Shown in pieces: positions 1 through 64,000 of a stretch of 64,000 nt of DNA. Source of the stretch: Nitrospiria bacterium. GTDB lineage: Bacteria; Nitrospirota; Nitrospiria; JACQBZ01. The notes under the pieces were generated by a model. It saw only the letters and a program-made list of their open reading frames with translations. It did not search any database and had not been told where the DNA came from. The position numbers and the translations under genes are program-made. The stretch spans positions 1 through 64,000 of the forward strand of contig DATIYJ010000024.1 of the NCBI GenBank assembly GCA_035517655.1. Reading direction: 5' to 3'. Positions within the stretch are counted from its first letter, which is position 1. Every line of letters starts with the position of its first letter.

Positions 1-102
1 GTCCATCTGCGTCGTTCTCGGTCCCTGCGGCCTTGCATCCGGAGCTTTTTGAACACCCTGAATCGTCTGGCCTGATCTTCCGCCGGTCTGAGCCGCGGCC
101 TC

Positions 103-130
103 GTAGGGGTTTGATTAATCAAACCCCTAC
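103..130. repeat. REP-like perfect palindrome, copy 1
   Basis: A 28-base perfect palindrome with half-site GTAGGGGTTTGATT. The identical stretch shared with the second copy (499-526) is 32 bases (101-132 and 497-528). It lies just upstream of the transposase start chosen here, so it is non-coding. Palindromes of this size beside a Y1 transposase match the REP/RAYT pairing known from other bacteria; that this is the substrate of the neighbouring enzyme is an inference. Confidence 0.85.
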
Positions 131-173
131 AACGAGACGCCGATCCTCGATCCGGTTTCCGGAGGCACCCGTT

Positions 174-773
174 ATGATCACGCGCTCTCCTTCCCCTCAA
201 CGAACATCATACAATCGCGAAATCCACCACCGCGAATCGGTCCGCCTGAAGGCGTATGATTATTCTTCTGCAGGCGCGTATTTCATCACGGTCTGCACAT
301 GGAACAAGGAATGTTCGTTTGGGAAAATTGTGGATGGTACTGTTCGGTTATCACCGATGGGTGAAATCGCGCAAAATTCATGGTTGAAAATTCCGGATTA
401 TTTTGAGAATGTCCAATTGGACGAATTTGTCCTCATGCCTAACCATCTTCATGGAATCATCATTCTGACGCAAAACCATATCGCGCAATCGGATCATCGT
501 AGGGGTTTGATTAATCAAACCCCTACAAGAACCGGCCATAAATGGATATTAATGCAAAACCCCAAACCGACGTTGGGGAAAATTTTGCGGCACTATAAGG
601 CAAAGACGTCCAAATTAATTCACGACCGCGGCCATGCCGAATTTCGATGGCAGCGCAATTATTACGAACGTGTCATACGGGACAATCCCGAAATGCGCCG
701 CGTACGGGAATATATCACCGGCAATCCGGCAAGATGGTTGGAGGATGAAGAGAATCCAGTTCATCACGTTTGA
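174..773 (+). CDS. REP-associated tyrosine transposase (RAYT, Y1/IS200-like)
   Basis: A 199-aa Y1-type transposase of the RAYT class, single-stranded DNA nucleases that act on REP palindromes and are usually single-copy domesticated genes. The N-terminal core has the characteristic RLKAYDYSSAGAYFITVCT strand. The metal-binding HUH motif is HLH at residues 91-93, in MPNHLHGIII. The C-terminal helix WQRNYYERVIRDN carries candidate catalytic tyrosines at 163/164. The ATG at 174 is chosen because GGAGG (161-165) precedes it by 8 bases. The reading frame is open back to position 33, but that extension would translate a palindrome and is not part of the family. The second palindrome copy lies in frame inside the gene, in the variable loop after the HUH strand. 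Confidence 0.88.
   Translation: MITRSPSPQRTSYNREIHHRESVRLKAYDYSSAGAYFITVCTWNKECSFGKIVDGTVRLSPMGEIAQNSWLKIPDYFENVQLDEFVLMPNHLHGIIILTQNHIAQSDHRRGLINQTPTRTGHKWILMQNPKPTLGKILRHYKAKTSKLIHDRGHAEFRWQRNYYERVIRDNPEMRRVREYITGNPARWLEDEENPVHHV
499..526. repeat. REP-like perfect palindrome, copy 2, inside the transposase gene
   Basis: Same 28-base perfect palindrome as 103-130. It lies inside the transposase reading frame and is read through as RRGLINQTPT. It falls between the HUH strand and the conserved KPTLGKILRHYK segment, a region that varies in length among RAYTs, so the enzyme may tolerate it. Confidence 0.85.
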
Positions 774-892
774 AACGTAGGTGCACAGCGCGGATTCGAA
801 AAGGAGCAATATATTCGATCTGCATCTATTATATATATAGGTATATATATATAGGCCGGAGGGGCGGGAGCAGATTTGGCTATGGCTAAGAA

Positions 893-970
893 AAGGGGAC
901 AGGCTGATTTTCAGAGATCACCGGCCAGTGAAAGCCAGAGGATGACGATAGAAAACTAGCCTGTCCCCTT
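893..970. repeat. Inverted repeat with 13-base arms
   Basis: Left arm AAGGGGACAGGCT (893-905) and right arm AGCCTGTCCCCTT (958-970) are perfect reverse complements separated by 52 bases. No open frame is present inside. It could be a miniature element or a second REP-type unit, distinct in sequence from the palindromes in and beside the transposase. Confidence 0.7.
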
Positions 971-1150
971 CTCCTTTCTTTGATGCATCAAACGTCGCGT
1001 TGGTTGCAGCTAATAGCAATTACCTGTTCCTATTAGACAGAGACAGGAGGACCCAGATCAACTATGTCATGCTGGATGGGATAAAATTTAACAAATCGCT
1101 CCAGCCGACGCCATAAAATAAAGGCCTGAGGTTAGGTTTTGAGGTATGAC

Positions 1151-1192
1151 ATTGCCACCATGCGCCGGAGCCGAGGGCGGGGAGCGGGCGAT
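1151..1192. repeat. GC-rich intergenic repeat, copy A
   Basis: Contains TTGCCACCATGCGCCGGAG followed by CCGAGGGCGGGGAGCGGG. Related sequences occur at 1810-1850 and 2751-2790, each in a gap between genes. Copies A and B share ttgccacc, gcgcc and agccgaggg; copies A and C share ccatgcgccggagccga. Confidence 0.55.
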
Positions 1193-1214
1193 GGCTCGTT
1201 GCGGTTAGCCCGTC

Positions 1215-1241
1215 TTGACATTCTCGCTCACAAGGTATAAT
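1215..1241 (+). promoter_or_regulatory. Sigma70-type promoter of the DUF433/DUF5615 pair
   Basis: TTGACA at 1215-1220 and TATAAT at 1236-1241 match both consensus boxes, but the spacer is short (15 bases). The -10 box ends 8 bases before the ATG at 1250 and no Shine-Dalgarno sequence lies between, so the transcript is probably leaderless. Confidence 0.65.
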
Positions 1242-1249
1242 TTCAAAGC

Positions 1250-1477
1250 ATGGACTACCAACGTCTTATCACGATCGAACCCGGTAAGCGCGGCGGCAAG
1301 CCGTGTATTCGCGGATTGCGCATCACGGTATACGACGTGCTCGAATACCTCGCCTCCGGCATGACGGAAGACGAGATTCTTAAGGACTTTCCGGATCTCA
1401 CACGCGAGGATATAAAAGCCTGCCTCGCGTTTGCCGCGGATCGAGAGCGAAGGCTCATCTCGATCTCAGGAAAGTGA
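1250..1477 (+). CDS. DUF433 family antitoxin-like protein
   Basis: A 75-aa DUF433 protein. These small winged/HTH-like proteins are commonly encoded next to PIN-like DUF5615 proteins and are regarded as their antitoxins. The family pattern is clear: GKPCIRGLRITVYDVLEYLA, then an acidic helix MTEDEILKDFPDLTREDI. It overlaps the next gene by four bases (GTGA), typical of translational coupling. The start codon sits 8 bases after a perfect -10 box and lacks a ribosome binding site. Assignment to the family is firm; antitoxin activity is inferred from context. Confidence 0.88.
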   Translation: MDYQRLITIEPGKRGGKPCIRGLRITVYDVLEYLASGMTEDEILKDFPDLTREDIKACLAFAADRERRLISISGK

Positions 1478-1806
1478 AACTCCCCTTCGATCAGAACTTA
1501 TCTCCACGACTGGTCAAAGCTCTCAACGATCTCTACCCCGACTCGGTCCACGCGCGAGACGTCGGACTAACCGATGCCTTGGACGAAACGGTCTGGGATT
1601 ACGCCGCCCGAAACGGATTGATCATCGTTTCCAAAGACTCGGATTTTCACCAGCGAAGTTTCCTGTTCGGACATCCACCCAAAGTCGTCTGGATTCGACG
1701 CGGCAACTGCACAACAAACCAGATCGAGTCGATTTTGCGCGCTCATCACGCTGATCTGCTGAGGTTTGAGCAGGACACGGAAGGCGCGTTTCTGACATTA
1801 GACTAA
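1474..1806 (+). CDS. DUF5615 PIN-like toxin-type protein
   Basis: A 110-aa DUF5615 protein of the PIN-like/Mut7-C class, putative RNA-cleaving partner of DUF433 proteins. The acidic positions expected for a PIN-like metal site are visible in LPFDQNLSP near the N-terminus and IVSKDSDF around residues 51-58. The GTG start overlaps the upstream stop codon. Length and order (antitoxin first) fit a complete two-gene module. Ribonuclease activity is inferred from the family, not shown here. Confidence 0.85.
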   Translation: MKLPFDQNLSPRLVKALNDLYPDSVHARDVGLTDALDETVWDYAARNGLIIVSKDSDFHQRSFLFGHPPKVVWIRRGNCTTNQIESILRAHHADLLRFEQDTEGAFLTLD

Positions 1807-1809
1807 ACC

Positions 1810-1850
1810 GTTGCCACCCCGCGCCAAAGCCGAGGGGGGGAGGGCGAGGA
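1810..1850. repeat. GC-rich intergenic repeat, copy B
   Basis: Begins gttgccaccccgcgccaaag and continues with agccgagggggggg. It is the second member of the three-copy set (1151-1192, 2751-2790) and fills the gap between the toxin-type gene and the VOC gene. Its end overlaps the gaggag ribosome binding site of the VOC gene. Confidence 0.5.
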
Positions 1851-1858
1851 GATAAAAA

Positions 1859-2227
1859 GTGAAAGTCATCGAGATTGCATTTACCGTTTACCCGGTCACG
1901 GACCTGAAGCGGGCGCGGCAATTCTATGAGGGCACGCTGGGCCTCAAGGCCACGCATGTCTTCGGAGACGAAAAGACGGGCATGGTGGAGTATGATATCG
2001 GACCCGGCACGCTCGCCATCGGCGCCGGGGCTCCTAATTTCAAGTCGTCGGCGGGCGGCGGATGCGCGGCCCTTGAAGTGGATGATTTCGGCGCGATGGT
2101 GAGTCGTCTCCGCGAGAGCGGCTGCACCTTTGTGAGCGAGCCGACCGAGACGCCCATCTGTCATATCGCGGTCGTTTCCGATCCTGCCGGAAATACGGTA
2201 ATGATTCATAAACGGAAGGCTCGATGA
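1859..2227 (+). CDS. VOC (glyoxalase/bleomycin-resistance fold) family protein
   Basis: A 122-aa protein of the vicinal oxygen chelate superfamily. The beta-alpha-beta-beta-beta halves are recognisable: YPVTDLKRARQFYEGTLGLK at the N-terminus and CHIAVVSDPAGNTVMIHKRK at the C-terminus. VOC proteins include glyoxalases, dioxygenases and resistance proteins; no substrate can be read from the sequence. The GTG start follows gaggag with about 7 bases spacing. It stands alone in an accessory stretch. Confidence 0.82.
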   Translation: MKVIEIAFTVYPVTDLKRARQFYEGTLGLKATHVFGDEKTGMVEYDIGPGTLAIGAGAPNFKSSAGGGCAALEVDDFGAMVSRLRESGCTFVSEPTETPICHIAVVSDPAGNTVMIHKRKAR

Positions 2228-2388
2228 GTCTGCGCACCACCGATCCCACGCCGGAACCGAGAATTCCAGCGCGGGGTGGAAGGATTAATAAAGATTGACT
2301 CCCTTAGACGGAAGGCGTAGGGTTGGAATAGAGATGAAACAACGTCTGCGGAAGTCATTTAGAGTCCGAGTAAGCAAGGAGAATCGAT

Positions 2389-2748
2389 ATGGCGACGAAC
2401 CAGGTTCAATATACCGTTGAGATGACGATCCCCGCGGGGCAAACCGGCGAGTTTAAGAGACTGGCCCAGGGCGCCATTAATCTCGTCAAAGCCAATGAGC
2501 CCAAAATGCTGAGTTCCGAGTGGTATATCAGCGACAACGGCCGCCAGTGCTACGTGGTGGAGCGGTATTCCGAGGCCGATGGAATTCCGGCGCACATCAA
2601 GAATCTCGGCCGGATCCTGACGGATCTGATCAAGGTGTCTCCGATCACCCGATTTAAGGTCTTCGGCACCATCTCCGACGAGATCAAAAATACCTTGACC
2701 CCGCTTGGAGCGAAGTTTTTCCCGGCCTGGAACGGCATGACGCGTTGA
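2389..2748 (+). CDS. Antibiotic-biosynthesis-monooxygenase-like (ABM fold) protein
   Basis: A 119-aa protein resembling the dimeric alpha/beta-barrel ABM family: VQYTVEMTIPAGQTGEFKRL, then EWYISDNGRQCYVVERYSEA, then IKNLGRILTDLIKV. Family members are cofactor-free monooxygenases or heme-degrading enzymes, but many are uncharacterised. The ATG follows AAGGAG with good spacing. Function stays open; the fold call is moderate because only pattern similarity was used. It precedes a heme peroxidase gene, which may or may not be meaningful. Confidence 0.6.
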   Translation: MATNQVQYTVEMTIPAGQTGEFKRLAQGAINLVKANEPKMLSSEWYISDNGRQCYVVERYSEADGIPAHIKNLGRILTDLIKVSPITRFKVFGTISDEIKNTLTPLGAKFFPAWNGMTR

Positions 2749-2750
2749 AG

Positions 2751-2790
2751 CTTCCCCATGCGCCGGAGCCGACCGCGTAAGGGGGAGGAG
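2751..2790. repeat. GC-rich intergenic repeat, copy C
   Basis: Contains ccatgcgccggagccgacc and ends in a G/A-rich run. It shares its core with copy A (1151-1192) and lies directly after the ABM-like gene. Confidence 0.5.
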
Positions 2791-2858
2791 TCTACGATTG
2801 TCGGTTGACAAGGTTCAGCCGAAGGGTTGATGCAATACCCGGCGTCCAGTCTTGAAAT

Positions 2859-3740
2859 ATGAGCAACGTTCAACCGGGAATACTCGCCCCCATTCCCAGT
2901 CTCGCGCGCTATTTGTATTTTCATCTCAACCCCGACCACCGGCCCGACAAAAGCCTTCGGGCATTGGGCGACATCTGCGACGGTGAAAAGACGGTTGTGG
3001 GGATCGGTCCATCGACGGTTCGGACCCTGGAAAAGAATATCCAGGGACTTCGGACCTTTCCTCCTTACGCGGGACCGGGTTTTGAAGTGCCCTCGACGCC
3101 GTTTGCCTTATGGTGCTGGCTGAGGGACGACGACGGGGGGGAACTTGTCCATCGGACGAGGACCATTGAACGCGTTCTGTCGCCCGCCTTCCGCCTCGAT
3201 CATGGGATCGAGGCCTTCCGGTACGGATCCGGCCTGGACCTGACGGGTTACGAGGACGGAACGGAGAATCCCAAAGGAGCGAAGGCGGCCGCCGCGTCCG
3301 TTGTGCGCGGACAAGGCGCGGGCGTCGACGGGTCGAGCTTCGCGGCCGTCCAACAATGGGTGCATAACCTTGATCACTTTGAAGCGATGACGGCCAAGCA
3401 ACAAGACAAGACATTCGGACGCCGGAGAAGCGATAACGCGGAATTAAAGGATGCGCCTCCGTCGGCGCACATCAAGAGAACGGCGCAGGAAAGCTTTGAG
3501 CCGGAAGCGTTTATCTTGAGACGCTCGATGCCGTGGGCGGACCCGGCCCGGGCCGGGTTGGTTTTCGTGGCGTTTGGCCGGTCGTTCGACGCCTTCGAGG
3601 CGCTTCTAAGACGGATGGTCGGGACGGACGACGGTATTACGGACGCCTTGTTCCGCTTCACCCGCCCGATCTCGGGGGCGTATTTCTGGTGTCCCCCGGT
3701 CGCGTCCGGCCGCTTGGACCTTCGCGCGCTCGGCCTCTGA
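2859..3740 (+). CDS. Dye-decolorizing (DyP-type) heme peroxidase
   Basis: A 293-aa DyP-type peroxidase. The family signature GxxDG is present as GYEDGTENP near residue 130, supplying the distal Asp. The likely proximal heme His is in AHIKRTAQ around residue 206, and the distal Arg in the AFGRSFDAFE region. Length matches the short YfeX-like (class B/P) enzymes. There is no signal peptide, so it is cytoplasmic. It would oxidise phenolic or porphyrinogen-type substrates with peroxide; the physiological substrate is not evident. No encapsulin gene is in the window and the C-terminus does not show a clear encapsulin-loading peptide. Confidence 0.88.
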   Translation: MSNVQPGILAPIPSLARYLYFHLNPDHRPDKSLRALGDICDGEKTVVGIGPSTVRTLEKNIQGLRTFPPYAGPGFEVPSTPFALWCWLRDDDGGELVHRTRTIERVLSPAFRLDHGIEAFRYGSGLDLTGYEDGTENPKGAKAAAASVVRGQGAGVDGSSFAAVQQWVHNLDHFEAMTAKQQDKTFGRRRSDNAELKDAPPSAHIKRTAQESFEPEAFILRRSMPWADPARAGLVFVAFGRSFDAFEALLRRMVGTDDGITDALFRFTRPISGAYFWCPPVASGRLDLRALGL

Positions 3741-3766
3741 CAACCGCTTTCCGTGGGGCGACCACG

Positions 3767-6307
3767 TCAGAATTTGGCCCTCCTGTAGAAAATGCGTTTC
3801 ATCATCTCCGCGGCCAGAATATAAAAGACCACGATCATTCCCATCAGCAGGAAAAACAGGGCCGGCAACCGGCCGAATCCAAAGAGCCCGCCGATCGGGG
3901 TGAAAGGGAAGACCAGCGTCGCTCCGATGACGAGCAGCGTGGCGATCAGCAAATGGGGTCCGGGCAGGCTTTGGAAGAAAGGTTTCCGGGTGCGGATCAC
4001 CAGCACGATCAGCGAGGCCGAGATCACGGATTCCATGAACCATCCGGTCCGGAACTGAAGCGGCGTCGAATGAAGGACGAACAGAAGGACGCCGAAGGTG
4101 AGATAGTCGAAGACCGAACTGACCAGGCCGAAGGCGAACATAAAGTTTCGGATGAAGCGGATATCCCACTGTCGGGGCTTCTCGACCATCTCGGGATCGA
4201 CGCGGTCGGTCGCGATGGCCATTTCGGGGAGATCCGTCAGTAAATTGGTCAGAAGGATCTGCTTGGGCAGCAGGGGAAGGAAGGACAGAAAAAGCGAGGC
4301 CCCGGCCATGCTGAACATGTTCCCGAAATTGGCGCTCGTCGCCATGAAGACGTACTTCAGGGTGTTGGCAAAGGTCGCCCTTCCCTCCTTCACGCCGTCC
4401 ACCAGGACGTTCAGGTCCTTGGCGAGCAGTACGATATCGGCCGCCTCTTTGGCGACATCGACCGCACGGTCGACGGAAAGACCGACATCGGCGGCGTGAA
4501 GCGCCGAGGCGTCGTTGATTCCATCCCCCAGGTAGCCCACCACATTCCCGGCCTTCTGCAGAGCGAGGATGATCCGCTCCTTCTGATTGGGCTCGACCTC
4601 GGCAAAGATGTCGATATCGCCCGCGCGTGCCAACAACGCCCCATCGCTGATCGCATGAAGATCGGAGCCGGACAGGATCTGAAGATCGGGCAGTCCCACC
4701 TGCCGGCCCAGGGTGGCCGAGACCAGCCGGTTGTCTCCGGTGATGATCTTCAGCGAAATGCCCAGTTGCTTCAGTCGGCGCACCGTCTCGATGATTTCGG
4801 GTTTGGGCGGATCAAAGAAAACTAAAAACCCCAGGAAGGTCATGCCGGCCTCGTGGTCTTTGGTGATGACCGGCATCGAGCCGTCCGCCCGGTAAGCGAT
4901 CCCCAGCGTGCGATAGCCCTGACGGCTGAGCGCGTCAAATTGTTTCCGGATTTGATCCCGGAGCGGAGCGATATCCGCGACCGTCCCTCCGGAAACCTCG
5001 ACGCAGGAGCAGACCGCAAGGATGTTGGGCAACGCGCCCTTCGTGATCATGAGGGTCGCAGCATCTTTTGCAATCAGGATGCTCAATCGCTTGCGGATAA
5101 AGTCGTACGGCACCTCGTCCAGTTTCCGGTAGCCGGATAAATCGAACGGACGGTGGTTTCGAATCGCTTCATCCAGGGGGTTTGTGAAACCCGTCTCGTA
5201 AAACGCATTGAGATAGGCATAGAGCAGAACCCGCTCGCTGGGTTGGCCATCCGTATCCAGGGTGGAATGCAGCCGAACCACGCCCTCGGTCAGCGTGCCG
5301 GTCTTATCGGCACAAAGCACATTCATGCTACCGAAGTTTTCGATCGAGGCGAGGCGTTTGACGATCACCTGCTTGCGGGCCATTTTTTTCGCGCCATGGG
5401 CCAGGTTGATGCTGATGATCACCGGCAACAGCTGAGGCGTCAGGCCGACGGCCAGGGCGAGGGAAAAAAGGAAAGAGTCCAACACGGGCCGCTCCAGATA
5501 GACGTTGATCGCGAAGATCGCAATCACCAGCACCAGCGTCACTTCCATCAGGAGGTTCCCGAAGCGCCGGACGCCGCGCTCGAATTCGGTATCGGGCGGC
5601 CGGAGCTTCAGCCGCTCGGACACTTGGCCGAACTCGGTCTGCAAGCCCGTATGGACCGCCGCCGCCCGGGCGGTGCCGCTGATCACGTGGGTGCCCATCC
5701 AGAGCGCGTTTGTCCGGCGGCCCAGCGGCGTGTCCAGAGGGAGGACCCCGGCCGATTTTTCGACGGGGTAGGTTTCGCCCGTCAGGGTCGCCTCATCGAT
5801 GAAAAGGTCCTTGGCGCTCAGAAGCCGGCAGTCGGCCGGGACGCTGTCTCCGGCATGGAGAACGATCAGATCGCCCGGAACGACATGCTCGACCGGAATC
5901 TCGATCGGGCTTCCGTCCCGCAGCACGTCGGCCTTGATTTGGATCATCGCCAGGAGCTTCTCGACGGCGCCGGCCGCGCCGCGTTCCTGCCAGAATCCGA
6001 GCAGGCCGCTGGCGGTCACGATCGTCAGGATGATGAGGGCGTCTACTGGATTGCGGAGAAAAAAAGACAGGCCCGCGGCGAAGAGAAGGATCACGATAAG
6101 CGGTGTTTTGAATTGTATCAGCAGCAGCGTCAGCGCGTCCGACCGCCTTTTGGCTTTTAGGCGATTGGGGCCGAAACGGGCGAGACGCTCCCGGGCCTCG
6201 TCGGACGTCAAACCCTGCGGCGACGCCTGGAGCTGCTGAAGCAGATCCTGCGGATCAACGCTCCAGAATGGATCGATCGGCCGGTTCAAGTCGGTTTTCC
6301 TCTCCAT
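3767..6307 (-). CDS. mgtA: Magnesium-translocating P-type ATPase (MgtA/MgtB type)
   Basis: An 846-aa P3B-type ATPase that imports Mg2+ across the inner membrane. The N-terminal cation-ATPase segment (GLTSDEARERLARFGPNRL) is followed by two membrane helices, the actuator loop with TGET (ATLTGETYPVEK), the phosphorylation motif CADKTGTLTEG with its Asp near residue 332, the hinge GDGINDASALHAADVGLSV, and six C-terminal helices. It lies 41 bases downstream of the DUF502 gene on the same strand and is probably co-transcribed. No Mg2+-sensing leader is evident in that short gap. Confidence 0.93.
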   Translation of the reverse strand: MERKTDLNRPIDPFWSVDPQDLLQQLQASPQGLTSDEARERLARFGPNRLKAKRRSDALTLLLIQFKTPLIVILLFAAGLSFFLRNPVDALIILTIVTASGLLGFWQERGAAGAVEKLLAMIQIKADVLRDGSPIEIPVEHVVPGDLIVLHAGDSVPADCRLLSAKDLFIDEATLTGETYPVEKSAGVLPLDTPLGRRTNALWMGTHVISGTARAAAVHTGLQTEFGQVSERLKLRPPDTEFERGVRRFGNLLMEVTLVLVIAIFAINVYLERPVLDSFLFSLALAVGLTPQLLPVIISINLAHGAKKMARKQVIVKRLASIENFGSMNVLCADKTGTLTEGVVRLHSTLDTDGQPSERVLLYAYLNAFYETGFTNPLDEAIRNHRPFDLSGYRKLDEVPYDFIRKRLSILIAKDAATLMITKGALPNILAVCSCVEVSGGTVADIAPLRDQIRKQFDALSRQGYRTLGIAYRADGSMPVITKDHEAGMTFLGFLVFFDPPKPEIIETVRRLKQLGISLKIITGDNRLVSATLGRQVGLPDLQILSGSDLHAISDGALLARAGDIDIFAEVEPNQKERIILALQKAGNVVGYLGDGINDASALHAADVGLSVDRAVDVAKEAADIVLLAKDLNVLVDGVKEGRATFANTLKYVFMATSANFGNMFSMAGASLFLSFLPLLPKQILLTNLLTDLPEMAIATDRVDPEMVEKPRQWDIRFIRNFMFAFGLVSSVFDYLTFGVLLFVLHSTPLQFRTGWFMESVISASLIVLVIRTRKPFFQSLPGPHLLIATLLVIGATLVFPFTPIGGLFGFGRLPALFFLLMGMIVVFYILAAEMMKRIFYRRAKF

Positions 6308-6348
6308 GAAAGTTAAGCCGTCCTGTCGCGGCGGAGAACGGAGCAGGA

Positions 6349-6948
6349 CTACTGGATCTGGTGGATGTCCCCTTTGATGGAGGCGCCGGCCGATAAGGCG
6401 AAGGTGACGCCGTCCTGAAGCTTCAGGGTTGTCTTGACGATGCGCGACCGGTCGACGACATGGATCGCGCCGAGATAAAGATGGTTGCTCGGGATGTACA
6501 CCACGGCCAGATTCCGCCGGGCGCCGTCCGCTTTCGTGAGCGTGAACTCTCCCGTCAGAAATCCGCCGTTGAATCCTTCCCCGGATGAATGCTCCACCAG
6601 GACGAATTCCTTGAATCCCGACGGATTGTTCGGGTTCAGGCTATCGACAATCCGCTTGATGTTCCGGTAGATGCCCTTGAAGATCGGAAGCCGTTCGAGA
6701 AGGCCGTCGATCCAGCCCAGGACCAGTGCGCCGTAAACACTTGAAAGAATCAGGCCCGCGATAAAAATGATCGCCAGCGTCATCAGCACGCCCAGCCCCC
6801 GTATCTCGACATGTAAAAACGTGGAGATCAAGGGCTGGAATAAGGCGTCCATCGTCTTCAGCAGCCAGACCAAAAGCGTGACGGTCAGATAAAGGGGAAG
6901 CAGCGCAATGAGACCGGTCAGCAGCGTATTTCGAAGGCGTTTCATCAT
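6349..6948 (-). CDS. DUF502 inner-membrane protein
   Basis: A 199-aa DUF502 protein. Two hydrophobic segments are visible, residues about 7-32 and 50-78, followed by a soluble domain with the family patterns LLERLPIFKGIYRNIKRI and FVLVEHSSGEGFNGGFLTG. The family is widespread in bacteria and of unknown function. It is the first gene of a likely two-gene unit with mgtA, and a good promoter lies upstream (6984-7012). Two adjacent ATG codons are possible starts. Confidence 0.85.
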   Translation of the reverse strand: MMKRLRNTLLTGLIALLPLYLTVTLLVWLLKTMDALFQPLISTFLHVEIRGLGVLMTLAIIFIAGLILSSVYGALVLGWIDGLLERLPIFKGIYRNIKRIVDSLNPNNPSGFKEFVLVEHSSGEGFNGGFLTGEFTLTKADGARRNLAVVYIPSNHLYLGAIHVVDRSRIVKTTLKLQDGVTFALSAGASIKGDIHQIQ

Positions 6949-6983
6949 TGGGTGTCTCCTTTAATAGTTAGAAACCACGGACC

Positions 6984-7012
6984 ATTATACTGCCCTGGGG
7001 GGGTCTTGTCTA
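6984..7012 (-). promoter_or_regulatory. Sigma70-type promoter of the DUF502-mgtA unit
   Basis: On the minus strand, TAGACA (7007-7012) and TATAAT (6984-6989) are separated by 17 bases. The -10 is perfect, and the spacer contains a run of seven C. Transcription would start about 30 bases before the DUF502 ATG, leaving room for the GGAG site seen there. Confidence 0.6.
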
Positions 7013-7106
7013 ACCCTCCCGGAACGCCGATCGATTTTCGGACAACAAGCTCCTCTCGCCATCGTCAGGGGCAATGTGATAAAATAAAAGCAAAAGAGGG
7101 ATTGTT

Positions 7107-8207
7107 ATGGAAACCGCCGTGAACAGACCGGATGCGGTTGTGCCGACGCGGTACTGGCACAAGCTCGAGGACGGCCGCGTCCAGTGCGATCTGTGCCCTC
7201 GTTTTTGCAAGCTCAACGAAGGCCAGCAGGGCCTCTGCTTCGTGCGGGCCCGGCAAAACGATCAGATTGTCCTCACCACGTACGGGCGCTCGAGCGGGTT
7301 TTGCGTCGACCCCATCGAAAAAAAACCGCTGAACCATTTTCTTCCCGGCACCTCCGTGCTTTCCTTCGGAACGGCGGGATGCAACCTGTCCTGCCGGTTT
7401 TGCCAGAACTGGGACATCAGCAAGTCCCGCGAAGTGGACACCCTGGCCGACGCCGCGTCCCCCGAAGTCATCGCCCGCGCCGCGCGGGAATTGGGCTGCC
7501 GCAGCGTGGCCTTTACCTACAACGACCCGGTCGTCTTCCATGAATACGCGATCGACGTGGCCCGGGCCTGCCGGACGGCCGGGATCAAGACGGTGGCCGT
7601 GACGGCGGGCTACGTTTGCGAGGCGCCGCGCGAGGAATTTTACCGCTATATGGACGCGGCCAATGTCGACCTCAAGGGTTTCACGGAGCGATTTTATCAA
7701 CAGATCACGGCCGGGCATCTCCAACCCGTTCTGGACACGCTGATCTATCTCAAGCACCGGACGAATGTCTGGTTTGAGATTACGACGCTCCTCATCCCGG
7801 GTGAGAACGATTCGGACCGGGAGATCGACGCCCTGACCCGGTGGGTGCTGGAACACCTGGGACCGGAGGTGCCCGTTCATTTCACCGCGTTCCATCCGGA
7901 CTACAAGATGCTGGACAAACCGCCCACCCCGCCCGCGACACTGACACGGGCGAGACGGATCGCCATGGAAAACGGGATCCGCTATGCCTACACCGGCAAC
8001 GTTCATGATCCCGAAGGTGACAGCACCTACTGCCACGGGTGCGGTAAAAAATTAATTGGCCGCGACTGGTACCTCCTTTCCGACTGGAACCTGACCGAGG
8101 ACGGCCGTTGCCGGTCCTGCGGCACCGCCTGCGCCGGGGTCTTCTCCGGTCCGCCGGGAGACTGGGGCCCAAGGCGCCTTCCGGTGCGCCTTCAGGATTT
8201 TTATTGA
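7107..8207 (+). CDS. amrS: AmmeMemoRadiSam system radical SAM enzyme
   Basis: A 366-aa radical SAM protein of the AmmeMemoRadiSam system. The SAM-cluster motif is CNLSCRFC around residue 92. An additional Cys group lies at the N-terminus (CDLCPRFCKLNEGQQGLC), and the C-terminus has a zinc-ribbon-like set (CHGCGKK and CRSCG). The pathway groups this enzyme with MEMO (AmrB) and AMMECR1 (AmrA) proteins; the overall reaction is not established. AmrB is encoded about 25 kb away (32967-33770), and AmrA is not in the window. The ATG follows GAGGG. Confidence 0.9.
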   Translation: METAVNRPDAVVPTRYWHKLEDGRVQCDLCPRFCKLNEGQQGLCFVRARQNDQIVLTTYGRSSGFCVDPIEKKPLNHFLPGTSVLSFGTAGCNLSCRFCQNWDISKSREVDTLADAASPEVIARAARELGCRSVAFTYNDPVVFHEYAIDVARACRTAGIKTVAVTAGYVCEAPREEFYRYMDAANVDLKGFTERFYQQITAGHLQPVLDTLIYLKHRTNVWFEITTLLIPGENDSDREIDALTRWVLEHLGPEVPVHFTAFHPDYKMLDKPPTPPATLTRARRIAMENGIRYAYTGNVHDPEGDSTYCHGCGKKLIGRDWYLLSDWNLTEDGRCRSCGTACAGVFSGPPGDWGPRRLPVRLQDFY

Positions 8208-8253
8208 TTGAGTAGTGCGATCGCCCGCCTTTCCAATCCATCGTACGGCTCGC

Positions 8254-8282
8254 TTGTAACTCCCTTAACTTTATGAGATAAT
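8254..8282 (+). promoter_or_regulatory. Promoter of alaS
   Basis: TTGTAA (8254-8259) and GATAAT (8277-8282) with a 17-base spacer. The -10 ends 9 bases before the alaS ATG and there is no Shine-Dalgarno sequence in between, suggesting a nearly leaderless mRNA. Confidence 0.55.
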
Positions 8283-8291
8283 TCTGTCACG

Positions 8292-10934
8292 ATGAATTCC
8301 GACAACCTGCGCAAAGGATTTTTAGAATATTTCAGCCGGCAGGGGCATACCCTTGTTCCGAGTTCCCCCTTAATTCCACAAAAAGACCCGACCTTGCTGT
8401 TCACAAACGCCGGCATGGTCCAATTCAAGGATGTTTTTCTGGGAAATGAAAGTCGTGCTTATAAGCGGGCCGTCTCGGTTCAGAAATGCATGCGAGCCGG
8501 CGGAAAGCATAACGATTTGGAGAATGTGGGGATGACGGGGCGTCACCACACCTTCTTTGAAATGCTGGGCAATTTTTCTTTCGGCGACTACTTTAAAACC
8601 GATGCGATCGCATTTGCGTGGGAATTGTTGACGAAGCATTGGAATCTTCCCAAGGCCCGGCTCTGGATTACGGTCTTCAGGGAAGACGACGAGGCCGAGG
8701 GATTATGGAAACAGATCGGGGTGCCGGCCGACCGGATCAAGCGCATGGATGAGAAGGACAATTTTTGGGCCATGGGTGATACCGGCCCCTGCGGTCCGTG
8801 TTCCGAGATCCTGATCGACCAGGGAGAGGCGGCCGCCGGCGCTCCGCATAACTGTAAAGGCGTCGGCTGCGACTGCGACCGGTATCTCGAGATCTGGAAC
8901 CTGGTCTTCATGCAGTTCATGCGGAATCCCGATGGAAAACTCACCGCGCTTCCGAAGCCCAGCATCGATACCGGGATGGGCCTTGAGCGGATCACGGCCG
9001 TGACCCAGGGGGTCCTCTCCAATTACGACACGGATCTTTTCCTGCCGATCTTCAAAAGCGTTTCCGAAACGACCGACCAGGATCTGGTCGCGCTGCGCAA
9101 CGGCATGCCCGGACGGGTGATCGCGGACCACATCCGCGCCATCACCTTTCTGATCGGCGACGGGGTGCTGCCCTCCAACGAAGGCCGGGGATACCTGCTG
9201 AGACGGGTCATCCGGCGCGCGGCGCGGTACGGAAAGGAACTCGGGCTGAACGAGCCGTTCCTCTATAAACTCTCCGGAGCGGCGGTGGATGCGATGGTCA
9301 CGACCTATCCCGAGTTGGCCCGCTCGCGGACGGTCATCGCCCAGGTGACCCAGGGAGAGGAAGAGCGCTTCATTCAGACCTTGAATCAGGGCGTGGGCCT
9401 CTTCAAAGAAGTGATGGACAAGGTGAAGGCGACCGGCCAGTCGGTCATCCCGGGCGGCGAAGCTTTCCGGCTGTACGATACTTACGGGTTCCCCTTGGAC
9501 ATCGCGACGGACATGGCGCGCGACGTCGGCCTTCGGATCGACGAGGCCGGTTATCAGGCCGCGATGGCCGACCAGCGGGACCGGGCGAGGAAATCCTGGG
9601 TGGTAAAGGAAGTGGCGCCGTATTATAGCGAGGCTTCCGCCAGACTGGGGTTGACCGAGTTCGTGGGCTACGACAGCCTGGAAGAGGAGATCCGTCTCAT
9701 CGGGATTTTAAAGGGCGGCCGCCCGGTGAGCAAAGCCGCGGCGGGCGAAACGGTCGAGTTGATATTCGACCGGACGCCGTTTTACGGCGAATCGGGCGGA
9801 CAGGCCGGCGATCAGGGACTGCTCGAGCATCCCAGCGCCCTGGCCGAAATTCATGCCACGATCAAACCGGTGCCGGGATTTTTCGTCCATCAGGGAAAGG
9901 TGACTCAGGGCGAAGTGGTGGAGGGAGAAACCTACCGGGCGGTCGTGAGCCCCGCGGCGCGGTGGGGAGCGGCGAGAAACCATACCGCCACGCATATCCT
10001 TCATTCGACGCTCCGTGAAATTCTGGGCGAGCATGTCAAGCAGTCCGGCTCGCTTGTGGCCCCGGACCGTCTCCGGTTTGACTTCGGACATTTCAAGCCG
10101 TTAACCGCGCAGGAGATCAAACGGATCGAGACCGTCGTGAACGAACGCGTTCGCGAAGACGATCCGGTCGAAACGCAGGTGATGGATTTTCAGGAAGCGG
10201 TCCGGACCGGCGCGCTGGCGTTTTTCGACGACAAGTATGGAGACCGCGTCCGCGTGGTGCGTATTTCGGACTTCAGCAAAGAACTCTGCGGGGGAACCCA
10301 TTGCCATGAAACCGGCCAGGTCGGGTTGTTCAAGCTCGTGCAGGAGGGCAGCATCGCGGCCGGCGTCCGACGGATCGAGGCGCTGACGGGCGAGATGGCG
10401 TATCTGCATGTCCGGAAGCAGGAGGAAGACATCCGGGAGATTGCCGCGTTGTTAAAGGTCCAACCGGCCGAGGTGGTCGAGAAGACCCGGCGGCTTCTGG
10501 CCCAGATGCGCGAGCGCGAAAAAGAGATGGACCGGTTTAAAGGACGGGCCGCCGGCAGCCAGGCGGAGGACCTTGCATCGGAGGCCCGGACGGTGGACGG
10601 GATCCGGGTGCTGGCCAAGCAGCTTCAGGACGGACTGGAGGCGAAAGATCTGCGGGCGTTTATGGACAGGTTGAAGAACCGGCTGAAAACGAATTACATC
10701 GCGGTGGTAGCCTCCACCTCCGCCGACCAGAGCAATGCGTTTCTGATCACGGCCGTTTCGCCCGATATGACGGGCCGCTTCAATGCGGGCGAGATCGCGA
10801 AGGAAATCGCCGGCATTGTCGGCGGTTCGGGCGGAGGCCGTCCGGACATGGCGCAGGCCGGAGGGAAAAACGTCTCAAAGCTTTCGGAGGCGCTGGCCCG
10901 CGTTTACGAAATCGTGGAAAAAAAGCGGCCATAA
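8292..10934 (+). CDS. alaS: Alanine--tRNA ligase
   Basis: An 880-aa alanyl-tRNA synthetase, full length for bacteria. It has the class II catalytic domain (RKGFLEYFSRQGHTLVPSSP; TGRHHTFFEMLGNFSFGDY), the tRNA-recognition part, the editing domain with HxxxH in HTATHILHSTL and the distal Cys/His site CGGTHCHETG, and a C-Ala domain ending in GGSGGGRPDMAQAGG. It charges tRNA-Ala and clears Ser/Gly misacylation. It is followed by the phasin-like gene and ruvX, a common alaS-ruvX neighbourhood. The ATG appears to lack a ribosome binding site. Confidence 0.97.
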   Translation: MNSDNLRKGFLEYFSRQGHTLVPSSPLIPQKDPTLLFTNAGMVQFKDVFLGNESRAYKRAVSVQKCMRAGGKHNDLENVGMTGRHHTFFEMLGNFSFGDYFKTDAIAFAWELLTKHWNLPKARLWITVFREDDEAEGLWKQIGVPADRIKRMDEKDNFWAMGDTGPCGPCSEILIDQGEAAAGAPHNCKGVGCDCDRYLEIWNLVFMQFMRNPDGKLTALPKPSIDTGMGLERITAVTQGVLSNYDTDLFLPIFKSVSETTDQDLVALRNGMPGRVIADHIRAITFLIGDGVLPSNEGRGYLLRRVIRRAARYGKELGLNEPFLYKLSGAAVDAMVTTYPELARSRTVIAQVTQGEEERFIQTLNQGVGLFKEVMDKVKATGQSVIPGGEAFRLYDTYGFPLDIATDMARDVGLRIDEAGYQAAMADQRDRARKSWVVKEVAPYYSEASARLGLTEFVGYDSLEEEIRLIGILKGGRPVSKAAAGETVELIFDRTPFYGESGGQAGDQGLLEHPSALAEIHATIKPVPGFFVHQGKVTQGEVVEGETYRAVVSPAARWGAARNHTATHILHSTLREILGEHVKQSGSLVAPDRLRFDFGHFKPLTAQEIKRIETVVNERVREDDPVETQVMDFQEAVRTGALAFFDDKYGDRVRVVRISDFSKELCGGTHCHETGQVGLFKLVQEGSIAAGVRRIEALTGEMAYLHVRKQEEDIREIAALLKVQPAEVVEKTRRLLAQMREREKEMDRFKGRAAGSQAEDLASEARTVDGIRVLAKQLQDGLEAKDLRAFMDRLKNRLKTNYIAVVASTSADQSNAFLITAVSPDMTGRFNAGEIAKEIAGIVGGSGGGRPDMAQAGGKNVSKLSEALARVYEIVEKKRP

Positions 10935-10976
10935 TGCGCGGTATAATATAAAACAGGCGGGTGGGAGGAAACGATC

Positions 10977-11267
10977 ATGGTTACGAAGATGATGAAAAAA
11001 ATGGTGATGGCCGGTCTTGGGGTTGAAGCGAAGGCCCGCGAGACTTGGGAGGAGCTGGTCCGGCGTGGAGAGGAGAACCAGAGAGACTATGCCAAAAAAA
11101 TGAAGGAACGCGTCGCAGGGCTGGAGAAAGATCTGAGCAGGCTGGAAAAGAAAGAGCGGGATCTGATCGATAAAGTGATGGCCAAGCTTCCCCTCGCAAC
11201 CAAGGCAGACCTGGATCGCCTTGAGAAGAAGATTCAGGAGCTGACGGCCAAAATAAAAAGCGGCTAA
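10977..11267 (+). CDS. Phasin-family-like coiled-coil protein
   Basis: A 96-aa highly charged helical protein. A short hydrophobic, amphipathic start (MKKMVMAGLGVEAKARETWEEL) is followed by long heptad-like Lys/Glu-rich helices (RVAGLEKDLSRLEKKERDLIDKVM and LDRLEKKIQELTAKIKS). This resembles PhaF/PhaI-type phasin proteins, which coat polyester granules or act as general stress coiled coils. No polyhydroxyalkanoate genes are nearby, so granule binding is doubtful. It has a strong GGGAGG site. The next gene, ruvX, begins one base after its stop codon. Confidence 0.6.
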   Translation: MVTKMMKKMVMAGLGVEAKARETWEELVRRGEENQRDYAKKMKERVAGLEKDLSRLEKKERDLIDKVMAKLPLATKADLDRLEKKIQELTAKIKSG

Positions 11268-11268
11268 G

Positions 11269-11727
11269 ATGTCGGCCCCGGGCGAACGCATTCTGGCCTT
11301 GGATCTGGGCGAGCGACGGATCGGCTTGGCCGTCAGCGATGAACTGGGCTGGACCGCACACGGCCTTCCCACGATGGAGCGGATCGGCCCCAAGAAGGAT
11401 ATCCAGAGGCTCCGCGAAGTCGTAGGCCGGTGTCAGGTCCGGAAGCTGGTCGTAGGCCTCCCTCGCAACATGGACGGCAGCTTGGGACCTCAAGCCAACC
11501 TCGTTCTGGACTTTATCGAGCACCTGAAGGACAAGCTGAAGCTGGATGTTATCCCGTGGGATGAACGTCTCACAACACAGGCGGCCGAACGGGCCCTTCT
11601 CGAGGCGGACATGAGTCGCGCCAAACGCCGGAAGAAAGTGGACCAGGTTGCGGCCGTGCTGATCCTGCAAGGCTATCTGGACAGCCGCCGAGGTCTGCTC
11701 CAGACCGCCTCCCAAACCGACGCGTGA
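11269..11727 (+). CDS. ruvX: Putative pre-16S rRNA nuclease / Holliday junction resolvase-like RuvX (YqgF)
   Basis: A 152-aa YqgF protein with the RNase H-like fold. The first acidic strand is ILALDLGERRIGLAVSD; the second conserved strand is KLVVGLPRNMDGSLG and the last acidic site is VIPWDERLTTQ. The family matures the 5' end of 16S rRNA in E. coli and was earlier called a Holliday junction resolvase. It is tightly packed after the phasin-like gene and overlaps mltG at its stop, in an apparent phasin-ruvX-mltG-deoC unit. Confidence 0.93.
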   Translation: MSAPGERILALDLGERRIGLAVSDELGWTAHGLPTMERIGPKKDIQRLREVVGRCQVRKLVVGLPRNMDGSLGPQANLVLDFIEHLKDKLKLDVIPWDERLTTQAAERALLEADMSRAKRRKKVDQVAAVLILQGYLDSRRGLLQTASQTDA

Positions 11728-12758
11728 TGGAGTTGACGGTACAAAAACGAATCGGCCGCATGGCGATTCCGCTCCTTTTCATCGGGACGGCCCTCCTGTT
11801 TGTGCTCGTGCAGGAGGTGACCTTTCTCTACATCCCGCCCGATCGGGATCGGGTTCAAAAGGTGCTGGAAATTCCGGAGGGGACGACACTCCGGAAGACC
11901 GCCCGGTTGCTTTTTCAAAACGGATTGATCACCAGCGTCGAGTCGTTTGTGGTGGTCGGCAAGATTCTGGCGATCGAGCGGCACATCATCCCGGGCGAAT
12001 ATGCCTTTCATACGCGGATGCTGCCGCTCGAGATTATAGGACTGCTGAAGAGCGGCCGGGTGATTGAGCACGAAATCACGATCCCGGAAGGATCGACCCT
12101 GGCTCAGATCGGACAATGGGTGGAGGAAAAACATCTGGCTCGGGCGGACGAGTTTATCCGACGGGCGAACGATCCCGTTTTTGTTCAATCGTTGGGATAT
12201 GAAGCCGATTCGCTGGAGGGTTATCTCTATCCGGAAACGTACTATTTCTCCAAGCGCGTCGGAACGGACGGGATCCTACGGGCGCTCGTCAAGCAGTTTG
12301 AAACGGTCTATACGCCTGAGATGGAAAAACGGGCGCAGGAAATCGGGATGACGCGGCAGGAGGTCGTCACACTGGCATCGATTATCGAGAAGGAAACCTC
12401 GGTCGAGGCCGAACGGCCGATCATCTCGGCCGTGTTTCACAATCGGATCCGAAAAAACATTCCCCTGCAGAGCGATCCCACCGTGATTTACAGTCTTCCG
12501 CATTTCAACGGGAACCTGACCCGGAAGAACTTAAGAATTCCTTCTCCCTATAATACCTATCGCATCAAGGGACTTCCCCCGGGTCCGATTGCGAACCCCG
12601 GTCGGGCGGCGCTTTGGGCGGCGCTTTACCCGGCGCCGGTGGACTATCTCTATTTCGTTTCCAAGAACGACGGAACGCATTATTTCTCAAAGACGCTGGC
12701 CGAGCACAACCGGGCCGTCCAGAAATACCAAAAACGGCGCCTCGTAAAAAGCACGTAG
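11727..12758 (+). CDS. mltG: Endolytic murein transglycosylase MltG
   Basis: About 343 aa. One N-terminal membrane helix (MAIPLLFIGTALLFVLVQ) anchors it in the inner membrane. A LysM-like region (EIPEGTTLRKTARLLFQNGL) precedes the catalytic YceG domain, whose Glu lies in LASIIEKETSVEAE and which ends with the family pattern YNTYRIKGLPPGPIANPG. MltG cuts nascent glycan strands and sets glycan length. The ATG at 11727 overlaps the ruvX stop; a GTG three bases earlier is an alternative. Confidence 0.95.
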   Translation: MELTVQKRIGRMAIPLLFIGTALLFVLVQEVTFLYIPPDRDRVQKVLEIPEGTTLRKTARLLFQNGLITSVESFVVVGKILAIERHIIPGEYAFHTRMLPLEIIGLLKSGRVIEHEITIPEGSTLAQIGQWVEEKHLARADEFIRRANDPVFVQSLGYEADSLEGYLYPETYYFSKRVGTDGILRALVKQFETVYTPEMEKRAQEIGMTRQEVVTLASIIEKETSVEAERPIISAVFHNRIRKNIPLQSDPTVIYSLPHFNGNLTRKNLRIPSPYNTYRIKGLPPGPIANPGRAALWAALYPAPVDYLYFVSKNDGTHYFSKTLAEHNRAVQKYQKRRLVKST

Positions 12759-12766
12759 GGATTCCG

Positions 12767-13447
12767 ATGTTTTCACAAGCGGGCGAGCTGGCCGGAATGA
12801 TTGACCACACGCGCCTGGCCCCGGACACGACGCCCGCAGATATCCGCCGGGTTTGCAAAGAGGCCCGGCGGCATGGTTTCGCGTCGGTTTGCATCCCGCC
12901 CTGTTATGTCGAGGAGGCGGCCCGCGGGCTCGCGGGATCGAAGGTGGCCGTCGGCACCGTCATCGGCTTTCCGATGGGGTATCAATCCCTGTTCGTGAAG
13001 ATCGTCGAGGCTGTGGAGGCCGTCAAGCGCGGGGCCGAAGAGCTGGATCTGGTCGTCCACTTGGGGGCCGTTAAAACGGGAAACGCCGACGCCGTACGGA
13101 CCGAGGTGGCCCAGATCCGGAACGCGGTTGCCGGGGCCCGGCTCAAAGTGATTCTCGAGACCGGCTATTTGACCCGGAAAGAGATCGTCTCGGCCTGCCG
13201 CTGGGTCCGGGAAGCGGGGGCCGTGTGGGTCAAGACCTCCACCGGATTCGGTCCCAAAGGAGCCACGGCGGCGGATGTCCGCCTGCTCAAGAGGTCGATC
13301 GGGAAGGGCGGATTCGTCAAGGCCGCGGGTGGAATCCGGAACCTCAAAATGGTGGAGATCATGGTCCAGGCCGGCGCCTCCCGAATTGGGACCAGCCGCG
13401 GCGCGGAGATTCTAAAAGAATACCTGCGCGGATCGGATCAATCATGA
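12767..13447 (+). CDS. deoC: Deoxyribose-phosphate aldolase
   Basis: A 226-aa class I aldolase that splits 2-deoxyribose-5-phosphate into glyceraldehyde-3-phosphate and acetaldehyde. Hallmarks: MIDHTRLAPDTT at the start, the Schiff-base Lys in VWVKTSTGFGPKGAT, the second Lys in GFVKAAGGIRN, and the phosphate site ASRIGTSRG. The ATG at 12767 is used because it gives the normal family length and begins after the mltG stop. It ends in an ATGA overlap with the next gene. Confidence 0.95.
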   Translation: MFSQAGELAGMIDHTRLAPDTTPADIRRVCKEARRHGFASVCIPPCYVEEAARGLAGSKVAVGTVIGFPMGYQSLFVKIVEAVEAVKRGAEELDLVVHLGAVKTGNADAVRTEVAQIRNAVAGARLKVILETGYLTRKEIVSACRWVREAGAVWVKTSTGFGPKGATAADVRLLKRSIGKGGFVKAAGGIRNLKMVEIMVQAGASRIGTSRGAEILKEYLRGSDQS

Positions 13448-13791
13448 AGCCCCCAAAAGTATCCAAGGAAGCCTTGACGGCGTCCGACCGACAGGCGCTG
13501 GACCATCTGGTCGCCCAGCTCCGTAAGCTCTATTCCGAGCGCCTGAGGCAGGTGATCCTCTATGGCCACAAGAGCCGCGGGGAGCGGGGGTCGGACCTGG
13601 ATATCTTGGTTGTGATCGAGGGAATTACGGACCGCTTTGTTGAAATGAGCCGGATCCATCGGATCACCGGCCCGATCACCGTAGAGGAGGATATTCTGAT
13701 CACGGCCGTTCCGGTCGACGCAGCCTACCTCGATCAGCAACGCGAAGACTCGTTCTTTGCCGCGATCCTTCAGGACGGGATTACGCTGTGA
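13444..13791 (+). CDS. Nucleotidyltransferase-domain (MNT-like) protein
   Basis: A 115-aa protein with a minimal nucleotidyltransferase fold. The active-site region reads ILYGHKSRGERGSDLDILVV: the two Asp of the DxD pair are present, but the usual GS of the GSxxRG motif is GH. Stand-alone MNT proteins are often antitoxins paired with HEPN toxins; no HEPN gene is adjacent here. It overlaps deoC by four bases and precedes ridA. Substrate and role are unknown. Confidence 0.8.
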   Translation: MKPPKVSKEALTASDRQALDHLVAQLRKLYSERLRQVILYGHKSRGERGSDLDILVVIEGITDRFVEMSRIHRITGPITVEEDILITAVPVDAAYLDQQREDSFFAAILQDGITL

Positions 13792-13807
13792 AAGGGAGAA
13801 CGCTCGA

Positions 13808-14269
13808 ATGAGCATCGAGACCCGGCTGAAGGAGCAGGGGATTGTGCTTCCGATCCCGCCCAAACCGGTGGCGAATTATGTGCCGGCCGTCCGGACCGGG
13901 GAATTGCTTTTTACCAGCGGGGTGTTGCCGATGAAAGAGGGGAAGCTGGCTTACGAAGGAAAACTGGGCCGGGACCTGACGGTGGAGCAGGGGCAGGATG
14001 CGGCCCGGCTGGCGCTGCTCAATGCACTGGCCGTTGTGAAACAGGACCAGGGAAACCTCGACCGAGTCGTCCGGGTCGTTCGGTTGACGGGACATGTCGC
14101 CTCGGCGCCGGGGTTCGTGCAGCAGCCGGCCGTGCTGAACGGCGCTTCGGATCTGTTGGTTGCGGTCTTCGGCGAGGCTGGCCGGCACACCCGCGCGGCA
14201 CTGGGAGCGGCCGAACTGCCGCTGAACAGCCCGATCGAGCTTGAATTGATCGTGCAGGTCCGCCCGTGA
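13808..14269 (+). CDS. RidA family protein
   Basis: A 153-aa YjgF/YER057c/UK114 (RidA) protein of the longer subgroup. Family patterns include YVPAVRTGELLFTSGVLPM and a C-terminal IELELIVQVRP. RidA proteins hydrolyse reactive enamine/imine intermediates from PLP enzymes, but the classical RidA catalytic Arg motif (IPxxRxxV near the C-terminus) is not obvious, so this may be one of the Rid subfamilies with another function. The ATG at 13808 follows AAGGGAG. It probably ends the alaS-side plus-strand gene run. Confidence 0.88.
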   Translation: MSIETRLKEQGIVLPIPPKPVANYVPAVRTGELLFTSGVLPMKEGKLAYEGKLGRDLTVEQGQDAARLALLNALAVVKQDQGNLDRVVRVVRLTGHVASAPGFVQQPAVLNGASDLLVAVFGEAGRHTRAALGAAELPLNSPIELELIVQVRP

Positions 14270-14345
14270 AGAGAATACGCAGTTAAGCGGGTCCTGTCCT
14301 TGGGCAGCCCCGCCTCGGCCACCCGCGTATGTGGCCAAATCCGAA

Positions 14346-14966
14346 TTACTCCGGAGGCGGCCGATTGATCCGGATCGTCGCTTTGGCACGAAGACGGCCG
14401 AGATATTCCTTCAACTTCGAATTCGTTTTCTCCGCAATCAAACTGTCCTGAACCGCTTTTCGGGCGTCCTCCGGTTTCTCGCTCTTGAATTCCTCGCTGT
14501 GATCCTGCAAGTAATGGTCGGTCTCCTCCGGAGTGACGAACACGAAAAATTGGATACGCTGCTCAATCAGTTTGTGAACGATCAGCTGTTGCTTGAGTTG
14601 TTGTTCGATCTCGGCGTCCGTGAGGGACAATCGATCCTTGAGCAGGTCGAATGTCTCCGCGCGCCCGAACCGGAGCCGGAGCTTTTTGTAGGCGGCCGCC
14701 ACGTCGTCGTCCGACGGCGGAGGGATCTCGAGTTTCTTGGCCTCGGCCAGGAGCAGTTTCTGATCGATGAGATCATTGAGCACGGTCGAGTCATCCGCGC
14801 CGCGTTTCTCCACAAAGACCTCCCGGTATTCCTGGACGTCGCTCAACGCGATCACTTCGTTGTTCACGACGGCCAAGATCCGATCGGCTACGACGGCCGG
14901 AACCGGCGAGGGAGAGGACAGGATGAAGCAGAAAATCCCAATCGGAATCAACGCAAAGAATCGCAT
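14346..14966 (-). CDS. SurA N-terminal domain periplasmic chaperone-like protein
   Basis: A 206-aa exported protein. The signal peptide is MRFFALIPIGIFCFILSS, and the mature part begins with the SurA pattern ADRILAVVNNEVIALSDVQEY. The helical chaperone module follows, but there is no parvulin-type PPIase domain, so it is shorter than SurA/PrsA. It probably binds unfolded outer-membrane proteins in the periplasm. The ATG at 14966 is chosen because it puts the signal peptide at the N-terminus. The gene converges with ridA and is divergent from the small gene at 15091. Confidence 0.82.
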   Translation of the reverse strand: MRFFALIPIGIFCFILSSPSPVPAVVADRILAVVNNEVIALSDVQEYREVFVEKRGADDSTVLNDLIDQKLLLAEAKKLEIPPPSDDDVAAAYKKLRLRFGRAETFDLLKDRLSLTDAEIEQQLKQQLIVHKLIEQRIQFFVFVTPEETDHYLQDHSEEFKSEKPEDARKAVQDSLIAEKTNSKLKEYLGRLRAKATIRINRPPPE

Positions 14967-15019
14967 ACCGTCTAAACGGTAGCATAAAAAAGGCTCGTGA
15001 TCAAATGGGAAGGGGTTCA

Positions 15020-15048
15020 TTGACAAAACGGTCCCGACCAACGATAAT
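15020..15048 (+). promoter_or_regulatory. Promoter upstream of the 78-aa gene
   Basis: TTGACA (15020-15025) and GATAAT (15043-15048) with a 17-base spacer lie about 40 bases before the ATG at 15091, which has a GGAAGGA ribosome binding site. Confidence 0.6.
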
Positions 15049-15090
15049 ACGCCCTGCTCGACCGAATCATCAACAGCGGAAGGAACAGCC

Positions 15091-15327
15091 ATGGCGTATT
15101 CCAAAGAGAAAGACAAACTGATCGAAGTCGTCGGCACCGTGGAAGGCCCGCGGTCGAACATCGAAGTGGCGATCTATTCGTACGACGGCGCGGCGCCGAA
15201 AATCGCCGTCACCCGGTTTTCCGAGCGGGAGGACGGAAGCCGCGGCTTTCAAAACCTCGGCCGGTTGACACGCGAAGAAGCTGAGGGACTCCTGCCCTTG
15301 CTGAAGGCCGCCATCGGCAAACTGTAG
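15091..15327 (+). CDS. Hypothetical 78-aa protein
   Basis: A small soluble protein of no family I recognise. It has alternating charged beta-like segments (DKLIEVVGTVEGPRSNIEVA; APKIAVTRFSEREDGSR) and a C-terminal helix (LTREEAEGLLPLLKAAIG). It has its own promoter and a good ribosome binding site, and the next gene starts two bases after its stop, so it is very likely real. No signal peptide or Cys pairs are present. Confidence 0.7.
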   Translation: MAYSKEKDKLIEVVGTVEGPRSNIEVAIYSYDGAAPKIAVTRFSEREDGSRGFQNLGRLTREEAEGLLPLLKAAIGKL

Positions 15328-15329
15328 CC

Positions 15330-16211
15330 GTGTTCAAGACCCGGCGGGGCAGGGCGGAGCTTTTTCTTTTTGCGACCACCTTTATCTGGGGCGGGACATT
15401 TGTCGTCGTCAAGGTGGGGCTGGGAGATTTTTCACCGGTCCTCTTGGTGGCCCTTCGGTTTTCGCTGGCGGCCCTTGTTCTCTTCGTCTTCGGCCTCAAA
15501 CGGATCCTCCGGATCGACCGGGTCCTGCTCTGGAAGGGGAGCCTGCTCGGTTCGCTCCTGTTTCTCGGGTTTGCGCTCCAGACCATCGGGCTGAACGACA
15601 CCACGGCCTCGAAGTCGGCGTTTATCACCGGCTTGATGGTGATCTTCACGCCGGTCTTTCAATTCGCCATCGAGAAACGGGTCCCGAAACTCGGCAACCT
15701 TGTCGGCGTCGCGGTCGTCACGGCCGGGCTCTGGTTGCTGACGTCACCGTCCGGCGCCGGTTTCACGCGCGGAGACGCGCTCACACTGCTGTGCGCCGCG
15801 GTATTCGGCTTGTATATTGTCATGCTGGATCTCTTCTCGAAGGCGACGGAGCCTCTTCCCTTGACCTTTGTTCAGATGCTCACCCCGGCGATTTTGGGGT
15901 GGACGACGCTTCCCCTGCTCGAAACCCCTGTCTGGCATCCCACGGCGAACGCTATCACGGTCTTGCTCTACTGCGCCCTGCTCGGAAACGTCCTGAGCAG
16001 CTACGTCCAAACCCGGTATCAGCGCGATACGACCCCCACACGGGCCGCGATCATTTTCACCGTTGAACCGCTCTGGGCCTCGATACTGGGTTATCTGATG
16101 CTTAAAGAGATGATCGGGTATTGGGGAATGGCGGGCGGCGCGCTGATCATTGCGGGGATCTTGGTTTCGGAACTGTCGGATTCCGTGCCTTCTCCGCCAG
16201 CCGAAGGATGA
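15330..16211 (+). CDS. DMT-family transporter (EamA domains)
   Basis: A 293-aa inner-membrane protein with about ten hydrophobic helices in two EamA repeats, typical of drug/metabolite transporters such as RhaT/YdcZ-type exporters. Motifs include FIWGGTFVVVKVGL in the first helix and the second-repeat end PLWASILGYLMLKE. The substrate cannot be inferred. The GTG start lies two bases after the preceding stop. Its 3' end overlaps the convergent EVE-domain gene by 65 bases. Confidence 0.88.
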   Translation: MFKTRRGRAELFLFATTFIWGGTFVVVKVGLGDFSPVLLVALRFSLAALVLFVFGLKRILRIDRVLLWKGSLLGSLLFLGFALQTIGLNDTTASKSAFITGLMVIFTPVFQFAIEKRVPKLGNLVGVAVVTAGLWLLTSPSGAGFTRGDALTLLCAAVFGLYIVMLDLFSKATEPLPLTFVQMLTPAILGWTTLPLLETPVWHPTANAITVLLYCALLGNVLSSYVQTRYQRDTTPTRAAIIFTVEPLWASILGYLMLKEMIGYWGMAGGALIIAGILVSELSDSVPSPPAEG

Positions 16212-16653
16212 TTTTCCATTCTTTCTTCGTGACGGGCTGAACGGAGAGTCGGCCATGGCGGAGAAGGACCATGTTCTCGAGCCCCGGTGTTTTTCGGAGG
16301 GTCTGGACCGGGATGACGGACGGAAAGGCCTTCACGAACTTCACGTCCACACGGTACCAGATCGGATGATCCGGGCTGCTCTTGGAATCGTAATGGAGAT
16401 CGGCGGGGTCAAAGGCCGTGTCATCCGGGTAACCTTCCCTTACGACCTCTGCAAGACCAGCAATCCCACTTGGGTACGTGCTACTGTGGTAAAAAAGAAC
16501 CTGGTCTCCCACTTTAATGGAGTTTTTAAGGTAATTCCGTGCTTGGTAATTCCTTACGCCGTCCCAGCCGGTCACGCCGCAGGTCTTGAGGTCCTGGATC
16601 GAGAAGGTGTCGGGTTCGGACTTCATTAACCAATAGGAGGGAGTTCGGACCAT
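16147..16653 (-). CDS. EVE domain-containing protein
   Basis: A 168-aa EVE-domain (PUA-like) protein with the typical start YWLMKSEPDTFSIQDL, followed by GWDGVRNYQARNYLK and the pocket pattern DQVLFYHSS. EVE domains bind modified bases in DNA or RNA; stand-alone bacterial copies are of uncertain role. It starts right after the OB-fold gene stop (no gap), with GGAG inside that gene, and overlaps the convergent EamA gene at its end. The last 10 or so residues (Pro-rich) are atypical and may reflect that overlap. Confidence 0.9.
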   Translation of the reverse strand: MVRTPSYWLMKSEPDTFSIQDLKTCGVTGWDGVRNYQARNYLKNSIKVGDQVLFYHSSTYPSGIAGLAEVVREGYPDDTAFDPADLHYDSKSSPDHPIWYRVDVKFVKAFPSVIPVQTLRKTPGLENMVLLRHGRLSVQPVTKKEWKIILRLAEKARNPTVPKPRSPQ

Positions 16654-17316
16654 TTACTCCACTTTGATAGAGGCATTTTCGAGGATCGCCTTGTAGGTAT
16701 ACCCGGCGCCGAGGTCTTTATCGGTGTCCAGAGTCCCCGAAACGAGGACATGATCGCCGACCTTCACGTCCTGTTGGGATGTGACGGCGAGGTCGTTCGT
16801 TCCTTCTTTGCCGCTTCCGTCCTGGATGTGAAGGAAGTTCTTTCCCATGATTCCGGGGTTGAATTTCACCACCTTGCCGCGAACCTGAACCTGTTTTCCT
16901 TTCAGAGTTTCGCGGTCGGCATAAACCTGCTCCACCGTCTTAACCTCTTTTGAACCGGACTGTGTTTGAGCGCCCGGCGGTTTTGACCGCCCGCCTTTGT
17001 CGGGGGAAGGATCATTTCCGATTACCTTGACCGATGGAGTAAAAATGATCGAGTCAAAGGTGCGTTTCAGCGTCGGGCTGTAGAAGTCTTTCATCTCCGA
17101 GCCGGGCGCAACATCCACCTGATTGCCGACGGCCAGATCCATTTGGGGTGTGGCGGCCCAATACCGACCGCTTTTTGTCTCGACCTCAAGATAGGTGTAC
17201 GATCCCGCGTTCATGGTGGTCACCACGACGCCGGTTCGTTCCAAGGCCCCCGCCGTTTCCGTCCCGATGATTAAGACCGCGCACAGCGACGTCAAGATGA
17301 CAAAGCGGTTTTTCAA
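16654..17316 (-). CDS. Exported protein with OB-fold nucleic-acid-binding-like domains
   Basis: A 220-aa protein. A signal peptide (MKNRFVILTSLCAVLIIGTETAGA) precedes a first beta domain (GVVVTTMNAGSYTYLEVETK), a Pro/Gly/Ser-rich linker around residues 102-122, and a second OB-like domain (LKGKQVQVRGKVVKFNPGIM; NFLHIQDGSGKEGTNDLAVT). The latter pattern is common in exported OB-fold proteins annotated as DNA-binding; actual ligand unknown. The TTG start is supported by GGAGGAA five bases upstream. It sits 31 bases after fabI on the same strand. Confidence 0.75.
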   Translation of the reverse strand: MKNRFVILTSLCAVLIIGTETAGALERTGVVVTTMNAGSYTYLEVETKSGRYWAATPQMDLAVGNQVDVAPGSEMKDFYSPTLKRTFDSIIFTPSVKVIGNDPSPDKGGRSKPPGAQTQSGSKEVKTVEQVYADRETLKGKQVQVRGKVVKFNPGIMGKNFLHIQDGSGKEGTNDLAVTSQQDVKVGDHVLVSGTLDTDKDLGAGYTYKAILENASIKVE

Positions 17317-17347
17317 GGAGTTCCTCCGTTCAGGTTGATGGGACGAC

Positions 17348-18118
17348 TCACATCCCCATGATATGATAGCCGGCGTCGACGTAAATTACTTCTCCCGTGA
17401 CTCCGCTGGACAGATCGCTGGCCAGAAAAAGGGCCGTGCCGGCCACTTCGTCGGCAGAAATATTTCGCCGCAGAGGCGCCCTGGCCTCGACGTGATGAAG
17501 CATGTCCAGAAAACCCGAGATGCCGGCCGAGGCCAGCGTTCGGATCGGACCGGCCGAGATCGCGTTGACGCGAATCCCCTTCGGACCCAGATCCGCCGCA
17601 AGGTAACGGACGCTGGCCTCCAAGGCGGCTTTGGCTACGCCCATCACATTGTAACGCGGGACGACTTTTTCGGCGCCGTAGTAGCTGAGCGTGAGAATAC
17701 TGGCCGGCCGGCCTTCCATTAGAGGCGCGGCATGGCGGGCCAGGACCGTGAGCGAGTAGGCGCTGACGTCCTGCGCGAGCCGAAATCCGTCCCGGGACGT
17801 GCTCAGAAAGTCGGCTTTGAGATCTTCTTTATTGGCATACGCGATCGCGTGCACGAGAATGTCGAGATGGCCGAAGACGGACCGCACCTGATCGAAGACG
17901 GCTTGGATCTGATCGTCCTTTGTGACGTCGCAGGGAAGGATCAGCTTGGCCCCGACGCTCTCGGCCAGCGGCCGGACCCGCTTCTCCAGAGCGTCGCCCG
18001 CATAGGTAAAGGCCAGCTCGGCCCCCTCCTGGTTCATCGCCCGCGCGATCGCCCAGGCGATGCTCTTCTCATTCGCGACGCCGAAAATAATCCCTTTCCG
18101 ACCGTTCAGAAGGCTCAT
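17348..18118 (-). CDS. fabI: Enoyl-[acyl-carrier-protein] reductase (NADH) FabI
   Basis: A 256-aa SDR-type enoyl-ACP reductase, last step of each fatty acid elongation cycle. The FabI-specific nucleotide loop GVANEKSIAWAIA is present. The catalytic Tyr-Lys pair is in RYNVMGVAKAALEA, with the upstream Tyr in LSYYGAEK. The substrate loop AGPIRTLASAGISGF matches the triclosan-binding region of other FabI proteins. The ATG at 18118 is preceded by GGAGA. A TATAAT on the minus strand (18140-18145) suggests its own promoter. Confidence 0.96.
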   Translation of the reverse strand: MSLLNGRKGIIFGVANEKSIAWAIARAMNQEGAELAFTYAGDALEKRVRPLAESVGAKLILPCDVTKDDQIQAVFDQVRSVFGHLDILVHAIAYANKEDLKADFLSTSRDGFRLAQDVSAYSLTVLARHAAPLMEGRPASILTLSYYGAEKVVPRYNVMGVAKAALEASVRYLAADLGPKGIRVNAISAGPIRTLASAGISGFLDMLHHVEARAPLRRNISADEVAGTALFLASDLSSGVTGEVIYVDAGYHIMGM

Positions 18119-18139
18119 CAAGAAGTCTCCGGCGGATTC

Positions 18140-18168
18140 ATTATAAAGAGAGGTGAATCATACATGAA
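18140..18168 (-). promoter_or_regulatory. Possible promoter of fabI
   Basis: Perfect TATAAT on the minus strand at 18140-18145. The -35 at 17-base spacing (TTCATG, 18163-18168) is weak, so only the -10 supports the call. Confidence 0.4.
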
Positions 18169-18297
18169 TAAGAGGGAGTTTTCAACTGCCGGGGACAACG
18201 ATCCCAGGGAGTAAGGACGGGCCGGATTGGAACGGAGAGATCCGGGCGAACCATTCAGGCGTAATGGCAGGCCGGGTTTCCCGGCACTGAAATCGTG

Positions 18298-18726
18298 TCA
18301 GTCTCCGCCCGCGAAGGCGTCCTCTTCGTATTCTTCGATTCCTTCGTCATCGGTTCGGCCCAGGCCGTTCAAGAAGGAATGCCGAAGCTCACGAATTTGA
18401 TTGGATTGAGTCTGGTTGATTTTGCCCGCGGTCTCTTTGAGATAGCGGCGACAAAGCTCAAGACCCTTTTTGAAGCGATCGGGGCTGGGGCATTCGATGA
18501 CGTAGTTCCAAGTCGTATAGATCAGGAATTCAAGGAAGGCCGTGGCCGTCGGATGAGTCTCGCCGATCTTGAACAGCGTCGCGTAGGCTTCCGCGGATTC
18601 CTGCCCGGTGCTGGAAGCGAACCGTTCCTCGGCCTCGGTGGCGGGATACAGATCCTCGCCCAGCTCCCCGGCTGTCTGTGCTCTCTTAAGCGCCTCCCGG
18701 GCCGCGACGGCGGTGTCAAAGTTCAT
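18298..18726 (-). CDS. Hypothetical 142-aa helical protein
   Basis: An acidic, mainly helical cytoplasmic protein that I do not recognise. Helices include AAREALKRAQTAGELGEDL, TAFLEFLIYTTWNYVIECP and DRFKKGLELCRRYLKETAG. The C-terminus is very acidic (DDEGIEEYEEDAFAGGD). It overlaps the RDD-family gene by four bases (ATGA), so it is translated with it and belongs to the end of the dnaJ-rsmE-RDD transcript. Confidence 0.75.
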   Translation of the reverse strand: MNFDTAVAAREALKRAQTAGELGEDLYPATEAEERFASSTGQESAEAYATLFKIGETHPTATAFLEFLIYTTWNYVIECPSPDRFKKGLELCRRYLKETAGKINQTQSNQIRELRHSFLNGLGRTDDEGIEEYEEDAFAGGD

Positions 18727-19289
18727 TTTGGTTCGACTTTCACGACCACCGTGCCTGCGATGACATCATGCAGGGCGCGTTTGGCGGGCGGGACGGCGGC
18801 GAGAATGAACCCGATGCCGAGGGTGAAGATGTCCAAGTTATAGCAGAGGGTCCGGCCGATGGCGCGAAGCCAGGAAACGGGCTGGCCGTTGGCCGTGACG
18901 ACGCGGACGCCGAGCGCCATTTTCCCGGGCGTCCGGCCGTCGTACGCGGTGAAGAAAGAAAAATAAACCAGAAACAGAAAAGACCAGACGCGGGTATGCA
19001 GCTCGGCCCAGTCCATCAGAGATTCCGACAAATCATTTCCGAAGTTCAGGGTCTGGGCCAGGGCGAGATCTTCGGCGGCGGCGCCGATCCAGAGAAAAAG
19101 GAGCGTAACCCATTGCAGCAGGATGAGATCGATGGTGAACGCCGCGGCCCGTCGCCAGAAGCCCGCTTTATCCTTGACGGGGACGGCCTCCAACTCGGCG
19201 ACAGTCGTTTCCTTGATCGGCTGTTCCGGGAACAGCGGCCAGGGATTCTCCGTGCCTGAAGCGGTCGACTGAGGAACGTTCGGGTCCAT
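18723..19289 (-). CDS. RDD family membrane protein
   Basis: A 188-aa protein with a Pro/acid-rich N-terminal tail (about 40 residues), then an RDD domain: GFWRRAAAFTIDLILLQWVT with the Arg-Asp signature, an internal helix VWSFLFLVYFSFFTAYDG and the conserved TPGKMALGVRVV. RDD proteins are membrane proteins of mostly unknown role, some linked to ion transport. The ATG follows a strong GGAGGTGATGG. It lies three bases after rsmE, downstream of the heat-shock genes. Confidence 0.88.
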   Translation of the reverse strand: MDPNVPQSTASGTENPWPLFPEQPIKETTVAELEAVPVKDKAGFWRRAAAFTIDLILLQWVTLLFLWIGAAAEDLALAQTLNFGNDLSESLMDWAELHTRVWSFLFLVYFSFFTAYDGRTPGKMALGVRVVTANGQPVSWLRAIGRTLCYNLDIFTLGIGFILAAVPPAKRALHDVIAGTVVVKVEPK

Positions 19290-19292
19290 CCA

Positions 19293-20054
19293 TCACCTCC
19301 GAGTTTCCAATTCATATTGAAGAATCGCCAGAACGGCCAGCCCGGCTGTTTCGGCGCGAAGAATCCGCGGGCCCAATGAAACCGAGACCCAACCGGTTTT
19401 GCGGGCCTCTTCAATCTCCGGAGAAGTGAACCCCCCCTCGGGGCCGATCAGAACAAGAATGGAATCTCCCGCTCGACCGGAGGGGCCGCAGGGAAAAAAG
19501 GCGGTCAATGCCGCCTTGAGCGATTGGTTCTGTTCCTGCTCCCACGGCAGCAGGTTCAGCGAAACGTCCGGCGGATTTTTAAACAACTCGTCCAACGAGA
19601 CCATGGGCCGGACCGGGGGAATGTCCAACCGGCCGCACTGCTGCGAAGCCTCTTTTGCGATCTTCTGCCAGCGGTCCCTTTGGCGAAATTTCCGTTCGGC
19701 GCGAGGCCGCGCGATCGTCCGTTCGGACACGACCGGCAGGATGGCGTTGACCCCCAGTTCGGTCGCTTTTTGAACCACCCAGTCCATCTTGTCGCCTTTC
19801 AGAACGGCCTGGGCCAGTGTGACGGAAACCGTCGGTCGAGCCGACGCGGCCTCTTTTTGAAGAATCTTTGCGATGATCTGTTTTTTCGTGACCTGACTTA
19901 GCGCGGCGCGGTATCGTGTCTGTTTTTCATCCACCAGGTTCACAACTTCGCCGGGTCGGCATCGGAGGACATCCCTTAAATGATGGGCCAAATCTCCGGT
20001 CAACGAGATTTGGTTTTCGTGGAGGGAGCGGGACTGAATAAAAAAAACGGGCAT
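19293..20054 (-). CDS. rsmE: 16S rRNA (uracil(1498)-N(3))-methyltransferase
   Basis: A 253-aa SPOUT-fold methyltransferase. It has the N-terminal PUA-like region (ISLTGDLAHHLRDVLRCRPG), the pattern KGDKMDWVVQKATELGV and the C-terminal knot ILVLIGPEGGFTSPEIEEA with SLGPRILRAETAGLAVLA. It methylates U1498 of 16S rRNA. It starts 15 bases after dnaJ; dnaJ-rsmE adjacency is a common bacterial arrangement, so it likely responds to heat shock with dnaJ. Confidence 0.95.
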   Translation of the reverse strand: MPVFFIQSRSLHENQISLTGDLAHHLRDVLRCRPGEVVNLVDEKQTRYRAALSQVTKKQIIAKILQKEAASARPTVSVTLAQAVLKGDKMDWVVQKATELGVNAILPVVSERTIARPRAERKFRQRDRWQKIAKEASQQCGRLDIPPVRPMVSLDELFKNPPDVSLNLLPWEQEQNQSLKAALTAFFPCGPSGRAGDSILVLIGPEGGFTSPEIEEARKTGWVSVSLGPRILRAETAGLAVLAILQYELETRR

Positions 20055-20069
20055 CCGGAGTCATCATTA

Positions 20070-21176
20070 TTATTCAAAAATATTTTTGACCTTCTCAAAG
20101 AGCCCTTCCTCGGTTGCCACCGGATCCCCGCTCAGTTTTGAGAACTCCTCGAGGAGTTCGCGCTGGCGGGTGGTGAGCTTGGTCGGGGTCGTGACGCGAA
20201 CCGTCACCCGCTCGTCGCCGATTCCGTGTCCTTTGACGTTGGCGACGCCGAGGCCTTTGATACGGAAGACGCGGCCGCTCTGAGTGCCGGCCGGGATCTT
20301 GAGGTGCGTCTTGCCCTTGAGTGTGGGTATCTCGATCTTGGCGCCCAGCGCGGCCTGGCCGATGCTGATCGGGACTTCACAGAGGAGGTCGTCTTCCTCG
20401 CGCGTGAAGATCGGATGGTCCTTCACGGTCAGCACGACATACAAATCCCCCGGCAGACCGCCGTTTGAACCCGGCTCACCCTCTCCGGTCAAACGCAGAC
20501 GGGTGCCGGTCTCGACCCCGGCCGGGATCTTGACCGCCAGTGTTTTTTCATGGTGAACCTGTTTCTTCCCGTGACATTTCGGGCAGGGATCCGAGACGAT
20601 CCGGCCTTCGCCGTGGCAATGGCCGCAAGACCGGCTGATGGTGAAAAAACCCTGCTGAAATCGGATCGAACCGGCGCCGTTGCAGGTCGGGCAGGTCCGA
20701 ATTCCTCCGGCCGATTTCGCGCCGCTGCCGCGGCACTCGGAGCAGGTCTCCCATTTCGGGATCCGGATTTTGGCCTCTTTCCCGAAGACGGCCTCTTCGA
20801 ATTCGATCTGAAGATTGTACCGAAGATCCGTTCCGCGCTCCGGTCGGGCACGAGACCGACCGGCCGCGCCGCCGAAAAAGTCCTCAAAGATGTCGCCGAA
20901 GATATCGCCGAAACCGCCCCGGTTGAAGTCAAACCCGCCCGCGCCCTCCGTTCCGACCCCGGCATGTCCGAAGTTGTCGTACCGATGGCGCTTCTGCGAG
21001 TCGCTTAACACTTCGTAGGCTTCGTTGATCTCTTTGAACTTCTCTTCCGACGACTTGTTGCCCGGATTCCGATCCGGATGGTACTTGAGAGCCATCTGGC
21101 GGTAGGCCTTTTTCAGTTCCTGGTCCGAGGCGTCGCGTTTGACGCCCAGGACTTCATAATAGTCGCGCTTGGCCAA
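20070..21176 (-). CDS. dnaJ: Chaperone protein DnaJ
   Basis: A 368-aa type I J-protein, co-chaperone of DnaK. The J domain includes the HPD motif ([11 protein letters not shown]). It is followed by a Gly/Phe-rich stretch ([18 protein letters not shown]), four CxxCxGxG-type zinc repeats from CSECRGSG through CPKCHGKK, and the C-terminal substrate-binding domain. The second repeat is CPTCNGAG and the third CGHCHGEG. It lies 64 bases downstream of dnaK, consistent with one operon from the CIRCE-controlled promoter. Confidence 0.96.
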
Positions 21177-21240
21177 GAGTGCTCTCCGTAAAATTTTTTA
21201 TTTAGAGGAAGCCGGTCCGGCCAATATCCGTTTTCCCGGC

Positions 21241-23199
21241 TTATGTTCCCTCTTTGCTGTCTTTTCTTGTTTCTTCAAATTCAGCATCCACCGTTCCCGC
21301 TTCCGCCGACTTGGCGGAGGGTCCTCCGCCCTCGGCGGAAGGGCCTCCTGGCTGAGGGCCTTGGCCTGCCTGCGGTCCCCCCGCACCTTGCGACGAAGAA
21401 TGCTTGTACATCTCTTCCGCCACCTTGTGGGAGGCCTTGGTGAGCTCCTGCAACGCGTTCCGGATCGTGGTCGTGTCGTTGGTTTCGAGGGCTTTTTTTG
21501 TCGCCGCGATTTTTTCGCGGATATCATTCCGTTCGGCCATGGCGACCTTGTCGCCCAACTCGGTGAGCGTTTTGTCAACGGTGTAAACCATGCTGTCCGC
21601 TTCGTTCTTGACCTCGGCCAGCTCCCGCTTCTTCTTGTCTTCCTCGCTTCGGGCCTGCGCCTCTTTCACCATCTTGTCGATTTCTTCCTTGGACAGCCCG
21701 CTGGAAGCCGTGATACGAATGGACTGCTCTTTTCCGGTGGCCATGTCTTTGGCCGAGACATGCACGATTCCATTGGCATCGATGTCAAACGTCACCTCGA
21801 TCTGAGGAACGCCGCGGGGTGCCGGCGGGATTCCGACCAGATCGAAGCGCCCGAGCGTTTTGTTGTCGCCGGCCATTTCCCGTTCGCCTTGCAGCACGTG
21901 AATGCTGACCGCGGTCTGGTTGTCCGAAGCCGTGGAGAAGATCTGGCTCTTCCGGGTCGGGATGGTCGTATTCCTCTCGATCAGTTTGGTGAAGACGCTC
22001 CCCAGGGTTTCGATTCCCAAGGAGAGCGGTGTGACGTCCAACAGCAGAACGTCTTTCACTTCGCCCTTGAGCACCGCGCCTTGAATGGCCGCACCGATCG
22101 CCACCACTTCATCCGGATTAACCCCCTTGTGCGGTTCCTTTCCGTAGAAGGATTGGACGACCTGCTGGACCTTGGGCACCCGCGTCATTCCGCCGACTAG
22201 GACGACTTCGTGGATGTCCTGGGCCGTCAGGCCGGCATCCGTCATGGCCTTCCGGCAGGGCTCGATCGTCTTCTGAACCAGCGCATCCACTAATTGCTCG
22301 AACTTTGAGCGGGTCAGTTTCGTGACCAGGTGCTTGGGCCCGCCGGCATCCGCCGTGACAAACGGCAGATTGATCTCGGTTTCCTGCGACGAAGACAGTT
22401 CGATCTTGGCCTTCTCCGCGGCCTCTTTCAACCGCTGAAGGGCCATTTTATCTTTTCGAAGATCGATTCCCTGATCTTTATTAAATTCTTCGATCAGCCA
22501 ATCCATGATGCGGAGATCAAAGTCGTCTCCCCCCAGATAGGTGTCCCCGTTGGTGGCCTTGACTTCGAACACCCCTTCGCCAATCTCGAGGATTGAGATA
22601 TCAAAAGTCCCTCCGCCCAAATCGTACACCGCGATTCGCTCGTCCTTTTTCTTGTCCAGCCCGTACGCCAGCGACGCGGCCGTCGGCTCATTGATGATCC
22701 GAAGCACGTTCAGTCCGGCAATGGCGCCGGCGTCTTTGGTCGCCTGACGTTGGCTGTCGTCAAAATAGGCCGGAACGGTGACGACCGCATCGGAGACCTT
22801 TTCGCCCAGATAATCTTCGGCCGTTTGCTTCATTTTTTGAAGGATCATGGCCGAAATTTCCGCAGGGCTGTATTTTTTCCCGCGTACTTCCACATGCGCA
22901 TCCCCGTTGGAGGCCTCCACAATTTTGTAGGGAAGGCGTTTCATCGCGGCCTGGACTTCGGGGGAACGAAACTTGCGCCCGATCAAGCGTTTGATCGAGA
23001 AGATCGTGTTCTCCGGATTGGTGATGGCCTGCCGACGGGCGATCTGTCCGACCAGTTGCTCGCCCTTGTCGGTGAAGGCCACGACCGACGGCGTAATCCG
23101 GCTTCCTTCCGCATTGGGAATGACGACGGGGTCTCCGCCGGACATAACGGCCACGCAGGAAAACGTCGTTCCCAGATCGATACCGATAACCTTACTCAT
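21241..23199 (-). CDS. dnaK: Chaperone protein DnaK (Hsp70)
   Basis: A 652-aa Hsp70. The ATPase domain begins [16 protein letters not shown] and contains [17 protein letters not shown] and [12 protein letters not shown]. The substrate domain ([16 protein letters not shown]) and helical lid follow, and the C-terminal tail is Gly/Pro/Gln-rich and ends unusually with [13 protein letters not shown] rather than the typical EEVxD-like end seen in many DnaK. The ATG follows GAGGAGG. Positioned between grpE and dnaJ. Confidence 0.97.
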
Positions 23200-23259
23200 T
23201 GTAAACCTCCTCGCTAAAAATGCGGATCAGAACAGTCATGAATTCCACGCAGGAAAGAA

Positions 23260-23895
23260 TTACAGGTTTTTATCGTTGTCTTCGGTTTCCCGTTTTTCAG
23301 GTGCTTCCGTAACCGGTGAATGCGACGGTTTCCGGGCGACCGCCACCATGGACGGCCGAAGCACGCGCTCATGATACAGATAGCCTTTTTGCAATTCCTC
23401 TGCGACATGGTTTTCCGGATACTCGTTCGTGTCGAGGTATGTAACGGCTTGATGGCGGCTGGGATCAAAAATCTCGCCCACACTTGCGATCGGCGTTACC
23501 CCGAATTTCTTCAAAGCATCCGAAAATTGCCGGTAGGTCAATTCCACGCCTTCAATCCACGGGGATCGTTCCGATGCGTCTTTGGCATGGCTCAAGGCCC
23601 GCTCCAGATTATCAAGCACCGGCAAGAACTCCTTAAGAAGTTTTTCGTTTGCGTATCGCAACTGCTCCATTTGATCCCGAGCCGCGCGTTTTTTGTAGTT
23701 TTCCATCTCGGCAAAGACGCGGAGTTGCTTTTCCTGGGCGGCTTTGAGTTCATTGGTTTTTTGTTCCAGTTCGGTTTTTAGAGACAGAACGTCCTGTTCC
23801 AGCGACGTCGGCTTGAGAGCGTCCGAACCCGACGGGATTTCATCCGGTTCGGATTGCGTCCTGTTGGGTTCGGGATTTGGGTTCGGTTCTTCCAT
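23260..23895 (-). CDS. grpE: Nucleotide exchange factor GrpE
   Basis: About 211 aa. A disordered Pro/Glu/Asn-rich N-terminus is followed by the long dimerising coiled coil (VLSLKTELEQKTNELKAAQE) and the head domain with FLPVLDNLERALSHAKD and GVTPIASVGEIFDPSRHQAV. It releases ADP from DnaK. The ATG at 23895 is preferred because GGAG lies six bases upstream; the ATG at 23907 is an alternative and adds four residues. It follows hrcA by a short gap in the classic hrcA-grpE-dnaK-dnaJ order. Confidence 0.95.
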   Translation of the reverse strand: MEEPNPNPEPNRTQSEPDEIPSGSDALKPTSLEQDVLSLKTELEQKTNELKAAQEKQLRVFAEMENYKKRAARDQMEQLRYANEKLLKEFLPVLDNLERALSHAKDASERSPWIEGVELTYRQFSDALKKFGVTPIASVGEIFDPSRHQAVTYLDTNEYPENHVAEELQKGYLYHERVLRPSMVAVARKPSHSPVTEAPEKRETEDNDKNL

Positions 23896-23915
23896 GCGAT
23901 GCTCCATGCGAAAAC

Positions 23916-24950
23916 TCAGTCTTGGTCCAGGAGACGACCGAGCAATTTGGCGGTATGATCGACCAATGGAATAACCCGTGCGTATTCCATCCGTGTGGGC
24001 CCGATCACGCCTAGAGTCCCCCCGATATCATCGCCGCTTCGATAACTGGAAACGACCAAGCTGAAGTCCTCGATTCCGGGTACACTGCTTTCGGAACCGA
24101 TGAAGATCTGAACTCCTTGGGTTTCCAAGCAGTTGTTTAGGAGTTTCATTATAACGGCTTTTTCTTCAAAGGTCTTGAACAAGCCCTTCATCTTTTCCAT
24201 GTTCTCGGTAAACTCTGGCAGGTTCAGAATGTTTGAAGTTCCCACCACGTAGAGTTCTTCGTCCGGTTGGTCGGCCAGGGCCTTTTGACCGAGCTCGGAG
24301 GCTTTCTGGAGCAGGTGGTTGTACAGTTCTTTCTCGGCCTCCATTTCCTTAAGAAGCCGGCGGCGGATTTCGTCCAGGTTTAAGCCGCTGAACTTTTCGT
24401 TGAGAAAAGCGCTGATCCGTGTCAGGTCTTTCTGAGTCAATTCCGGACCCACATCGATCATCCGGTGTTGAACCAGCCCGTCTTTGGATACTTGGACAAT
24501 CAGGGCGTGACCCTTGCGCACCAAAATAAACTCCAGTCGATCCAGCCGTGCCTTGGATACCTTCGGGGCCAGGACGATTCCGGCGTAGTGAGAAAGAAGG
24601 GAAAGCATCCGTGTCGTCTCTTGGAGAAGCGCATGAGGGTCTTCCCGCTTCATGCCGAGATAGGTTTCTTCCAGAAAATCTTCATCGAAGATGGATGGCC
24701 AATCTTCTTCCATCAGTTCATCCACGTACAGACGATACCCTTTGGATGTGGGAATCCGTCCGGCCGAGGTATGCGGCTGCAGCAAATAACCCATCTCTTC
24801 CAACTCGGCCATGATATTTCGAATCGTGGCCGGGCTCAAACCGAAAGAAAAATTCCTGGTCACGGTCTGCGATCCAACCGGTGAGGCCTTTTCAATATAA
24901 GACAAAATAACGGCATTTAAAATTTTGCGATTTCTTTCGTTTAGTTCCAT
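23916..24950 (-). CDS. hrcA: Heat-inducible transcription repressor HrcA
   Basis: A 344-aa repressor of class I heat-shock genes. The N-terminal winged helix reads NRKILNAVILSYIEKASPVG and SPATIRNIMAELEEMGYL, ending in HTSAGRIPTSKGYR. A GAF-like dimerisation domain follows, with the C-terminal pattern GVIGPTRMEYARVIPLVD. It binds the CIRCE operator located directly upstream (24967-24993), so the operon is autoregulated; GroEL dependence is known for the family. Confidence 0.97.
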   Translation of the reverse strand: MELNERNRKILNAVILSYIEKASPVGSQTVTRNFSFGLSPATIRNIMAELEEMGYLLQPHTSAGRIPTSKGYRLYVDELMEEDWPSIFDEDFLEETYLGMKREDPHALLQETTRMLSLLSHYAGIVLAPKVSKARLDRLEFILVRKGHALIVQVSKDGLVQHRMIDVGPELTQKDLTRISAFLNEKFSGLNLDEIRRRLLKEMEAEKELYNHLLQKASELGQKALADQPDEELYVVGTSNILNLPEFTENMEKMKGLFKTFEEKAVIMKLLNNCLETQGVQIFIGSESSVPGIEDFSLVVSSYRSGDDIGGTLGVIGPTRMEYARVIPLVDHTAKLLGRLLDQD

Positions 24951-24966
24951 AACAACCGCACCGAAT

Positions 24967-24993
24967 TTAGCACTCAGCCTTTTAGAGTGCTAA
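24967..24993. promoter_or_regulatory. CIRCE operator
   Basis: TTAGCACTC (24967-24975), nine-base spacer, GAGTGCTAA (24985-24993): a perfect match to the CIRCE consensus bound by HrcA. It lies 17 bases upstream of the hrcA ATG, just after the -10 region, where repressor binding would block transcription initiation. Confidence 0.97.
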
Positions 24994-24994
24994 T

Positions 24995-25023
24995 AGCTTA
25001 TCAAGTTTTGGATGTGTTGTCAA
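24995..25023 (-). promoter_or_regulatory. Probable promoter of the hrcA operon
   Basis: On the minus strand, a perfect TTGACA (25018-25023) and a weak TAAGCT (24995-25000) are 17 bases apart, directly before CIRCE. The -35 lies inside the 3' end of coaX. Confidence 0.55.
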
Positions 25024-25807
25024 TAGAGTCTCTTCGGGCCCTCTTCTTGTTTCTTTCATACAAGAGTTGAAGACCTTCCAGCGTTAAAAAGGGCCGAACC
25101 TCGTTGATCGTCTTTGTCTCGGACAGGATCAGCCGGGCCTGGCCGCCTGTCGCGATAACTTTGGCCGTCGGTGCCAACTCCTTTTTCATCCTTTTGACCA
25201 TTGCATCTACAAGTCCTGCATAACCGTATAATAATCCGGACTGTATGCTGCTGACGGTATCTTGGCCGATGACCGATTTGGGTTTGGCCAACTCCACTTT
25301 GGGAAGTTTCGACGCTCCCCGAAAGAGAGCTTCGGCCGAGATCGTAATCCCGGGCGTGATCGCTCCGCCCAGATATTCTCCCTTCTTGCTCACGGCGCAA
25401 AAGGTGGTGGCGGTTCCAAAGTCAACGATAATAACGGGTCCTCCGTAACGCCGGTACGCCGCGACGGCGTTGACGATCCGGTCCGCACCCACGTCCCTCG
25501 GGGACTCGTATCGATTGATCAAGCCGGTGTTCATGGTTCCATCCACGATCAAGGGGGCGGAATGAACGTAGCGCAGGCTCATCTCGGTGAAGATCGGGGT
25601 CAAGGGGGGAACCACGCTGGATAGAATCACTCCGTCGATTTGATCGGCTCGGAGCCCGTTCGCGCGAAAAAGATCCAACAGCAGGATGCCGTACTCATCG
25701 GAGGTCTTGCCGAGTCGGGTGGCGATTCGCCAGCTCCCTTTCAGTCGGCTTCCCAGAAAAACACCCAGGACGATATTGGTATTTCCGATGTCAATCGCGA
25801 GCAGCAT
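25001..25807 (-). CDS. coaX: Type III pantothenate kinase
   Basis: A 268-aa CoaX, first step of coenzyme A synthesis from pantothenate. It shows the ASKHA ATPase motifs: phosphate-1 MLLAIDIGNTNIVLGVF, then SPRDVGADRIVNAVAAYRRY, and phosphate-2 IIVDFGTATTFCAVSKKGEY followed by GGAITPGI. The last residues (about 251-268) are basic and hydrophilic. Its start overlaps birA by 17 bases; a birA-coaX pair is frequent in bacteria. Confidence 0.96.
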   Translation of the reverse strand: MLLAIDIGNTNIVLGVFLGSRLKGSWRIATRLGKTSDEYGILLLDLFRANGLRADQIDGVILSSVVPPLTPIFTEMSLRYVHSAPLIVDGTMNTGLINRYESPRDVGADRIVNAVAAYRRYGGPVIIVDFGTATTFCAVSKKGEYLGGAITPGITISAEALFRGASKLPKVELAKPKSVIGQDTVSSIQSGLLYGYAGLVDAMVKRMKKELAPTAKVIATGGQARLILSETKTINEVRPFLTLEGLQLLYERNKKRARRDSIDNTSKT

Positions 25808-26651
25808 CGGAAGGCCTCACATGAACGACGTCGTCGGATCGGACGATGACTTCCTTCCGATCGGTCCTTTTCAAGATCAGTGCGCCTTCCGGTGTCAATC
25901 CCTCCGCCTTTCCCGTCCAATTGTGGTGTTGTTCCAGGACCGTTACGAACCGTCCCAGGGTTTCGGAGCGGGCGGCGTAGGCGTTCAGAATTGTTTGAGA
26001 AGGTTCGGTCAGGAAGGAGCGGTATTGAAGTTCGAGGATTTCCAGGATCCCCTGGAACAGTTGGACCCGGTCGATCATGCGGCCCGATTCCTGTCGCAGC
26101 GAGCTGGCAGAGTCGTGAAGCGTCTCAGGAAGCGCATCACGGAGGAGATTGACATTAACTCCAATTCCCAAAACCAGGTATCGGATCCGCTCTTTTTGGA
26201 CGACACTTTCCAGAAGAAGACCGCCGATCTTTTTCCCATGAACCAGAAGATCATTCGGCCACTTCAGGCGAGTCGGCAAGTCCGTGGTTTGTTCGATGGC
26301 CCGCGCCACGGCCACGGCGGCGGCCAGTGTCCATAGGCCAATGCGCCTGGGGTCGCCGTCGGGTCGGAGGATGATCGAGAAGTAGAGGTTGACGTCCGGG
26401 GGTGAGATCCAATGACGGTCCATCCGACCCCGGCCGCGGGTTTGGGTATTGGCCAGGACCACGGTCCCCTCGGTCGCGTCTTGTTGGGCCAGCAGGTGAG
26501 CGGTGGTGTTTGTCGACTCAATGCTGTCGTATACATGGAGCGGGCGGCCGAAGCGGTCCGTTCGAAGCCCCGGCAAAATCGCTTCGGGGATCAATCGTTG
26601 TTGCGGTTGTGGGTCGCCTGATAAAGGTTCAGTTGAAACCTTGGGGGTCAT
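25791..26651 (-). CDS. birA: Biotin--[acetyl-CoA-carboxylase] ligase
   Basis: A 286-aa biotin protein ligase without the N-terminal DNA-binding HTH (group I, monofunctional). The catalytic domain has YDSIESTNTTAHLLA, the biotinyl-AMP loop TRGRGRMDRHWISPP and KWPNDLLVHGKKIGGLL. The C-terminal SH3-like cap includes LEQHHNWTGKAEGLTPEGAL. It attaches biotin to the acetyl-CoA carboxylase carrier protein. The first 25 residues look non-conserved, so a start further in is possible. Confidence 0.94.
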   Translation of the reverse strand: MTPKVSTEPLSGDPQPQQRLIPEAILPGLRTDRFGRPLHVYDSIESTNTTAHLLAQQDATEGTVVLANTQTRGRGRMDRHWISPPDVNLYFSIILRPDGDPRRIGLWTLAAAVAVARAIEQTTDLPTRLKWPNDLLVHGKKIGGLLLESVVQKERIRYLVLGIGVNVNLLRDALPETLHDSASSLRQESGRMIDRVQLFQGILEILELQYRSFLTEPSQTILNAYAARSETLGRFVTVLEQHHNWTGKAEGLTPEGALILKRTDRKEVIVRSDDVVHVRPSDAARD

Positions 26652-26660
26652 CCGTCCCTT

Positions 26661-27518
26661 TCATGATAATGGCGTGATGTCCAGATGAATGTCGACGGCA
26701 GGGGCCGAATGGGTCAGGGCGCCGACCGAAATGAAATCAACGCCTGTTGCGGCGATCTCTCCTACGGTGGTCAGATTAACGCCCCCAGACGCCTCTGTCA
26801 AGGCCCGTGCGCCAATCAATGTGACGGCCTCTTGGAGTTGAGGGATCGACATGTTATCGAGTAAAATGATATCGGCATTGGCCGAAAGCGCCTCTTCCAC
26901 TTCGTCCAAGCGGGTGGCCTCGACTTCGACCTTGAGCCCCCGCGGAGCGGATTTCTTCGCGCGCTGTACGGCGCTCATTAAGCTCCCAGTCAATGCGAGA
27001 TGGTTGTCTTTGATCAATATTCCATCGCTTAGATTCATCCGGTGGTTCCTTCCGCCCCCCATCCGGACGGCATACTTTTCCAGTTCACGGAGCCCCGGTG
27101 TGGTTTTTCGCGTATCCAGAATCGTCGCCTTTGTGCCACGGACGGCCTCGACAAACTGAGCCGTAAGGGTGGCAACGCCCGAAAGACGCTGCAGAAAATT
27201 AAGCGCAACGCGCTCGGCGCTTAATAGAGAACGACCGTCGCCCACGATGTGGGCAATCTCCGTCCCGGGCTTGACTCGATCCCCGTCCTGGGCAAGCGGT
27301 TTGAACTTGAGTCTCGGAGCCACTTTGTTGAAAACCGCCTTGGCTACAGGCAGGCCCGCCAGGACCGCCTCCTGCTTGACTTGAATCACGGCCTCGGCCT
27401 TGATCGCTTTTGGAAATAGCAAACGGGTGGTCAGATCGCGGGAGCCGAGGTCTTCGGCGAGAGCACGCGAGACAAGGGCTCGGATAAGAGTTTCAGAGAA
27501 GGGCAGATTCGGACTCAC
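26661..27518 (-). CDS. nadC: Nicotinate-nucleotide pyrophosphorylase (carboxylating)
   Basis: About 285 aa; converts quinolinate and PRPP to nicotinate mononucleotide. Conserved segments: LAEDLGSRDLTTRLLF, AERVALNFLQRLSGVATLT, ILDTRKTTPGLRELEKYAV, the loop MGGGRNHRMNLSDGILIKDNH split around residue 195, and IILLDNMSIPQL. The GTG at 27518 is chosen for its AGGGA site and normal length; an ATG at 27539 lacks a site. Either way it overlaps the 3' end of valS, so translation is probably coupled. Confidence 0.95.
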   Translation of the reverse strand: MSPNLPFSETLIRALVSRALAEDLGSRDLTTRLLFPKAIKAEAVIQVKQEAVLAGLPVAKAVFNKVAPRLKFKPLAQDGDRVKPGTEIAHIVGDGRSLLSAERVALNFLQRLSGVATLTAQFVEAVRGTKATILDTRKTTPGLRELEKYAVRMGGGRNHRMNLSDGILIKDNHLALTGSLMSAVQRAKKSAPRGLKVEVEATRLDEVEEALSANADIILLDNMSIPQLQEAVTLIGARALTEASGGVNLTTVGEIAATGVDFISVGALTHSAPAVDIHLDITPLS

Positions 27519-30312
27519 CTTTTTCCCTGGCCATTTCATGTAAATGTTTGAGCGCGGCGGCCAATTTCTCATGCTCAAGCCGGAGCTCTTCTTGGCGCGA
27601 TTTCATTTTTTCTAGAACCTCCGGAGGCGCCTTCGCCGCAAGATTAGGGTTCGAAAGCTTTTTTTCCTCCACGATCAACTGAGCGGCGAGATCGTCGAGG
27701 CGTTTTTGCTTTTTCGTGATTTCCTTTGCGATGTCTATCGTGTCCGGCATCAAGGGAATGAAAACGTCGCCTCCTTGGCCGCCCGGGAAGATTATCGGAG
27801 CCATGAGAGCGTGCACGGGTTGCTCGACGTGCTGTCCGATCTTAAGGTAGCGGAGGCCTCCAAGCGCAGTGATCGTCGAATAATTATTTTGCAAGTAACG
27901 CTCGATGTCTTGGTTGGACACGCGGATCGTCGCTTGGAGTTTTTTTGAGAATGGGATGCCATGTAGGCCGCGCATTTCTCGGATCCCCTCGATGACCTTT
28001 TGAAAGCTCTCGCATTCCTGTTCGACGGGTTCATTAATGAAGGAGACGCTCGCGATCGGAAACGACGCGATCACGATACTGCTGTCAGTCTGTGTGAACG
28101 TCTGCCAGAGCTCTTCGGTAATAAAGGGCATGAACGGATGGAGGAGCCTGAGCACCGTTTCAAAAACCCGGGTCGCGACGGTCCGGGTCCGATCCGCCGC
28201 GTCAGAGTCCTTACCATACAGTGTCGGTTTAATCAGTTCCAGATACCAGTCGCAGAACTCGTGCCAGAGGAACTGATAAAGGTCCTTCGAAGCTTCATCG
28301 AAACGGTAATTTTCAAGCTGGCTGTTAACGGAGATGATCACTCGTTGGAGTCGGCTTAAAATCCAACGATCCGCGAGCGAAAGCGTTGTTGGGTCGGTGA
28401 GTGGTCTATCAAGATAGGCCTTCGGGCCGCTCGGACAGTTCATTAAAATAAACCTCGCCGCGTTCCAGATCTTGTTGGCGAAGTTCCGGTAGCCCTCGAT
28501 CCGCTCCTCGGAAAGCTTGATGTCCCGTCCGGGGGAGGCCATCGCGGCGAGGGTGAAGCGCAGTGCGTCGGTGCCGTATTTCTCCATAATCGCGAGCGGG
28601 TCGATAACGTTCCCCTTGGACTTGCTCATTTTCTGTCCCTCGGCGTCGCGGACCAGGGCATGGATGTAAACATCCCGGAAGGGAACGTCCTTCATGAAAT
28701 GCAGCCCCATCATGATCATGCGGGCGACCCAGAAGAAGAGGATGTCGAAACTCGTCACCAAGGCCGAGGTGGGATAAAAAATTTCAAGTTCTTTGGTCTT
28801 TTGGGGCCACCCGAGCGTGGAGAACGGCCAGAGAGCCGAGGAAAACCAGGTGTCCAGAACGTCCGGGTCCTGGTGGAGATCGGCCGAACCGCAGCGCGGG
28901 CAACGCTCCGGCGTCGCGACCGCGACGATCGGCGACGCGCATTCCGGCTGGCATTGCCCGATATCCGTTCCCCTACAGTACCATGCCGGGATCTGGTGGC
29001 CCCACCAGATCTGCCGGGAGATGCACCAATCCTGAATATTTTCCATCCAGCCGAAGTAATTATTCTTCCAGCTTTCCGGAATCAGGCGGATCCGGCTGCT
29101 TTTCACCGCTTCGATCGCAGACGCCGCAAGGGAGTTCTTCGGGTCATTCACTCGGACAAACCATTGAGGTGAGAGACGAGGCTCGACGACCGTTTTGCAC
29201 CGATAGCATTTTCCGATCGCATGACGGTGGTCTTCGATCTTGATCAGCAGGCCTTCGGTCTCAAGACGTCGGACGACTTTCTCCCGGGCCTGGGGTACCT
29301 TCAATCCGGCGATCTCATTCAATAATGTTTTTTCAGCCCTGGCGTCCTCTTCCAGGGCCGCCGGATTCATTTCCCCCCGTCCGTTCAGCAACGAGATTCG
29401 GGGAAGGTTGTGACGCTGTCCCGCCTTTTCATCGTTAAAGTCATGCCCCGGCGTGATCTTCACGGCCCCGGTTCCAAATTCCCGATCGACCAAGATCGGA
29501 TCGCCCACGACGGGGATGATGCGGCTTGTCAATGAAAGCAGGACCCTTTTCCCGATCAACTTGTTGTATCGGGGATCTTCGGGATGCACTGCCACGGCGG
29601 TATCCCCCAGCATCGTCTCGGGACGGGTGGTCGCGACGGTCAAGAAAACGTCAGGACCATCGGCCAGGGGATATTTGATGTAGTACAGCTTGCCTTTGAC
29701 TTCCTCATGTTCGACCTCGATATCGGATAACGCTGTCTCGCAACGCGGGCACCAGTTAATCAATCGCTCTCCGCGGTAGATCAGGCCTTCTTTGTACAAG
29801 CGGACGAAGACTTCTCGGACGGCGGCCGAAAGGCCTTCGTCCAAGGTGAACCGTTCCCGGTTCCAGTCACAGGAGGCACCGAGCCGTTTGAGTTGTGATA
29901 TGATCGTTCGCCCCGATTGTTGCCGCCACCGCCAGACCCGTTTGATGAATTCTTCACGTCCGAGTTTTTCCCGAGAAGTTTTCTCGGCCAGAAGTTGCCG
30001 CTCGACGACATTCTGCGTGGCGATCCCGGCGTGGTCCGTTCCGGGCACCCAGAGGCTGTTAAACCCCTGCATCCGCTTCCAGCGGACCAGGATATCCTGC
30101 AACGTGTTGTTCAAGGCATGGCCCAAGTGAAGCGAACCGGTGATGTTCGGGGGCGGAATCACGATCGAGAATCGCTTCTCCGTGAACGCGTTCTCGTCTG
30201 CAGAAAAGTAGCCTCGGTCGATCCAATACCGATACCACCGGTCCTCAACCTCCCGAGGGCTGTAAGGTTTGTCAAAGCGGGTTGTGTCTGATTTTGGGAT
30301 GATGTCGGCCAT
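27493..30312 (-). CDS. valS: Valine--tRNA ligase
   Basis: A 939-aa class I synthetase of normal bacterial length. The HIGH equivalent is PPPNITGSLHLGHALNNT, and KMSKS is in GQKMSKSKGNVIDPL. The CP1 editing domain contains TTRPETMLGDTAVAVHP. The C-terminal coiled-coil arm (ITKKQKRLDDLAAQLIVEEK) is typical of ValRS. Zinc-like Cys clusters (NWCPRCETALSD; CYRCKTVVEP; RCPRCGSADL) are visible. First gene of the valS-nadC-birA-coaX run; its promoter is so close that the mRNA is probably leaderless. Confidence 0.97.
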   Translation of the reverse strand: MADIIPKSDTTRFDKPYSPREVEDRWYRYWIDRGYFSADENAFTEKRFSIVIPPPNITGSLHLGHALNNTLQDILVRWKRMQGFNSLWVPGTDHAGIATQNVVERQLLAEKTSREKLGREEFIKRVWRWRQQSGRTIISQLKRLGASCDWNRERFTLDEGLSAAVREVFVRLYKEGLIYRGERLINWCPRCETALSDIEVEHEEVKGKLYYIKYPLADGPDVFLTVATTRPETMLGDTAVAVHPEDPRYNKLIGKRVLLSLTSRIIPVVGDPILVDREFGTGAVKITPGHDFNDEKAGQRHNLPRISLLNGRGEMNPAALEEDARAEKTLLNEIAGLKVPQAREKVVRRLETEGLLIKIEDHRHAIGKCYRCKTVVEPRLSPQWFVRVNDPKNSLAASAIEAVKSSRIRLIPESWKNNYFGWMENIQDWCISRQIWWGHQIPAWYCRGTDIGQCQPECASPIVAVATPERCPRCGSADLHQDPDVLDTWFSSALWPFSTLGWPQKTKELEIFYPTSALVTSFDILFFWVARMIMMGLHFMKDVPFRDVYIHALVRDAEGQKMSKSKGNVIDPLAIMEKYGTDALRFTLAAMASPGRDIKLSEERIEGYRNFANKIWNAARFILMNCPSGPKAYLDRPLTDPTTLSLADRWILSRLQRVIISVNSQLENYRFDEASKDLYQFLWHEFCDWYLELIKPTLYGKDSDAADRTRTVATRVFETVLRLLHPFMPFITEELWQTFTQTDSSIVIASFPIASVSFINEPVEQECESFQKVIEGIREMRGLHGIPFSKKLQATIRVSNQDIERYLQNNYSTITALGGLRYLKIGQHVEQPVHALMAPIIFPGGQGGDVFIPLMPDTIDIAKEITKKQKRLDDLAAQLIVEEKKLSNPNLAAKAPPEVLEKMKSRQEELRLEHEKLAAALKHLHEMAREKGESESALL

Positions 30313-30321
30313 AAGAGTGAA

Positions 30322-30351
30322 ATTCTAACATGAAGAATCGGGACAGGGCAA
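30322..30351 (-). promoter_or_regulatory. Promoter of valS
   Basis: On the minus strand, TTGCCC (30346-30351), 18-base spacer, TAGAAT (30322-30327). The -10 ends nine bases before the valS ATG, and no Shine-Dalgarno sequence is present between them. Confidence 0.6.
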
Positions 30352-30440
30352 GCGGCCGGTTTGGAGAGCCGCTTGACAATTTTGAGACGCAACGGTTTAA
30401 TAGGCCGTCGAAACCAATCAACCTGATAGGAGAACAGTCC

Positions 30441-30560
30441 ATGCCACGAGGGCGCGAAGTCGATCGTGAATTGAGAAGAAAGTATCGGAAAAAAGAACGG
30501 AAAATGAAAGCAAACCGGCAGGCGCAGATGAAAGCGGCGAAAGGAAAGGGGAAAAAATAG
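30441..30560 (+). CDS. Small 39-aa very basic protein
   Basis: A short gene starting at an ATG with AGGAGA seven bases upstream. The product starts MPRGREVDRELRRKYRKKE and ends in a Lys/Gly-rich tail (about half the residues are Lys or Arg). It has no hydrophobic segment. Such proteins may bind RNA or ribosomes, but no family is recognised. It lies between divergent valS and the convergent response-regulator gene, four bases from the latter's stop. The strong ribosome binding site and codon pattern favour a real gene. Confidence 0.55.
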   Translation: MPRGREVDRELRRKYRKKERKMKANRQAQMKAAKGKGKK

Positions 30561-30564
30561 ACAA

Positions 30565-31674
30565 TTAGGCCGGCTTGTCCGCCTTGAGTTTATCGAGTTC
30601 CTCTTTAATCATGGTCTCGGCTAAGGACGGGACCACGTCCCAGGCGACCTTTTCAATGATTTCCCTGGCCATTTTGGAAACGAGCGACTCGACCATCTCT
30701 TGAGAAACGGTGCCGCCGGAGGCCGGCGGGGGTTGAGCACCCGCCTCCTGAACGGTGGGGGTGGGCGGCGGAGCTTCGATGGTCTCCGGACTCGTGTAGA
30801 GCTGGGGAAAGGCTTCCTCCAGGGTGGCCAAAGTCACCGGCGGCGAGGGAGCTTCCGGCGGTTCGACCTTGGAAGCCGGCGTGGCCGCATCGGCGGGCGC
30901 TTCCGGCGTTGTTGACGGCGGGGAAATCGGCGGCGTTCGCAGGCCGATCACGGTTTGTTCCGAGTCCTCCAAGGCGGGTGGTGGGCTTACCGCGGGGACT
31001 TCCGACGATTCTTTCGTCGGTTCCGGCGGGGCCGAAGGCAGAGCCGTAACGTCGGTCCGGCTCTGGATCATGGTCGTCTCATTATCAATTTCAGGGATAC
31101 CCTTTTCGGCCTTTTGAGATACTTCCCCGGGTGGTTTCTCTCCGGGCAGCGACCACCCCAGCAGTTCCTCGATCTTCATGATTTCCGCTTGGTCTTTCGA
31201 TGGCGGAGGAGAGGCGGCAACGGGTGTTTGGGATGGAGGAAGGGGGGGGGGCGAGTCGAGGGCGGCCGGAACAACCGGTTTGGGTGCTCGATCGATAAGG
31301 GTTGCGGCATCTTGGGAAAGCTCCTTGAGTTTTTCGATCAGGTCTTTCGGCTCAAGCGGCTTCTTGACGAAATCGACGACTCCGAGGGAAACGAGCGTGT
31401 TGGGGTCGTAACTGTCCGTTCCGCTGACCAAGACAAGAATCGCCCGTTCTTTGGAAGTCTGCTTCTGTTTGACCTTTTCACAAAAACGAACAAAACTGAT
31501 CCCTTCAAGATGGAAGTCGGCCAAGATTAAATCCGGATCAATTTGGGCAAGCAGATCCAATGCGGACAGGCCGTCGTTGAGGCAAGTCACCTCGAATTTT
31601 TCACGGGAGAGGTTGTATTCGACCAATTTCTGGATGGCAAGATTGCTATCGACGACAAGCAGCTTTTTCGCCAT
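30565..31674 (-). CDS. Response regulator with Pro-rich linker and C-terminal helical domain
   Basis: A 369-aa protein. Residues 1-120 form a receiver domain (KLLVVDSNLAIQKLVEYNL; phosphoacceptor Asp in LILADFHLEG; Lys in FVKKPLEP). A long Pro/Ala/Ser-rich, low-complexity linker (about 125-295) follows. The end is a conserved-looking helical domain, MVESLVSKMAREIIEKVAWD then VVPSLAETMIKEELDKLK. That C-terminal pattern recurs in receiver proteins of deltaproteobacteria and Nitrospirota; its partner is unknown. The ATG at 31674 removes a non-conserved upstream extension. The neighbouring diguanylate cyclase gene lies just upstream on the same strand. Confidence 0.82.
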   Translation of the reverse strand: MAKKLLVVDSNLAIQKLVEYNLSREKFEVTCLNDGLSALDLLAQIDPDLILADFHLEGISFVRFCEKVKQKQTSKERAILVLVSGTDSYDPNTLVSLGVVDFVKKPLEPKDLIEKLKELSQDAATLIDRAPKPVVPAALDSPPPLPPSQTPVAASPPPSKDQAEIMKIEELLGWSLPGEKPPGEVSQKAEKGIPEIDNETTMIQSRTDVTALPSAPPEPTKESSEVPAVSPPPALEDSEQTVIGLRTPPISPPSTTPEAPADAATPASKVEPPEAPSPPVTLATLEEAFPQLYTSPETIEAPPPTPTVQEAGAQPPPASGGTVSQEMVESLVSKMAREIIEKVAWDVVPSLAETMIKEELDKLKADKPA

Positions 31675-31713
31675 GCGCAGATGCCTTTCGGGTCTTGTTA
31701 GTGGAATATTTTG

Positions 31714-31742
31714 ACGGTAGCACAATAAAAAAAGACTGTCAA
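31714..31742 (-). promoter_or_regulatory. Possible promoter of the response-regulator gene
   Basis: Perfect TTGACA (31737-31742) on the minus strand overlapping the stop codon of the diguanylate cyclase gene, a 17-base T-rich spacer, and a weak TACCGT (31714-31719). Confidence 0.4.
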
Positions 31743-32950
31743 GGCGCTTCGGAGATCGACGAATAGCTGACAACCCGGTTCCGGCCCGACTTTTTAGCCG
31801 CGTCCAGCGCCGCCTCGGCTTTTTTGATGAGGTCTTTCGAATCCTTTCCATCCGCGGGGAAGACGGCGAGCCCCCCGCTGATCGTGACGCGCTTTAACGA
31901 AAAGGAATGAGCTTCCACGGATTGCCGAATCCGCTCGGCTACGAATCGCCCTTTTTCCGGATCGGTTTCCGGAAGGACCACGGCCATTTCTTCCCCACCA
32001 TAGCGACATGGAATATCCACTGTCCGGAGGCCGTCCCTGATAATGTTCGACACCACCCGAAGAACCTGATCCCCTTCCAGCCGGCCGAAGAGTTGGTTGT
32101 ACGTTTCAAATTGATCCAAATCGAAGAGCGCCACGGTTAACGGTCGATCGTAACGCTGAGCCTTCTGGAGCTCGCGGTCGAGGTACTTATAAAAGTAGGT
32201 GACGTTATAAAGCTTGGTCAGGCTGTCCAGATCGGCCTGTTGCTGAATCTCGTGGACCAAGAGGATATTTTCCAGGGCGACCACGCCCAGATGACAGATC
32301 AAGTTGATCAACCGTCGGCTGTTCTCGGGGGTGGTGCCCATCCCCCCGACATTAATCACTCCATAGAACCGGTCCCAGTGAACCAACGGGGCACAGAGAT
32401 CGGTTTGAACGTTTTTAGAAGGGTCTTGAAGGAAAGAGGTTTTCACCAGGTTGCTTTCCTTTTCAAAATCATCGGCCGTCATGATCACCCGCTTCTTGGC
32501 CGTCCAGCCGATGCGGCCTTCGCCGATGTTCAACCGCCTGATCCTATCGGCCGTTTCGGATGAAAAGCCCAACTGGGCCTTCAGCACCAACACATCCTGC
32601 TCGAGCGCGAAAAGAGACACCTCTCTCGCCTCCAGGAGTTTCTGCGTCAGAAAGACGATCGTCTCTTCCAGTTCCTGGGTTGTATGGGCCGAGGATAACT
32701 GCTTGGCCAGGTCGGGGAGAAGGAGGAGGATCCTTGAAAGGTTGGCCGTCTCTTGTTTGATATGAAGGAGCGATTGGCGTTGTTGGTTCAGAGTCAACTC
32801 TTTGAGGTCTATCTGAGACCGAAGATGACTCAGGTCGCTTCCCATGCTTCTGGTCATGTTGGTCAGGCGCCTCAGCGCAACCAGACCGGCCAGGACGAGT
32901 AGACCTATAACGACACTGATGCTCGAAAGAAGAAACATGAAATCCAGCAT
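31739..32950 (-). CDS. Membrane-anchored GAF-GGDEF diguanylate cyclase
   Basis: A 403-aa protein. One N-terminal membrane helix (MLDFMFLLSSISVVIGLLVL) and a coiled coil lead to a GAF-like sensor (about 70-235; GRIGWTAKKRVIMTADDFE) and a C-terminal GGDEF domain. The active loop is RYGGEEMAVVLPET, a functional GGEEF-type variant. The inhibitory I-site RxxD is present as RTVD five residues before GGEE. It should make c-di-GMP with product inhibition. Located between AmrB and the response regulator, on the same strand as both. Confidence 0.92.
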   Translation of the reverse strand: MLDFMFLLSSISVVIGLLVLAGLVALRRLTNMTRSMGSDLSHLRSQIDLKELTLNQQRQSLLHIKQETANLSRILLLLPDLAKQLSSAHTTQELEETIVFLTQKLLEAREVSLFALEQDVLVLKAQLGFSSETADRIRRLNIGEGRIGWTAKKRVIMTADDFEKESNLVKTSFLQDPSKNVQTDLCAPLVHWDRFYGVINVGGMGTTPENSRRLINLICHLGVVALENILLVHEIQQQADLDSLTKLYNVTYFYKYLDRELQKAQRYDRPLTVALFDLDQFETYNQLFGRLEGDQVLRVVSNIIRDGLRTVDIPCRYGGEEMAVVLPETDPEKGRFVAERIRQSVEAHSFSLKRVTISGGLAVFPADGKDSKDLIKKAEAALDAAKKSGRNRVVSYSSISEAP

Positions 32951-32966
32951 GACGATCCTTCAGCTG

Positions 32967-33770
32967 TTAGTTGATCAAAAATCCGGAGTATCCCACGACC
33001 CGGTTATAATCACCGCTGGCTTCTCCCGACGTCATGTACTTAACCAGTTTGGCCTGCTTGGCCCCCAAACGAAGAACGGCAAAAAGCATGGCGACCGTTG
33101 GGGCGAAACCGCACATCGAGATCTGTTTTTCTCTGACCACGCGGTGAAGGCCGATTGGATTTAGGGACAGGATCTCATTATTCGCCCAGTGGTCCTTCCT
33201 TCGGGCCACGGCATCGGGTTCATAATGACTCATGTCCGTGCTGGCGATAATCAAGACCGGTCTGTGGGCTTCCGTTACGGCCGTCGCCATCGCCTCGCCC
33301 AGGTCCCTGCAAACGGCCAGCTCTGTGCTCATCATGAGTACCGGCACGATTGCGACCGTGGGGTGAAGGTATTGAAGAAAGGGAAGTTGCACCTCAAGGC
33401 AATGTTCGAACCGGTGCGCTTCCGTATCCGATTCAGCCTGATGGCACCGGGTCAGAACATCCGCGGCCAAACGGTGATCGATCGAGACCGCGCCATTCGG
33501 CATGTTCCAGCGACCCTCTGCATAGATTGAGAGCGGAGGGCCGAAACCGGTGTGATTGGGCCCGACCAGCAGAACCGTGTCGGGTAGTTGAACGCGGGAA
33601 TAGACGGCTCCAGCAACAGGACCGGAGTAAACCAAACCGGCATGGGGGCAGACCACCGCCCGGGCGGATTCCCGGATGGCGTCTTTCTCAAGGCATTGCA
33701 TGACGTGGTTTCGAAGCTGTTCAGGAGCCGCTGGATAGAACTGTCCGGCGACGGCGGGGCTACGGACCAT
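32967..33770 (-). CDS. amrB: AmmeMemoRadiSam system protein B (MEMO1 family)
   Basis: A 267-aa MEMO-family protein, a fold related to extradiol dioxygenases. Typical segments: RSPAVAGQFYPAAPEQLRNH at the start, CPHAGLVYSGPVAGAVY with the metal-site His, VGPNHTGFGPPLSIY, EHCLEVQLPFLQYLHP and STDMSHYEP. It is the B component of the system whose radical SAM enzyme is encoded at 7107-8207. It is adjacent to the diguanylate cyclase gene (16 bases) without an obvious functional link. Confidence 0.92.
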   Translation of the reverse strand: MVRSPAVAGQFYPAAPEQLRNHVMQCLEKDAIRESARAVVCPHAGLVYSGPVAGAVYSRVQLPDTVLLVGPNHTGFGPPLSIYAEGRWNMPNGAVSIDHRLAADVLTRCHQAESDTEAHRFEHCLEVQLPFLQYLHPTVAIVPVLMMSTELAVCRDLGEAMATAVTEAHRPVLIIASTDMSHYEPDAVARRKDHWANNEILSLNPIGLHRVVREKQISMCGFAPTVAMLFAVLRLGAKQAKLVKYMTSGEASGDYNRVVGYSGFLIN

Positions 33771-33843
33771 GGGACCCTCCCGAAGGTTGAGACGTCTGAG
33801 GACACAAGAAAAAAACAGCCCAATGCAAATTGAGTCTGGCAGA

Positions 33844-35586
33844 TCAACAGTACTGAACGTTTGCGCAGGTCAAGACCTGTTGGTCCCGGCTTCCGCTCCG
33901 GTAGATGGTCACCCCTTTGCAGTCCAACCGGTAGGCCAAGAGAAATGCCTGGCGGACTTGATTCGGCGTGGCCCGTGCGGGTAAGTTCACTGTTTTAGAG
34001 ACGGCATTATCGGTGTATTTTTGAAACGCGGCCTGCATCCGAATGTGGTATTCGGCGGAAATGTCATGAGCCGTGACAAAAAGCCTTCGGATGTCTTTAG
34101 GAATGTTCTTGTCGCCTTGAATTGAGCTTTGCCGGGAGAGGCGGGCCTGGAACGCTTTGTTGAAAACCCCGGCCGCTCGGGCCGCCTGGATAAAGAGGGG
34201 ATGAACCTCCACCAGTTTCAAGTTCTTCATCGCGATGCGTGCCGTGGCGATGCCGTATAGGGGTTCGATCCCGCTGGAGCATCCGGCGATCAGGGCCAGC
34301 GTCCCCGTGGGCGCGATCGTGATCGTGGTGGCGTTACGGAGCCGCGGCCCATGAGGGGCAAAGATGCTTCGCGAGAAATTTGGAAAAACTCCCCGCTCAT
34401 CGGCCAAGAGGACCGAGGCTTGGCGGGCTTCTTTATGGATGAAGGCCATGAGGTGCTCTGCAAAACCGATGGCCTCTTCGGAGTCGTAGGGAATGCCCAG
34501 AAGAATGAGGATGTCCGCAAGACCCATGACCCCCAGTCCGATCTTTCGGTTGCCCTGCTGGGTCATTGTCTTAATTTCGGACAGAGGATAACGATTCTGA
34601 TCAATCACATTGTCCAAAAGCCGAACCGCCAGCTTGACGGTTCGACCGAGTTTGCCTTTATCGAGTTCAGGGCCGGAAGAACCCTGCCGGACCATTTTCA
34701 TCAAGTTGATAGAGCCGAGATTGCAGGATTCGAATGGCAATAACGGCTGTTCGCCGCAGGGATTTGTGGCCTCGATCGGACCCAGGGCGGGAGTCGGATT
34801 ATCCAGATTGATCCGGTCTAAGAACAGGATGCCGGGTTCGCCGGTCGCCCACGCGGCACGGACGATTTGATCGAAGACACGTGCGGCCGAAAGACGCCGG
34901 ACCCGCCGCCGGGTGTTGGGATGAATCAGATCGTAAGACGTTCGCTTCAAAGCAGCCGCCATGAAGCGATCGGTGACACCGACCGAAAGGTTAAAATTGG
35001 TCAGCTCCCGGGGGTTTTCCTTTACGGCGATGAATTCGAGAATGTCGGGATGGTCGACCCGAAGGATGCCCATGTTGGCCCCCCGACGCGTCCCTCCTTG
35101 CTTGATGACTTCCGTAGCCGTATTGAACACTTTCATGAACGAGACCGGACCGCTGGCGATCCCGCTGGTGGACAGGACCGGGTCATCTTTGGGGCGGAGA
35201 CGGCTGAACGAGAAGCCGGTCCCGCCACCGCTTTGATGAATCAGCGCGGTATGCTTCACGGCGTCAAAGATCGATCGAAGGGAGTCTTCGATCGGCAGGA
35301 CGAAACAGGCCGAGAGTTGCTGCAACTCCCGGCCGGCGTTCATCAGGGTCGGAGAGTTGGGCAAAAATTCCAGATCGGCCATCAATCGGTAAAAAGCGTC
35401 GGCCGTTTTTTGAATGTCGGCTTTGGGGTCGTAGATTTTCTCTGCCTCGGCGAGGTTTTCCGCGACACGGCGGAACATTTGGGCCGGGGTTTCGCAGACA
35501 CGGCCCGACGAGTCTCGTCGTAAGTAGCGTCCTCTAAGAACCGCGAGGGCGTTGGGCGAGATAGAAACCGAACCGTTGTGTTTCAT
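33844..35586 (-). CDS. nrdJ: Adenosylcobalamin-dependent (class II) ribonucleotide reductase
   Basis: A 580-aa class II RNR that makes deoxyribonucleotides without oxygen, using B12. Conserved parts: EFLPNSPTLMNAG, the redox Cys in QLSACFVLPIEDSL, HQSGGGTGFSFSRLRP, the radical Cys in ATNPCGEQPLLPFESCNLGS (second redox Cys in the same run), the nucleotide site APTGTLALIAGCSSGIEP, and VTIYRSGSRDQQVL near the end. The protein ends TCANVQYC and lacks the long C-terminal zinc-ribbon tail of many NrdJ. The ATG at 35586 is chosen because residues upstream of it are not conserved. Confidence 0.93.
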   Translation of the reverse strand: MKHNGSVSISPNALAVLRGRYLRRDSSGRVCETPAQMFRRVAENLAEAEKIYDPKADIQKTADAFYRLMADLEFLPNSPTLMNAGRELQQLSACFVLPIEDSLRSIFDAVKHTALIHQSGGGTGFSFSRLRPKDDPVLSTSGIASGPVSFMKVFNTATEVIKQGGTRRGANMGILRVDHPDILEFIAVKENPRELTNFNLSVGVTDRFMAAALKRTSYDLIHPNTRRRVRRLSAARVFDQIVRAAWATGEPGILFLDRINLDNPTPALGPIEATNPCGEQPLLPFESCNLGSINLMKMVRQGSSGPELDKGKLGRTVKLAVRLLDNVIDQNRYPLSEIKTMTQQGNRKIGLGVMGLADILILLGIPYDSEEAIGFAEHLMAFIHKEARQASVLLADERGVFPNFSRSIFAPHGPRLRNATTITIAPTGTLALIAGCSSGIEPLYGIATARIAMKNLKLVEVHPLFIQAARAAGVFNKAFQARLSRQSSIQGDKNIPKDIRRLFVTAHDISAEYHIRMQAAFQKYTDNAVSKTVNLPARATPNQVRQAFLLAYRLDCKGVTIYRSGSRDQQVLTCANVQYC

Positions 35587-35618
35587 GGCGTTCAACCGGA
35601 GCGGAACAACGGGCGCGC

Positions 35619-36011
35619 CTAAGGGTTGGAGAGAGTTCGGATGTATGCCAAGACGTTCCAACGGTCCTGCTCTGAAAGAACATTTTTCCAAGCCGGCATA
35701 CCGCTTCCTTTTCCCCCGTTTGAGATCTTGTCAAAAAACTCCTGATCGGTTTTACCTGCCATGGTCTTGGCATCGGCGAAATTGGGAAAACGGGGACGGG
35801 AACTGAGACCGTCGCCCTTCTGGCCGTGGCAGGAGACGCAATTTTTAATGTAGATCGTCTTGCCGAGTTTGACATCCCCGCGGGATTCCGCTCGGCCGGT
35901 CTGGATCAGAAACAGGAAAGCGAACACCAACCCCAGGAGGAGGCCGTGAGGCCCGTACCGGGAATTCCATGTTGCGAAGTAAAAGAACTTCCCTAAGGAA
36001 TATGGGCGCAC
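35619..36011 (-). CDS. Membrane-anchored or exported monoheme cytochrome c
   Basis: About 130 aa. A hydrophobic segment (HGLLLGLVFAFLFLIQ) serves as signal or anchor, followed by a class I cytochrome c domain with heme motif CVSCHGQKGDG and the axial Met in GSGMPAWKNVL. The frame is open to 36047, but the upstream TTG there is the -35 box of a promoter. A GTG at 36011, seven bases downstream of the -10, is the first start compatible with that promoter and would be leaderless. The exact start is uncertain. RNR follows 32 bases downstream. Confidence 0.85.
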   Translation of the reverse strand: MRPYSLGKFFYFATWNSRYGPHGLLLGLVFAFLFLIQTGRAESRGDVKLGKTIYIKNCVSCHGQKGDGLSSRPRFPNFADAKTMAGKTDQEFFDKISNGGKGSGMPAWKNVLSEQDRWNVLAYIRTLSNP

Positions 36012-36017
36012 GGATTG

Positions 36018-36047
36018 AGTATAGTCTGGGTCCCTTGGACCTGTCAA
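36018..36047 (-). promoter_or_regulatory. Promoter of the cytochrome c gene
   Basis: TTGACA (36042-36047) and TATACT (36018-36023) on the minus strand, 18-base spacer. It is back to back with the divergent DUF507 promoter: the two TTGACA boxes form an inverted pair 18 bases apart. Confidence 0.7.
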
Positions 36048-36065
36048 GCCACGAGGCCGGTCACG

Positions 36066-36094
36066 TTGACAGTCCAGTGCGATTTTGATAAAGT
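36066..36094 (+). promoter_or_regulatory. Promoter of the DUF507 pair
   Basis: TTGACA (36066-36071), 17-base spacer, TAAAGT (36089-36094). The -10 ends nine bases before the ATG at 36104, and no ribosome binding site is visible. Confidence 0.7.
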
Positions 36095-36103
36095 GCGGTT
36101 CCC

Positions 36104-36385
36104 ATGCGACTCAAAAGGGAACGAATCACCGCATTGGCCCAAATCCTTGTCGACCAATTGACCGAACAAAAAGCGATCCGGCTGGAGGTGCCGAGGGCCG
36201 AGATGGTCTCGTCGCTGGAACAAGTTATCACGGGCGAGTTGATGGTTGAAGACCGGTTGGATGCCGAAGTCCGCCAAATCCTCGAGACTTACCGAACCCA
36301 GATCGAGAAGGGCCAAGTGGATGAGCGCAAGATGTTTCTGATGATCAAGAAGCAATTGGCCAAAGAACGCGAGATTATTCTGTAA
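36104..36385 (+). CDS. DUF507 family protein (first of tandem pair)
   Basis: A 93-aa helical DUF507 protein: MRLKRERITALAQILVDQL at the N-terminus, EVPRAEMVSSLEQVITGELM, then VEDRLDAEVRQILETYRTQI and a terminal MFLMIKKQLAKERE. The family is of unknown function and common in Nitrospirota and deltaproteobacteria. The next gene is a paralogue 16 bases downstream. It has its own promoter, divergent from the cytochrome c gene, and an apparently leaderless start. Confidence 0.85.
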   Translation: MRLKRERITALAQILVDQLTEQKAIRLEVPRAEMVSSLEQVITGELMVEDRLDAEVRQILETYRTQIEKGQVDERKMFLMIKKQLAKEREIIL

Positions 36386-36401
36386 AAACAGCGAGAAGAA
36401 C

Positions 36402-36677
36402 GTGGCGCTCAGCGATGACAAGATTAGTCACCTTTCTCATCTGATCCTGAAAAACTTGGCTCAGGGCCATAGGGCCAGTTATCTGATGGAAGAAGAGAAG
36501 GTCCTGCGCGAAATCAAACAGGTCCTCATCCGCGAATTTCGGGTGGAAGAAGAGATCGATCAGACCGTTCGTGCGAAGCTGGCCTCCTATTCGCGGCCTA
36601 TTTCAGAAGGCAGCCCGGAATGGGAGGTCCTCTATCAAAAATTCTTCGCGGAAGAGCGCCAGAGGCGGAGACGATGA
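36402..36677 (+). CDS. DUF507 family protein (second of tandem pair)
   Basis: A 91-aa paralogue of the preceding protein: ISHLSHLILKNLAQGHRASY, then EEKVLREIKQVLIREFRVEE, IDQTVRAKLASYSRPISEG and a C-terminal WEVLYQKFFAEERQRRRR. The second copy has a more basic C-terminus than the first. The GTG start is 16 bases after the first gene. Two non-identical copies suggest a hetero-oligomer, which is an inference. Confidence 0.85.
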   Translation: MALSDDKISHLSHLILKNLAQGHRASYLMEEEKVLREIKQVLIREFRVEEEIDQTVRAKLASYSRPISEGSPEWEVLYQKFFAEERQRRRR

Positions 36678-36813
36678 CTCCCGCTTATTTTGATTGTTCT
36701 CCGAAACCCTTCTTAGAATTACAGAAAACATCCGCTTGAATCCACTCCACAGGGTGTCGATCGGGATGGGGCTCAACCCTTCGGCCGCTCCGCCGCCGGA
36801 AAAAGGGAGGGGC

Positions 36814-36841
36814 TTGACAGCGACCCGGCCGATCGTATAGT
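36814..36841 (+). promoter_or_regulatory. Promoter of dprA-topA
   Basis: TTGACA (36814-36819) and TATAGT (36836-36841) with a 16-base spacer, in the 220-base gap before dprA. The rest of the gap (36678-36813) shows no gene or clear terminator. Confidence 0.7.
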
Positions 36842-36897
36842 GTTACCAACCCTTACGGAAACAATCGTGTATAATTGATAACGACGGAAGTCAAGCC

Positions 36898-38034
36898 GTG
36901 GGAACGCGAACGATGCCGGATCGCGATGAACGATATGCATGGCTGGCCTTGAGAGCCGTCCCGGGAATCGGAGACGTTCTGTGCAAACGCGTGATCGAAC
37001 GGTTCGGATCCCCCGTTGCCGCGCTACGATCCGATCCTTCCGAGTGGGCAACCATCGAGGGTATCGGGTCCAAAGTAGTTCAATCGGTTCGGACTTATCG
37101 TGCGGATGACACGGCCATTTCACGGGAGCTGGATCGCATCGACGAGTTGGAATACGAGCTGGTCGGACTGACCGATTTGCGATACCCTGATTTGCTGAGG
37201 ATGATTCCGGATCCGCCGTCCTACCTTTATCTTCGGGGAGAGTTGCGATCGGAAGACCATCGCGCCATCGCGATCGTCGGTGCGCGCCGGGCCAGCGGAT
37301 ACGGCCGCGCCGTCACGGAAAAATTGAGTCGGGAGTTAACCGCGAAAGGATTCACCATTGTGAGTGGAATGGCCCGTGGAATCGACGCGTGGGCGCATCG
37401 GGCGGCCCTTGAGGCCCCCGGCCGTACGATCGCTGTGCTCGGATGCGGGCTGGATATACTTTATCCCCAAGAGCATAATGAACTGCGGGAATCGATCGGC
37501 CGACACGGCGCGGTTATATCTGAGTTTCCGCTGGGGACGCCGCCCGACCCCGTGAATTTTCCCAAGCGCAACCGCGTGATCAGTGGTCTGAGTTTGGGGG
37601 TCGTGGTGGTGGAAGCGGCCGAGCATAGCGGATCGCTGATAACGGCCCGGCTGGCCTTGGAACAGGGGCGGGAAGTGTTTGCCGTTCCGGGTCCTATCGG
37701 GACGAAGACGAGCGTCGGTACGCATGCCTTGATCAAACAAGGCGCCAAGCTGGTCGACAACGTCGAGGACATCCTCGATGAACTTCGGCCACAACTCGAG
37801 ATCCCGGGCGCCGCCGCTTCAGCGAGCGATCAGGCGGGTGATCCGCGACAGCCGGCGCTTTTACCGGACGAGCGGTCTGTATATGAATGCCTCTCGGCCG
37901 AACCGCGACATATTGACGAATTAACCGCTGCATTGCGGTTGTCTCCCGCAAAGACGGCCGGCGTGTTGCTTCAGTTGGAATTAAAGGGAGCCATCCGTCA
38001 ACTTGCAGGTAACTTGTTTATACGAGTGGAATAG
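36898..38034 (+). CDS. dprA: DNA-processing protein DprA
   Basis: A 378-aa DprA/Smf protein that loads RecA on incoming single-stranded DNA during transformation. It has the N-terminal SAM/HhH region (LRAVPGIGDVLCKRVIERFG), the Rossmann-like core (AIVGARRASGYGRAVTEKLS; VSGMARGIDAWAHRAAL; TIAVLGCGLDILYPQEH; FPKRNRVISGLS; EHSGSLITARLALEQGREVF) and a C-terminal winged helix. The GTG at 36898 has GGAAG seven bases upstream; an ATG 15 bases later is an alternative. topA follows after three bases. Confidence 0.95.
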   Translation: MGTRTMPDRDERYAWLALRAVPGIGDVLCKRVIERFGSPVAALRSDPSEWATIEGIGSKVVQSVRTYRADDTAISRELDRIDELEYELVGLTDLRYPDLLRMIPDPPSYLYLRGELRSEDHRAIAIVGARRASGYGRAVTEKLSRELTAKGFTIVSGMARGIDAWAHRAALEAPGRTIAVLGCGLDILYPQEHNELRESIGRHGAVISEFPLGTPPDPVNFPKRNRVISGLSLGVVVVEAAEHSGSLITARLALEQGREVFAVPGPIGTKTSVGTHALIKQGAKLVDNVEDILDELRPQLEIPGAAASASDQAGDPRQPALLPDERSVYECLSAEPRHIDELTAALRLSPAKTAGVLLQLELKGAIRQLAGNLFIRVE

Positions 38035-38037
38035 AGC

Positions 38038-40536
38038 ATGCCCAAGAATGCACGGAAGAAATCCAAATTACATCCGGCCATAGAAAAAGGGGCCGTGCCG
38101 AAGAAGCGGGGCGCTCCCAAGGATACGGTGCTCAATGCCCCCGTGGGGATTCGTGCCGACCGGCCAGAAGCGGCACGCTCGTCGGAAAAACCACGCCCAT
38201 CGTCCTCCAAGGTGCAATCCTTGATCGTCGTCGAATCCCCCTCAAAAGCCAAGACCATTACCAAATATCTGGGTAAGGGTTTTTCGGTGATTGCATCCGT
38301 CGGCCATGTGAAGGATCTTCCCAAGAGTAAATTCGGAGTTGATGTTGAAAAAGGCTTCCGGCCCCACTACGTCGTCATCAAAGGCAAAAAGGCAATCTTG
38401 GATGAGATCAAACAGGCGGCAAAAAAAGCCGAACGGGTTTATCTGGCACCGGACCCTGACCGTGAAGGGGAGGCAATCGCCTGGCACATTGCCGAGGAGC
38501 TCAACGGCAAGTCGAACAAAATCTATCGGGTGTTGTTCAACGAAATCACAGAGCAGGCGATCACGCGCGCGTTGGAACATCCGGGGAAAGTGGATCGGAA
38601 CAAGGTCGATGCCCAGCAGGCCCGGCGGATCCTGGACCGGATCGTTGGGTATAAGATCAGTCCGTTGCTCTGGGAAAAAGTCCGCCGAGGGTTATCGGCC
38701 GGTCGGGTTCAGTCAGTGGCGGTCCGCCTGGTTTGTGAACGGGAGAAAGAACGGGAGGCGTTCGTTTCGGAAGAGTACTGGTCGATTACAGCCAAATTGG
38801 AAGGACGCAATCCGCCTCCGTTTGAGGCCCGCTTGATTCAAATCCGGGGCCAGGAAGCCGAGCTAGCGACCGGGGACCAATCGCGTTCCTTGGCTGAGCA
38901 AATAAAAACTCGGCCGTTTGTCGTCAAACAGATCGAGAAAAAAGATAAGCTGCGCCATCCGCATCCGCCATTTATCACCAGCCGGCTTCAGCAGGATGCC
39001 GCCCGCAAACTCCGCTTTTCACCCAAGCGGACGATGATGCTGGCTCAGCAGCTCTACGAGGGAATCGAGATCGGGCAGGAGGGTCCGGTGGGGCTGATTA
39101 CCTACATGAGAACCGACTCCACGCGCGTGGCTCAGGAGGCCCTTGAGGAAGCTCGCGGTTTCATCCAAGAGGGGTACGGGTCGGAATATCTGCCATCGGG
39201 TCCGAACATCTACAAGACGAAAAAAGACGCACAGGACGCACACGAAGCGATTCGACCGACCTCCGTCCGGCGAACACCGGAATCGATCAAGGCCCATCTT
39301 ACCAAAGATCATTACCAACTCTACAAGTTGATCTGGGATCGATTCGTGGCCTGCCAGATGAACCCGGCTAAGCTTGAAGTGACCCGTGTGGATATTTCGA
39401 ACGGCGACGTACTCTTTCGAGCCAATGGTCAAGTGGTAAAATTTCCGGGTTTCACCGTGTTGTATACCGAATCGCAGGAGGAGAAGCCTTCGGACAAGAA
39501 GCCGGCGGCTGAACTTGCAAAGGCGGAGGAAGCGGAATCCGATGAGGAGCGGACGCTTCCGTCTTTGGAAGTCGGGGAGCGACTCAAGCTGTTAGGACTT
39601 GAACCCAAGCAGCATTTTACACAGCCTCCGCCCCGCTACACGGAAGCCCTCCTGATCAAGGATCTGGAGGAAAAAGGCATTGGTCGGCCCAGCACGTATC
39701 ACACCATTCTGTCGACCATCGTGGATCGGAAGTATGTCGAAAAAGAGGAAGGGCGGCTGAAGCCGACCGATCTGGGGCGGGTGGTAAACGAATTGCTGGT
39801 CGAGCACTTTCCGGAAGTCTTGAACGTTCAGTTCACGGCCCAAATGGAGACCGAACTGGATGAAATCGAAGCCGGACAGAAACCCTGGGTCGAAACGGTG
39901 CGACAGTTCTACGAACCCTTCACGAAACATCTGATGACCGCCCAAAAACAGATGCGCGATGTGAAACGCGAGGAGATCCCGACCGAGATCGTATGCGAGA
40001 AATGCGGCCGACACATGGTCATCAAATGGGGCCGCCACGGACGATTCCTCGCATGCCCTGGATATCCCGATTGCAAAAACACGAGCGAGTTCGTCGAAGA
40101 AAACGGCCGAATCCGCAAGGTCGAGAAGATCGAAGAATCCAAAGAGTCCTGTCCCAAGTGTGGAAACCCTCTTGTTGTTAAACGGGGTCGGTTTGGACGT
40201 TTCCTGGCCTGTTCGACCTATCCCAAGTGCGATTTCACCAAGGCAATCGGGACCGGCGTCAAATGTCCTCAGCCCGGTTGCGGAGGTGAACTTGTCGAAA
40301 AGAGAACCCGGCGCGGCAGGACCTTTTTCGCTTGCGGCAACTATCCAAAATGCACATATGCCCTCTGGAATCGGCCCATTCCAACGGTCTGTCCTGAGTG
40401 TAAGGCGCCTTTCTTGATTGAGAAGTTCGACAAGCGCTCAGGGCTGAAGGTCGTCTGCCTCAATAAAGACTGCGGGTATGAGCAGGGGGAAAAACCCTCA
40501 ACGGAACCGGCCGTCAGTCACACAACGCGAACCTGA
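38038..40536 (+). CDS. topA: DNA topoisomerase I
   Basis: An 832-aa type IA topoisomerase that relaxes negative supercoils. A basic, low-complexity tail of about 57 residues precedes the Toprim domain (LIVVESPSKAKTITKYLG; LAPDPDREGEAIAWHIAEEL). The active-site Tyr is in GLITYMRTDSTRVA. The C-terminus has four Cys-rich zinc ribbons starting at CEKCGRHM, CPKCGNPL, CPQPGCGG and CPECKAPF. The N-terminal tail is longer than in most family members; an internal start near the Toprim domain has no Met nearby, so the extension is likely real. Confidence 0.96.
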   Translation: MPKNARKKSKLHPAIEKGAVPKKRGAPKDTVLNAPVGIRADRPEAARSSEKPRPSSSKVQSLIVVESPSKAKTITKYLGKGFSVIASVGHVKDLPKSKFGVDVEKGFRPHYVVIKGKKAILDEIKQAAKKAERVYLAPDPDREGEAIAWHIAEELNGKSNKIYRVLFNEITEQAITRALEHPGKVDRNKVDAQQARRILDRIVGYKISPLLWEKVRRGLSAGRVQSVAVRLVCEREKEREAFVSEEYWSITAKLEGRNPPPFEARLIQIRGQEAELATGDQSRSLAEQIKTRPFVVKQIEKKDKLRHPHPPFITSRLQQDAARKLRFSPKRTMMLAQQLYEGIEIGQEGPVGLITYMRTDSTRVAQEALEEARGFIQEGYGSEYLPSGPNIYKTKKDAQDAHEAIRPTSVRRTPESIKAHLTKDHYQLYKLIWDRFVACQMNPAKLEVTRVDISNGDVLFRANGQVVKFPGFTVLYTESQEEKPSDKKPAAELAKAEEAESDEERTLPSLEVGERLKLLGLEPKQHFTQPPPRYTEALLIKDLEEKGIGRPSTYHTILSTIVDRKYVEKEEGRLKPTDLGRVVNELLVEHFPEVLNVQFTAQMETELDEIEAGQKPWVETVRQFYEPFTKHLMTAQKQMRDVKREEIPTEIVCEKCGRHMVIKWGRHGRFLACPGYPDCKNTSEFVEENGRIRKVEKIEESKESCPKCGNPLVVKRGRFGRFLACSTYPKCDFTKAIGTGVKCPQPGCGGELVEKRTRRGRTFFACGNYPKCTYALWNRPIPTVCPECKAPFLIEKFDKRSGLKVVCLNKDCGYEQGEKPSTEPAVSHTTRT

Positions 40537-40581
40537 TCTTCCATCGAATGATAAACCTCCACCGGAACTTCCCGGGTTCCC

Positions 40582-40610
40582 TTGTATTTCATCCTGGATT
40601 CTTTTACAAT
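40582..40610 (+). promoter_or_regulatory. Promoter of trmFO-xerC-hslVU
   Basis: TTGTAT (40582-40587) and TACAAT (40605-40610) with a 17-base spacer, followed by GGAGGTGATC directly before the trmFO ATG, an almost complete complement of the 16S rRNA 3' end. Confidence 0.6.
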
Positions 40611-40630
40611 GGAAGCGTTTGGAGGTGATC

Positions 40631-41950
40631 ATGGCCCAGCAGGGATTGATGATCATTGGCGGCGGCTTGGCCGGTTCGGAGGCAGCCTGGCAGGCGGCCC
40701 AGCGCGGCGTCAAGGTGCAGCTTTACGAGATGCGGCCTCACGTTCACACGCCCGCACATAAAACAGACGGTCTGGCCGAACTGGTTTGCAGCAATTCGCT
40801 GGGATCCAATGATCCATTAAACGCTTCCGGAATATTGAAGGAAGAGATGCGGTTGTTGGACTCGCTCGTCATCCGCACGGCGGATGGGGCGACCGTCCCG
40901 GCCGGCTCGGCTTTGGCGGTGGAACGCGAGGAATTCTCACGGCGGATCACCAAAGAAATCGAAAATCATCCGAACATCCAACTCGTCCGGGAAGAAATCA
41001 CCGACGTTCCATCGGACCGGGTGGCCCTGATCAGCACCGGGCCGTTGACCTCCGATAAACTCGCCGAATCACTCCGGTATCTCACCCGCGCCGATCACCT
41101 CTATTTCTACGATTCGATCGCCCCGATCATCGATGGAGAGAGCATCGAGACGGACAAGGTGTTTCGAGCTTCGCGATACGACAAAGGGGGAGCCGATTAT
41201 ATTAACTGCCCCATGACCCGGGAGGAATATGACCGGTTCTATCAGGCGGTTCTTGCCGCCGAGAAGGTGCTCTCCAAACCCTTCGAGAAGATCCCTTATT
41301 TTGAAGGATGTGTTCCAATCGAGGTGATGGCCGAGCGCGGTCGTGAAACGTTGGTATTCGGGCCGATGAAGCCGGTGGGTCTAATCGATCCGCGCACGGG
41401 GAAAAGGCCGTATGCGGTGGTGCAGCTTCGGCAAGAGGACGTATTCGGTTCCTGTTACAACATGGTGGGTTTTCAGACCAAGCTCACTTGGCCCGAACAG
41501 CGCCGGGTATTTCGACTCATCCCAGGGCTGGCCCAGGCCGAATTTCTTCGCTATGGAAGCCTTCATCGGAACACTTTTATCAACGCACCCTTTGTGTTGA
41601 AGGAGACGTTGCAGGTCCGAAGAAAATCATCCCTCTTGCTGGCGGGGCAGCTGGTGGGGGTTGAGGGATATGTCGAGTCGGCCGCGATGGGCTTGATCGC
41701 GGGGATCAACGGGGCGCGATTAATGAAGGGGCTGGATCCGGTTTCCCCGCCTCAGACCACCGCCCACGGGAGTTTGCTGGCGTATCTCACACGGAGCAGT
41801 CCGCGGCATTTCCAGCCGATGAACATCAACTTCGGGCTTTTCCCGCATATCACTGAAACCATCCGGGACAAGCAGTTGAGGCGGAAAGCGGTCGGGCAGC
41901 GGGCGGTTGAGGATTTGAAGCAATGGTGTCGGCAAAACGATCCTTTATAG
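40631..41950 (+). CDS. trmFO: Methylenetetrahydrofolate--tRNA-(uracil(54)-C(5))-methyltransferase (FADH2-oxidizing)
   Basis: A 439-aa folate-dependent flavoprotein that makes m5U54 in tRNA. It has the FAD-binding start MIIGGGLAGSEAAWQAAQRG, the family run TDGLAELVCSNSLGSNDPLN, YINCPMTREEYDRFY, YFEGCVPIEVMAERGRETL and ending LLAGQLVGVEGYVESAAMGL. The ATG at 40631 follows a near-perfect Shine-Dalgarno. It overlaps xerC by 28 bases. trmFO-xerC-hslV-hslU is a conserved order in several phyla. Confidence 0.96.
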   Translation: MAQQGLMIIGGGLAGSEAAWQAAQRGVKVQLYEMRPHVHTPAHKTDGLAELVCSNSLGSNDPLNASGILKEEMRLLDSLVIRTADGATVPAGSALAVEREEFSRRITKEIENHPNIQLVREEITDVPSDRVALISTGPLTSDKLAESLRYLTRADHLYFYDSIAPIIDGESIETDKVFRASRYDKGGADYINCPMTREEYDRFYQAVLAAEKVLSKPFEKIPYFEGCVPIEVMAERGRETLVFGPMKPVGLIDPRTGKRPYAVVQLRQEDVFGSCYNMVGFQTKLTWPEQRRVFRLIPGLAQAEFLRYGSLHRNTFINAPFVLKETLQVRRKSSLLLAGQLVGVEGYVESAAMGLIAGINGARLMKGLDPVSPPQTTAHGSLLAYLTRSSPRHFQPMNINFGLFPHITETIRDKQLRRKAVGQRAVEDLKQWCRQNDPL

Positions 41951-42870
41951 AATATCTGCAGGTCGAGCGAGGGAGTTCGGCGCATACCGTACGAAACTAT
42001 TGGTCCGACCTGGAACAGTTCGAGCGGTTTTTAGTACCGTCTGCCGAAAGCGCAAGAGGTTTGCCCGGTGAGCAGCTACAAGAGTTGACGGAAGAACCAA
42101 CATGGAGCGAGGTTGAGCCGCTGAAAATACGGGCTTACCTAGTCCATTTGCGGCAGACGGGTATCCAAAAATCATCCATCGCTCGCAAACTGGCGGTGAT
42201 CCGCACCTTTTTCAAGTATCTCCAAAGGGAGGGTCGGTTAAAGAACAATCCCGCCCGGCTGGTGGCAACGCCGAAGCTGGAACATCGTCTTCCGGCGTTT
42301 CTTACGGTGGACGACGCCGCGACGCTGATGGAGACATTCTCCATCGATGAGGAAAGCGGCCCGCGGAACCGGGCCATGCTGGAAACCTTCTATTCAACCG
42401 GAATTCGCCTGAGCGAACTGGTTGCGCTGAACGTCAACGACCTTTCTCCGAATGAAGGGGTGATTCGAGTCCAAGGCAAGGGCCGCAAAGAGCGGATTGT
42501 TCCGATCGGTTCCAGGGCGCTCGGTGCGATCGAGGCGTACCTGGCGGTGGTTCCCTTTCGTCAATACCACGAAGAGCATCGTCCTCTTTTTCTGAATCGT
42601 TTCGGGAAGCGACTGACGACGCGAACGGTGGCCCGAATCGTGACCCGGGCGGCTTCACGGCTTTCCAAGGGTCCGCGGGTTACGCCGCACGCCCTTCGCC
42701 ACACCTTTGCGACGCATCTTTTAGACGGCGGCGCGGACCTTCGAGTGATCCAGGAGTTGCTGGGACACGTACGGCTTTCCACTACGCAACGGTATACCCA
42801 TGTCACGACGGACAGGCTGATCGAGGTCTACGACCGGGCGCATCCCCGGGCCAAAAAAGCAAAAGGGTAA
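41923..42870 (+). CDS. xerC: Tyrosine recombinase XerC
   Basis: A 315-aa Xer recombinase that resolves chromosome dimers at dif. The N-terminal SAM-like domain ([20 protein letters not shown]) precedes the catalytic domain with all six residues: Arg in [15 protein letters not shown], Lys in [13 protein letters not shown], HxxR in [14 protein letters not shown], His in [13 protein letters not shown] and the Tyr nucleophile in that same run. Housekeeping context between trmFO and hslV argues against a phage integrase. The XerC rather than XerD name rests on this gene order. Confidence 0.93.
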
Positions 42871-42884
42871 TCGACGGCGAACGC

Positions 42885-43427
42885 ATGCTTCCCCGGATTC
42901 GAAGTACGACGATACTTTGCCTTCGTCACAAAGGCCGGGTGGCCATCGCCGCCGACGGCCAAGTGACGGTGGGCACCACCGTCATGAAGCACAACGCCCG
43001 GAAGATCCGGAAGATGTATAACGACCAGATCCTTTCCGGATTCGCCGGGGCGACGGCCGATGCCCTGACGCTGTTCGAAAAATTCGAGTCCAAGCTGGCC
43101 GAGTACCGGGGCAATCTCACACGTTCGGCGGTGGAGCTGGCCAAGGACTGGCGAACGGACCGGGTCTTGAGACGACTGGAGGCCCTCATGATCGTGGCCG
43201 ACGCCGACCATTCTTTGTTGATATCGGGAACGGGCGACGTGATCGAACCGGAAGACGGAATCTTGGCCATCGGATCCGGAGGACCGTATGCCCTGGCGGC
43301 GACACGGGCCATGATCGACCGGCCGGAGTTGACGGCCAAGGAGATCGTCGAGCGCGCAATGAAAATCGCCGGCGGGATTGACATCTACACCAATCAGGAA
43401 ATCGTTGTGGAGGAGTTGAAGGATTGA
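42885..43427 (+). CDS. hslV: ATP-dependent protease subunit HslV
   Basis: A 180-aa proteasome-like peptidase. The catalytic Thr lies in [17 protein letters not shown], so a seven-residue propeptide must be removed. Conserved parts include [56 protein letters not shown] and [15 protein letters not shown]. It forms a double hexamer capped by HslU, encoded by the next gene one base away. Function: degradation of unfolded or tagged proteins under stress. Confidence 0.96.
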
Positions 43428-43428
43428 A

Positions 43429-44816
43429 ATGACCGGATCGTCGGATGACCGCATGAACGCCCTGACGCCCCGCGAGATCGTGAAGGAGTTGGACCGGTAC
43501 ATCATCGGTCAGGGCCAAGCCAAACGAATGGTGGCGATCGCCCTCCGAAATCGATGGCGGCGGCAGCAACTTTCTCCGGAACTGCGAGAGGAGGTGCTGC
43601 CCAAAAACATCATCATGATCGGGCCGACGGGCGTCGGAAAGACCGAAGTCTCCCGCCGGCTGGCCAAACTCGTCAATGCGCCGTTCATCAAGGTGGAGGC
43701 TTCCAAGTTCACCGAAGTGGGCTATGTAGGCCGGGACGTCGAATCGATGATCCGAGACCTGACCGAACTTGGGGTCAATATGGTCAAGATGCAGCATGCA
43801 GAAAAGGTCCAGGATCGTGCGGCCAGACAGGCCGAGGAGAGACTGTTGGACATTCTCCTGCCTCCGCCCGCGCCCAAGCCCCCGCCGGGAATTTTCGACG
43901 AAGGGCGCCTTGAAACGGCCCGAACGGAACTGCCGGAATCCTACGAGCAGACCCGCGAGAAGCTGCGCCAACAGCTCCATGAAGGTAAATTGGACCACCG
44001 CCCGGTTGAAGTCGACGTCAAGGAAAAGGCGCTGCCGGTCGGGGTGATTTCCAATATCGGCATGGAGGATCTGGAGATCAATCTCCGCGAGATGTTCGGA
44101 GGGTTGTTTCCGGGGAAAAAGAAGAAAAGGCGCATGAGGGTGCCGGAAGCGCTCAAACTGTTGACCCAGGAGGAGGCCCAGAAGCTGATCGATATGGAAG
44201 AGGTTCTGCGCGAAGCGATTCAAAAGGTGGAGCAGTCCGGCATCGTGTTCATCGATGAACTGGACAAGATTGCCGGTCGTGAAAAAGGAATCGGTCCGGA
44301 TATATCCCGCGAGGGCGTTCAGCGGGATCTTCTCCCGATCGTGGAAGGCTCCACCGTCAATACCAAGCATGGCATGGTTCGAACCGACCATATTCTATTC
44401 ATTGCAGCCGGCGCGTTTCATGTTGCCAAGCCTTCGGATCTCATTCCCGAACTCCAGGGGCGCTTTCCCATCCGCGTCGAGTTGGAGCCCTTAACCAAAG
44501 ACGATTTTATCCGCATCTTGACCGAACCGAGGAACGCGCTGATCAAGCAGTACATTGCCTTGATGGAAACAGAAGGCATGGCATTGGAGTTCAAACCGGA
44601 CGCGATCGAAGAAATCGCGTCCATTGCGGTGTTGGTGAACGAGCGGACGGAGAATATCGGCGCGCGGCGCCTCTTCACGATCATGGAGAAGTTGCTGGAT
44701 GACGTGGCCTTCGACGCGCCGGACCGGGCCGAAAAGAAGATGGCCATCGATGCGATCCACGTCCGCGACCGATTGAACAACATCATTAAGAGCGAGGATC
44801 TGAGCCGGTATATTTT

Positions 44817-44820
<4 letters not shown>
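43429..44820 (+). CDS. hslU: ATP-dependent protease ATPase subunit HslU
   Basis: A 463-aa AAA+ unfoldase. It begins with [20 protein letters not shown], has Walker A in [18 protein letters not shown], the pore loop [16 protein letters not shown], an intermediate domain, Walker B in [14 protein letters not shown], the sensor region [20 protein letters not shown], and the C-terminal tail EDLSRYIL that inserts into HslV. It overlaps the following hydrolase gene by four bases. Confidence 0.97.
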
Positions 44821-46561
<1,741 letters not shown>

Positions 46562-46584
46562 CGGCGCACGACGATCGGTCGGGC

Positions 46585-47037
46585 ATGAAATATACCTTAA
46601 TCACATTGGTGTATTTGGCGGTCGTCGGGCTGATCGCCGTGCCGTTGCATCGCTATGGGTTCAAGCGGCCGCTGCGGACGTTTGACATGACCTTTTTCGG
46701 TGTTGCGTTCATTTTAAGCGCTTTCGGCGAGCTCGCTAATATTCAGTCGACAAACTGGCAATATACCCCAAAATTTTTCGGGATCACGAGCCACGGTATA
46801 GTGGCGAAGGGCATCCTGGCGGCTCAGCCGGTTCTTCATCTGGCGTTGGGATACGGGTTTCTGGCGCTTCGCCGGTGGGCGGTCTACCTCGGACTTTTTT
46901 ATATCGCCGATGTCTTGGTGAGCTCGATTTCAAGTTTTATCCTCTATGGTTATGGACGAGTTCGGACGATCTTTGTTGTTCTGTTGGTGCCGTTTCTCAT
47001 TTACCTGATCGTCCGTCAGGCCCAATTCAAGAGGTGA
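46585..47037 (+). CDS. Hypothetical four-helix membrane protein
   Basis: A 150-aa integral membrane protein with about four helices (YTLITLVYLAVVGLIAVPLH; MTFFGVAFILSAFGELA; ILAAQPVLHLALGYGFLAL; IFVVLLVPFLIYLIV) and short loops. No family is recognised. The ATG at 46585 lies 24 bases after argB, and a PilZ gene follows after six bases, so it probably belongs to a small membrane/c-di-GMP gene group. Confidence 0.75.
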   Translation: MKYTLITLVYLAVVGLIAVPLHRYGFKRPLRTFDMTFFGVAFILSAFGELANIQSTNWQYTPKFFGITSHGIVAKGILAAQPVLHLALGYGFLALRRWAVYLGLFYIADVLVSSISSFILYGYGRVRTIFVVLLVPFLIYLIVRQAQFKR

Positions 47038-47043
47038 ACCCCC

Positions 47044-47424
47044 ATGGCGACGATTCCAAAAGTCCCGCCTCCTGAAAAGCGGAGGTACCCGCGCGCCCCG
47101 ATTTCGATTCGGATCCAGTACCACCAGCCCCAGAAGGGGATCCAGGAAGGATTTACGGCGATCATGGGCGGCGGCGGTTTGTTCATCGATACCGTTTCCC
47201 CGCTTCCCATTGGAACGCCCGTCCATCTGGAGTTCGGCCTTCCGGGCCAAGTGGGTGCGGTCCGAGTGGACGGTCAGGTGGCATGGGTCCGTTCCGATTT
47301 TGATCCGAAGGGTTTTTCTCCCGGGATGGGAATTCAATTTCGAAAGATCAACGAGTCCGACCGTGAAAAAATCGTGCAATTCGTCATGCGCGTTCTGCTG
47401 GGCCAATCGGAGAGCCATCCATGA
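47044..47424 (+). CDS. PilZ domain protein
   Basis: A 126-aa stand-alone PilZ domain, a c-di-GMP receptor. The RxxxR ligand motif is in KRRYPRAPISIRIQY. The usual (D/N)xSxxG is not obvious and reads TAIMGGGGLFIDT, a glycine-rich variant seen in myxobacterial-type PilZ proteins, so ligand binding is not certain. It ends with GMGIQFRKINESDREKIVQF. Two GGDEF proteins are encoded elsewhere in the window. It overlaps the next gene by four bases. Confidence 0.85.
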   Translation: MATIPKVPPPEKRRYPRAPISIRIQYHQPQKGIQEGFTAIMGGGGLFIDTVSPLPIGTPVHLEFGLPGQVGAVRVDGQVAWVRSDFDPKGFSPGMGIQFRKINESDREKIVQFVMRVLLGQSESHP

Positions 47425-47696
47425 GAAGTCCCCCGACGGCCGCCTTTCTCTCGGCGATCTTCCCGGGGCTTGGGCAGTTTTACAACCGACAATGGTTCAA
47501 GGGGGTCGGTTTTTTTATCGGCTCCGGTGTGCTGTTTGAGAGGATTGGTGACGGGCTTTCAGTTGACACTCTGATGGCAGGAGATCTTTCGGGAGTTAGA
47601 AAAGACCTCGGTTTTTTATTGGTCCTGTTGGGTCTTCTGGTTTGGAGCATGGTGGATGCCTATCGCTCGGCCAACAAGTCTCCGAAGACCCCGTGA
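47421..47696 (+). CDS. Small membrane protein with GLGQFYNRQ motif (DUF5683/TM2-like)
   Basis: A 91-aa protein with two or three hydrophobic stretches. The N-terminal run FLSAIFPGLGQFYNRQWFKG is typical of TM2/DUF5683-like membrane proteins, followed by GVGFFIGSGVLFERIG and a terminal helix LGFLLVLLGLLVWSMVDAYR. Role unknown. Overlaps the PilZ gene upstream and the M28 peptidase start downstream (41 bases). Confidence 0.75.
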   Translation: MRSPPTAAFLSAIFPGLGQFYNRQWFKGVGFFIGSGVLFERIGDGLSVDTLMAGDLSGVRKDLGFLLVLLGLLVWSMVDAYRSANKSPKTP

Positions 47697-48597
47697 CCCC
47701 GAGAGGATCATCCGGGACCGAATAGCCCAAATTACCGAGACGGGATTGACGCAACATCTCCAACGAATCGTTGGAGTCCGGCATCATCAATCGGCGCCTG
47801 AGGCATTGGAGGCGGCCGGCGATTATATCGCGGAACGATTTCAAGACGCCGGGCTTACGATTCATCCCCACGTGTTCGAAGCCTTCGGCCATCGGAACCG
47901 GAATATCATCGCCTCGACAGGCGGCCCAAGCGGGAATTTCGCCGACCGCCCCCTCTTGATTCTGGCGGCCCACTATGATACCGTCAGTCAAAGTCCCGGG
48001 GCGGATGATAATGCCAGCGGCGTGGTCGTGATGCTTGAAGCGGCCCGGTGGTTGTCCGGTTTGGATGGACGGAGTTGGTTGGCCTTTATCGGATTCGCCC
48101 AAGAAGAGCAGCACTGTCTGGGAAGCACGCTTTACGCCATCAAAGCCCGACGGTCCGGTCTCAACATTCAGGGAATGTTCTCCTTGGAATGCGTCGGCTA
48201 CGCCAGCCATAAACCCGGTTCTCAGCAACGCCTGAGAGAGCTTCCTATTGCGATTCCGGATGTGGGAAATTTTTTGGGCGTTGTGAGCAATTCGGAAGCC
48301 GCGGCGTTGAAGCAGCGGTTTGAAAAAGTGATCCATCGCTATGTTCCGGATCTGCCCGTGGTGGGTCTTGTGGTTCCGGATGCCGGGCAAGGGTTTCCGG
48401 ACACCCGCCGAAGTGATCACGCCCCTTTCTGGGATGCCGGTTATCCGGCCATGATGCTCACGGACACGGCGAACTTTCGAAATCCCTGGTACCATCAGGC
48501 CGGTGATCGGTTGGAAACCCTGAATCTTCTCTATATGGTCAAGGTGACGAAAGCCGTCGTCGCTTTTCTGGCTGAATTGGCTTTAATGGAGGAATAA
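47656..48597 (+). CDS. M28 family zinc peptidase
   Basis: A 313-aa M28 metallopeptidase (aminopeptidase/glutaminyl-cyclase-like). Metal ligands are visible: His in LLILAAHYDTVSQSPGA, Asp in GADDNASGVVVMLEAA, the catalytic Glu pair in IGFAQEEQHCLGS, and His in RRSDHAPFWDAGYPAM. No clear signal peptide, so it may act in the cytoplasm or an unusual start hides one. The ATG at 47656 overlaps the previous gene by 41 bases; a later start cannot be excluded. A HEAT-repeat gene follows. Confidence 0.88.
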   Translation: MPIARPTSLRRPRDPERIIRDRIAQITETGLTQHLQRIVGVRHHQSAPEALEAAGDYIAERFQDAGLTIHPHVFEAFGHRNRNIIASTGGPSGNFADRPLLILAAHYDTVSQSPGADDNASGVVVMLEAARWLSGLDGRSWLAFIGFAQEEQHCLGSTLYAIKARRSGLNIQGMFSLECVGYASHKPGSQQRLRELPIAIPDVGNFLGVVSNSEAAALKQRFEKVIHRYVPDLPVVGLVVPDAGQGFPDTRRSDHAPFWDAGYPAMMLTDTANFRNPWYHQAGDRLETLNLLYMVKVTKAVVAFLAELALMEE

Positions 48598-48599
48598 TA

Positions 48600-49127
48600 A
48601 TGATGCAGACACGGTTTAAATCGCACGGCTTGTTACATTCTTTCCTTCCGCACGCAAAGATCGGTTTGAAGGCGACTGCGATTCTTCGATTGTTGGTGAC
48701 GGGTGTTCTTTTTTTCAGTGTTACCGCAGTTGCCCTGGCGGATCGGGTGGACGATTTGTTGAAGATGTTGCAATCCAAAACCCCGATGGACCGTCGGGAA
48801 GCCGCGCATGAGCTGGGGAGGGCCAAGGATTCTCGGGCTGTGTCGCCGCTGATCGCGGCGCTCAAAGATGAGGAGCCCATGGTCAGACTGGATGTCTCCG
48901 GCGCTTTGATCGAAATCGGAGAGCCGGTGGTCGATCCGCTCATCCAAGCCATGAAGCTCGACAACGATTCCATTTTTTTATGGAATGCGATCCGGGTCTT
49001 AGAGGAGGTTGGGGATCCCAAGGCGATCGAACCGCTAAAAGAGATTGAGCAGAAGCATCCGGATCCGTCAATCCAACAGATCTCGAAGTATGCTTTGGAA
49101 AAGCTTCAGCGAACCCAAAAACCTTGA
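48600..49127 (+). CDS. HEAT-repeat exported or membrane-anchored protein
   Basis: A 175-aa protein. A hydrophobic segment (ILRLLVTGVLFFSVTAVALA) at about 23-43 acts as signal or anchor, followed by HEAT repeats in PBS-lyase style: MDRREAAHELGRAKDSRAV, VRLDVSGALIEIGEPVVDPL and FLWNAIRVLEEVGDPKAIEP. It serves as a protein-interaction scaffold, partner unknown. GGAGGAA lies six bases before the ATG. The tRNA-Leu gene begins 11 bases after its stop. Confidence 0.82.
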   Translation: MMQTRFKSHGLLHSFLPHAKIGLKATAILRLLVTGVLFFSVTAVALADRVDDLLKMLQSKTPMDRREAAHELGRAKDSRAVSPLIAALKDEEPMVRLDVSGALIEIGEPVVDPLIQAMKLDNDSIFLWNAIRVLEEVGDPKAIEPLKEIEQKHPDPSIQQISKYALEKLQRTQKP

Positions 49128-49137
49128 CCCACGCTTC

Positions 49138-49223
49138 GCCGGAGTGGCGGAATGGCAGACGCAGCGGACTCAAAATCCGCCGAGGGCAACCTCATGAGAG
49201 TTCAACCCTCTCCTCCGGCACCA
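49138..49223 (+). tRNA. tRNA-Leu (anticodon CAA)
   Basis: A class II tRNA of 86 bases including the encoded CCA (49221-49223). The acceptor arms GCCGGAG (49138-49144) and CTCCGGC (49213-49219) pair fully; the discriminator is A. The anticodon stem GCGGA/TCCGC encloses the loop CTCAAAA, giving CAA, which reads UUG. A long variable arm (GAGGGCAACCTC-like) and the TTCAA T-loop are present. Confidence 0.96.
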
Positions 49224-49356
49224 AGTATATTTTGGGCTTGGGCGGACGAGACCAAATGAGAGTCTCTGACGCCTCCAGGCCTAGCGCCCTAGGCGGCGCG
49301 GCCGCGAACCGGCTCGTTTTGCGGAATTCCACGACGGACACCCTGCGGTACTCTTC

Positions 49357-50118
49357 GTGAACGCGTTCCTGCAAAGCGATCCTTCCCTAACCGCGAAAGA
49401 CCGGCTGATTTTTGCTCTCGACTATGGGAGCCTTGAAGAAGCCAAAAAGGCCGTGGTTACGTTAAAGGGGCATGTCGGGTTGTTTAAGGTAGGTCTGGAG
49501 CTTTTCGTAAGTTCTGGACCTGGGATATTCAAAGTTATTGAAGAGAGCGGTGATTGTGGCGTCTTCCTTGATCTGAAGTTTCACGATATTCCAGAAACGG
49601 TTCAGGCCGCCGTGAAGGCCGCCGCGGTTCTTCGTCCGCGATTTGTCACGGTTCATGCCTCGGAGGGAAAGCGGTTGCTCAAAGCGGTTGTCGATGAAAT
49701 CCACAACGATACAAAAGTACTGGCTGTGACGGTCTTGACCAGTTTTAGTCAAGAAGATATGCGGGAAGCCGGGATGGAGAAGGAGATCGATGTCCGCGAA
49801 CTGGTCCTGCGAAGGACCCAATGGGCGCGCGAGGCGGGCTGCGCGGGTGTGGTCTGTTCCGGATCGGAAGTGCAAGAGATAAAAAAGCGGGTCGGTAAGG
49901 AGATGATCACCGTGGTACCCGGTGTTCGTCCGGCATGGGCCATGGTTTCCAATGACGATCAAGTTCGGGTTACGACACCGCGACAAGCCATACTGAATGG
50001 CGCAGACTATGTTGTGGTCGGTCGTCCGATCCGAAGGGCAAAAGACCCCGTACAAGCAGCCAATAAAATTGCTGAAGAAATCAAGACTGCCCTTCTCGAT
50101 CTTACGATCCATTCCTAG
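49357..50118 (+). CDS. pyrF: Orotidine 5'-phosphate decarboxylase
   Basis: A 253-aa decarboxylase, last step of UMP synthesis. It has RLIFALDYGSLEEAKKAV, the catalytic DxKxxD motif in VFLDLKFHDIPETVQAAV, and the C-terminal phosphate loop ADYVVVGRPIRRAKDPVQAA with upstream VVPGVRPAW. The GTG start gives the conserved N-terminus. The 133 bases before it, after the tRNA, contain only a small GCCTAG/CTAGGC hairpin; no other pyr gene is nearby. Confidence 0.96.
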   Translation: MNAFLQSDPSLTAKDRLIFALDYGSLEEAKKAVVTLKGHVGLFKVGLELFVSSGPGIFKVIEESGDCGVFLDLKFHDIPETVQAAVKAAAVLRPRFVTVHASEGKRLLKAVVDEIHNDTKVLAVTVLTSFSQEDMREAGMEKEIDVRELVLRRTQWAREAGCAGVVCSGSEVQEIKKRVGKEMITVVPGVRPAWAMVSNDDQVRVTTPRQAILNGADYVVVGRPIRRAKDPVQAANKIAEEIKTALLDLTIHS

Positions 50119-50164
50119 AGTCCGTGTTGAGAATCTTATTTGAGAGTCGAGATCGCGCGACGCC

Positions 50165-50192
50165 TTGACTTCTCACGGAAAAACATTATAAT
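50165..50192 (+). promoter_or_regulatory. Promoter of the TusA-family gene
   Basis: TTGACT (50165-50170) and a perfect TATAAT (50187-50192) with a 16-base spacer. The ATG at 50219 lies 27 bases downstream. Confidence 0.7.
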
Positions 50193-50218
50193 AATATGAA
50201 GTTAAGCGGGTGAACGCC

Positions 50219-50467
50219 ATGACTGAGAGTACAGAGACCGTAACAGATGCCGAATTGGACCTTCGTGGAATACTGTGTCCGTATAACTATGTGAAAACGA
50301 AGTTAAAATTGGAGTCCATGGAGGTTGGACAGATCTTATCGGTGATTGTGGATGATGGTGAGCCGATTCGGAATGTTCCACACAGCATCGCTGAAGATGG
50401 ACACACCATTCTCAGACAAGAGAAGGTTGATAACTCCTTTCGGGTATTGATTCGAAAACGACGCTGA
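50219..50467 (+). CDS. TusA-family sulfurtransferase-like protein
   Basis: An 82-aa TusA-like protein (SirA fold). The active Cys is in LDLRGILCPYNYVKTKLKLE; the second Pro of the classical CPxP is replaced, as is common in a TusA subfamily with CPxN. The second half, IVDDGEPIRNVPHSIAEDGH, is typical. It may carry persulfide sulfur for tRNA thiolation or sulfur metabolism; partner not visible. A GTG at 50210 is an alternative start. About 209 bases follow without a gene. Confidence 0.85.
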   Translation: MTESTETVTDAELDLRGILCPYNYVKTKLKLESMEVGQILSVIVDDGEPIRNVPHSIAEDGHTILRQEKVDNSFRVLIRKRR

Positions 50468-50676
50468 TTCCGGAAGGCTGTAACAACCCAGATTTGATAC
50501 ACGGTCGACCGACCAGCCTGTTCCACGCCTCAGAGAATTCTCTTCACGTCCTTCCGTCTGTTATGAATGTAATCCCACCCTGTTGCTGCCGGGCGGTTGT
50601 TGATTGACGATCTCGGTAGAAACACCGCACAACGGCGTCCGAATCAGCTGCCGGGGTTGGAAGAAAGAGCCTCCGA

Positions 50677-52002
50677 ATGCGATTGACCCTGATCAAGAAG
50701 ATGCTTCTCGGATTTTCAATCATGGTTCTTCTGACCCTGTTGACCGGTCTGTATGCCGTCTTGAGCCTCCGGGACCTTCGTCGAATGAGCGACAACATTG
50801 TCGAATGGGACCTTCCCATTATTGAGACCACCGCTCAGATGACCGAGAACTTATTGGCGGAAGACCTCTATGAGAAACGCTCCGTCATACTTCGGGACCC
50901 GGCGGTCCAAACCCTCTTCTTAAACCGAAGCGATGAATTCCGGCTGAAACTGGCCCAGTTAAATTTAATATCTCCCGAAGACCAAGACCTCAAAGGGCGA
51001 ATCCAGAGCCTTCATCAGCAATACGACCAATTTTTTAAAGAAGAACAGGATTACCTCAATCGCAAAGAGGAGTCGATGGCGAAGGCCGTTTCAGAAGGTC
51101 CCATGCAGTCCCGACTGAACGAAATGGTCCAATTGCTACGGGAGCTCGAACGCCGCGGACGTGATGATCAAAATGCCAAGACGCGTCTCGCCAATCAATT
51201 GAGTCTTCAGGCGTTTAACATCACGGTGGTACTGGTGACCATCAGTTTTTTTTTCGGAGTCGGATTTGCCGTGTTCATCAATTCGAATCTCACGTATTCG
51301 ATCAAACAGCTTCAGGAGGCTGCGCATTATATCGGCCAGGGGCTGTTTGACCGAGCCTTGAACGTCAAGGCAACGGAAGAAGTTCAGGAGTTGGCGGACT
51401 CTTTTCGTTGGATGTCGAAGCGGCTGAAGGAACTGGGGGAGATGAATCTCGATGCCAATCCCCTCACGCGGCTTCCAGGGAATCTGGCGATTGAAAAGGC
51501 GCTTTTGACCCGACTTCAGGAAGCGGTGCCGTTTGCGTTCTGTCTTGTCGATGTGGATAACTTCAAGGCGTTTGGCGATCGGTACGGCTATATCCGGGGC
51601 AGCGAGGTTTTGAAAAAGGTGGCCGCCATTTTGTTCGACGCGGTCAGGACGCTCGGATCGGCATCGGACTTCCTCGGACATATCGGCGGGGATGACTTTG
51701 TCATCATTACGGATCCACCGCGGATGGAAAAGCTGTGCGAAAAAGTCATCCATGATTTTGATAAAGCCATTCCGGATTTTTACGACGAGGAAGACCGTCG
51801 AAGAGGTTATATTATTTCCCGCGACCGCAAGGACGTCGAACAACAGTTCCCGTTCATGACGGTTTCGATTGCGGTCGTCACGAACCAGAAACGCGTGATC
51901 ACCAGTCCCATGCAGGTCGCGGAGATCGCCGCTCAACTCAAACAGTACGCGAAGACCTTCCCCCGCAGCGTGTACGTCGTGGATCAACGGAGGACCGTTT
52001 GA
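50677..52002 (+). CDS. Membrane sensor protein with divergent GGDEF (GGDDF) domain
   Basis: A 441-aa protein. Two membrane helices (about 8-28 and 175-200) flank a helical periplasmic sensor; a HAMP domain (SIKQLQEAAHYIGQGLFDRA) and a C-terminal GGDEF domain follow. The domain starts NPLTRLPGNLAIEK and its active loop is HIGGDDFVIIT. No RxxD inhibitory site precedes it (SASD at that place). This divergent subgroup may make little c-di-GMP or act as a receptor; activity is uncertain. It overlaps the lipoprotein gene by four bases. Confidence 0.87.
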   Translation: MRLTLIKKMLLGFSIMVLLTLLTGLYAVLSLRDLRRMSDNIVEWDLPIIETTAQMTENLLAEDLYEKRSVILRDPAVQTLFLNRSDEFRLKLAQLNLISPEDQDLKGRIQSLHQQYDQFFKEEQDYLNRKEESMAKAVSEGPMQSRLNEMVQLLRELERRGRDDQNAKTRLANQLSLQAFNITVVLVTISFFFGVGFAVFINSNLTYSIKQLQEAAHYIGQGLFDRALNVKATEEVQELADSFRWMSKRLKELGEMNLDANPLTRLPGNLAIEKALLTRLQEAVPFAFCLVDVDNFKAFGDRYGYIRGSEVLKKVAAILFDAVRTLGSASDFLGHIGGDDFVIITDPPRMEKLCEKVIHDFDKAIPDFYDEEDRRRGYIISRDRKDVEQQFPFMTVSIAVVTNQKRVITSPMQVAEIAAQLKQYAKTFPRSVYVVDQRRTV

Positions 52003-52514
52003 ACATATCTGAATGGATGGTGCCGATCGGCCGCCGGTTTCATCGCCGGTCCCGCCTCGGGGGGGCCGGAGTATTCGTTCTCCTTCAATTTTTGTCAAGC
52101 TGCGTTGGTTTAACATCGCCGGAACTACCGACCGCGACCGCGGCCGCGGATCACTTCAAAAGGGGCGAAGTTTTTTTTGAAGAGGGCAAGTATGCCGAGG
52201 CCATTAAGGAATACCGATACGTGGCGGCTCAATTTCCGAACGAAGACCTTGCATCCGACGCGCAGTACAAGGTGGCGTACACCGAAATCTATTTTAAGAA
52301 TGCTGCTTCCGACTATGGGATGGCCGAGAAAGATTTTCAGAAGTTGATTCAGAAGTACCCGAACAGTCCCTGGAAAGATCCGGCGCAGAATTGGTTGAGT
52401 TTTTTAACCCAGATGGAGTTGTTAAAGGCGGACAAGGAAAAACTCAAGGACGATCTGCAACGATTGCTCGACCTGGATATGCAGTCCGAGAAGAAGCGGC
52501 GTGAGTTGAAATGA
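51999..52514 (+). CDS. BamD/YfiO-like TPR lipoprotein
   Basis: A 171-aa lipoprotein. The hydrophobic signal GAGVFVLLQFLSSC ends in a lipobox Cys; a TPR repeat region (ADHFKRGEVFFEEGKYAEAI; YRYVAAQFPNEDLASDAQYK; FQKLIQKYPNSPW) and a charged C-terminal coiled coil follow. It is shorter than BamD and may be a paralogue or a partner of the sensor protein encoded upstream. The TTG start, in TTGA overlap with the upstream stop, has GGAGG five bases before it; an ATG at 52017 is possible but lacks a site. Confidence 0.8.
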   Translation: MNISEWMVPIGRRFHRRSRLGGAGVFVLLQFLSSCVGLTSPELPTATAAADHFKRGEVFFEEGKYAEAIKEYRYVAAQFPNEDLASDAQYKVAYTEIYFKNAASDYGMAEKDFQKLIQKYPNSPWKDPAQNWLSFLTQMELLKADKEKLKDDLQRLLDLDMQSEKKRRELK

Positions 52515-52515
52515 A

Positions 52516-53220
52516 TTACCACATCGATGAAATGGTGCGGCAACCCTCGATGACCAGCGTGATCTCTCCACGGATGGCCCCGCCCTCCATGGTCGCAATA
52601 ATCTGAGAGAGTTTTCCCCGAATGATTTCTTCAAAAATCTTGGTCAGTTCTCGAGCCACCACGGCGCGGCGGTCACCCCAGGTTTCGTGCACGTCGTGGA
52701 GACTGCGAACTAGGCGATGAGGCGATTCATAAAAAATGACCGTTCGGGGCTCGTCTTTTAGCGCCTGGAGGTGTTTGAGTCTTCCAATCCGTTTTTTGGG
52801 AAGAAAGCCTTCGAATAGAAAAGCGTCCGTGGGGAGACCGGATACGGCCAGCGCTGCAAGAAAGGCGGACGGTCCGGGAACGGGCGAAAGGGGGAGTCCA
52901 GCTTGGATGCAACGATTGATTAGATAATATCCCGGATCAGAAATTCCCGGTGTGCCCGCATCCGTAACCAGAGCGATCGCGTGACCTTCCTTGAGACGCT
53001 GAACCAGAACCTCCGCTTTTTCCTCCTTGTTATGATCATGGTAGCTTGTCAGTGGAGTATGAATCTGGTAATGATTGAGCATCTTCTGCGTATGCCGCGT
53101 GTCCTCGGCCGCGATGAGACGGACTTCCTTGAGAACCCGCAGCGCCCGCAACGTGATATCTTCCAAATGGCCAATCGGAGTGCTGACGATGTAAAGAACG
53201 CCGTGTTCGGTGTTGTCCAT
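52516..53220 (-). CDS. rsmI: 16S rRNA (cytidine(1402)-2'-O)-methyltransferase
   Basis: A 234-aa tetrapyrrole-methylase-fold enzyme that 2'-O-methylates C1402 of 16S rRNA. It has LYIVSTPIGHLEDITLRALR, ALVTDAGTPGISDPGYYLI, PVPGPSAFLAALAVSGLPTD and FYESPHRLVRSLHD. It is shorter at the C-terminus than E. coli RsmI, which is usual in many phyla. It converges on the BamD-like gene and is divergent from ugd. Confidence 0.95.
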   Translation of the reverse strand: MDNTEHGVLYIVSTPIGHLEDITLRALRVLKEVRLIAAEDTRHTQKMLNHYQIHTPLTSYHDHNKEEKAEVLVQRLKEGHAIALVTDAGTPGISDPGYYLINRCIQAGLPLSPVPGPSAFLAALAVSGLPTDAFLFEGFLPKKRIGRLKHLQALKDEPRTVIFYESPHRLVRSLHDVHETWGDRRAVVARELTKIFEEIIRGKLSQIIATMEGGAIRGEITLVIEGCRTISSMW

Positions 53221-53236
53221 TTAATAATGCCACCGG

Positions 53237-53262
53237 TGGTTTATTTAAGTGGTTTATTTAAG
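53237..53262. repeat. Tandem 13-base direct repeat upstream of rsmI
   Basis: tggtttatttaag occurs twice without a gap (53237-53249 and 53250-53262), 17 bases before the rsmI start. It could be a binding site or a slippage product. Confidence 0.75.
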
Positions 53263-53317
53263 ATGAACGCGGTTGAGGCGGTAGTATAGGCGTTTATAGG
53301 ACTCAAAGCAAGAGAGC

Positions 53318-53346
53318 TTGCCATTGGATAGTCATTCTGATATATT
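53318..53346 (+). promoter_or_regulatory. Promoter of ugd
   Basis: TTGCCA (53318-53323), 17-base spacer, TATATT (53341-53346). The start point would fall at or in the hairpin at 53351-53374. Confidence 0.6.
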
Positions 53347-53350
53347 AAAA

Positions 53351-53374
53351 CGATTTTATCCGCATGTAAAATCG
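53351..53374. promoter_or_regulatory. Perfect inverted repeat in the ugd leader
   Basis: CGATTTTA (53351-53358) and TAAAATCG (53367-53374) pair perfectly around an eight-base loop, immediately after the -10 box and directly before the GAGGT ribosome binding site. It could be a repressor operator overlapping the transcription start or an mRNA hairpin. Confidence 0.6.
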
Positions 53375-53381
53375 AGGTGTT

Positions 53382-54686
53382 ATGAATATCGCCGTTATAG
53401 GTACAGGATACGTGGGCCTTGTGACCGGCGCATGTTTTGCCGAATTTGGAGTTCATGTCACTTGCGTCGACAAAGATCGGGACAAGATTGAAGCCCTCCG
53501 TAAAGGCCAGATCCCGATTTACGAGCCGGGGCTGGGTGAGTTGGTCGGTAAAAATATGGGCAGCGGTCGGCTCCAGTTTACCACCGATATCGGCAGTGCG
53601 GTACAGGGGGCGCTCGCTGTTTTTATTGCGGTCGGGACGCCTCCTCGGGGAGACGGATCGGCCAATTTGGAGTATGTGGAGGATGTGGCGGAAACGATTG
53701 CCCAACATTTGAATGGTTATAAGTTGATCGTCACAAAAAGCACGGTTCCGGTGGGAACGGGGGGACGGCTTCGCAAGATCATCGGGAAAAACCTTAAGGA
53801 GCAGGTTGACTTTGACATCGTTTCAAATCCCGAATTTCTGCGAGAAGGTTCGGCCATCGAGGATTTTTTGAGGCCCAATCGCGTGGTAATCGGAACCAAC
53901 AGTCCGCAGGCGGAAGCGATCATGAAAGACCTCTATCGACCGCTTTACCTGATCGAGACCCCCTTCATTGTGACGGAGGTGGCCACAGCGGAGATGATCA
54001 AGTACGCCTCCAACGCCTTTCTGGCGACGAAGATTTCATTCATCAATGAAATGGCGAATCTCTGTGAGAGGGTTGGGGCGGATGTACATCAGGTGGCCAA
54101 GGGAATGGGTTTGGACGGCCGGATCGGTCCAAAATTTCTCCATCCGGGCCCCGGCTACGGCGGCTCCTGCCTGCCCAAAGACACGCTGGCCTTGGTGCAG
54201 ATGGCGAAGCAGAATGACTGTCCGCTGGATCTGCTCGATGCCGTGGTCCGCGTCAATACGAAACAGAAGGCCGTGATGGTTCAAAAAATTCTTCAGGCCT
54301 TGGGGAGCGTTAAAGGGAAAAACGTGGCTGTTCTTGGACTGGCCTTTAAACCGAACACGGACGATATTCGGGAAGCCCCTGCCGTCGAGATCATTCAAGC
54401 CCTGGTGAGGGCCGGCATTAAGGTTCGGGCCTTTGACCCCGCCGCGATGGCGGAGGCCCGAAAAGTTTTAAAAGGGATTCACTACTGCGAGGACCCCTAT
54501 GAAGCGGCCCGGGATGCGGATGCGGTGGTTCTCATAACGGAATGGAACGAATTCAGGAATCTCGACTTGGGTCGCCTTCGACAGACGGTGCACAACCCCA
54601 TCTTTATCGATCTCCGTAATGTCTATGACGAACAGCGCATGAAACAAGCCGGGTTCCGGTATATCGGTGTAGGAAGAGGAAAATAG
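53382..54686 (+). CDS. ugd: UDP-glucose 6-dehydrogenase
   Basis: A 434-aa enzyme oxidising UDP-glucose to UDP-glucuronate, a precursor of exopolysaccharides and modified lipid A. It has NAD-binding MNIAVIGTGYVGLVTGACF, AVGTPPRGDGSANLEYVEDV, the catalytic Cys in GPGYGGSCLPKDTLALVQMA and the UDP-binding end VAVLGLAFKPNTDDIREAP. It is not in a polysaccharide cluster here; the TPR/Exb gene set starts 63 bases downstream. Confidence 0.96.
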   Translation: MNIAVIGTGYVGLVTGACFAEFGVHVTCVDKDRDKIEALRKGQIPIYEPGLGELVGKNMGSGRLQFTTDIGSAVQGALAVFIAVGTPPRGDGSANLEYVEDVAETIAQHLNGYKLIVTKSTVPVGTGGRLRKIIGKNLKEQVDFDIVSNPEFLREGSAIEDFLRPNRVVIGTNSPQAEAIMKDLYRPLYLIETPFIVTEVATAEMIKYASNAFLATKISFINEMANLCERVGADVHQVAKGMGLDGRIGPKFLHPGPGYGGSCLPKDTLALVQMAKQNDCPLDLLDAVVRVNTKQKAVMVQKILQALGSVKGKNVAVLGLAFKPNTDDIREAPAVEIIQALVRAGIKVRAFDPAAMAEARKVLKGIHYCEDPYEAARDADAVVLITEWNEFRNLDLGRLRQTVHNPIFIDLRNVYDEQRMKQAGFRYIGVGRGK

Positions 54687-54749
54687 GTGGTCGGATTAAC
54701 CTGTGCCTCGATGGAGTGAGAAATCATACCTCGGTAAGTTTCCCTCTTT

Positions 54750-56390
54750 GTGTCTTCTGTAAACATCATGGAGAGCATATTCAAAAATCCCGGGCGTTGG
54801 GTCAAAACCCACACTCCTTTTTTTGAAATCGGTTCATCCGCACGGAGCGCCTTCGTCCGTTTTCTGGTTGTTTGCCTGACCCTTGCTTCGACCGTCTCTT
54901 CCGGCCGGCCTGAAACTTCCGCGCTCTCTCTTGAGGACCAGATCGCCCGAGCACAGTCGGAGCTCGCGCTCATTAAAACGGAAATTATTCATCGGTATCA
55001 GTCCAACACCGCCGAGTTGGAACCATCGGATCCGTCGGCCGTCCGATCCTCACATCCGGAGACGAGGAACATTGTTGCGGAGGGGGAACTTTCCGGAGAC
55101 GGAGCCTCGCAAAGCATGGAGGCCAGGCTACGGGAAATAGCCGTCCTGATAAAACGCTTGGAGACGGGGGGCGATTCCTCTTTATTGTTCAATGAGGTCG
55201 GTCCGCCTTCGACCGATGAGATTCGGCTTTTGTTGGCGGATCGTCTGCTGCAGGCGAATCTTACTTCCCAGGCAGAGCAGGTACTGAACAATGTGGTGGT
55301 TCAAACCCGTCGTGCGCCGATCGCGGCCGAGGCGTGGTTTCGATTGGAAAAATTATACTATCGGAAAGGCGATTATCCCCGCGCCCTTGGGGCGTTCTTC
55401 AAGATTCCAATGGATAAGACATTTCCGTGGCGACAGGAAGCCACCTACTTGGCCGGCAACAGCGACCTTTATCTTAAGGAGTATCTCAAGGCGATCGACC
55501 TCTTGGGCAATGTCGGCGAAGGCAGCGAGTACTATCCTTTTGCGGTGTATTCAAGCGGCCTGGCCTACCTAAATTTGGGAGATGCCTGGTCTTCGACTCA
55601 GTTACAGTTTCAAAAACTCACCGCGTTGAATCCGGGAGAGGATTCCGTCCTCCGGGAATTAATCAACAAGACGCGTGTGACCCTCGGATTTTTCTTCATC
55701 GATCAAAAACGCTATTCGGAAGCCATGGCCGTCTTCGAAGCGATTCCTTCCGAGAGCCGGTATTGGGTCCAGGCTCGCTTCGGGCTTGGCAAGGTTTTTA
55801 TGGGTATCGGGGATTGCGTGAAAGCCATCGTCGTCTACAACGACCTGATCGACCAGGCGCCCACCCATCCTTATGCCCTTGAATCCCGCCTCCAGATCGG
55901 TGCTTGTTATTCAAAATTGAGTGCCTACCATCGGGCCGTGGGCAGTTATCAAGAGGCCTTAAAAGCCTATTCCGAACGATCGGAGGGCTTAAAAAAACTG
56001 ACCCAACAAATTCAGGCCACGGGCGTGGAAAGTTGGCTTTTTGCATCGGGAGTGGAGAAGACGGAAACGGGGTTCGATCTGGAACCCGGATTTGCGGAAT
56101 TAGTGGACATGTATACCGATTGGCTTCGACTGCACAAAGAGATCGCCGAGCCATTCCAAGGGGATAAAAATCATGCACCGCGCGAAACGGAGCGCGGCTC
56201 GTTGGCGGACGATAAATCGCTTCAGATGAAAATGGAGGATGTCCACGAAGATTTGATCCGATTACTCCGAGCCTCCGCAACCCGCCATCTTTCGTTCCAA
56301 CTGGCCCGGATTGACGGACTGGCCCTCCGTGCGAATATGGGCATCGCCAAGAATATGACATTCATGCAGGACCATGAGACGGCGCCGTAG
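54750..56390 (+). CDS. Exported TPR-repeat protein of the Exb-type gene cluster
   Basis: A 546-aa protein that opens the cluster. A hydrophobic segment (SAFVRFLVVCLTLASTVSSG, about 31-50) acts as signal peptide or anchor. A helical region then leads into TPR repeats between about 150 and 420 (EAWFRLEKLYYRKGDYPRAL; IDQKRYSEAMAVFEAIPSES; QARFGLGKVFMGIGDCVKAI; SKLSAYHRAVGSYQEALKAY). The C-terminal 120 residues are helical and non-repetitive. The GTG at 54750 or the ATG at 54768 may start it. It overlaps the next gene by 17 bases. Periplasmic scaffold is the likely role. Confidence 0.8.
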   Translation: MSSVNIMESIFKNPGRWVKTHTPFFEIGSSARSAFVRFLVVCLTLASTVSSGRPETSALSLEDQIARAQSELALIKTEIIHRYQSNTAELEPSDPSAVRSSHPETRNIVAEGELSGDGASQSMEARLREIAVLIKRLETGGDSSLLFNEVGPPSTDEIRLLLADRLLQANLTSQAEQVLNNVVVQTRRAPIAAEAWFRLEKLYYRKGDYPRALGAFFKIPMDKTFPWRQEATYLAGNSDLYLKEYLKAIDLLGNVGEGSEYYPFAVYSSGLAYLNLGDAWSSTQLQFQKLTALNPGEDSVLRELINKTRVTLGFFFIDQKRYSEAMAVFEAIPSESRYWVQARFGLGKVFMGIGDCVKAIVVYNDLIDQAPTHPYALESRLQIGACYSKLSAYHRAVGSYQEALKAYSERSEGLKKLTQQIQATGVESWLFASGVEKTETGFDLEPGFAELVDMYTDWLRLHKEIAEPFQGDKNHAPRETERGSLADDKSLQMKMEDVHEDLIRLLRASATRHLSFQLARIDGLALRANMGIAKNMTFMQDHETAP

Positions 56391-59300
56391 AAAAAATCAG
56401 TGGAGTCGGGATTCCGCCCCGCTGGCGTGGATGGTGCTTGTTGTGACCGCGCTATGGATTGAACTGGGCGGGTGTTCTTCTTATCGAAAACCGGACGAAT
56501 TGGACCCGCAAAAGATTAAAACTGTTGTGACAGAAGTGATGGAAGATCAGACCGCTCCCGCTTCCAAAGACTATACGCTGAAATCTCTGGACGAATATGA
56601 GAAGAATCTCTTCAACGATTTCGGGCAACGGAGTGAGCTCCGAGCCAAAACCATGCATCGGTTGGCCGATCTCTATCTTATGCTGGAGGACTTGTCCTAT
56701 CGTCATCAGCTTCAACGATACAACCAACAACTCCGCCAAGTGCAACAGAGCCGAGTGGGGGCGCGTCCGGTCCTTCCCCAAATCGATCATACGCGTTCCC
56801 GGAAGACCTATGAAAAACTACTGGCCCAGTATCCCGACCGGCCTGAAAATGATCGGGTGCTCTATCAGTTGGCTCATGTATATGACGATGAGGGTCAGAC
56901 GGAACAGGCGATGGCTTCGTTGCAACGACTGGTGGAGCGTTACCCTTCCAGCCCGTTGCGGTTAGAGGCGGTCTTCCGGCTGGCCGAGGCGTATTACGAT
57001 TCGAATCAATACCGACAGGCGAGGGCCGCTTATGAACAGGCGGTCAACGCGAAGGATCCCGGTCTCGCGGAACAGGCGATGTATAAGTTAGGCTGGACCT
57101 ATTTTTCGCTTCAGGATTATGAGAACGCGGTGGCGATGTTTGTTCGTCTGGTCGATCGGAAGCGCGTGATGAAACCCGACGGACAGTCGCAGCTCGATCC
57201 AAAGGTCATGTCGGCCGCAGAATGGGATGAAGTCTTGGAATGGATTCGCAGCATGGCCCTTTCTTTTTCATATCTGGGGACGCCGATTAAGATCCAAGAT
57301 TATTTCGAAAAAACGGGCCACCGGGATTACGAAGCGCTCATCTATCGGAAACTAGGCGATCTGTACATTGCCCAGAAACGGGTGCAAGATGCGGTAGGGG
57401 CTTATGATGCCTTCATCAGAACCTATCCCCTCCATCCCGATGCCCCCGCCGTGCAAATGCAGATCGTGGAAGCCTATCAACAGTTAAAATTGGTGGATCT
57501 GGCCAACCGCGCTCGGATGAATTTCGTGGATCGGTTTGGTGAAGGAAGCCTCTGGTATCAAAAGGCCTCGGTCGACGCGCGAGAGAAGGTCCGGCCGTTC
57601 TACCGGGGACTTGTCGGCCAACTGGCCCTGTTCTACCACTCTGAAGCCCAGCAAACCAAACGGCCTGCGGATTATGAAACGGCTTTGGCATGGTACCGAC
57701 GCTACCTGAAGGTGTTTCCGAAAGAGCCGGATGCGCCGCGGATGAACTTTCTCTTGGCGGAGGGTCTCTTTGAACTGCAGCGTTACAGCGAAGCCGCGGA
57801 CGAATATGAGCATACCGCCTACAATTATTTTCTTCATCACGACAGCGCCGAATCGGGATACGCCTTTATCACCACGCTGGATAAAATGATGAGTCGGGAC
57901 GGTCAATCCTCTGCCACAAGCCCCCTGGCCACCCGACTGGCCCAGAGTTGCAAGCGGTTTGCGGAGGCCTTCCCCAATGACGCCCGCGTGGCGGCTGTTC
58001 TTTGGAAAGGGGCCGAGACCTACTACCGCGTGGGGAACTTCCCGGGGGCCCGTTCCATGGCCGAGATGATTGTGAAGACCACGCTGCCGTCCGATAACGC
58101 CGCATCCAAAGCCCAGCGACTGATCGCCCAAACCTATTTCGAATCCGGGGCGTACGAGCAGGCCGCCGGGGTCTATCAACGCTTGGTTCGGAGCGGAGGG
58201 GAGGCGAAAGAGGAGAAGGCGTTGAGACAATTATGGGCTTCGGCGCTGTATAAGCAGGGCGAGGTCTTTAAAAACGCCGGCAAGTTGCGGGAAGCGCAGA
58301 CGGCGTTCATGCGGGTTCAGGCGGAAGTCCCGGGGAGTGAGGTTGCGCCGGTGGCGCTGTACGATGCGGCCAGCGTGGCCCTGCTCCGAAACAACGTGGA
58401 CGAGGCGCTGCAGCTGTTTCAGATTCTGGTTCAACGCTATCCCGCACATTCGTTAAGCCAAAAAGTCCCCGAGGTCTTATTGCAGGTGGAGCGAAATCTT
58501 TTGGAGGCCGGGAAAGTTCAGGAGGCCCGGGCCTTGTCGGAGAAGATCAAAACGATCCAGGTTTCAACGGAGGAGGATTTAGCGTATCGGTCCGAACGGC
58601 TCCTGGCGGATCGCTATTTTGAGGAAAAGGCCTATGAGCAGGCGGCCGCCACTTACAGCAAATTAGCCCAAGGTGAAGCCTCGGTCAAGAATCAAGAGCG
58701 GGAAGAGCTAAAGCGATTGTGGGCTTCCGCCTTGTACAAACAAGCCGAAGGTCTCAAGGCGGCCGGAAATCTTAAGGAGGCGCAAGACGGTTTTATGAAG
58801 GTTCAAGCGGAGGCAGCCGGAAGCGAAGTGGCGCCGGTGGCGCTGTTTGATGCCGGAAACGTTGCCCTCTCTCGGAATGATCAAGACGGGGCGGTCCAGG
58901 CTTTTACGATCTTGCTGAGAGAATATCCCACCTCCGCCTACAGTCCTCATGCAACGATCCAAGTGGCCCGAATCCATGAACGAAACGGCCGTTTGCAGGA
59001 GGCTGCCCGAGACTATGCATCTGTGGTAAAATTAAACCTGGATCGAAAGACCACAGGGGAAATGTTACTGGCATCCGGTCGGCTTTACGAACAACTGGGA
59101 GATTGGGCGAAAGCCGAAGAGGTTTACGGCATCTATCTTGGTCAATATTCGGGAGAGTATCAACAGGTCGTCGAAACAACGTTTAAGCTGGCCTGGGCGA
59201 AACTCCAGCAAAACCGTCCGCAGGAAGCCCTGCCGATTCTCCAGACCATTATCGACCGATACGGACAGGGTGATGCGGCGGCATCCCCGGCGGCCTACTA

Positions 59301-59778
59301 TGTCGCCAAGGCACATTTATTGAAAGCGGATAACCTCGCGACCCAGTTTGACGCCGTGCGGCTCGTTTCGCCTCTCGAACAAAACCTGGCCCGGAAGAAG
59401 GCATTGCTGAAAGACGTCCTGGAGGAATACGCCCAGGCGGCCGACTTCAATGTCGCCGAGGTCACGACGGCCGCCACCCAGAAAATCGGGATGGTGTTCG
59501 AAAAATTTCGAACCGCCCTCCTGGAATCCGAGCGACCACAGAATTTAACACCCCAGCAACTGGAGCAGTACAATTTTCTTCTCGAAGAACAGGCCTATCC
59601 GTTTGAAGAAAAGGCCATTGCGGCGTATGAAAGCAATGTTCATCGAGCGCAACAGTTGGGTTTGTACGATGCCTGGATCAGGCAGAGCTACGACGATCTG
59701 GCGCGGTTGATGCCGGCCCGGTACCGTAAGCCGGAACTGGACGAAATTATCCATGGGGAACCGGCCTTAAACCCATGA
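56374..59778 (+). CDS. Giant TPR lipoprotein (1134 aa) of the Exb-type gene cluster
   Basis: A large lipoprotein: basic start MRRRRRKNQW, hydrophobic segment MVLVVTALWIELGGC ending in a lipobox Cys, then TPR repeats over nearly its whole length. Clear repeats include NDRVLYQLAHVYDDEGQTEQ, PLRLEAVFRLAEAYYDSNQY and EQAMYKLGWTYFSLQDYENA. A long unit is duplicated inside: LWASALYKQ at about residue 620 and again near 782, each followed by a FMxVQAExxGSEVAPVAL stretch. Length and architecture resemble the TPR components of myxobacterial gliding and YbgF/Tol-like systems. Probably outer-membrane anchored on the periplasmic side. It overlaps the next gene by four bases. Confidence 0.85.
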   Translation: MRRRRRKNQWSRDSAPLAWMVLVVTALWIELGGCSSYRKPDELDPQKIKTVVTEVMEDQTAPASKDYTLKSLDEYEKNLFNDFGQRSELRAKTMHRLADLYLMLEDLSYRHQLQRYNQQLRQVQQSRVGARPVLPQIDHTRSRKTYEKLLAQYPDRPENDRVLYQLAHVYDDEGQTEQAMASLQRLVERYPSSPLRLEAVFRLAEAYYDSNQYRQARAAYEQAVNAKDPGLAEQAMYKLGWTYFSLQDYENAVAMFVRLVDRKRVMKPDGQSQLDPKVMSAAEWDEVLEWIRSMALSFSYLGTPIKIQDYFEKTGHRDYEALIYRKLGDLYIAQKRVQDAVGAYDAFIRTYPLHPDAPAVQMQIVEAYQQLKLVDLANRARMNFVDRFGEGSLWYQKASVDAREKVRPFYRGLVGQLALFYHSEAQQTKRPADYETALAWYRRYLKVFPKEPDAPRMNFLLAEGLFELQRYSEAADEYEHTAYNYFLHHDSAESGYAFITTLDKMMSRDGQSSATSPLATRLAQSCKRFAEAFPNDARVAAVLWKGAETYYRVGNFPGARSMAEMIVKTTLPSDNAASKAQRLIAQTYFESGAYEQAAGVYQRLVRSGGEAKEEKALRQLWASALYKQGEVFKNAGKLREAQTAFMRVQAEVPGSEVAPVALYDAASVALLRNNVDEALQLFQILVQRYPAHSLSQKVPEVLLQVERNLLEAGKVQEARALSEKIKTIQVSTEEDLAYRSERLLADRYFEEKAYEQAAATYSKLAQGEASVKNQEREELKRLWASALYKQAEGLKAAGNLKEAQDGFMKVQAEAAGSEVAPVALFDAGNVALSRNDQDGAVQAFTILLREYPTSAYSPHATIQVARIHERNGRLQEAARDYASVVKLNLDRKTTGEMLLASGRLYEQLGDWAKAEEVYGIYLGQYSGEYQQVVETTFKLAWAKLQQNRPQEALPILQTIIDRYGQGDAAASPAAYYVAKAHLLKADNLATQFDAVRLVSPLEQNLARKKALLKDVLEEYAQAADFNVAEVTTAATQKIGMVFEKFRTALLESERPQNLTPQQLEQYNFLLEEQAYPFEEKAIAAYESNVHRAQQLGLYDAWIRQSYDDLARLMPARYRKPELDEIIHGEPALNP

Positions 59779-60479
59779 CCCGCTGCGGTTTCAGGAAAAC
59801 GCGCTTCATTCCAGCCCTTCTGAGGGCCACGCTGGCAGGGGCCATTGTATTTGGGGCGATCGGCTGCGCCCCGGTGAATATTCCCAGTGGTTCGGCCGCC
59901 CGGAGCCCCGCGAATAACGAGGCGCCCGGCTCCCAAACCGGCTTGCCGGGAAAGGGGGGGCTTCGTTCGCGTTACGGGCAGGGGATCTCTTATTTGGAAC
60001 AGGGAAAGCTAGAAGAGGCTCAAAGGATTTTTGAGTCTCTGGTTCAATCCAATTCCGATCGGATGGAGATTCATAACGCATTGGGGATTCTTTATCGCCG
60101 ACGGGGGATGTTGGACAAGGCTGTTGCGGAGTACACGAGGGCGATCGAGTTGTCCGAGCCGTTGTCGTCGACTCCTTCGGGGCGCGCCGAATCCGCCGAA
60201 CTGTACAACAATCTGGCCATCGCCGATCGTGAACGCGGCGATTTTCGAAAGGCGGAAGAGGCGTATGAAAAATCCATTAAACGCAACCCCGATTTTGCAG
60301 CCGCCTATTACAACCTGGGCGTGCTGTACGATCTCTACCTCGACCGACCTTCGGACGCCGTGCGGTGCTATCGGGATTACGAACGACTGACCGGTCAGAA
60401 TCAGACCGTGGATGTCTGGATCGCGGATCTGGAACAAAGGACGACGCGCGGGACGGGAGGCCCCGTTGGGAAGCCGTAA
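59775..60479 (+). CDS. TPR lipoprotein of the Exb-type gene cluster
   Basis: A 234-aa lipoprotein. The signal region LLRATLAGAIVFGAIGC ends in a lipobox Cys; after a Ser/Gly/Pro-rich linker come three TPRs (GQGISYLEQGKLEEAQRIFE; IHNALGILYRRRGMLDKAVA; YNNLAIADRERGDFRKAEEA; AAYYNLGVLYDLYLDRPSDA). It overlaps the 1134-aa gene by four bases and the next small gene by 14 bases. Its role is probably scaffolding in the periplasm beside the other TPR proteins. Confidence 0.87.
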   Translation: MTRCGFRKTRFIPALLRATLAGAIVFGAIGCAPVNIPSGSAARSPANNEAPGSQTGLPGKGGLRSRYGQGISYLEQGKLEEAQRIFESLVQSNSDRMEIHNALGILYRRRGMLDKAVAEYTRAIELSEPLSSTPSGRAESAELYNNLAIADRERGDFRKAEEAYEKSIKRNPDFAAAYYNLGVLYDLYLDRPSDAVRCYRDYERLTGQNQTVDVWIADLEQRTTRGTGGPVGKP

Positions 60480-60840
60480 CATCAAGCGGAGGGTGCTCGG
60501 AATCGTTGCGACGGTCTGGCTGGCCGCCGCCGGGTTGGCGTATGCCCAGGAGCCGGCGGAAGCGACGCGGAAAAACCCCGACACTTTCCAATTGAAGGAA
60601 ACCGAAATTACGGGAAAATTAAAGGACGTCCTGGGGTCCCTCAAGCTGTTGGAAACCGAAGTGGTCGGGACGGTCGAGCGTCCGCGGTTGAGTTATTCGT
60701 TGCCTTGGAAGGATCCCGATCCGTTATTGCTGGATGAAGGGGAGATGCAAGGCGTGTTTCTCGAGGAGATTTACACCCCGTTGGATAAAGACACCTACAG
60801 CCAAGCAATACGGTCGGAGAAGGCGCGTCAGGCTCCATAA
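60466..60840 (+). CDS. Small exported protein of unknown family in the Exb-type cluster
   Basis: A 124-aa protein with signal peptide MGSRNIKRRVLGIVATVWLA followed by AAGLAYA and likely cleavage before QEPAEA. The mature part has two similar short units, FQLKETEITGKLK and LKLLETEVVGTVERPRLSY, then SLPWKDPDPLLLDE and FLEEIYTPLDKDTY. No family is recognised. The TTG start is chosen because GGGAGG lies five bases upstream, inside the preceding gene. It sits directly before exbB and is probably a periplasmic partner of the motor. Confidence 0.72.
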   Translation: MGSRNIKRRVLGIVATVWLAAAGLAYAQEPAEATRKNPDTFQLKETEITGKLKDVLGSLKLLETEVVGTVERPRLSYSLPWKDPDPLLLDEGEMQGVFLEEIYTPLDKDTYSQAIRSEKARQAP

Positions 60841-60857
60841 AACGGAAAGGAGACCCC

Positions 60858-61547
60858 ATGGATATTTTTAATGTCATCGGCAATTTTTTTATTGAGGGCG
60901 GGTTTTTCATGTACCCCGTCCTTTTCATCGCCGCTCTGGGAACGGCCATTGTGATCGAGCGGATGCTCTATATCACCCGCGCTTCGGCCAACGCGGAATC
61001 TCTTTGGCAAAAAGTCCGGGCCGCCCTGTCGGATCAACGGATAGACGACGCCGTCAAGCTCTGCCATTCCAGTACGCGCCCCATCTATCGCGTGTTGTCG
61101 GCGGGCTTGAAGGCGGCGAAACCTTCGGGCGCGCGTGAACCGATCCAGCGATCGATGGAAGAGGCCATGTTGGAGGTCTTGCCGCCGCTGGAGCAGCGGA
61201 CGGCGTACCTTCCGATTCTGGCCAACGTGGCGACCTTGTTGGGACTGTTGGGAACAATCATCGGCGTGATCCAGGCCTTTTCGGCCGTCTCCGCCGCGGA
61301 TCCCTCGCAAAAAGCCGTCCTCTTGGCCCGCGGAATCTCGGTCGCACTTAACATGACCGCCTTCGGTTTGATGGTTGCCGTTCCATTGATCCTGTTTTAT
61401 GCATTCCTACAATCCAGAACCACGAAGATTGTCGATTCGCTGGATCAATATTCGACGAAGCTGATCAACTTTTTTGCAAATCGTCAGACGGGGGTTACCC
61501 CGGAGAGGAGTCAAGGACATGCTGCCGCGGTCCCGAAGACGAGCTAG
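60858..61547 (+). CDS. MotA/TolQ/ExbB proton channel family protein
   Basis: A 229-aa inner-membrane stator protein. Helix 1 is YPVLFIAALGTAIVIERMLY (about 14-35), followed by a long cytoplasmic loop; helices 2 and 3 are VATLLGLLGTIIGVIQAFS and NMTAFGLMVAVPLILFYAFL. The Thr residues lining the proton path in TolQ-type proteins are present in GLLGTIIG and NMTAFGL. It forms a pentamer around two ExbD-type subunits in the family; here two different ExbD-like genes follow directly. Overlaps the first by 29 bases. Confidence 0.92.
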   Translation: MDIFNVIGNFFIEGGFFMYPVLFIAALGTAIVIERMLYITRASANAESLWQKVRAALSDQRIDDAVKLCHSSTRPIYRVLSAGLKAAKPSGAREPIQRSMEEAMLEVLPPLEQRTAYLPILANVATLLGLLGTIIGVIQAFSAVSAADPSQKAVLLARGISVALNMTAFGLMVAVPLILFYAFLQSRTTKIVDSLDQYSTKLINFFANRQTGVTPERSQGHAAAVPKTS

Positions 61548-62019
61548 ACGGATGGAGTCCACCGAGATCGATCTGACCCCGTACATGAATCTGTTGGTCG
61601 TGTTGGCGCCGTTTCTCCTCATCACGGCCGTATTTACCCGGTTGTCGGTTCTGGAGATCTATTTGCCGCCTCCGGCATCGGCCGAATTAATGAGCACGTT
61701 GCCGTCGCCCGAAGAACAGCTGGTTCTCACGATATCGATCACGGAGAAAGGCTTGGTGGTGGCCAACGGGAACAAGATCATCAGTTTGATTCAGCCGACC
61801 GTAACGGGGCACGACCTGCCGGCGCTCACGGCCGTGCTTGAGCAGATCAAGGCCCGGTTTCCGACGGTGGACAACGCGATTGTTCTCAGCAAACCGGATA
61901 TTCCGTATAATGAACTGGTTCAGGTGATGGACGCGACGCGGGTCGCTTTTGTAGTCACCGAAGGGAAGAAGACCAGTTATTCGTTGTTCCCGAATATTTC
62001 TCTGGGAGAAATCCAATGA
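61519..62019 (+). CDS. ExbD/TolR-like protein lacking the membrane Asp
   Basis: A 166-aa ExbD/TolR protein. A very basic cytoplasmic tail (MLPRSRRRARRMESTEIDL) leads to a single helix TPYMNLLVVLAPFLLITAVF and a periplasmic domain (EEQLVLTISITEKGLVVANG; PYNELVQVMDATRVAFVVTE). At the place of the proton-carrying Asp in ExbD and TolR (TPLVDVVLVLL-type motif), this protein has Asn24 (codon 61588-61590). The ATG is preceded by GAGGAG. It overlaps the second ExbD-like gene by four bases. Confidence 0.9.
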   Translation: MLPRSRRRARRMESTEIDLTPYMNLLVVLAPFLLITAVFTRLSVLEIYLPPPASAELMSTLPSPEEQLVLTISITEKGLVVANGNKIISLIQPTVTGHDLPALTAVLEQIKARFPTVDNAIVLSKPDIPYNELVQVMDATRVAFVVTEGKKTSYSLFPNISLGEIQ

Positions 62020-62537
62020 GAAGAAGCCCGATACGGCCCCGGTCTCGATTCTCGGAACGCCGGAAGGGATCCACGACGGTTTCTACGGTCTTAACCCTCA
62101 CCTCGCTCGTGGACCTGTTTACGAACCTGGTCCTGTTCCTGCTCTATAATTTTTCGGGGGACGCCTCGGCCATTCCTTCCGCCGAACGGATGAAACTCCC
62201 CGAATCACTGGCCCAGTTAACGCCGCAGACAACCTTGACCGTCATGATCACCCAATCCGATATTCTTGTGGACGGAGTAAAGGTGGCCGAGATCCCTCAG
62301 GTCTTAAAGGAGAGCGATCTTTTGATTCCGGCCCTCAAAAAAGAAATGGACTATGCGGCCGAGAGGGGGAAATATTTTGCAAATCCCAGCGCCGGCAAGC
62401 CCTTTGAAGGTCGGGTCACGATACTGGGAGATAAAAATATTCCGTTTCGATTGCTGGAGAAGGTTATGTATACTTGCAGCCAGGCCGAGTTCGGGCAGAT
62501 TGACCTCGCCGTGATTCAGAAAGAGTCCACCGGATGA
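62016..62537 (+). CDS. Second ExbD/TolR-like protein with the membrane Asp
   Basis: A 173-aa ExbD/TolR-type protein. A basic tail (MRRSPIRPRSRFSERRKGST) leads to the helix LTSLVDLFTNLVLFLLYNF, with Asp33 (codon 62112-62114) at the expected proton-carrying position. The periplasmic domain (TTLTVMITQSDILVDGVKVA; VTILGDKNIPFRLLEKVMYT) matches the family. Unlike its neighbour it keeps the Asp, so it could be the active half of a heterodimer. It overlaps the genes on both sides by four bases. Confidence 0.9.
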   Translation: MRRSPIRPRSRFSERRKGSTTVSTVLTLTSLVDLFTNLVLFLLYNFSGDASAIPSAERMKLPESLAQLTPQTTLTVMITQSDILVDGVKVAEIPQVLKESDLLIPALKKEMDYAAERGKYFANPSAGKPFEGRVTILGDKNIPFRLLEKVMYTCSQAEFGQIDLAVIQKESTG

Positions 62538-63574
62538 TTTCGATTTGGGGCGGCCAAGACGGCGACCAAGAGTTTAAACGTATCGCCTGGGTCTGCGTTT
62601 TTGTGTACGGTGCAGTGGCTCTGATCCTCAACCTTCTGACGGTCAAAATACCCGCGCGATCGGACTACACCCGGATCGATCCTCGCATCGCCAAATTAAT
62701 CATCGAAGCTTCAAAACCCGTATCCCCTCCCGTCCCGAAGGTGAAGAAAGAAGAACCGAAAGTCGAGGACAAAGGCAAGACGGAGAAAAAAGCGGAGCCC
62801 AAATCCGAACGGCCCAAAGAGCCGGCTCCGGAAGTGGCCAAACAGGAGGGACCCACTCCCGAAGAAATACGGGCACAGCAAGAAGCCCTGCGTAAAAAAA
62901 ACATGGAGGTGGCGATGAACAGCGGGCTGCTCAAGCTTCTCAAGCAGACCGCCGCCAAAGCGGACAGCATACCGGATCAAAAGCTGAAAAAAGTTTTCTC
63001 CGAGATCAAGGGTCTTAGCGAAGCGCCCAGGACAACATCCGGCGTGGCCCCTCAAACCCAGCCCACCGCCAGCCAAGGAATTGATGATATCGTGTCCAAG
63101 CTTGAAAAATCGATCAAGGCATCGGACGGGACTTCAGGAGATTCGACCTTGGGCGGCAGCGGCGGGATCGGTCAAATGATCGGAAGCGTTCAGCCGGACC
63201 TGGGATCATCGTCCCTTGCGGAACGGAAAACCACACGGGTGGACAGCCCATTTCAGATCAAAGGCTTTGAAGAGGGCAAGAGTCCGAGAGATTATGAGTC
63301 GATCGCGCAGGTGGTCGATTCGTACAAAGACGGGATCAGTTTTCTTTACAATAAGACCCTTCGTGAAAACCCGACGCTCCGGGGTACGGTGACGGTCGAA
63401 TTTATCATCGCCGCCGCCGGCGAAGTGATCGACTGTCATGTGGTGTCCAGCTCGGTGAAGAATCCGCCGTTTGAAGAGGCGTTGATCAAACGAGTTCTGC
63501 AATGGAAGTTCCCGCCTGTTCCCTCGGGCGACGTCACGGTGACCTACCCGATCGTGTTTTCCGTTTCTGGATAA
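62534..63574 (+). CDS. TonB-like protein with AgmX/PglI C-terminal domain
   Basis: A 346-aa protein. One N-terminal helix (IAWVCVFVYGAVALILNLLT) is followed by a long Lys/Glu/Pro-rich periplasm-spanning stretch (about 60-130), a Ser/Gly-rich linker, and a C-terminal TonB-like domain: GTVTVEFIIAAAGEVIDCHV and VLQWKFPPVPSGDVTVTYPI. This domain is the AgmX/PglI C-terminal type known from myxobacterial gliding proteins. It would couple motor movement to the outer membrane. Last gene of the cluster. Confidence 0.9.
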   Translation: MISIWGGQDGDQEFKRIAWVCVFVYGAVALILNLLTVKIPARSDYTRIDPRIAKLIIEASKPVSPPVPKVKKEEPKVEDKGKTEKKAEPKSERPKEPAPEVAKQEGPTPEEIRAQQEALRKKNMEVAMNSGLLKLLKQTAAKADSIPDQKLKKVFSEIKGLSEAPRTTSGVAPQTQPTASQGIDDIVSKLEKSIKASDGTSGDSTLGGSGGIGQMIGSVQPDLGSSSLAERKTTRVDSPFQIKGFEEGKSPRDYESIAQVVDSYKDGISFLYNKTLRENPTLRGTVTVEFIIAAAGEVIDCHVVSSSVKNPPFEEALIKRVLQWKFPPVPSGDVTVTYPIVFSVSG

Positions 63575-63611
63575 TTTCGTCCGATCTTTTCTATCCCGGA
63601 CGCATGGTTCT

Positions 63612-64000
63612 TCACTTGGGCCGTGAATGGCATCGCAAACAATCGGCGAACGGAAAGGCCACCACGCCGTGGCACCGGCCGCAGTATTCTCCCTTGATGA
63701 TCCGATCCATGCTTACCGGGTTGGCTCCTTGTTTCATGATAAAAATGGAAGGATGGCAGTTATTGCAGTTGAGCCACATCGTGTGAGGCGTATGCGGGAA
63801 GACGACGTTGGGCACGGGATAGGCATCCCCGATGTTAAACACGATGTCCAGGTTTAAAATCGGACCGTCCGGGGGGCCGCTCGGATCAATCGAACTTCTG
63901 GGTTTGAGGATTCCTTCTTTGAGAGCGGCCACCCAATCGACATCCCCCGTCTGTCTTTTAGGAAGCGCACGGAAGGCAATCGGATGTCCTTGCGCATCCA
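63612..64000 (-). CDS. Nanowire-type triheme cytochrome c (c7-like), 5' part outside the window
   Basis: The frame stays open to the window edge, so the gene continues beyond position 64000; at least 129 residues are inside. Three CxxCH motifs are visible (CNNCH, CGRCH, CLRCH) near the C-terminus in the pattern FPHTPHTMWLNCNNCHPSIF, then NPVSMDRIIKGEYCGRCHG and VAFPFADCLRCH. This arrangement matches the c(7)-type triheme domain found in repeated form in multiheme cytochromes. The N-terminus, signal peptide and any further domains are unseen. It converges on the TonB-like gene. Confidence 0.88.
   Translation of the reverse strand, partial: DAQGHPIAFRALPKRQTGDVDWVAALKEGILKPRSSIDPSGPPDGPILNLDIVFNIGDAYPVPNVVFPHTPHTMWLNCNNCHPSIFIMKQGANPVSMDRIIKGEYCGRCHGVVAFPFADCLRCHSRPK

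Follow-up and report, generated by a model that had tools for sequence, protein, structure and literature searches.

The question raised by this locus is what an Exb-type envelope motor, packed together with giant tetratricopeptide (TPR) lipoproteins, accomplishes in a member of the Nitrospirota, and whether it represents a machine not yet described. The window, defined here as the whole stretch of 64,000 nucleotides analyzed, begins at base 1 of contig C24 in a 2.65 Mb genome assembled in 71 contigs. An earlier note on this DNA had described eight genes running in one direction from 54750 to 63574, and a check of the open reading frames (ORFs) revealed all eight open on the + strand; neighboring genes overlap by 4-29 bases, save for one 17-base gap, and the overlap of the third and fourth genes is larger if the fourth begins at ATG 60412. 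The parts list of the note was reproduced with Pfam and NCBIfam, which identified TPR in the first three genes, MotA_ExbB in the fifth, ExbD in the sixth and seventh, and AgmX/PglI plus TonB_C in the last; the fourth matched no family. The features are as follows, named by position in the Agl/Glt system.

54750..56390, + strand: GltC-position exported TPR protein, 546 aa (ORF; TPR; weak NCBIfam GltC match, E 0.0018; also the first gene in related loci)
56374..59778, + strand: GltD-position TPR lipoprotein, 1134 aa (ORF; TPR; lipobox IELGGC; alignments)
59775..60479, + strand: GltE-position TPR lipoprotein, 234 aa (ORF; TPR; lipobox VFGAIGC; NCBIfam GltE 2.5e-13)
60412 (ATG) or 60466 (TTG)..60840, + strand: small exported protein x, ~125-142 aa, start uncertain (no family; 86 homologues)
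60858..61547, + strand: AglR, motor wheel subunit of the MotA/TolQ/ExbB family, 229 aa (PF01618, MotA_ExbB, 8e-28; tree)
61519..62019, + strand: first ExbD/TolR subunit, AglQ position (PF02472, 4e-14; DLTPYMN, with Asn at the proton-binding Asp position)
62016..62537, + strand: second ExbD/TolR subunit, AglS position (PF02472, 1e-7; LTSLVD, membrane Asp kept)
62534..63574, + strand: GltG-position transducer, 346 aa (one N-terminal transmembrane helix, Pro/Lys-rich linker, AgmX/PglI-type TonB-like C-terminal domain)
63612..64000, - strand: triheme c7 nanowire_3heme lipoprotein, clipped by the window end (TIGR04257, 2.1e-18; first gene of a convergent redox operon)

Upstream of the cluster and outside it, a 171-aa BamD/YbgF-like TPR lipoprotein is encoded at 51999-52514 of the window, between HAMP-GGDEF and rsmI-like genes.

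The structure predicted for GltD with AlphaFold2 (pLDDT 83) is a long TPR superhelix, and a fold search returned generic TPR superhelices only, with TM-scores of 0.28 or less. The alignments revealed a conserved C-terminal GltD signature, LEEQAxPFEEKAI...W...L. The GltE model was matched in 22/22 homologues; the models for PilW and Tgl, which are other TPR proteins, score alike on the window protein. The Myxococcus-based GltC model was matched by 3/24 members and, as listed, weakly by the window protein. The C-terminus of the last gene product matched the AgmX/PglI domain (NF033768) at 2.9e-24, above the cut-off, and TonB_C at 2.4e-9. The GltG model, matched in 23/23 homologues, scored 1.6e-20 on the window protein, over the C-terminus only and far under the model's own cut-off. 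Protein x contains a conserved ExxGxxExPxxxYxxPWK motif, the remainder being predicted disordered (AlphaFold2 pLDDT 65), and its homologues are located between GltE and AglR wherever both are present.

Judged by its sequence, the cluster is firmly assigned to the Agl/Glt core complex, which it matches in gene content and order, and is not a new type of machine. The core was described by Luciano et al. (2011, PLoS Genet e1002268, PMC3169522) as seven genes (gltC, D, E and G; aglR, Q and S) plus one extra, present in one region in Gammaproteobacteria, Geobacter and Fibrobacter; no function was known for it. As in the window, the seven genes are clustered; the paper adds a gene lacking Myxococcus homologues, for which protein x is a candidate, and its text does not mention Nitrospirota. 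The suggestion of the earlier note that the machine may be undescribed does not hold for the complex itself. The note had named as contrary evidence a prior description of the same cluster with a known function; the complex was described and its function was not known, so only half of that was found. A literature search identified no later paper assigning a function to the core complex.

The TPR genes are conserved beside the motor, and most of the Nitrospirota, gammaproteobacterial and betaproteobacterial loci long enough to show order retain C-D-E-x-R-Q-S-G, a conservation the earlier note had suggested looking for. Since unrelated genomes from different phyla share it, the arrangement is not due to chance. 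Homologues of the giant TPR protein GltD were found in 19/148 Nitrospirota genomes, and the GTDB collection yielded at least 575 stretches with one; the matches listed there belong to Nitrospirota and Pseudomonadota only, and among them Nitrospirota metagenome-assembled genomes carry relatives at 68-76% identity, which places the present genome in that phylum. The search of a plasmid collection yielded one TPR match, which was unrelated.

A phylogenetic tree, built without a few rows that were fragmentary or had long branches, places AglR from the core loci in a single clade (100/99), separate from ExbB and from TolQ, both that of E. coli and the genome's own. This agrees with the proposal of an Agl-type motor distinct from TolQR and ExbBD. 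Because no tree includes Myxococcus AglRQS, membership in the Agl/Glt family rests on gene content, order and models. With an AglR profile, whole-genome matches to core members scored at least 292 bits and those to other family members 102 bits or less. A rival reading would make the cluster a TonB-ExbBD uptake or Tol-Pal system of the ordinary kind, with which it has Pfam families, the motor superfamily and the TonB-like C-terminal fold family in common. However, core AglR lies outside the TolQ and ExbB clades, and the genome has separate Tol and Ton sets: contig C67 carries TolQ and a Pal-like lipoprotein, and ExbB occurs three times in TonB-receptor neighborhoods (C2 twice, C39). The window cluster differs further in its two unlike ExbD subunits, its TPR partners and the absence of a TonB receptor or Pal, and no plug domain of TonB-dependent receptors was found on contig C24. 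TolA and TonB bind their motors through the His of an SHLS motif (PMC12204202); a His of this type is absent from the transducer transmembrane helix in 23/23 aligned GltG homologues. Siderophore uptake, already doubted in the earlier note, other TonB-dependent uptake and Tol-Pal function were ruled out by the tree, the separate Tol and Ton sets and the lack of a plug domain on the contig, leaving this reading with next to no probability.

Gliding motility, another option raised in the note, would be suggested by the motor and transducer family that the cluster shares with Myxococcus gliding, in which AglRQS-Glt likewise comprises one TolQ-like and two TolR-like subunits, TPR proteins and a GltG-type transducer. 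Myxococcus GltG has 640 aa, compared with 346 aa for the window protein and its C-terminal match to the model. Luciano et al. (PMC3169522) tie gliding to the group A glt genes and argue that the core is insufficient for motility alone. The locus contains core genes only, and none of the group A proteins (GltA, B, F, H, I, J, K) was seen in C24 54001-73047 or in C10 5001-24000, the region of a second cluster described below. The motility option was therefore not upheld, and a gliding machine is considered highly improbable here.

The motor itself revealed an asymmetry. The proton-binding Asp site of the ExbD proteins was placed by gapless alignment to E. coli ExbD and TolR. In the first ExbD, this position is Asn in 69/76 core loci, the window included, and Asp in the other 7/76; the second has Asp in 68/68 homologues with letters at the site. 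In contrast, Myxococcus AglQ and AglS are both reported with a conserved Asp (PMC9389320), and the D28N replacement in AglQ halts the Myxococcus motor (PMC3858216). Since the membrane Asp is present in the second ExbD only, one proton-binding site probably drives the axle, and we infer that the two proteins form a heterodimeric axle with a single working site. The natural Asn/Asp pair bears on the question whether AglQ and AglS heterodimerise. An AglR-GltG interaction and proton-dependent work are reported for Myxococcus (PMC3169522, PMC3858216), and the window machine is presumably proton driven as well. In the mechanism proposed, AglR would be an inner-membrane wheel turned by proton flow around an axle of two unlike ExbD-like subunits (AglQ/AglS), and the TonB-like C-terminal domain of GltG would transmit the force through the periplasm. 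The receiver on the outer-membrane side would consist of the TPR lipoproteins GltD and GltE, exported GltC and small protein x. The machine probably assembles, positions or works on electron-transfer proteins of the outer membrane or surface, with the adjoining triheme cytochromes as first candidates. The wheel, axle and GltG steps follow from the family, and the proposed client from the neighborhoods.

The neighbors of the window cluster are the basis for this choice of client. A redox gene set convergent with gltG extends from window 63612-64000 on to approximately C24:70580 (L036:9612-16580) and encodes four triheme c7 nanowire_3heme cytochromes, a cupredoxin, a Big_2 protein and propeller-like repeat proteins, the last recognized by eye. 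These four cytochromes are the genome's only members of the triheme family (TIGR04257) above the cut-off, and the arrangement is kept in close relatives whose contigs extend far enough. In G133, which belongs to another family, a gene for a homologous triheme lipoprotein shares the strand of gltC and lies 12 bases upstream of its reading frame. Triheme cytochromes were found in 19/19 GltD-bearing Nitrospirota genomes versus 77/148 overall (Fisher 1.2e-6, uncorrected for relatedness). All considered, the cluster is read as a complete Nitrospirota Agl/Glt core, a proton-driven trans-envelope force transducer probably acting on redox proteins of the outer membrane or surface, an interpretation we hold slightly more probable than its negation. 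Several points weigh against a redox client. Triheme cytochromes are common in the phylum, and neighbors shared by a handful of close relatives can be kept by descent. In this genus the cytochrome operon runs toward the cluster from the opposite strand, so that the two do not form one transcript. Furthermore, no redox neighbors were seen within reach in some other Nitrospirota core loci (the L040/L041/L046 group). In one Nitrospirota family (L040, L041, L043, L046, L067, L068, L070) a gene named from its sequence as histone-deacetylase-like adjoins the core, with no redox genes in reach.

Neighborhoods were also counted for approximately 100 core loci, many of which end early at contig ends. 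ApbE was found in 33, a TlpA-like thioredoxin in 32, DUF3570 in 23 and an HZS-alpha/PD40 cytochrome in 21, mostly upstream and on the same strand. The series TlpA, DUF4266-like, DUF3570, ApbE and the HZS-alpha/PD40 cytochromes lie upstream in gamma- and betaproteobacteria and in one Nitrospirota paralogue clade. Small proteins ending in GGGCGC among the flank genes fit the description of DUF4266 (conserved C-terminal CXC), a match made by eye and not by a family model. DUF3570 was present in 8/19 GltD-bearing Nitrospirota genomes versus 18/148 overall (Fisher 3e-4, uncorrected for relatedness). An exported protein of ~200 aa without a Pfam family (cl0) was found in 52 of the approximately 100 loci, mostly upstream; lying upstream of gltC, it is another candidate for the extra gene of Luciano et al. 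An example of cl0 is L081:7435-8061, with a conserved region around ELLFP...FFTGxGP..RDYKR.

Meheust et al. (2021, eLife e66878, PMC8238504) described clusters of ApbE, DUF3570, thioredoxin and DUF4266. Of the kinds in their DsbD/DUF3570/DUF4266/ApbE flavinylation clusters, TlpA-like, DUF4266-like, DUF3570 and ApbE genes precede many core complexes and the second cluster of this genome. The main text of that paper makes no mention of tetratricopeptide, ExbB or PglI genes, and the window cluster is without flavin genes. In many genomes the subjects of the 2011 and 2021 papers form a single neighborhood, the motor with TPR proteins being covered in the former and the DUF3570-ApbE flavin system in the latter, and joining the halves yields a directly testable function. 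The literature search found DUF3570 named in no further paper and found none reporting a redox association of the core complex.

The evidence from outside the Nitrospirota also supports a broader reading, in which the complex is a general machine for surface-protein or polymer transport and adhesion, with redox neighbors that are incidental or one client among several. In Myxococcus spore-coat assembly, AglRQS moves Nfs, a Glt paralogue, over the spore surface (PMC3858216). Fibrobacter FSU_2396-2403, listed as OmpA, TPR, TPR, ExbB, ExbD, ExbD and TonB with 2399 not listed, shows higher abundance on cellulose, and an outer-membrane multi-protein complex contains one of its TPR proteins (PMC6851124); this gene set is likely to be the Fibrobacter core complex. 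Since the matching Fibrobacter cluster is linked to cellulose and not to redox proteins, the client may differ among lineages, and several Nitrospirota core loci are without redox neighbors. The gamma- and betaproteobacterial neighbors, however, are mostly redox genes and not polysaccharide or adhesion genes, and the general transport and adhesion machine is judged the rather unlikely alternative to a redox client.

The genome contains a second cluster (G000:C10:5001-24000, L037) in which C-D-E-x-G lies behind TlpA, a small CXC-ending ORF (DUF4266-like), DUF3570, ApbE and a 182-aa exported protein. AglRQS is absent from this cluster, and no AglR other than that of the window was found elsewhere in the genome. 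The genes flanking the missing motor are contiguous, so that an assembly gap is not the cause. The second cluster of G139 (L039) is likewise without AglRQS. In the GltD tree the C10 cluster falls inside a clade in which the remaining members carry the motor, which indicates that the motor was probably lost there, and the window cluster lies in a separate, flavin-free clade. The window AglRQS may also drive the C10 cluster, a proposal that is compatible with a redox client and that we rate as possible, if somewhat less than even. In its favor are the lack of a further AglR in this genome and in G139, the position of C10 among motor-bearing clusters, the unlinked motor and TPR genes of G026 and G001, and the precedent of Nfs, a motorless Glt paralogue that relies on the AglRQS of Myxococcus (PMC3858216), although Nfs is a spore-coat system, unlike the one proposed here. 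Against it, the C10 cluster could be decaying, and four close relatives carry the window type without the C10 type, two of them in small assemblies (1.6-1.7 Mb) that are possibly incomplete. The occurrence of the window type by itself in these relatives argues that the window cluster is self-sufficient and that motor sharing cannot be its basic purpose. Driving the C10 flavin cluster was considered as the purpose of the window cluster and was weakened by the same four relatives.

What was known already is the core complex itself; new are the redox flank, the motorless second cluster, the triheme neighbors and the Asn of the first ExbD, and the passages of Luciano et al. (PMC3169522) consulted have no mention of redox neighbors, motorless paralogues or this Asn. 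The core complex is thought to be the ancestor of myxobacterial gliding, with a function not known in 2011. It may be proposed, tentatively and with the balance against it, that the ancestral Agl/Glt complex was a proton-driven device for extracytoplasmic electron transfer, its asymmetric one-Asp axle energising the assembly, positioning or opening of outer-membrane flavoprotein or cytochrome complexes. The clients would then be DUF3570-ApbE modules in Pseudomonadota and one Nitrospirota clade, and triheme nanowire cytochromes in the clade of the window; if true, gliding motility would be a later reuse of an engine linked to redox work.

Two further arrangements were observed among the loci. 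In gammaproteobacterial loci L077, L084, L098, L099, L103, L134 and L141 the core is preceded by another upstream set, comprised of haem-motif proteins, a LamG-like protein and an exported protein of ~560 aa, the last without a Pfam match and with a twin-arginine-like leader. Other GltD-bearing clusters (L048, L049, L051, L054, L055), which are without adjacent motor genes, encode a longer GltD of ~1170-1210 aa.

Follow-up and report, generated by a model that had tools for sequence, protein, structure and literature searches.

An eight-gene operon in the window (the whole 64,000-nucleotide stretch of Nitrospiria DNA analysed here) encodes two adjacent ExbD/TolR-type subunits, the first of which (D1) has Asn at the position of the family's proton-carrying Asp, whereas the second (D2) has Asp. 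The replacement is conserved among orthologues and is accompanied by linked changes in D1, in the pentamer subunit AglR and in D2. The best reading of these observations, to which we assign a probability of roughly two in three (0.68), is a core-complex motor of the composition AglR5-D1-D2 with one proton site per axle.

The operon (54750-63574, plus strand) consists of touching or overlapping genes in the order TPR protein, 1134-aa TPR lipoprotein, 234-aa TPR lipoprotein, small protein, AglR, D1, D2 and TonB-like protein (Table 1). The genome has 2.65 Mb; among named relatives a Nitrospirae MAG from groundwater (L037) is the closest, with 80% identity in AglR. D1 and D2 overlap by ATGA (62016-62019), and D2 and the TonB-like gene likewise at 62534-62537; the 4-nt ATGA overlap between D1 and D2 was present in 48 of 76 loci. 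D1 and D2 were found, together with the TonB-like gene, in all 46 loci with full flanks. The gene order was fixed in every complete locus, D1 always preceding D2. A partial ORF on the minus strand (63612-63998), which encodes a multihaem c-type cytochrome with the CxxCH motifs CNNCH, CGRCH and CLRCH, converges on the operon.

Table 1. Features of the operon (aa, amino acids; full-flank loci, n = 46)
Feature	Position	Strand	Evidence
TPR protein, GltC position, 546 aa	54750..56390	+	TPR Pfam matches; homologue in 37/46 full-flank loci
Large TPR lipoprotein, GltD position, 1134 aa	56374..59778	+	TPR repeats; homologue in 44/46 full-flank loci
GltE-like TPR lipoprotein, 234 aa	59775..60479	+	homologue in 44/46 full-flank loci
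Small protein, signal-peptide-like N-terminus, proposed TTG start at 60467	60467..60840	+	within ORF 60412-60840
AglR/TolQ/ExbB-type pentamer subunit	60858..61547	+	PF01618, 97 bits; alignment to TolQ; conservation
D1, AglQ-position ExbD/TolR subunit, 166 aa, Asn24 and Pro31	61519..62019	+	PF02472; TolR alignment; model
Asn24 codon AAT (D1, proton-carrier position)	61588-61590	+	sequence
Pro31 codon CCG (D1, +7 from Asn24)	61609..61611	+	sequence
D2, AglS-position ExbD/TolR subunit, 173 aa, Asp33	62016..62537	+	PF02472; invariant Asp; model
Asp33 codon GAC (D2), single conserved proton carrier of the pair	62112-62114	+	sequence; invariant in orthologues
TonB/GltG-like transducer, 346 aa, AgmX/PglI-type C-terminal domain	62534..63574	+	NF033768, PF03544; in 46/46 full-flank loci

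The products were compared with the NCBIfam equivalogs GltC, GltE and GltG, which were built on Myxococcus gliding proteins. All three comparisons gave scores under the respective cut-offs: the GltE-like protein matched GltE with E 2.5e-13 (49.8 bits of 225), the TonB/GltG-like protein matched GltG with E 1.6e-20 over its C-terminus only (73.2 bits of 650), and the match of the GltC-position protein to GltC was weak (E 0.0018, 17 bits of 450). The TonB/GltG-like protein scored 85 bits with NF033768 (AgmX/PglI C-terminal domain), above the cut-off of 40. No GltG match above the cut-off was obtained in the deltaproteobacterial genomes G116, G117 and G118, which represent one phylum. The small protein matched no Pfam family; in 36 of 80 loci a homologue was found in the corresponding position, and the gene may be the 'additional gene' that Luciano et al. 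described for core complexes outside myxobacteria. In gene content the operon matches the AglRQS-Glt 'core complex', an operon type that is already known.

The sequence-only reading had described two adjacent ExbD-like subunits, with Asn24 in the first and Asp33 in the second. Both residues and the ExbD family membership were confirmed by the sequence, by PF02472 and by alignment with TolR, and the system, which that reading had not identified, is an AglRQS-Glt core complex and not a generic ExbBD. Asn24 lies in the D1 helix IDLTPYMN24LLVVLAPFLL and Asp33 in the D2 helix LTLTSLVD33LFTNLVLFLL, each at the proton-carrier position; the hallmark Asp of the ExbD/TolR transmembrane helix is absent from D1 and present in D2. 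In a phmmer alignment Asn24 paired with Asp23 of E. coli TolR. Both subunits passed the PF02472 cut-off of 25.4 bits (D1 53.6, D2 32.4). The NCBIfam equivalog cut-offs for TolR and ExbD were not reached (D1 at best 23.3-23.6 bits against 127-162; D2 13.7), nor were those for TolQ and ExbB by the window system. AlphaFold2 models of D1 (pLDDT 85) and D2 (pLDDT 83) predicted a single transmembrane helix (residues 20-45 and 28-46, respectively) plus a periplasmic domain. The best PDB matches of the models in Foldseek, with modest scores, were TolR 5by4 for D1 (E 2.5e-3) and the ExbD periplasmic domains 8pek/8vgd for D2 (E 6e-4). Other ExbD paralogues readable in the window genome and in related genomes all had Asp, and none had the Pro found seven residues downstream in D1.

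Orthologues were collected in two ways. With D1 as query, 27 D1 sequences were obtained from 116 related genomes; 26 had Asn and one had Asp, and all D2 partners had Asp. To avoid bias, we gathered a larger set with an AglR query, whose matches do not depend on the Asn. This yielded 80 loci, mostly from gammaproteobacteria with some from Nitrospirota and deltaproteobacteria. Further genomes from the deltaproteobacterial phylum and from that of the window were then added, which brought the survey to 137 systems (Nitrospirota, gammaproteobacteria and Desulfobacterota-type bacteria). First-pass motif matches in L002, L004, L204 and L205 came from wrong ORFs; on re-reading, L002 and L204 had Asp. 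The key residue of D1 was Asn in 110 systems, Asp in 16, Ser in eight, Cys in two and Thr in one, i.e. other than Asp in 121 of 137, while D2 had Asp in 131 of 131. Asn24 is therefore neither a chance occurrence nor a lone mutation. The split between the subunits that was noticed in the window is thus kept in the orthologues.

Several members of the collection deserve separate mention. The variants with Ser (L054, L138, L140, L142, L145, L146, L151, L080), Cys (L141, L143) and Thr (L164) are mostly deltaproteobacterial, and all retain the Pro at +7. Two genomes contain two separate core-complex systems each, G016 (L015, L034) and G011 (L017, L033); in G016 one system has an Asn-type and the other an Asp-type D1, which shows that a single genome can hold both motor types. 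Locus L148 (genome G143) sits on a long branch and consists of a Glu-containing ExbB next to a single divergent ExbD with Asp; a second ExbD was not recognised. It is probably not an AglRQS system but another one that the AglR profile happened to match. One scan of genome contigs for Myxococcus and Bdellovibrio sequences yielded none, and a plasmid search for them returned homologues from Vibrio and Fusobacterium only.

The nature of the D1 residue proved to be linked to other positions. Pro at +7 from the key residue was present in 120 of the 121 non-Asp D1 sequences, in one of the 16 Asp-type D1 sequences and in none of 131 D2 sequences. Between +1 and +14 the D1 helix contained no other ionisable residue, except for a Glu at +14, at the helix end, in three Ser-type rows of one lineage; the lack of Asp in 121 of 137 orthologues is not made good by another conserved ionisable residue of the helix, and the refutation foreseen in the sequence-only reading therefore failed. 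Alignment of the window AglR with TolQ showed that the channel threonines are retained: Thr133 corresponds to T145 and Thr167 to T178, both are invariant in AglR alignment A1, and the T178 equivalent was Thr in every Asn- and Asp-type AglR row tallied. Where TolQ has Glu173, the window AglR has Val162 (codon 61341-61343). In TolQ, Glu173 is the start of a simulated water chain that passes T145/T178 to the TolR Asp (PMC12583513). Among 120 systems with non-Asp D1 the equivalent AglR position was occupied by Val, Leu, Thr, Met, Ile or Ala and never by Glu (0/120), whereas Glu was present in 10 of the 16 Asp-D1 systems.

When all alignment columns were scanned without bias for residues confined to the Asp-D1 lineages, three positions ranked highest outside D1: AglR column 189 (Cys), AglR column 185 (Glu) and D2 +2 (Leu for Phe). 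Column 185 is Val162 of the window protein, and column 189 is Met166, immediately before Thr167, the T178 equivalent. By analogy with MotB M34 (PMC10659934), D2 +2, which is next to the Asp of D2, is predicted to lie at the dimer interface. Covariation with AglR is by itself no proof that D1 and D2 share one pore.

To follow the history of these changes, a tree was calculated from an alignment of AglR, D1 and D2 that lacked the key column of D1 and both trait columns of AglR. On this tree at least four origins of Asp-D1 fall within the non-Asp clade (L034; L174-175; L144 with L176-179; L110 with Nevskia and Solimonas), in addition to the outlier L148, and a single Asp-D1 clade was rejected (AU p 5e-66). 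The AglR Glu was gained three times, always on Asp-D1 branches, which make up 10% of the tree length; the chance probability was about 0.001 in a branch-length test that excluded L148 and was devised after the pattern had been seen. A stricter pairwise comparison on the tree comprised only five pairs and was underpowered (median p 0.25). Since Asp-D1 is nested inside the Asn clade in this sample, which has no Myxococcus at its deeper root, the direction of change would appear to be from Asn to Asp.

The sequence-only reading had raised the possibility of an asymmetric motor with a single proton path, and the linked changes at D1 +7, at the AglR E173 equivalent and at D2 +2 make this the best explanation. 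The shared pentamer and the proton stoichiometry we infer: a D1-D2 heterodimer would sit in one 5:2 complex, with proton flow through D2 alone, about five protons per turn and force output to the outer membrane. By homology, five pentamer subunits would stand round two helices. The AglR pentamer would enclose an obligate heterodimer in which protons are taken up and given off by the D2 helix alone, at Asp33. The Asn of D1 (elsewhere Ser, Cys or Thr) would be permanently neutral and mimic a protonated Asp, much as MotB D22N has been described as a protonation mimic (PMC9389320), and D1, its helix marked by the conserved proline, would serve as a passive arm. The Glu at the proton mouth of AglR would have been lost along with the second proton site. 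In a Santiveri-type scheme, in which both sites must be neutral for the motor to turn, a D1 that is always neutral would give one proton per 72 degrees and five protons per turn instead of 10. The motor would pull on the TonB/GltG-like transducer and on TPR lipoproteins reaching the outer membrane.

Two arguments can be raised against a motor with one Asp. In the turnstile model charge alternates between both sites (PMC9389320), and a fixed neutral site should then stall rotation. In M. xanthus, the AglQ D28N replacement was reported to abolish proton conduction, motility and sporulation (PMC3858216), so one Asp is insufficient there. The earlier statement that each ExbD subunit needs its Asp is borne out by this report for M. 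xanthus AglQ, and it is evidently no general rule. Given the reported effect of D28N on the M. xanthus motor, a bare change of Asp to Asn is not sufficient, and the Pro and the AglR changes may be what lets the one-Asp form work.

The same data could also come from an ordinary AglR5-D2-D2 motor with two Asp, in which D1 is a separate scaffold or regulator, e.g. a plug, a peptidoglycan anchor or a partner of the TonB-like protein. D2 is invariant and sufficient as an ExbD by itself, and according to a review (PMC9389320) it is not known if AglQ pairs with AglS or each of them with itself. We nevertheless consider this arrangement unlikely: D1 retains a full ExbD helix under strong constraint (Asn, Ser, Cys or Thr, with Pro at +7), changes at its key residue go together with changes in the AglR proton path and at the predicted interface position D2 +2, and D1 and D2 are tightly coupled in translation, as would suit production in equal amounts.

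Even less probable is that the proton function of D1 was lost by relaxed selection and that the motor tolerates a relic in the making. The occurrence of other small uncharged residues (Ser, Cys and Thr) would suit such a drift, but Asn prevails over three phyla, the Pro is nearly invariant, the genes are intact and in fixed order, and the returns to Asp come with loss of the Pro and gain of the AglR Glu. These features indicate strong rather than relaxed selection on D1, and simple decay was rejected. We give the least credence to the idea that the second proton is carried by another residue of D1 or AglR. The window D1 does have an Asp18, six residues before Asn24; this candidate was rejected because the position varies among orthologues, which have His, Asn, Gln, Lys or other residues there. 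Moreover, the D1 helix lacks a conserved ionisable residue, and the AglR Glu was lost, not gained.

Should the AglR5-D1-D2 reading with one proton site be correct, it would call into question the view that motors of this kind depend on two identical proton carriers. The models for MotAB, ExbBD and TolQR start from a pair of equivalent Asp residues that act in turn, at 36 degrees per proton. A widespread natural one-site family would separate these models, as strict charge alternation predicts that the motor stalls, and the both-sites-neutral scheme that it runs on half the protons per turn. The question of AglQ/AglS hetero- or homodimers is touched as well, because two D1 helices together would lack any proton site. 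A ready list for mutagenesis is provided by the linked residues, namely Asn and Pro at +7 in D1, Val for Glu in AglR and Phe at +2 in D2. For a still wider proposal the arguments seem to us evenly balanced: that most sampled non-myxobacterial AglRQS-type core complexes are natural half-motors with an obligate heterodimer axle, one proton site, about five protons per turn, 72-degree strokes and a kinked neutral arm, a form long kept, with at least four reversions to the two-site form (Asp, usually without Pro, often with the AglR Glu). No earlier report of a conserved loss of the proton carrier in one of two ExbD subunits, or of the linked signature, was found in the searchable literature, which mostly leaves out subscription papers, and prior notice is possible.

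Among known systems, AglRQS-Glt of Myxococcus xanthus is alike in having AglR followed by two ExbD-type genes, and the core complex in having, in one cluster, GltC/D/E-like TPR proteins, a GltG-like TonB-type protein and a small extra gene. The core complex was described with an extra gene in gammaproteobacteria and Geobacter and in scattered form in Myxococcus, and no function is known for it beyond the myxobacteria (Luciano et al. 2011, PMC3169522). Their list omits Nitrospirota, whereas the core complex was present in this phylum in our survey. The M. xanthus motor differs at the key position: AglQ has Asp28, where window-type D1 has Asn, Ser, Cys or Thr, and both AglQ and AglS have Asp according to a review (PMC9389320), these residues being taken from papers. 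The 5:2 motors TolQR and ExbBD share with the window system the pentamer and ExbD/TolR families, the channel threonines and the periplasmic folds matched by the D1 and D2 models. Their solved structures contain a homodimer axle with two Asp, whereas the window system has two different genes and one Asp, and TolQ has E173 where the window AglR lacks Glu. MotAB is alike in carrying the proton-binding Asp on a central dimer within a pentamer; MotB, however, is a homodimer. The window system lacks an OmpA-type domain and has Asn naturally in one subunit only.
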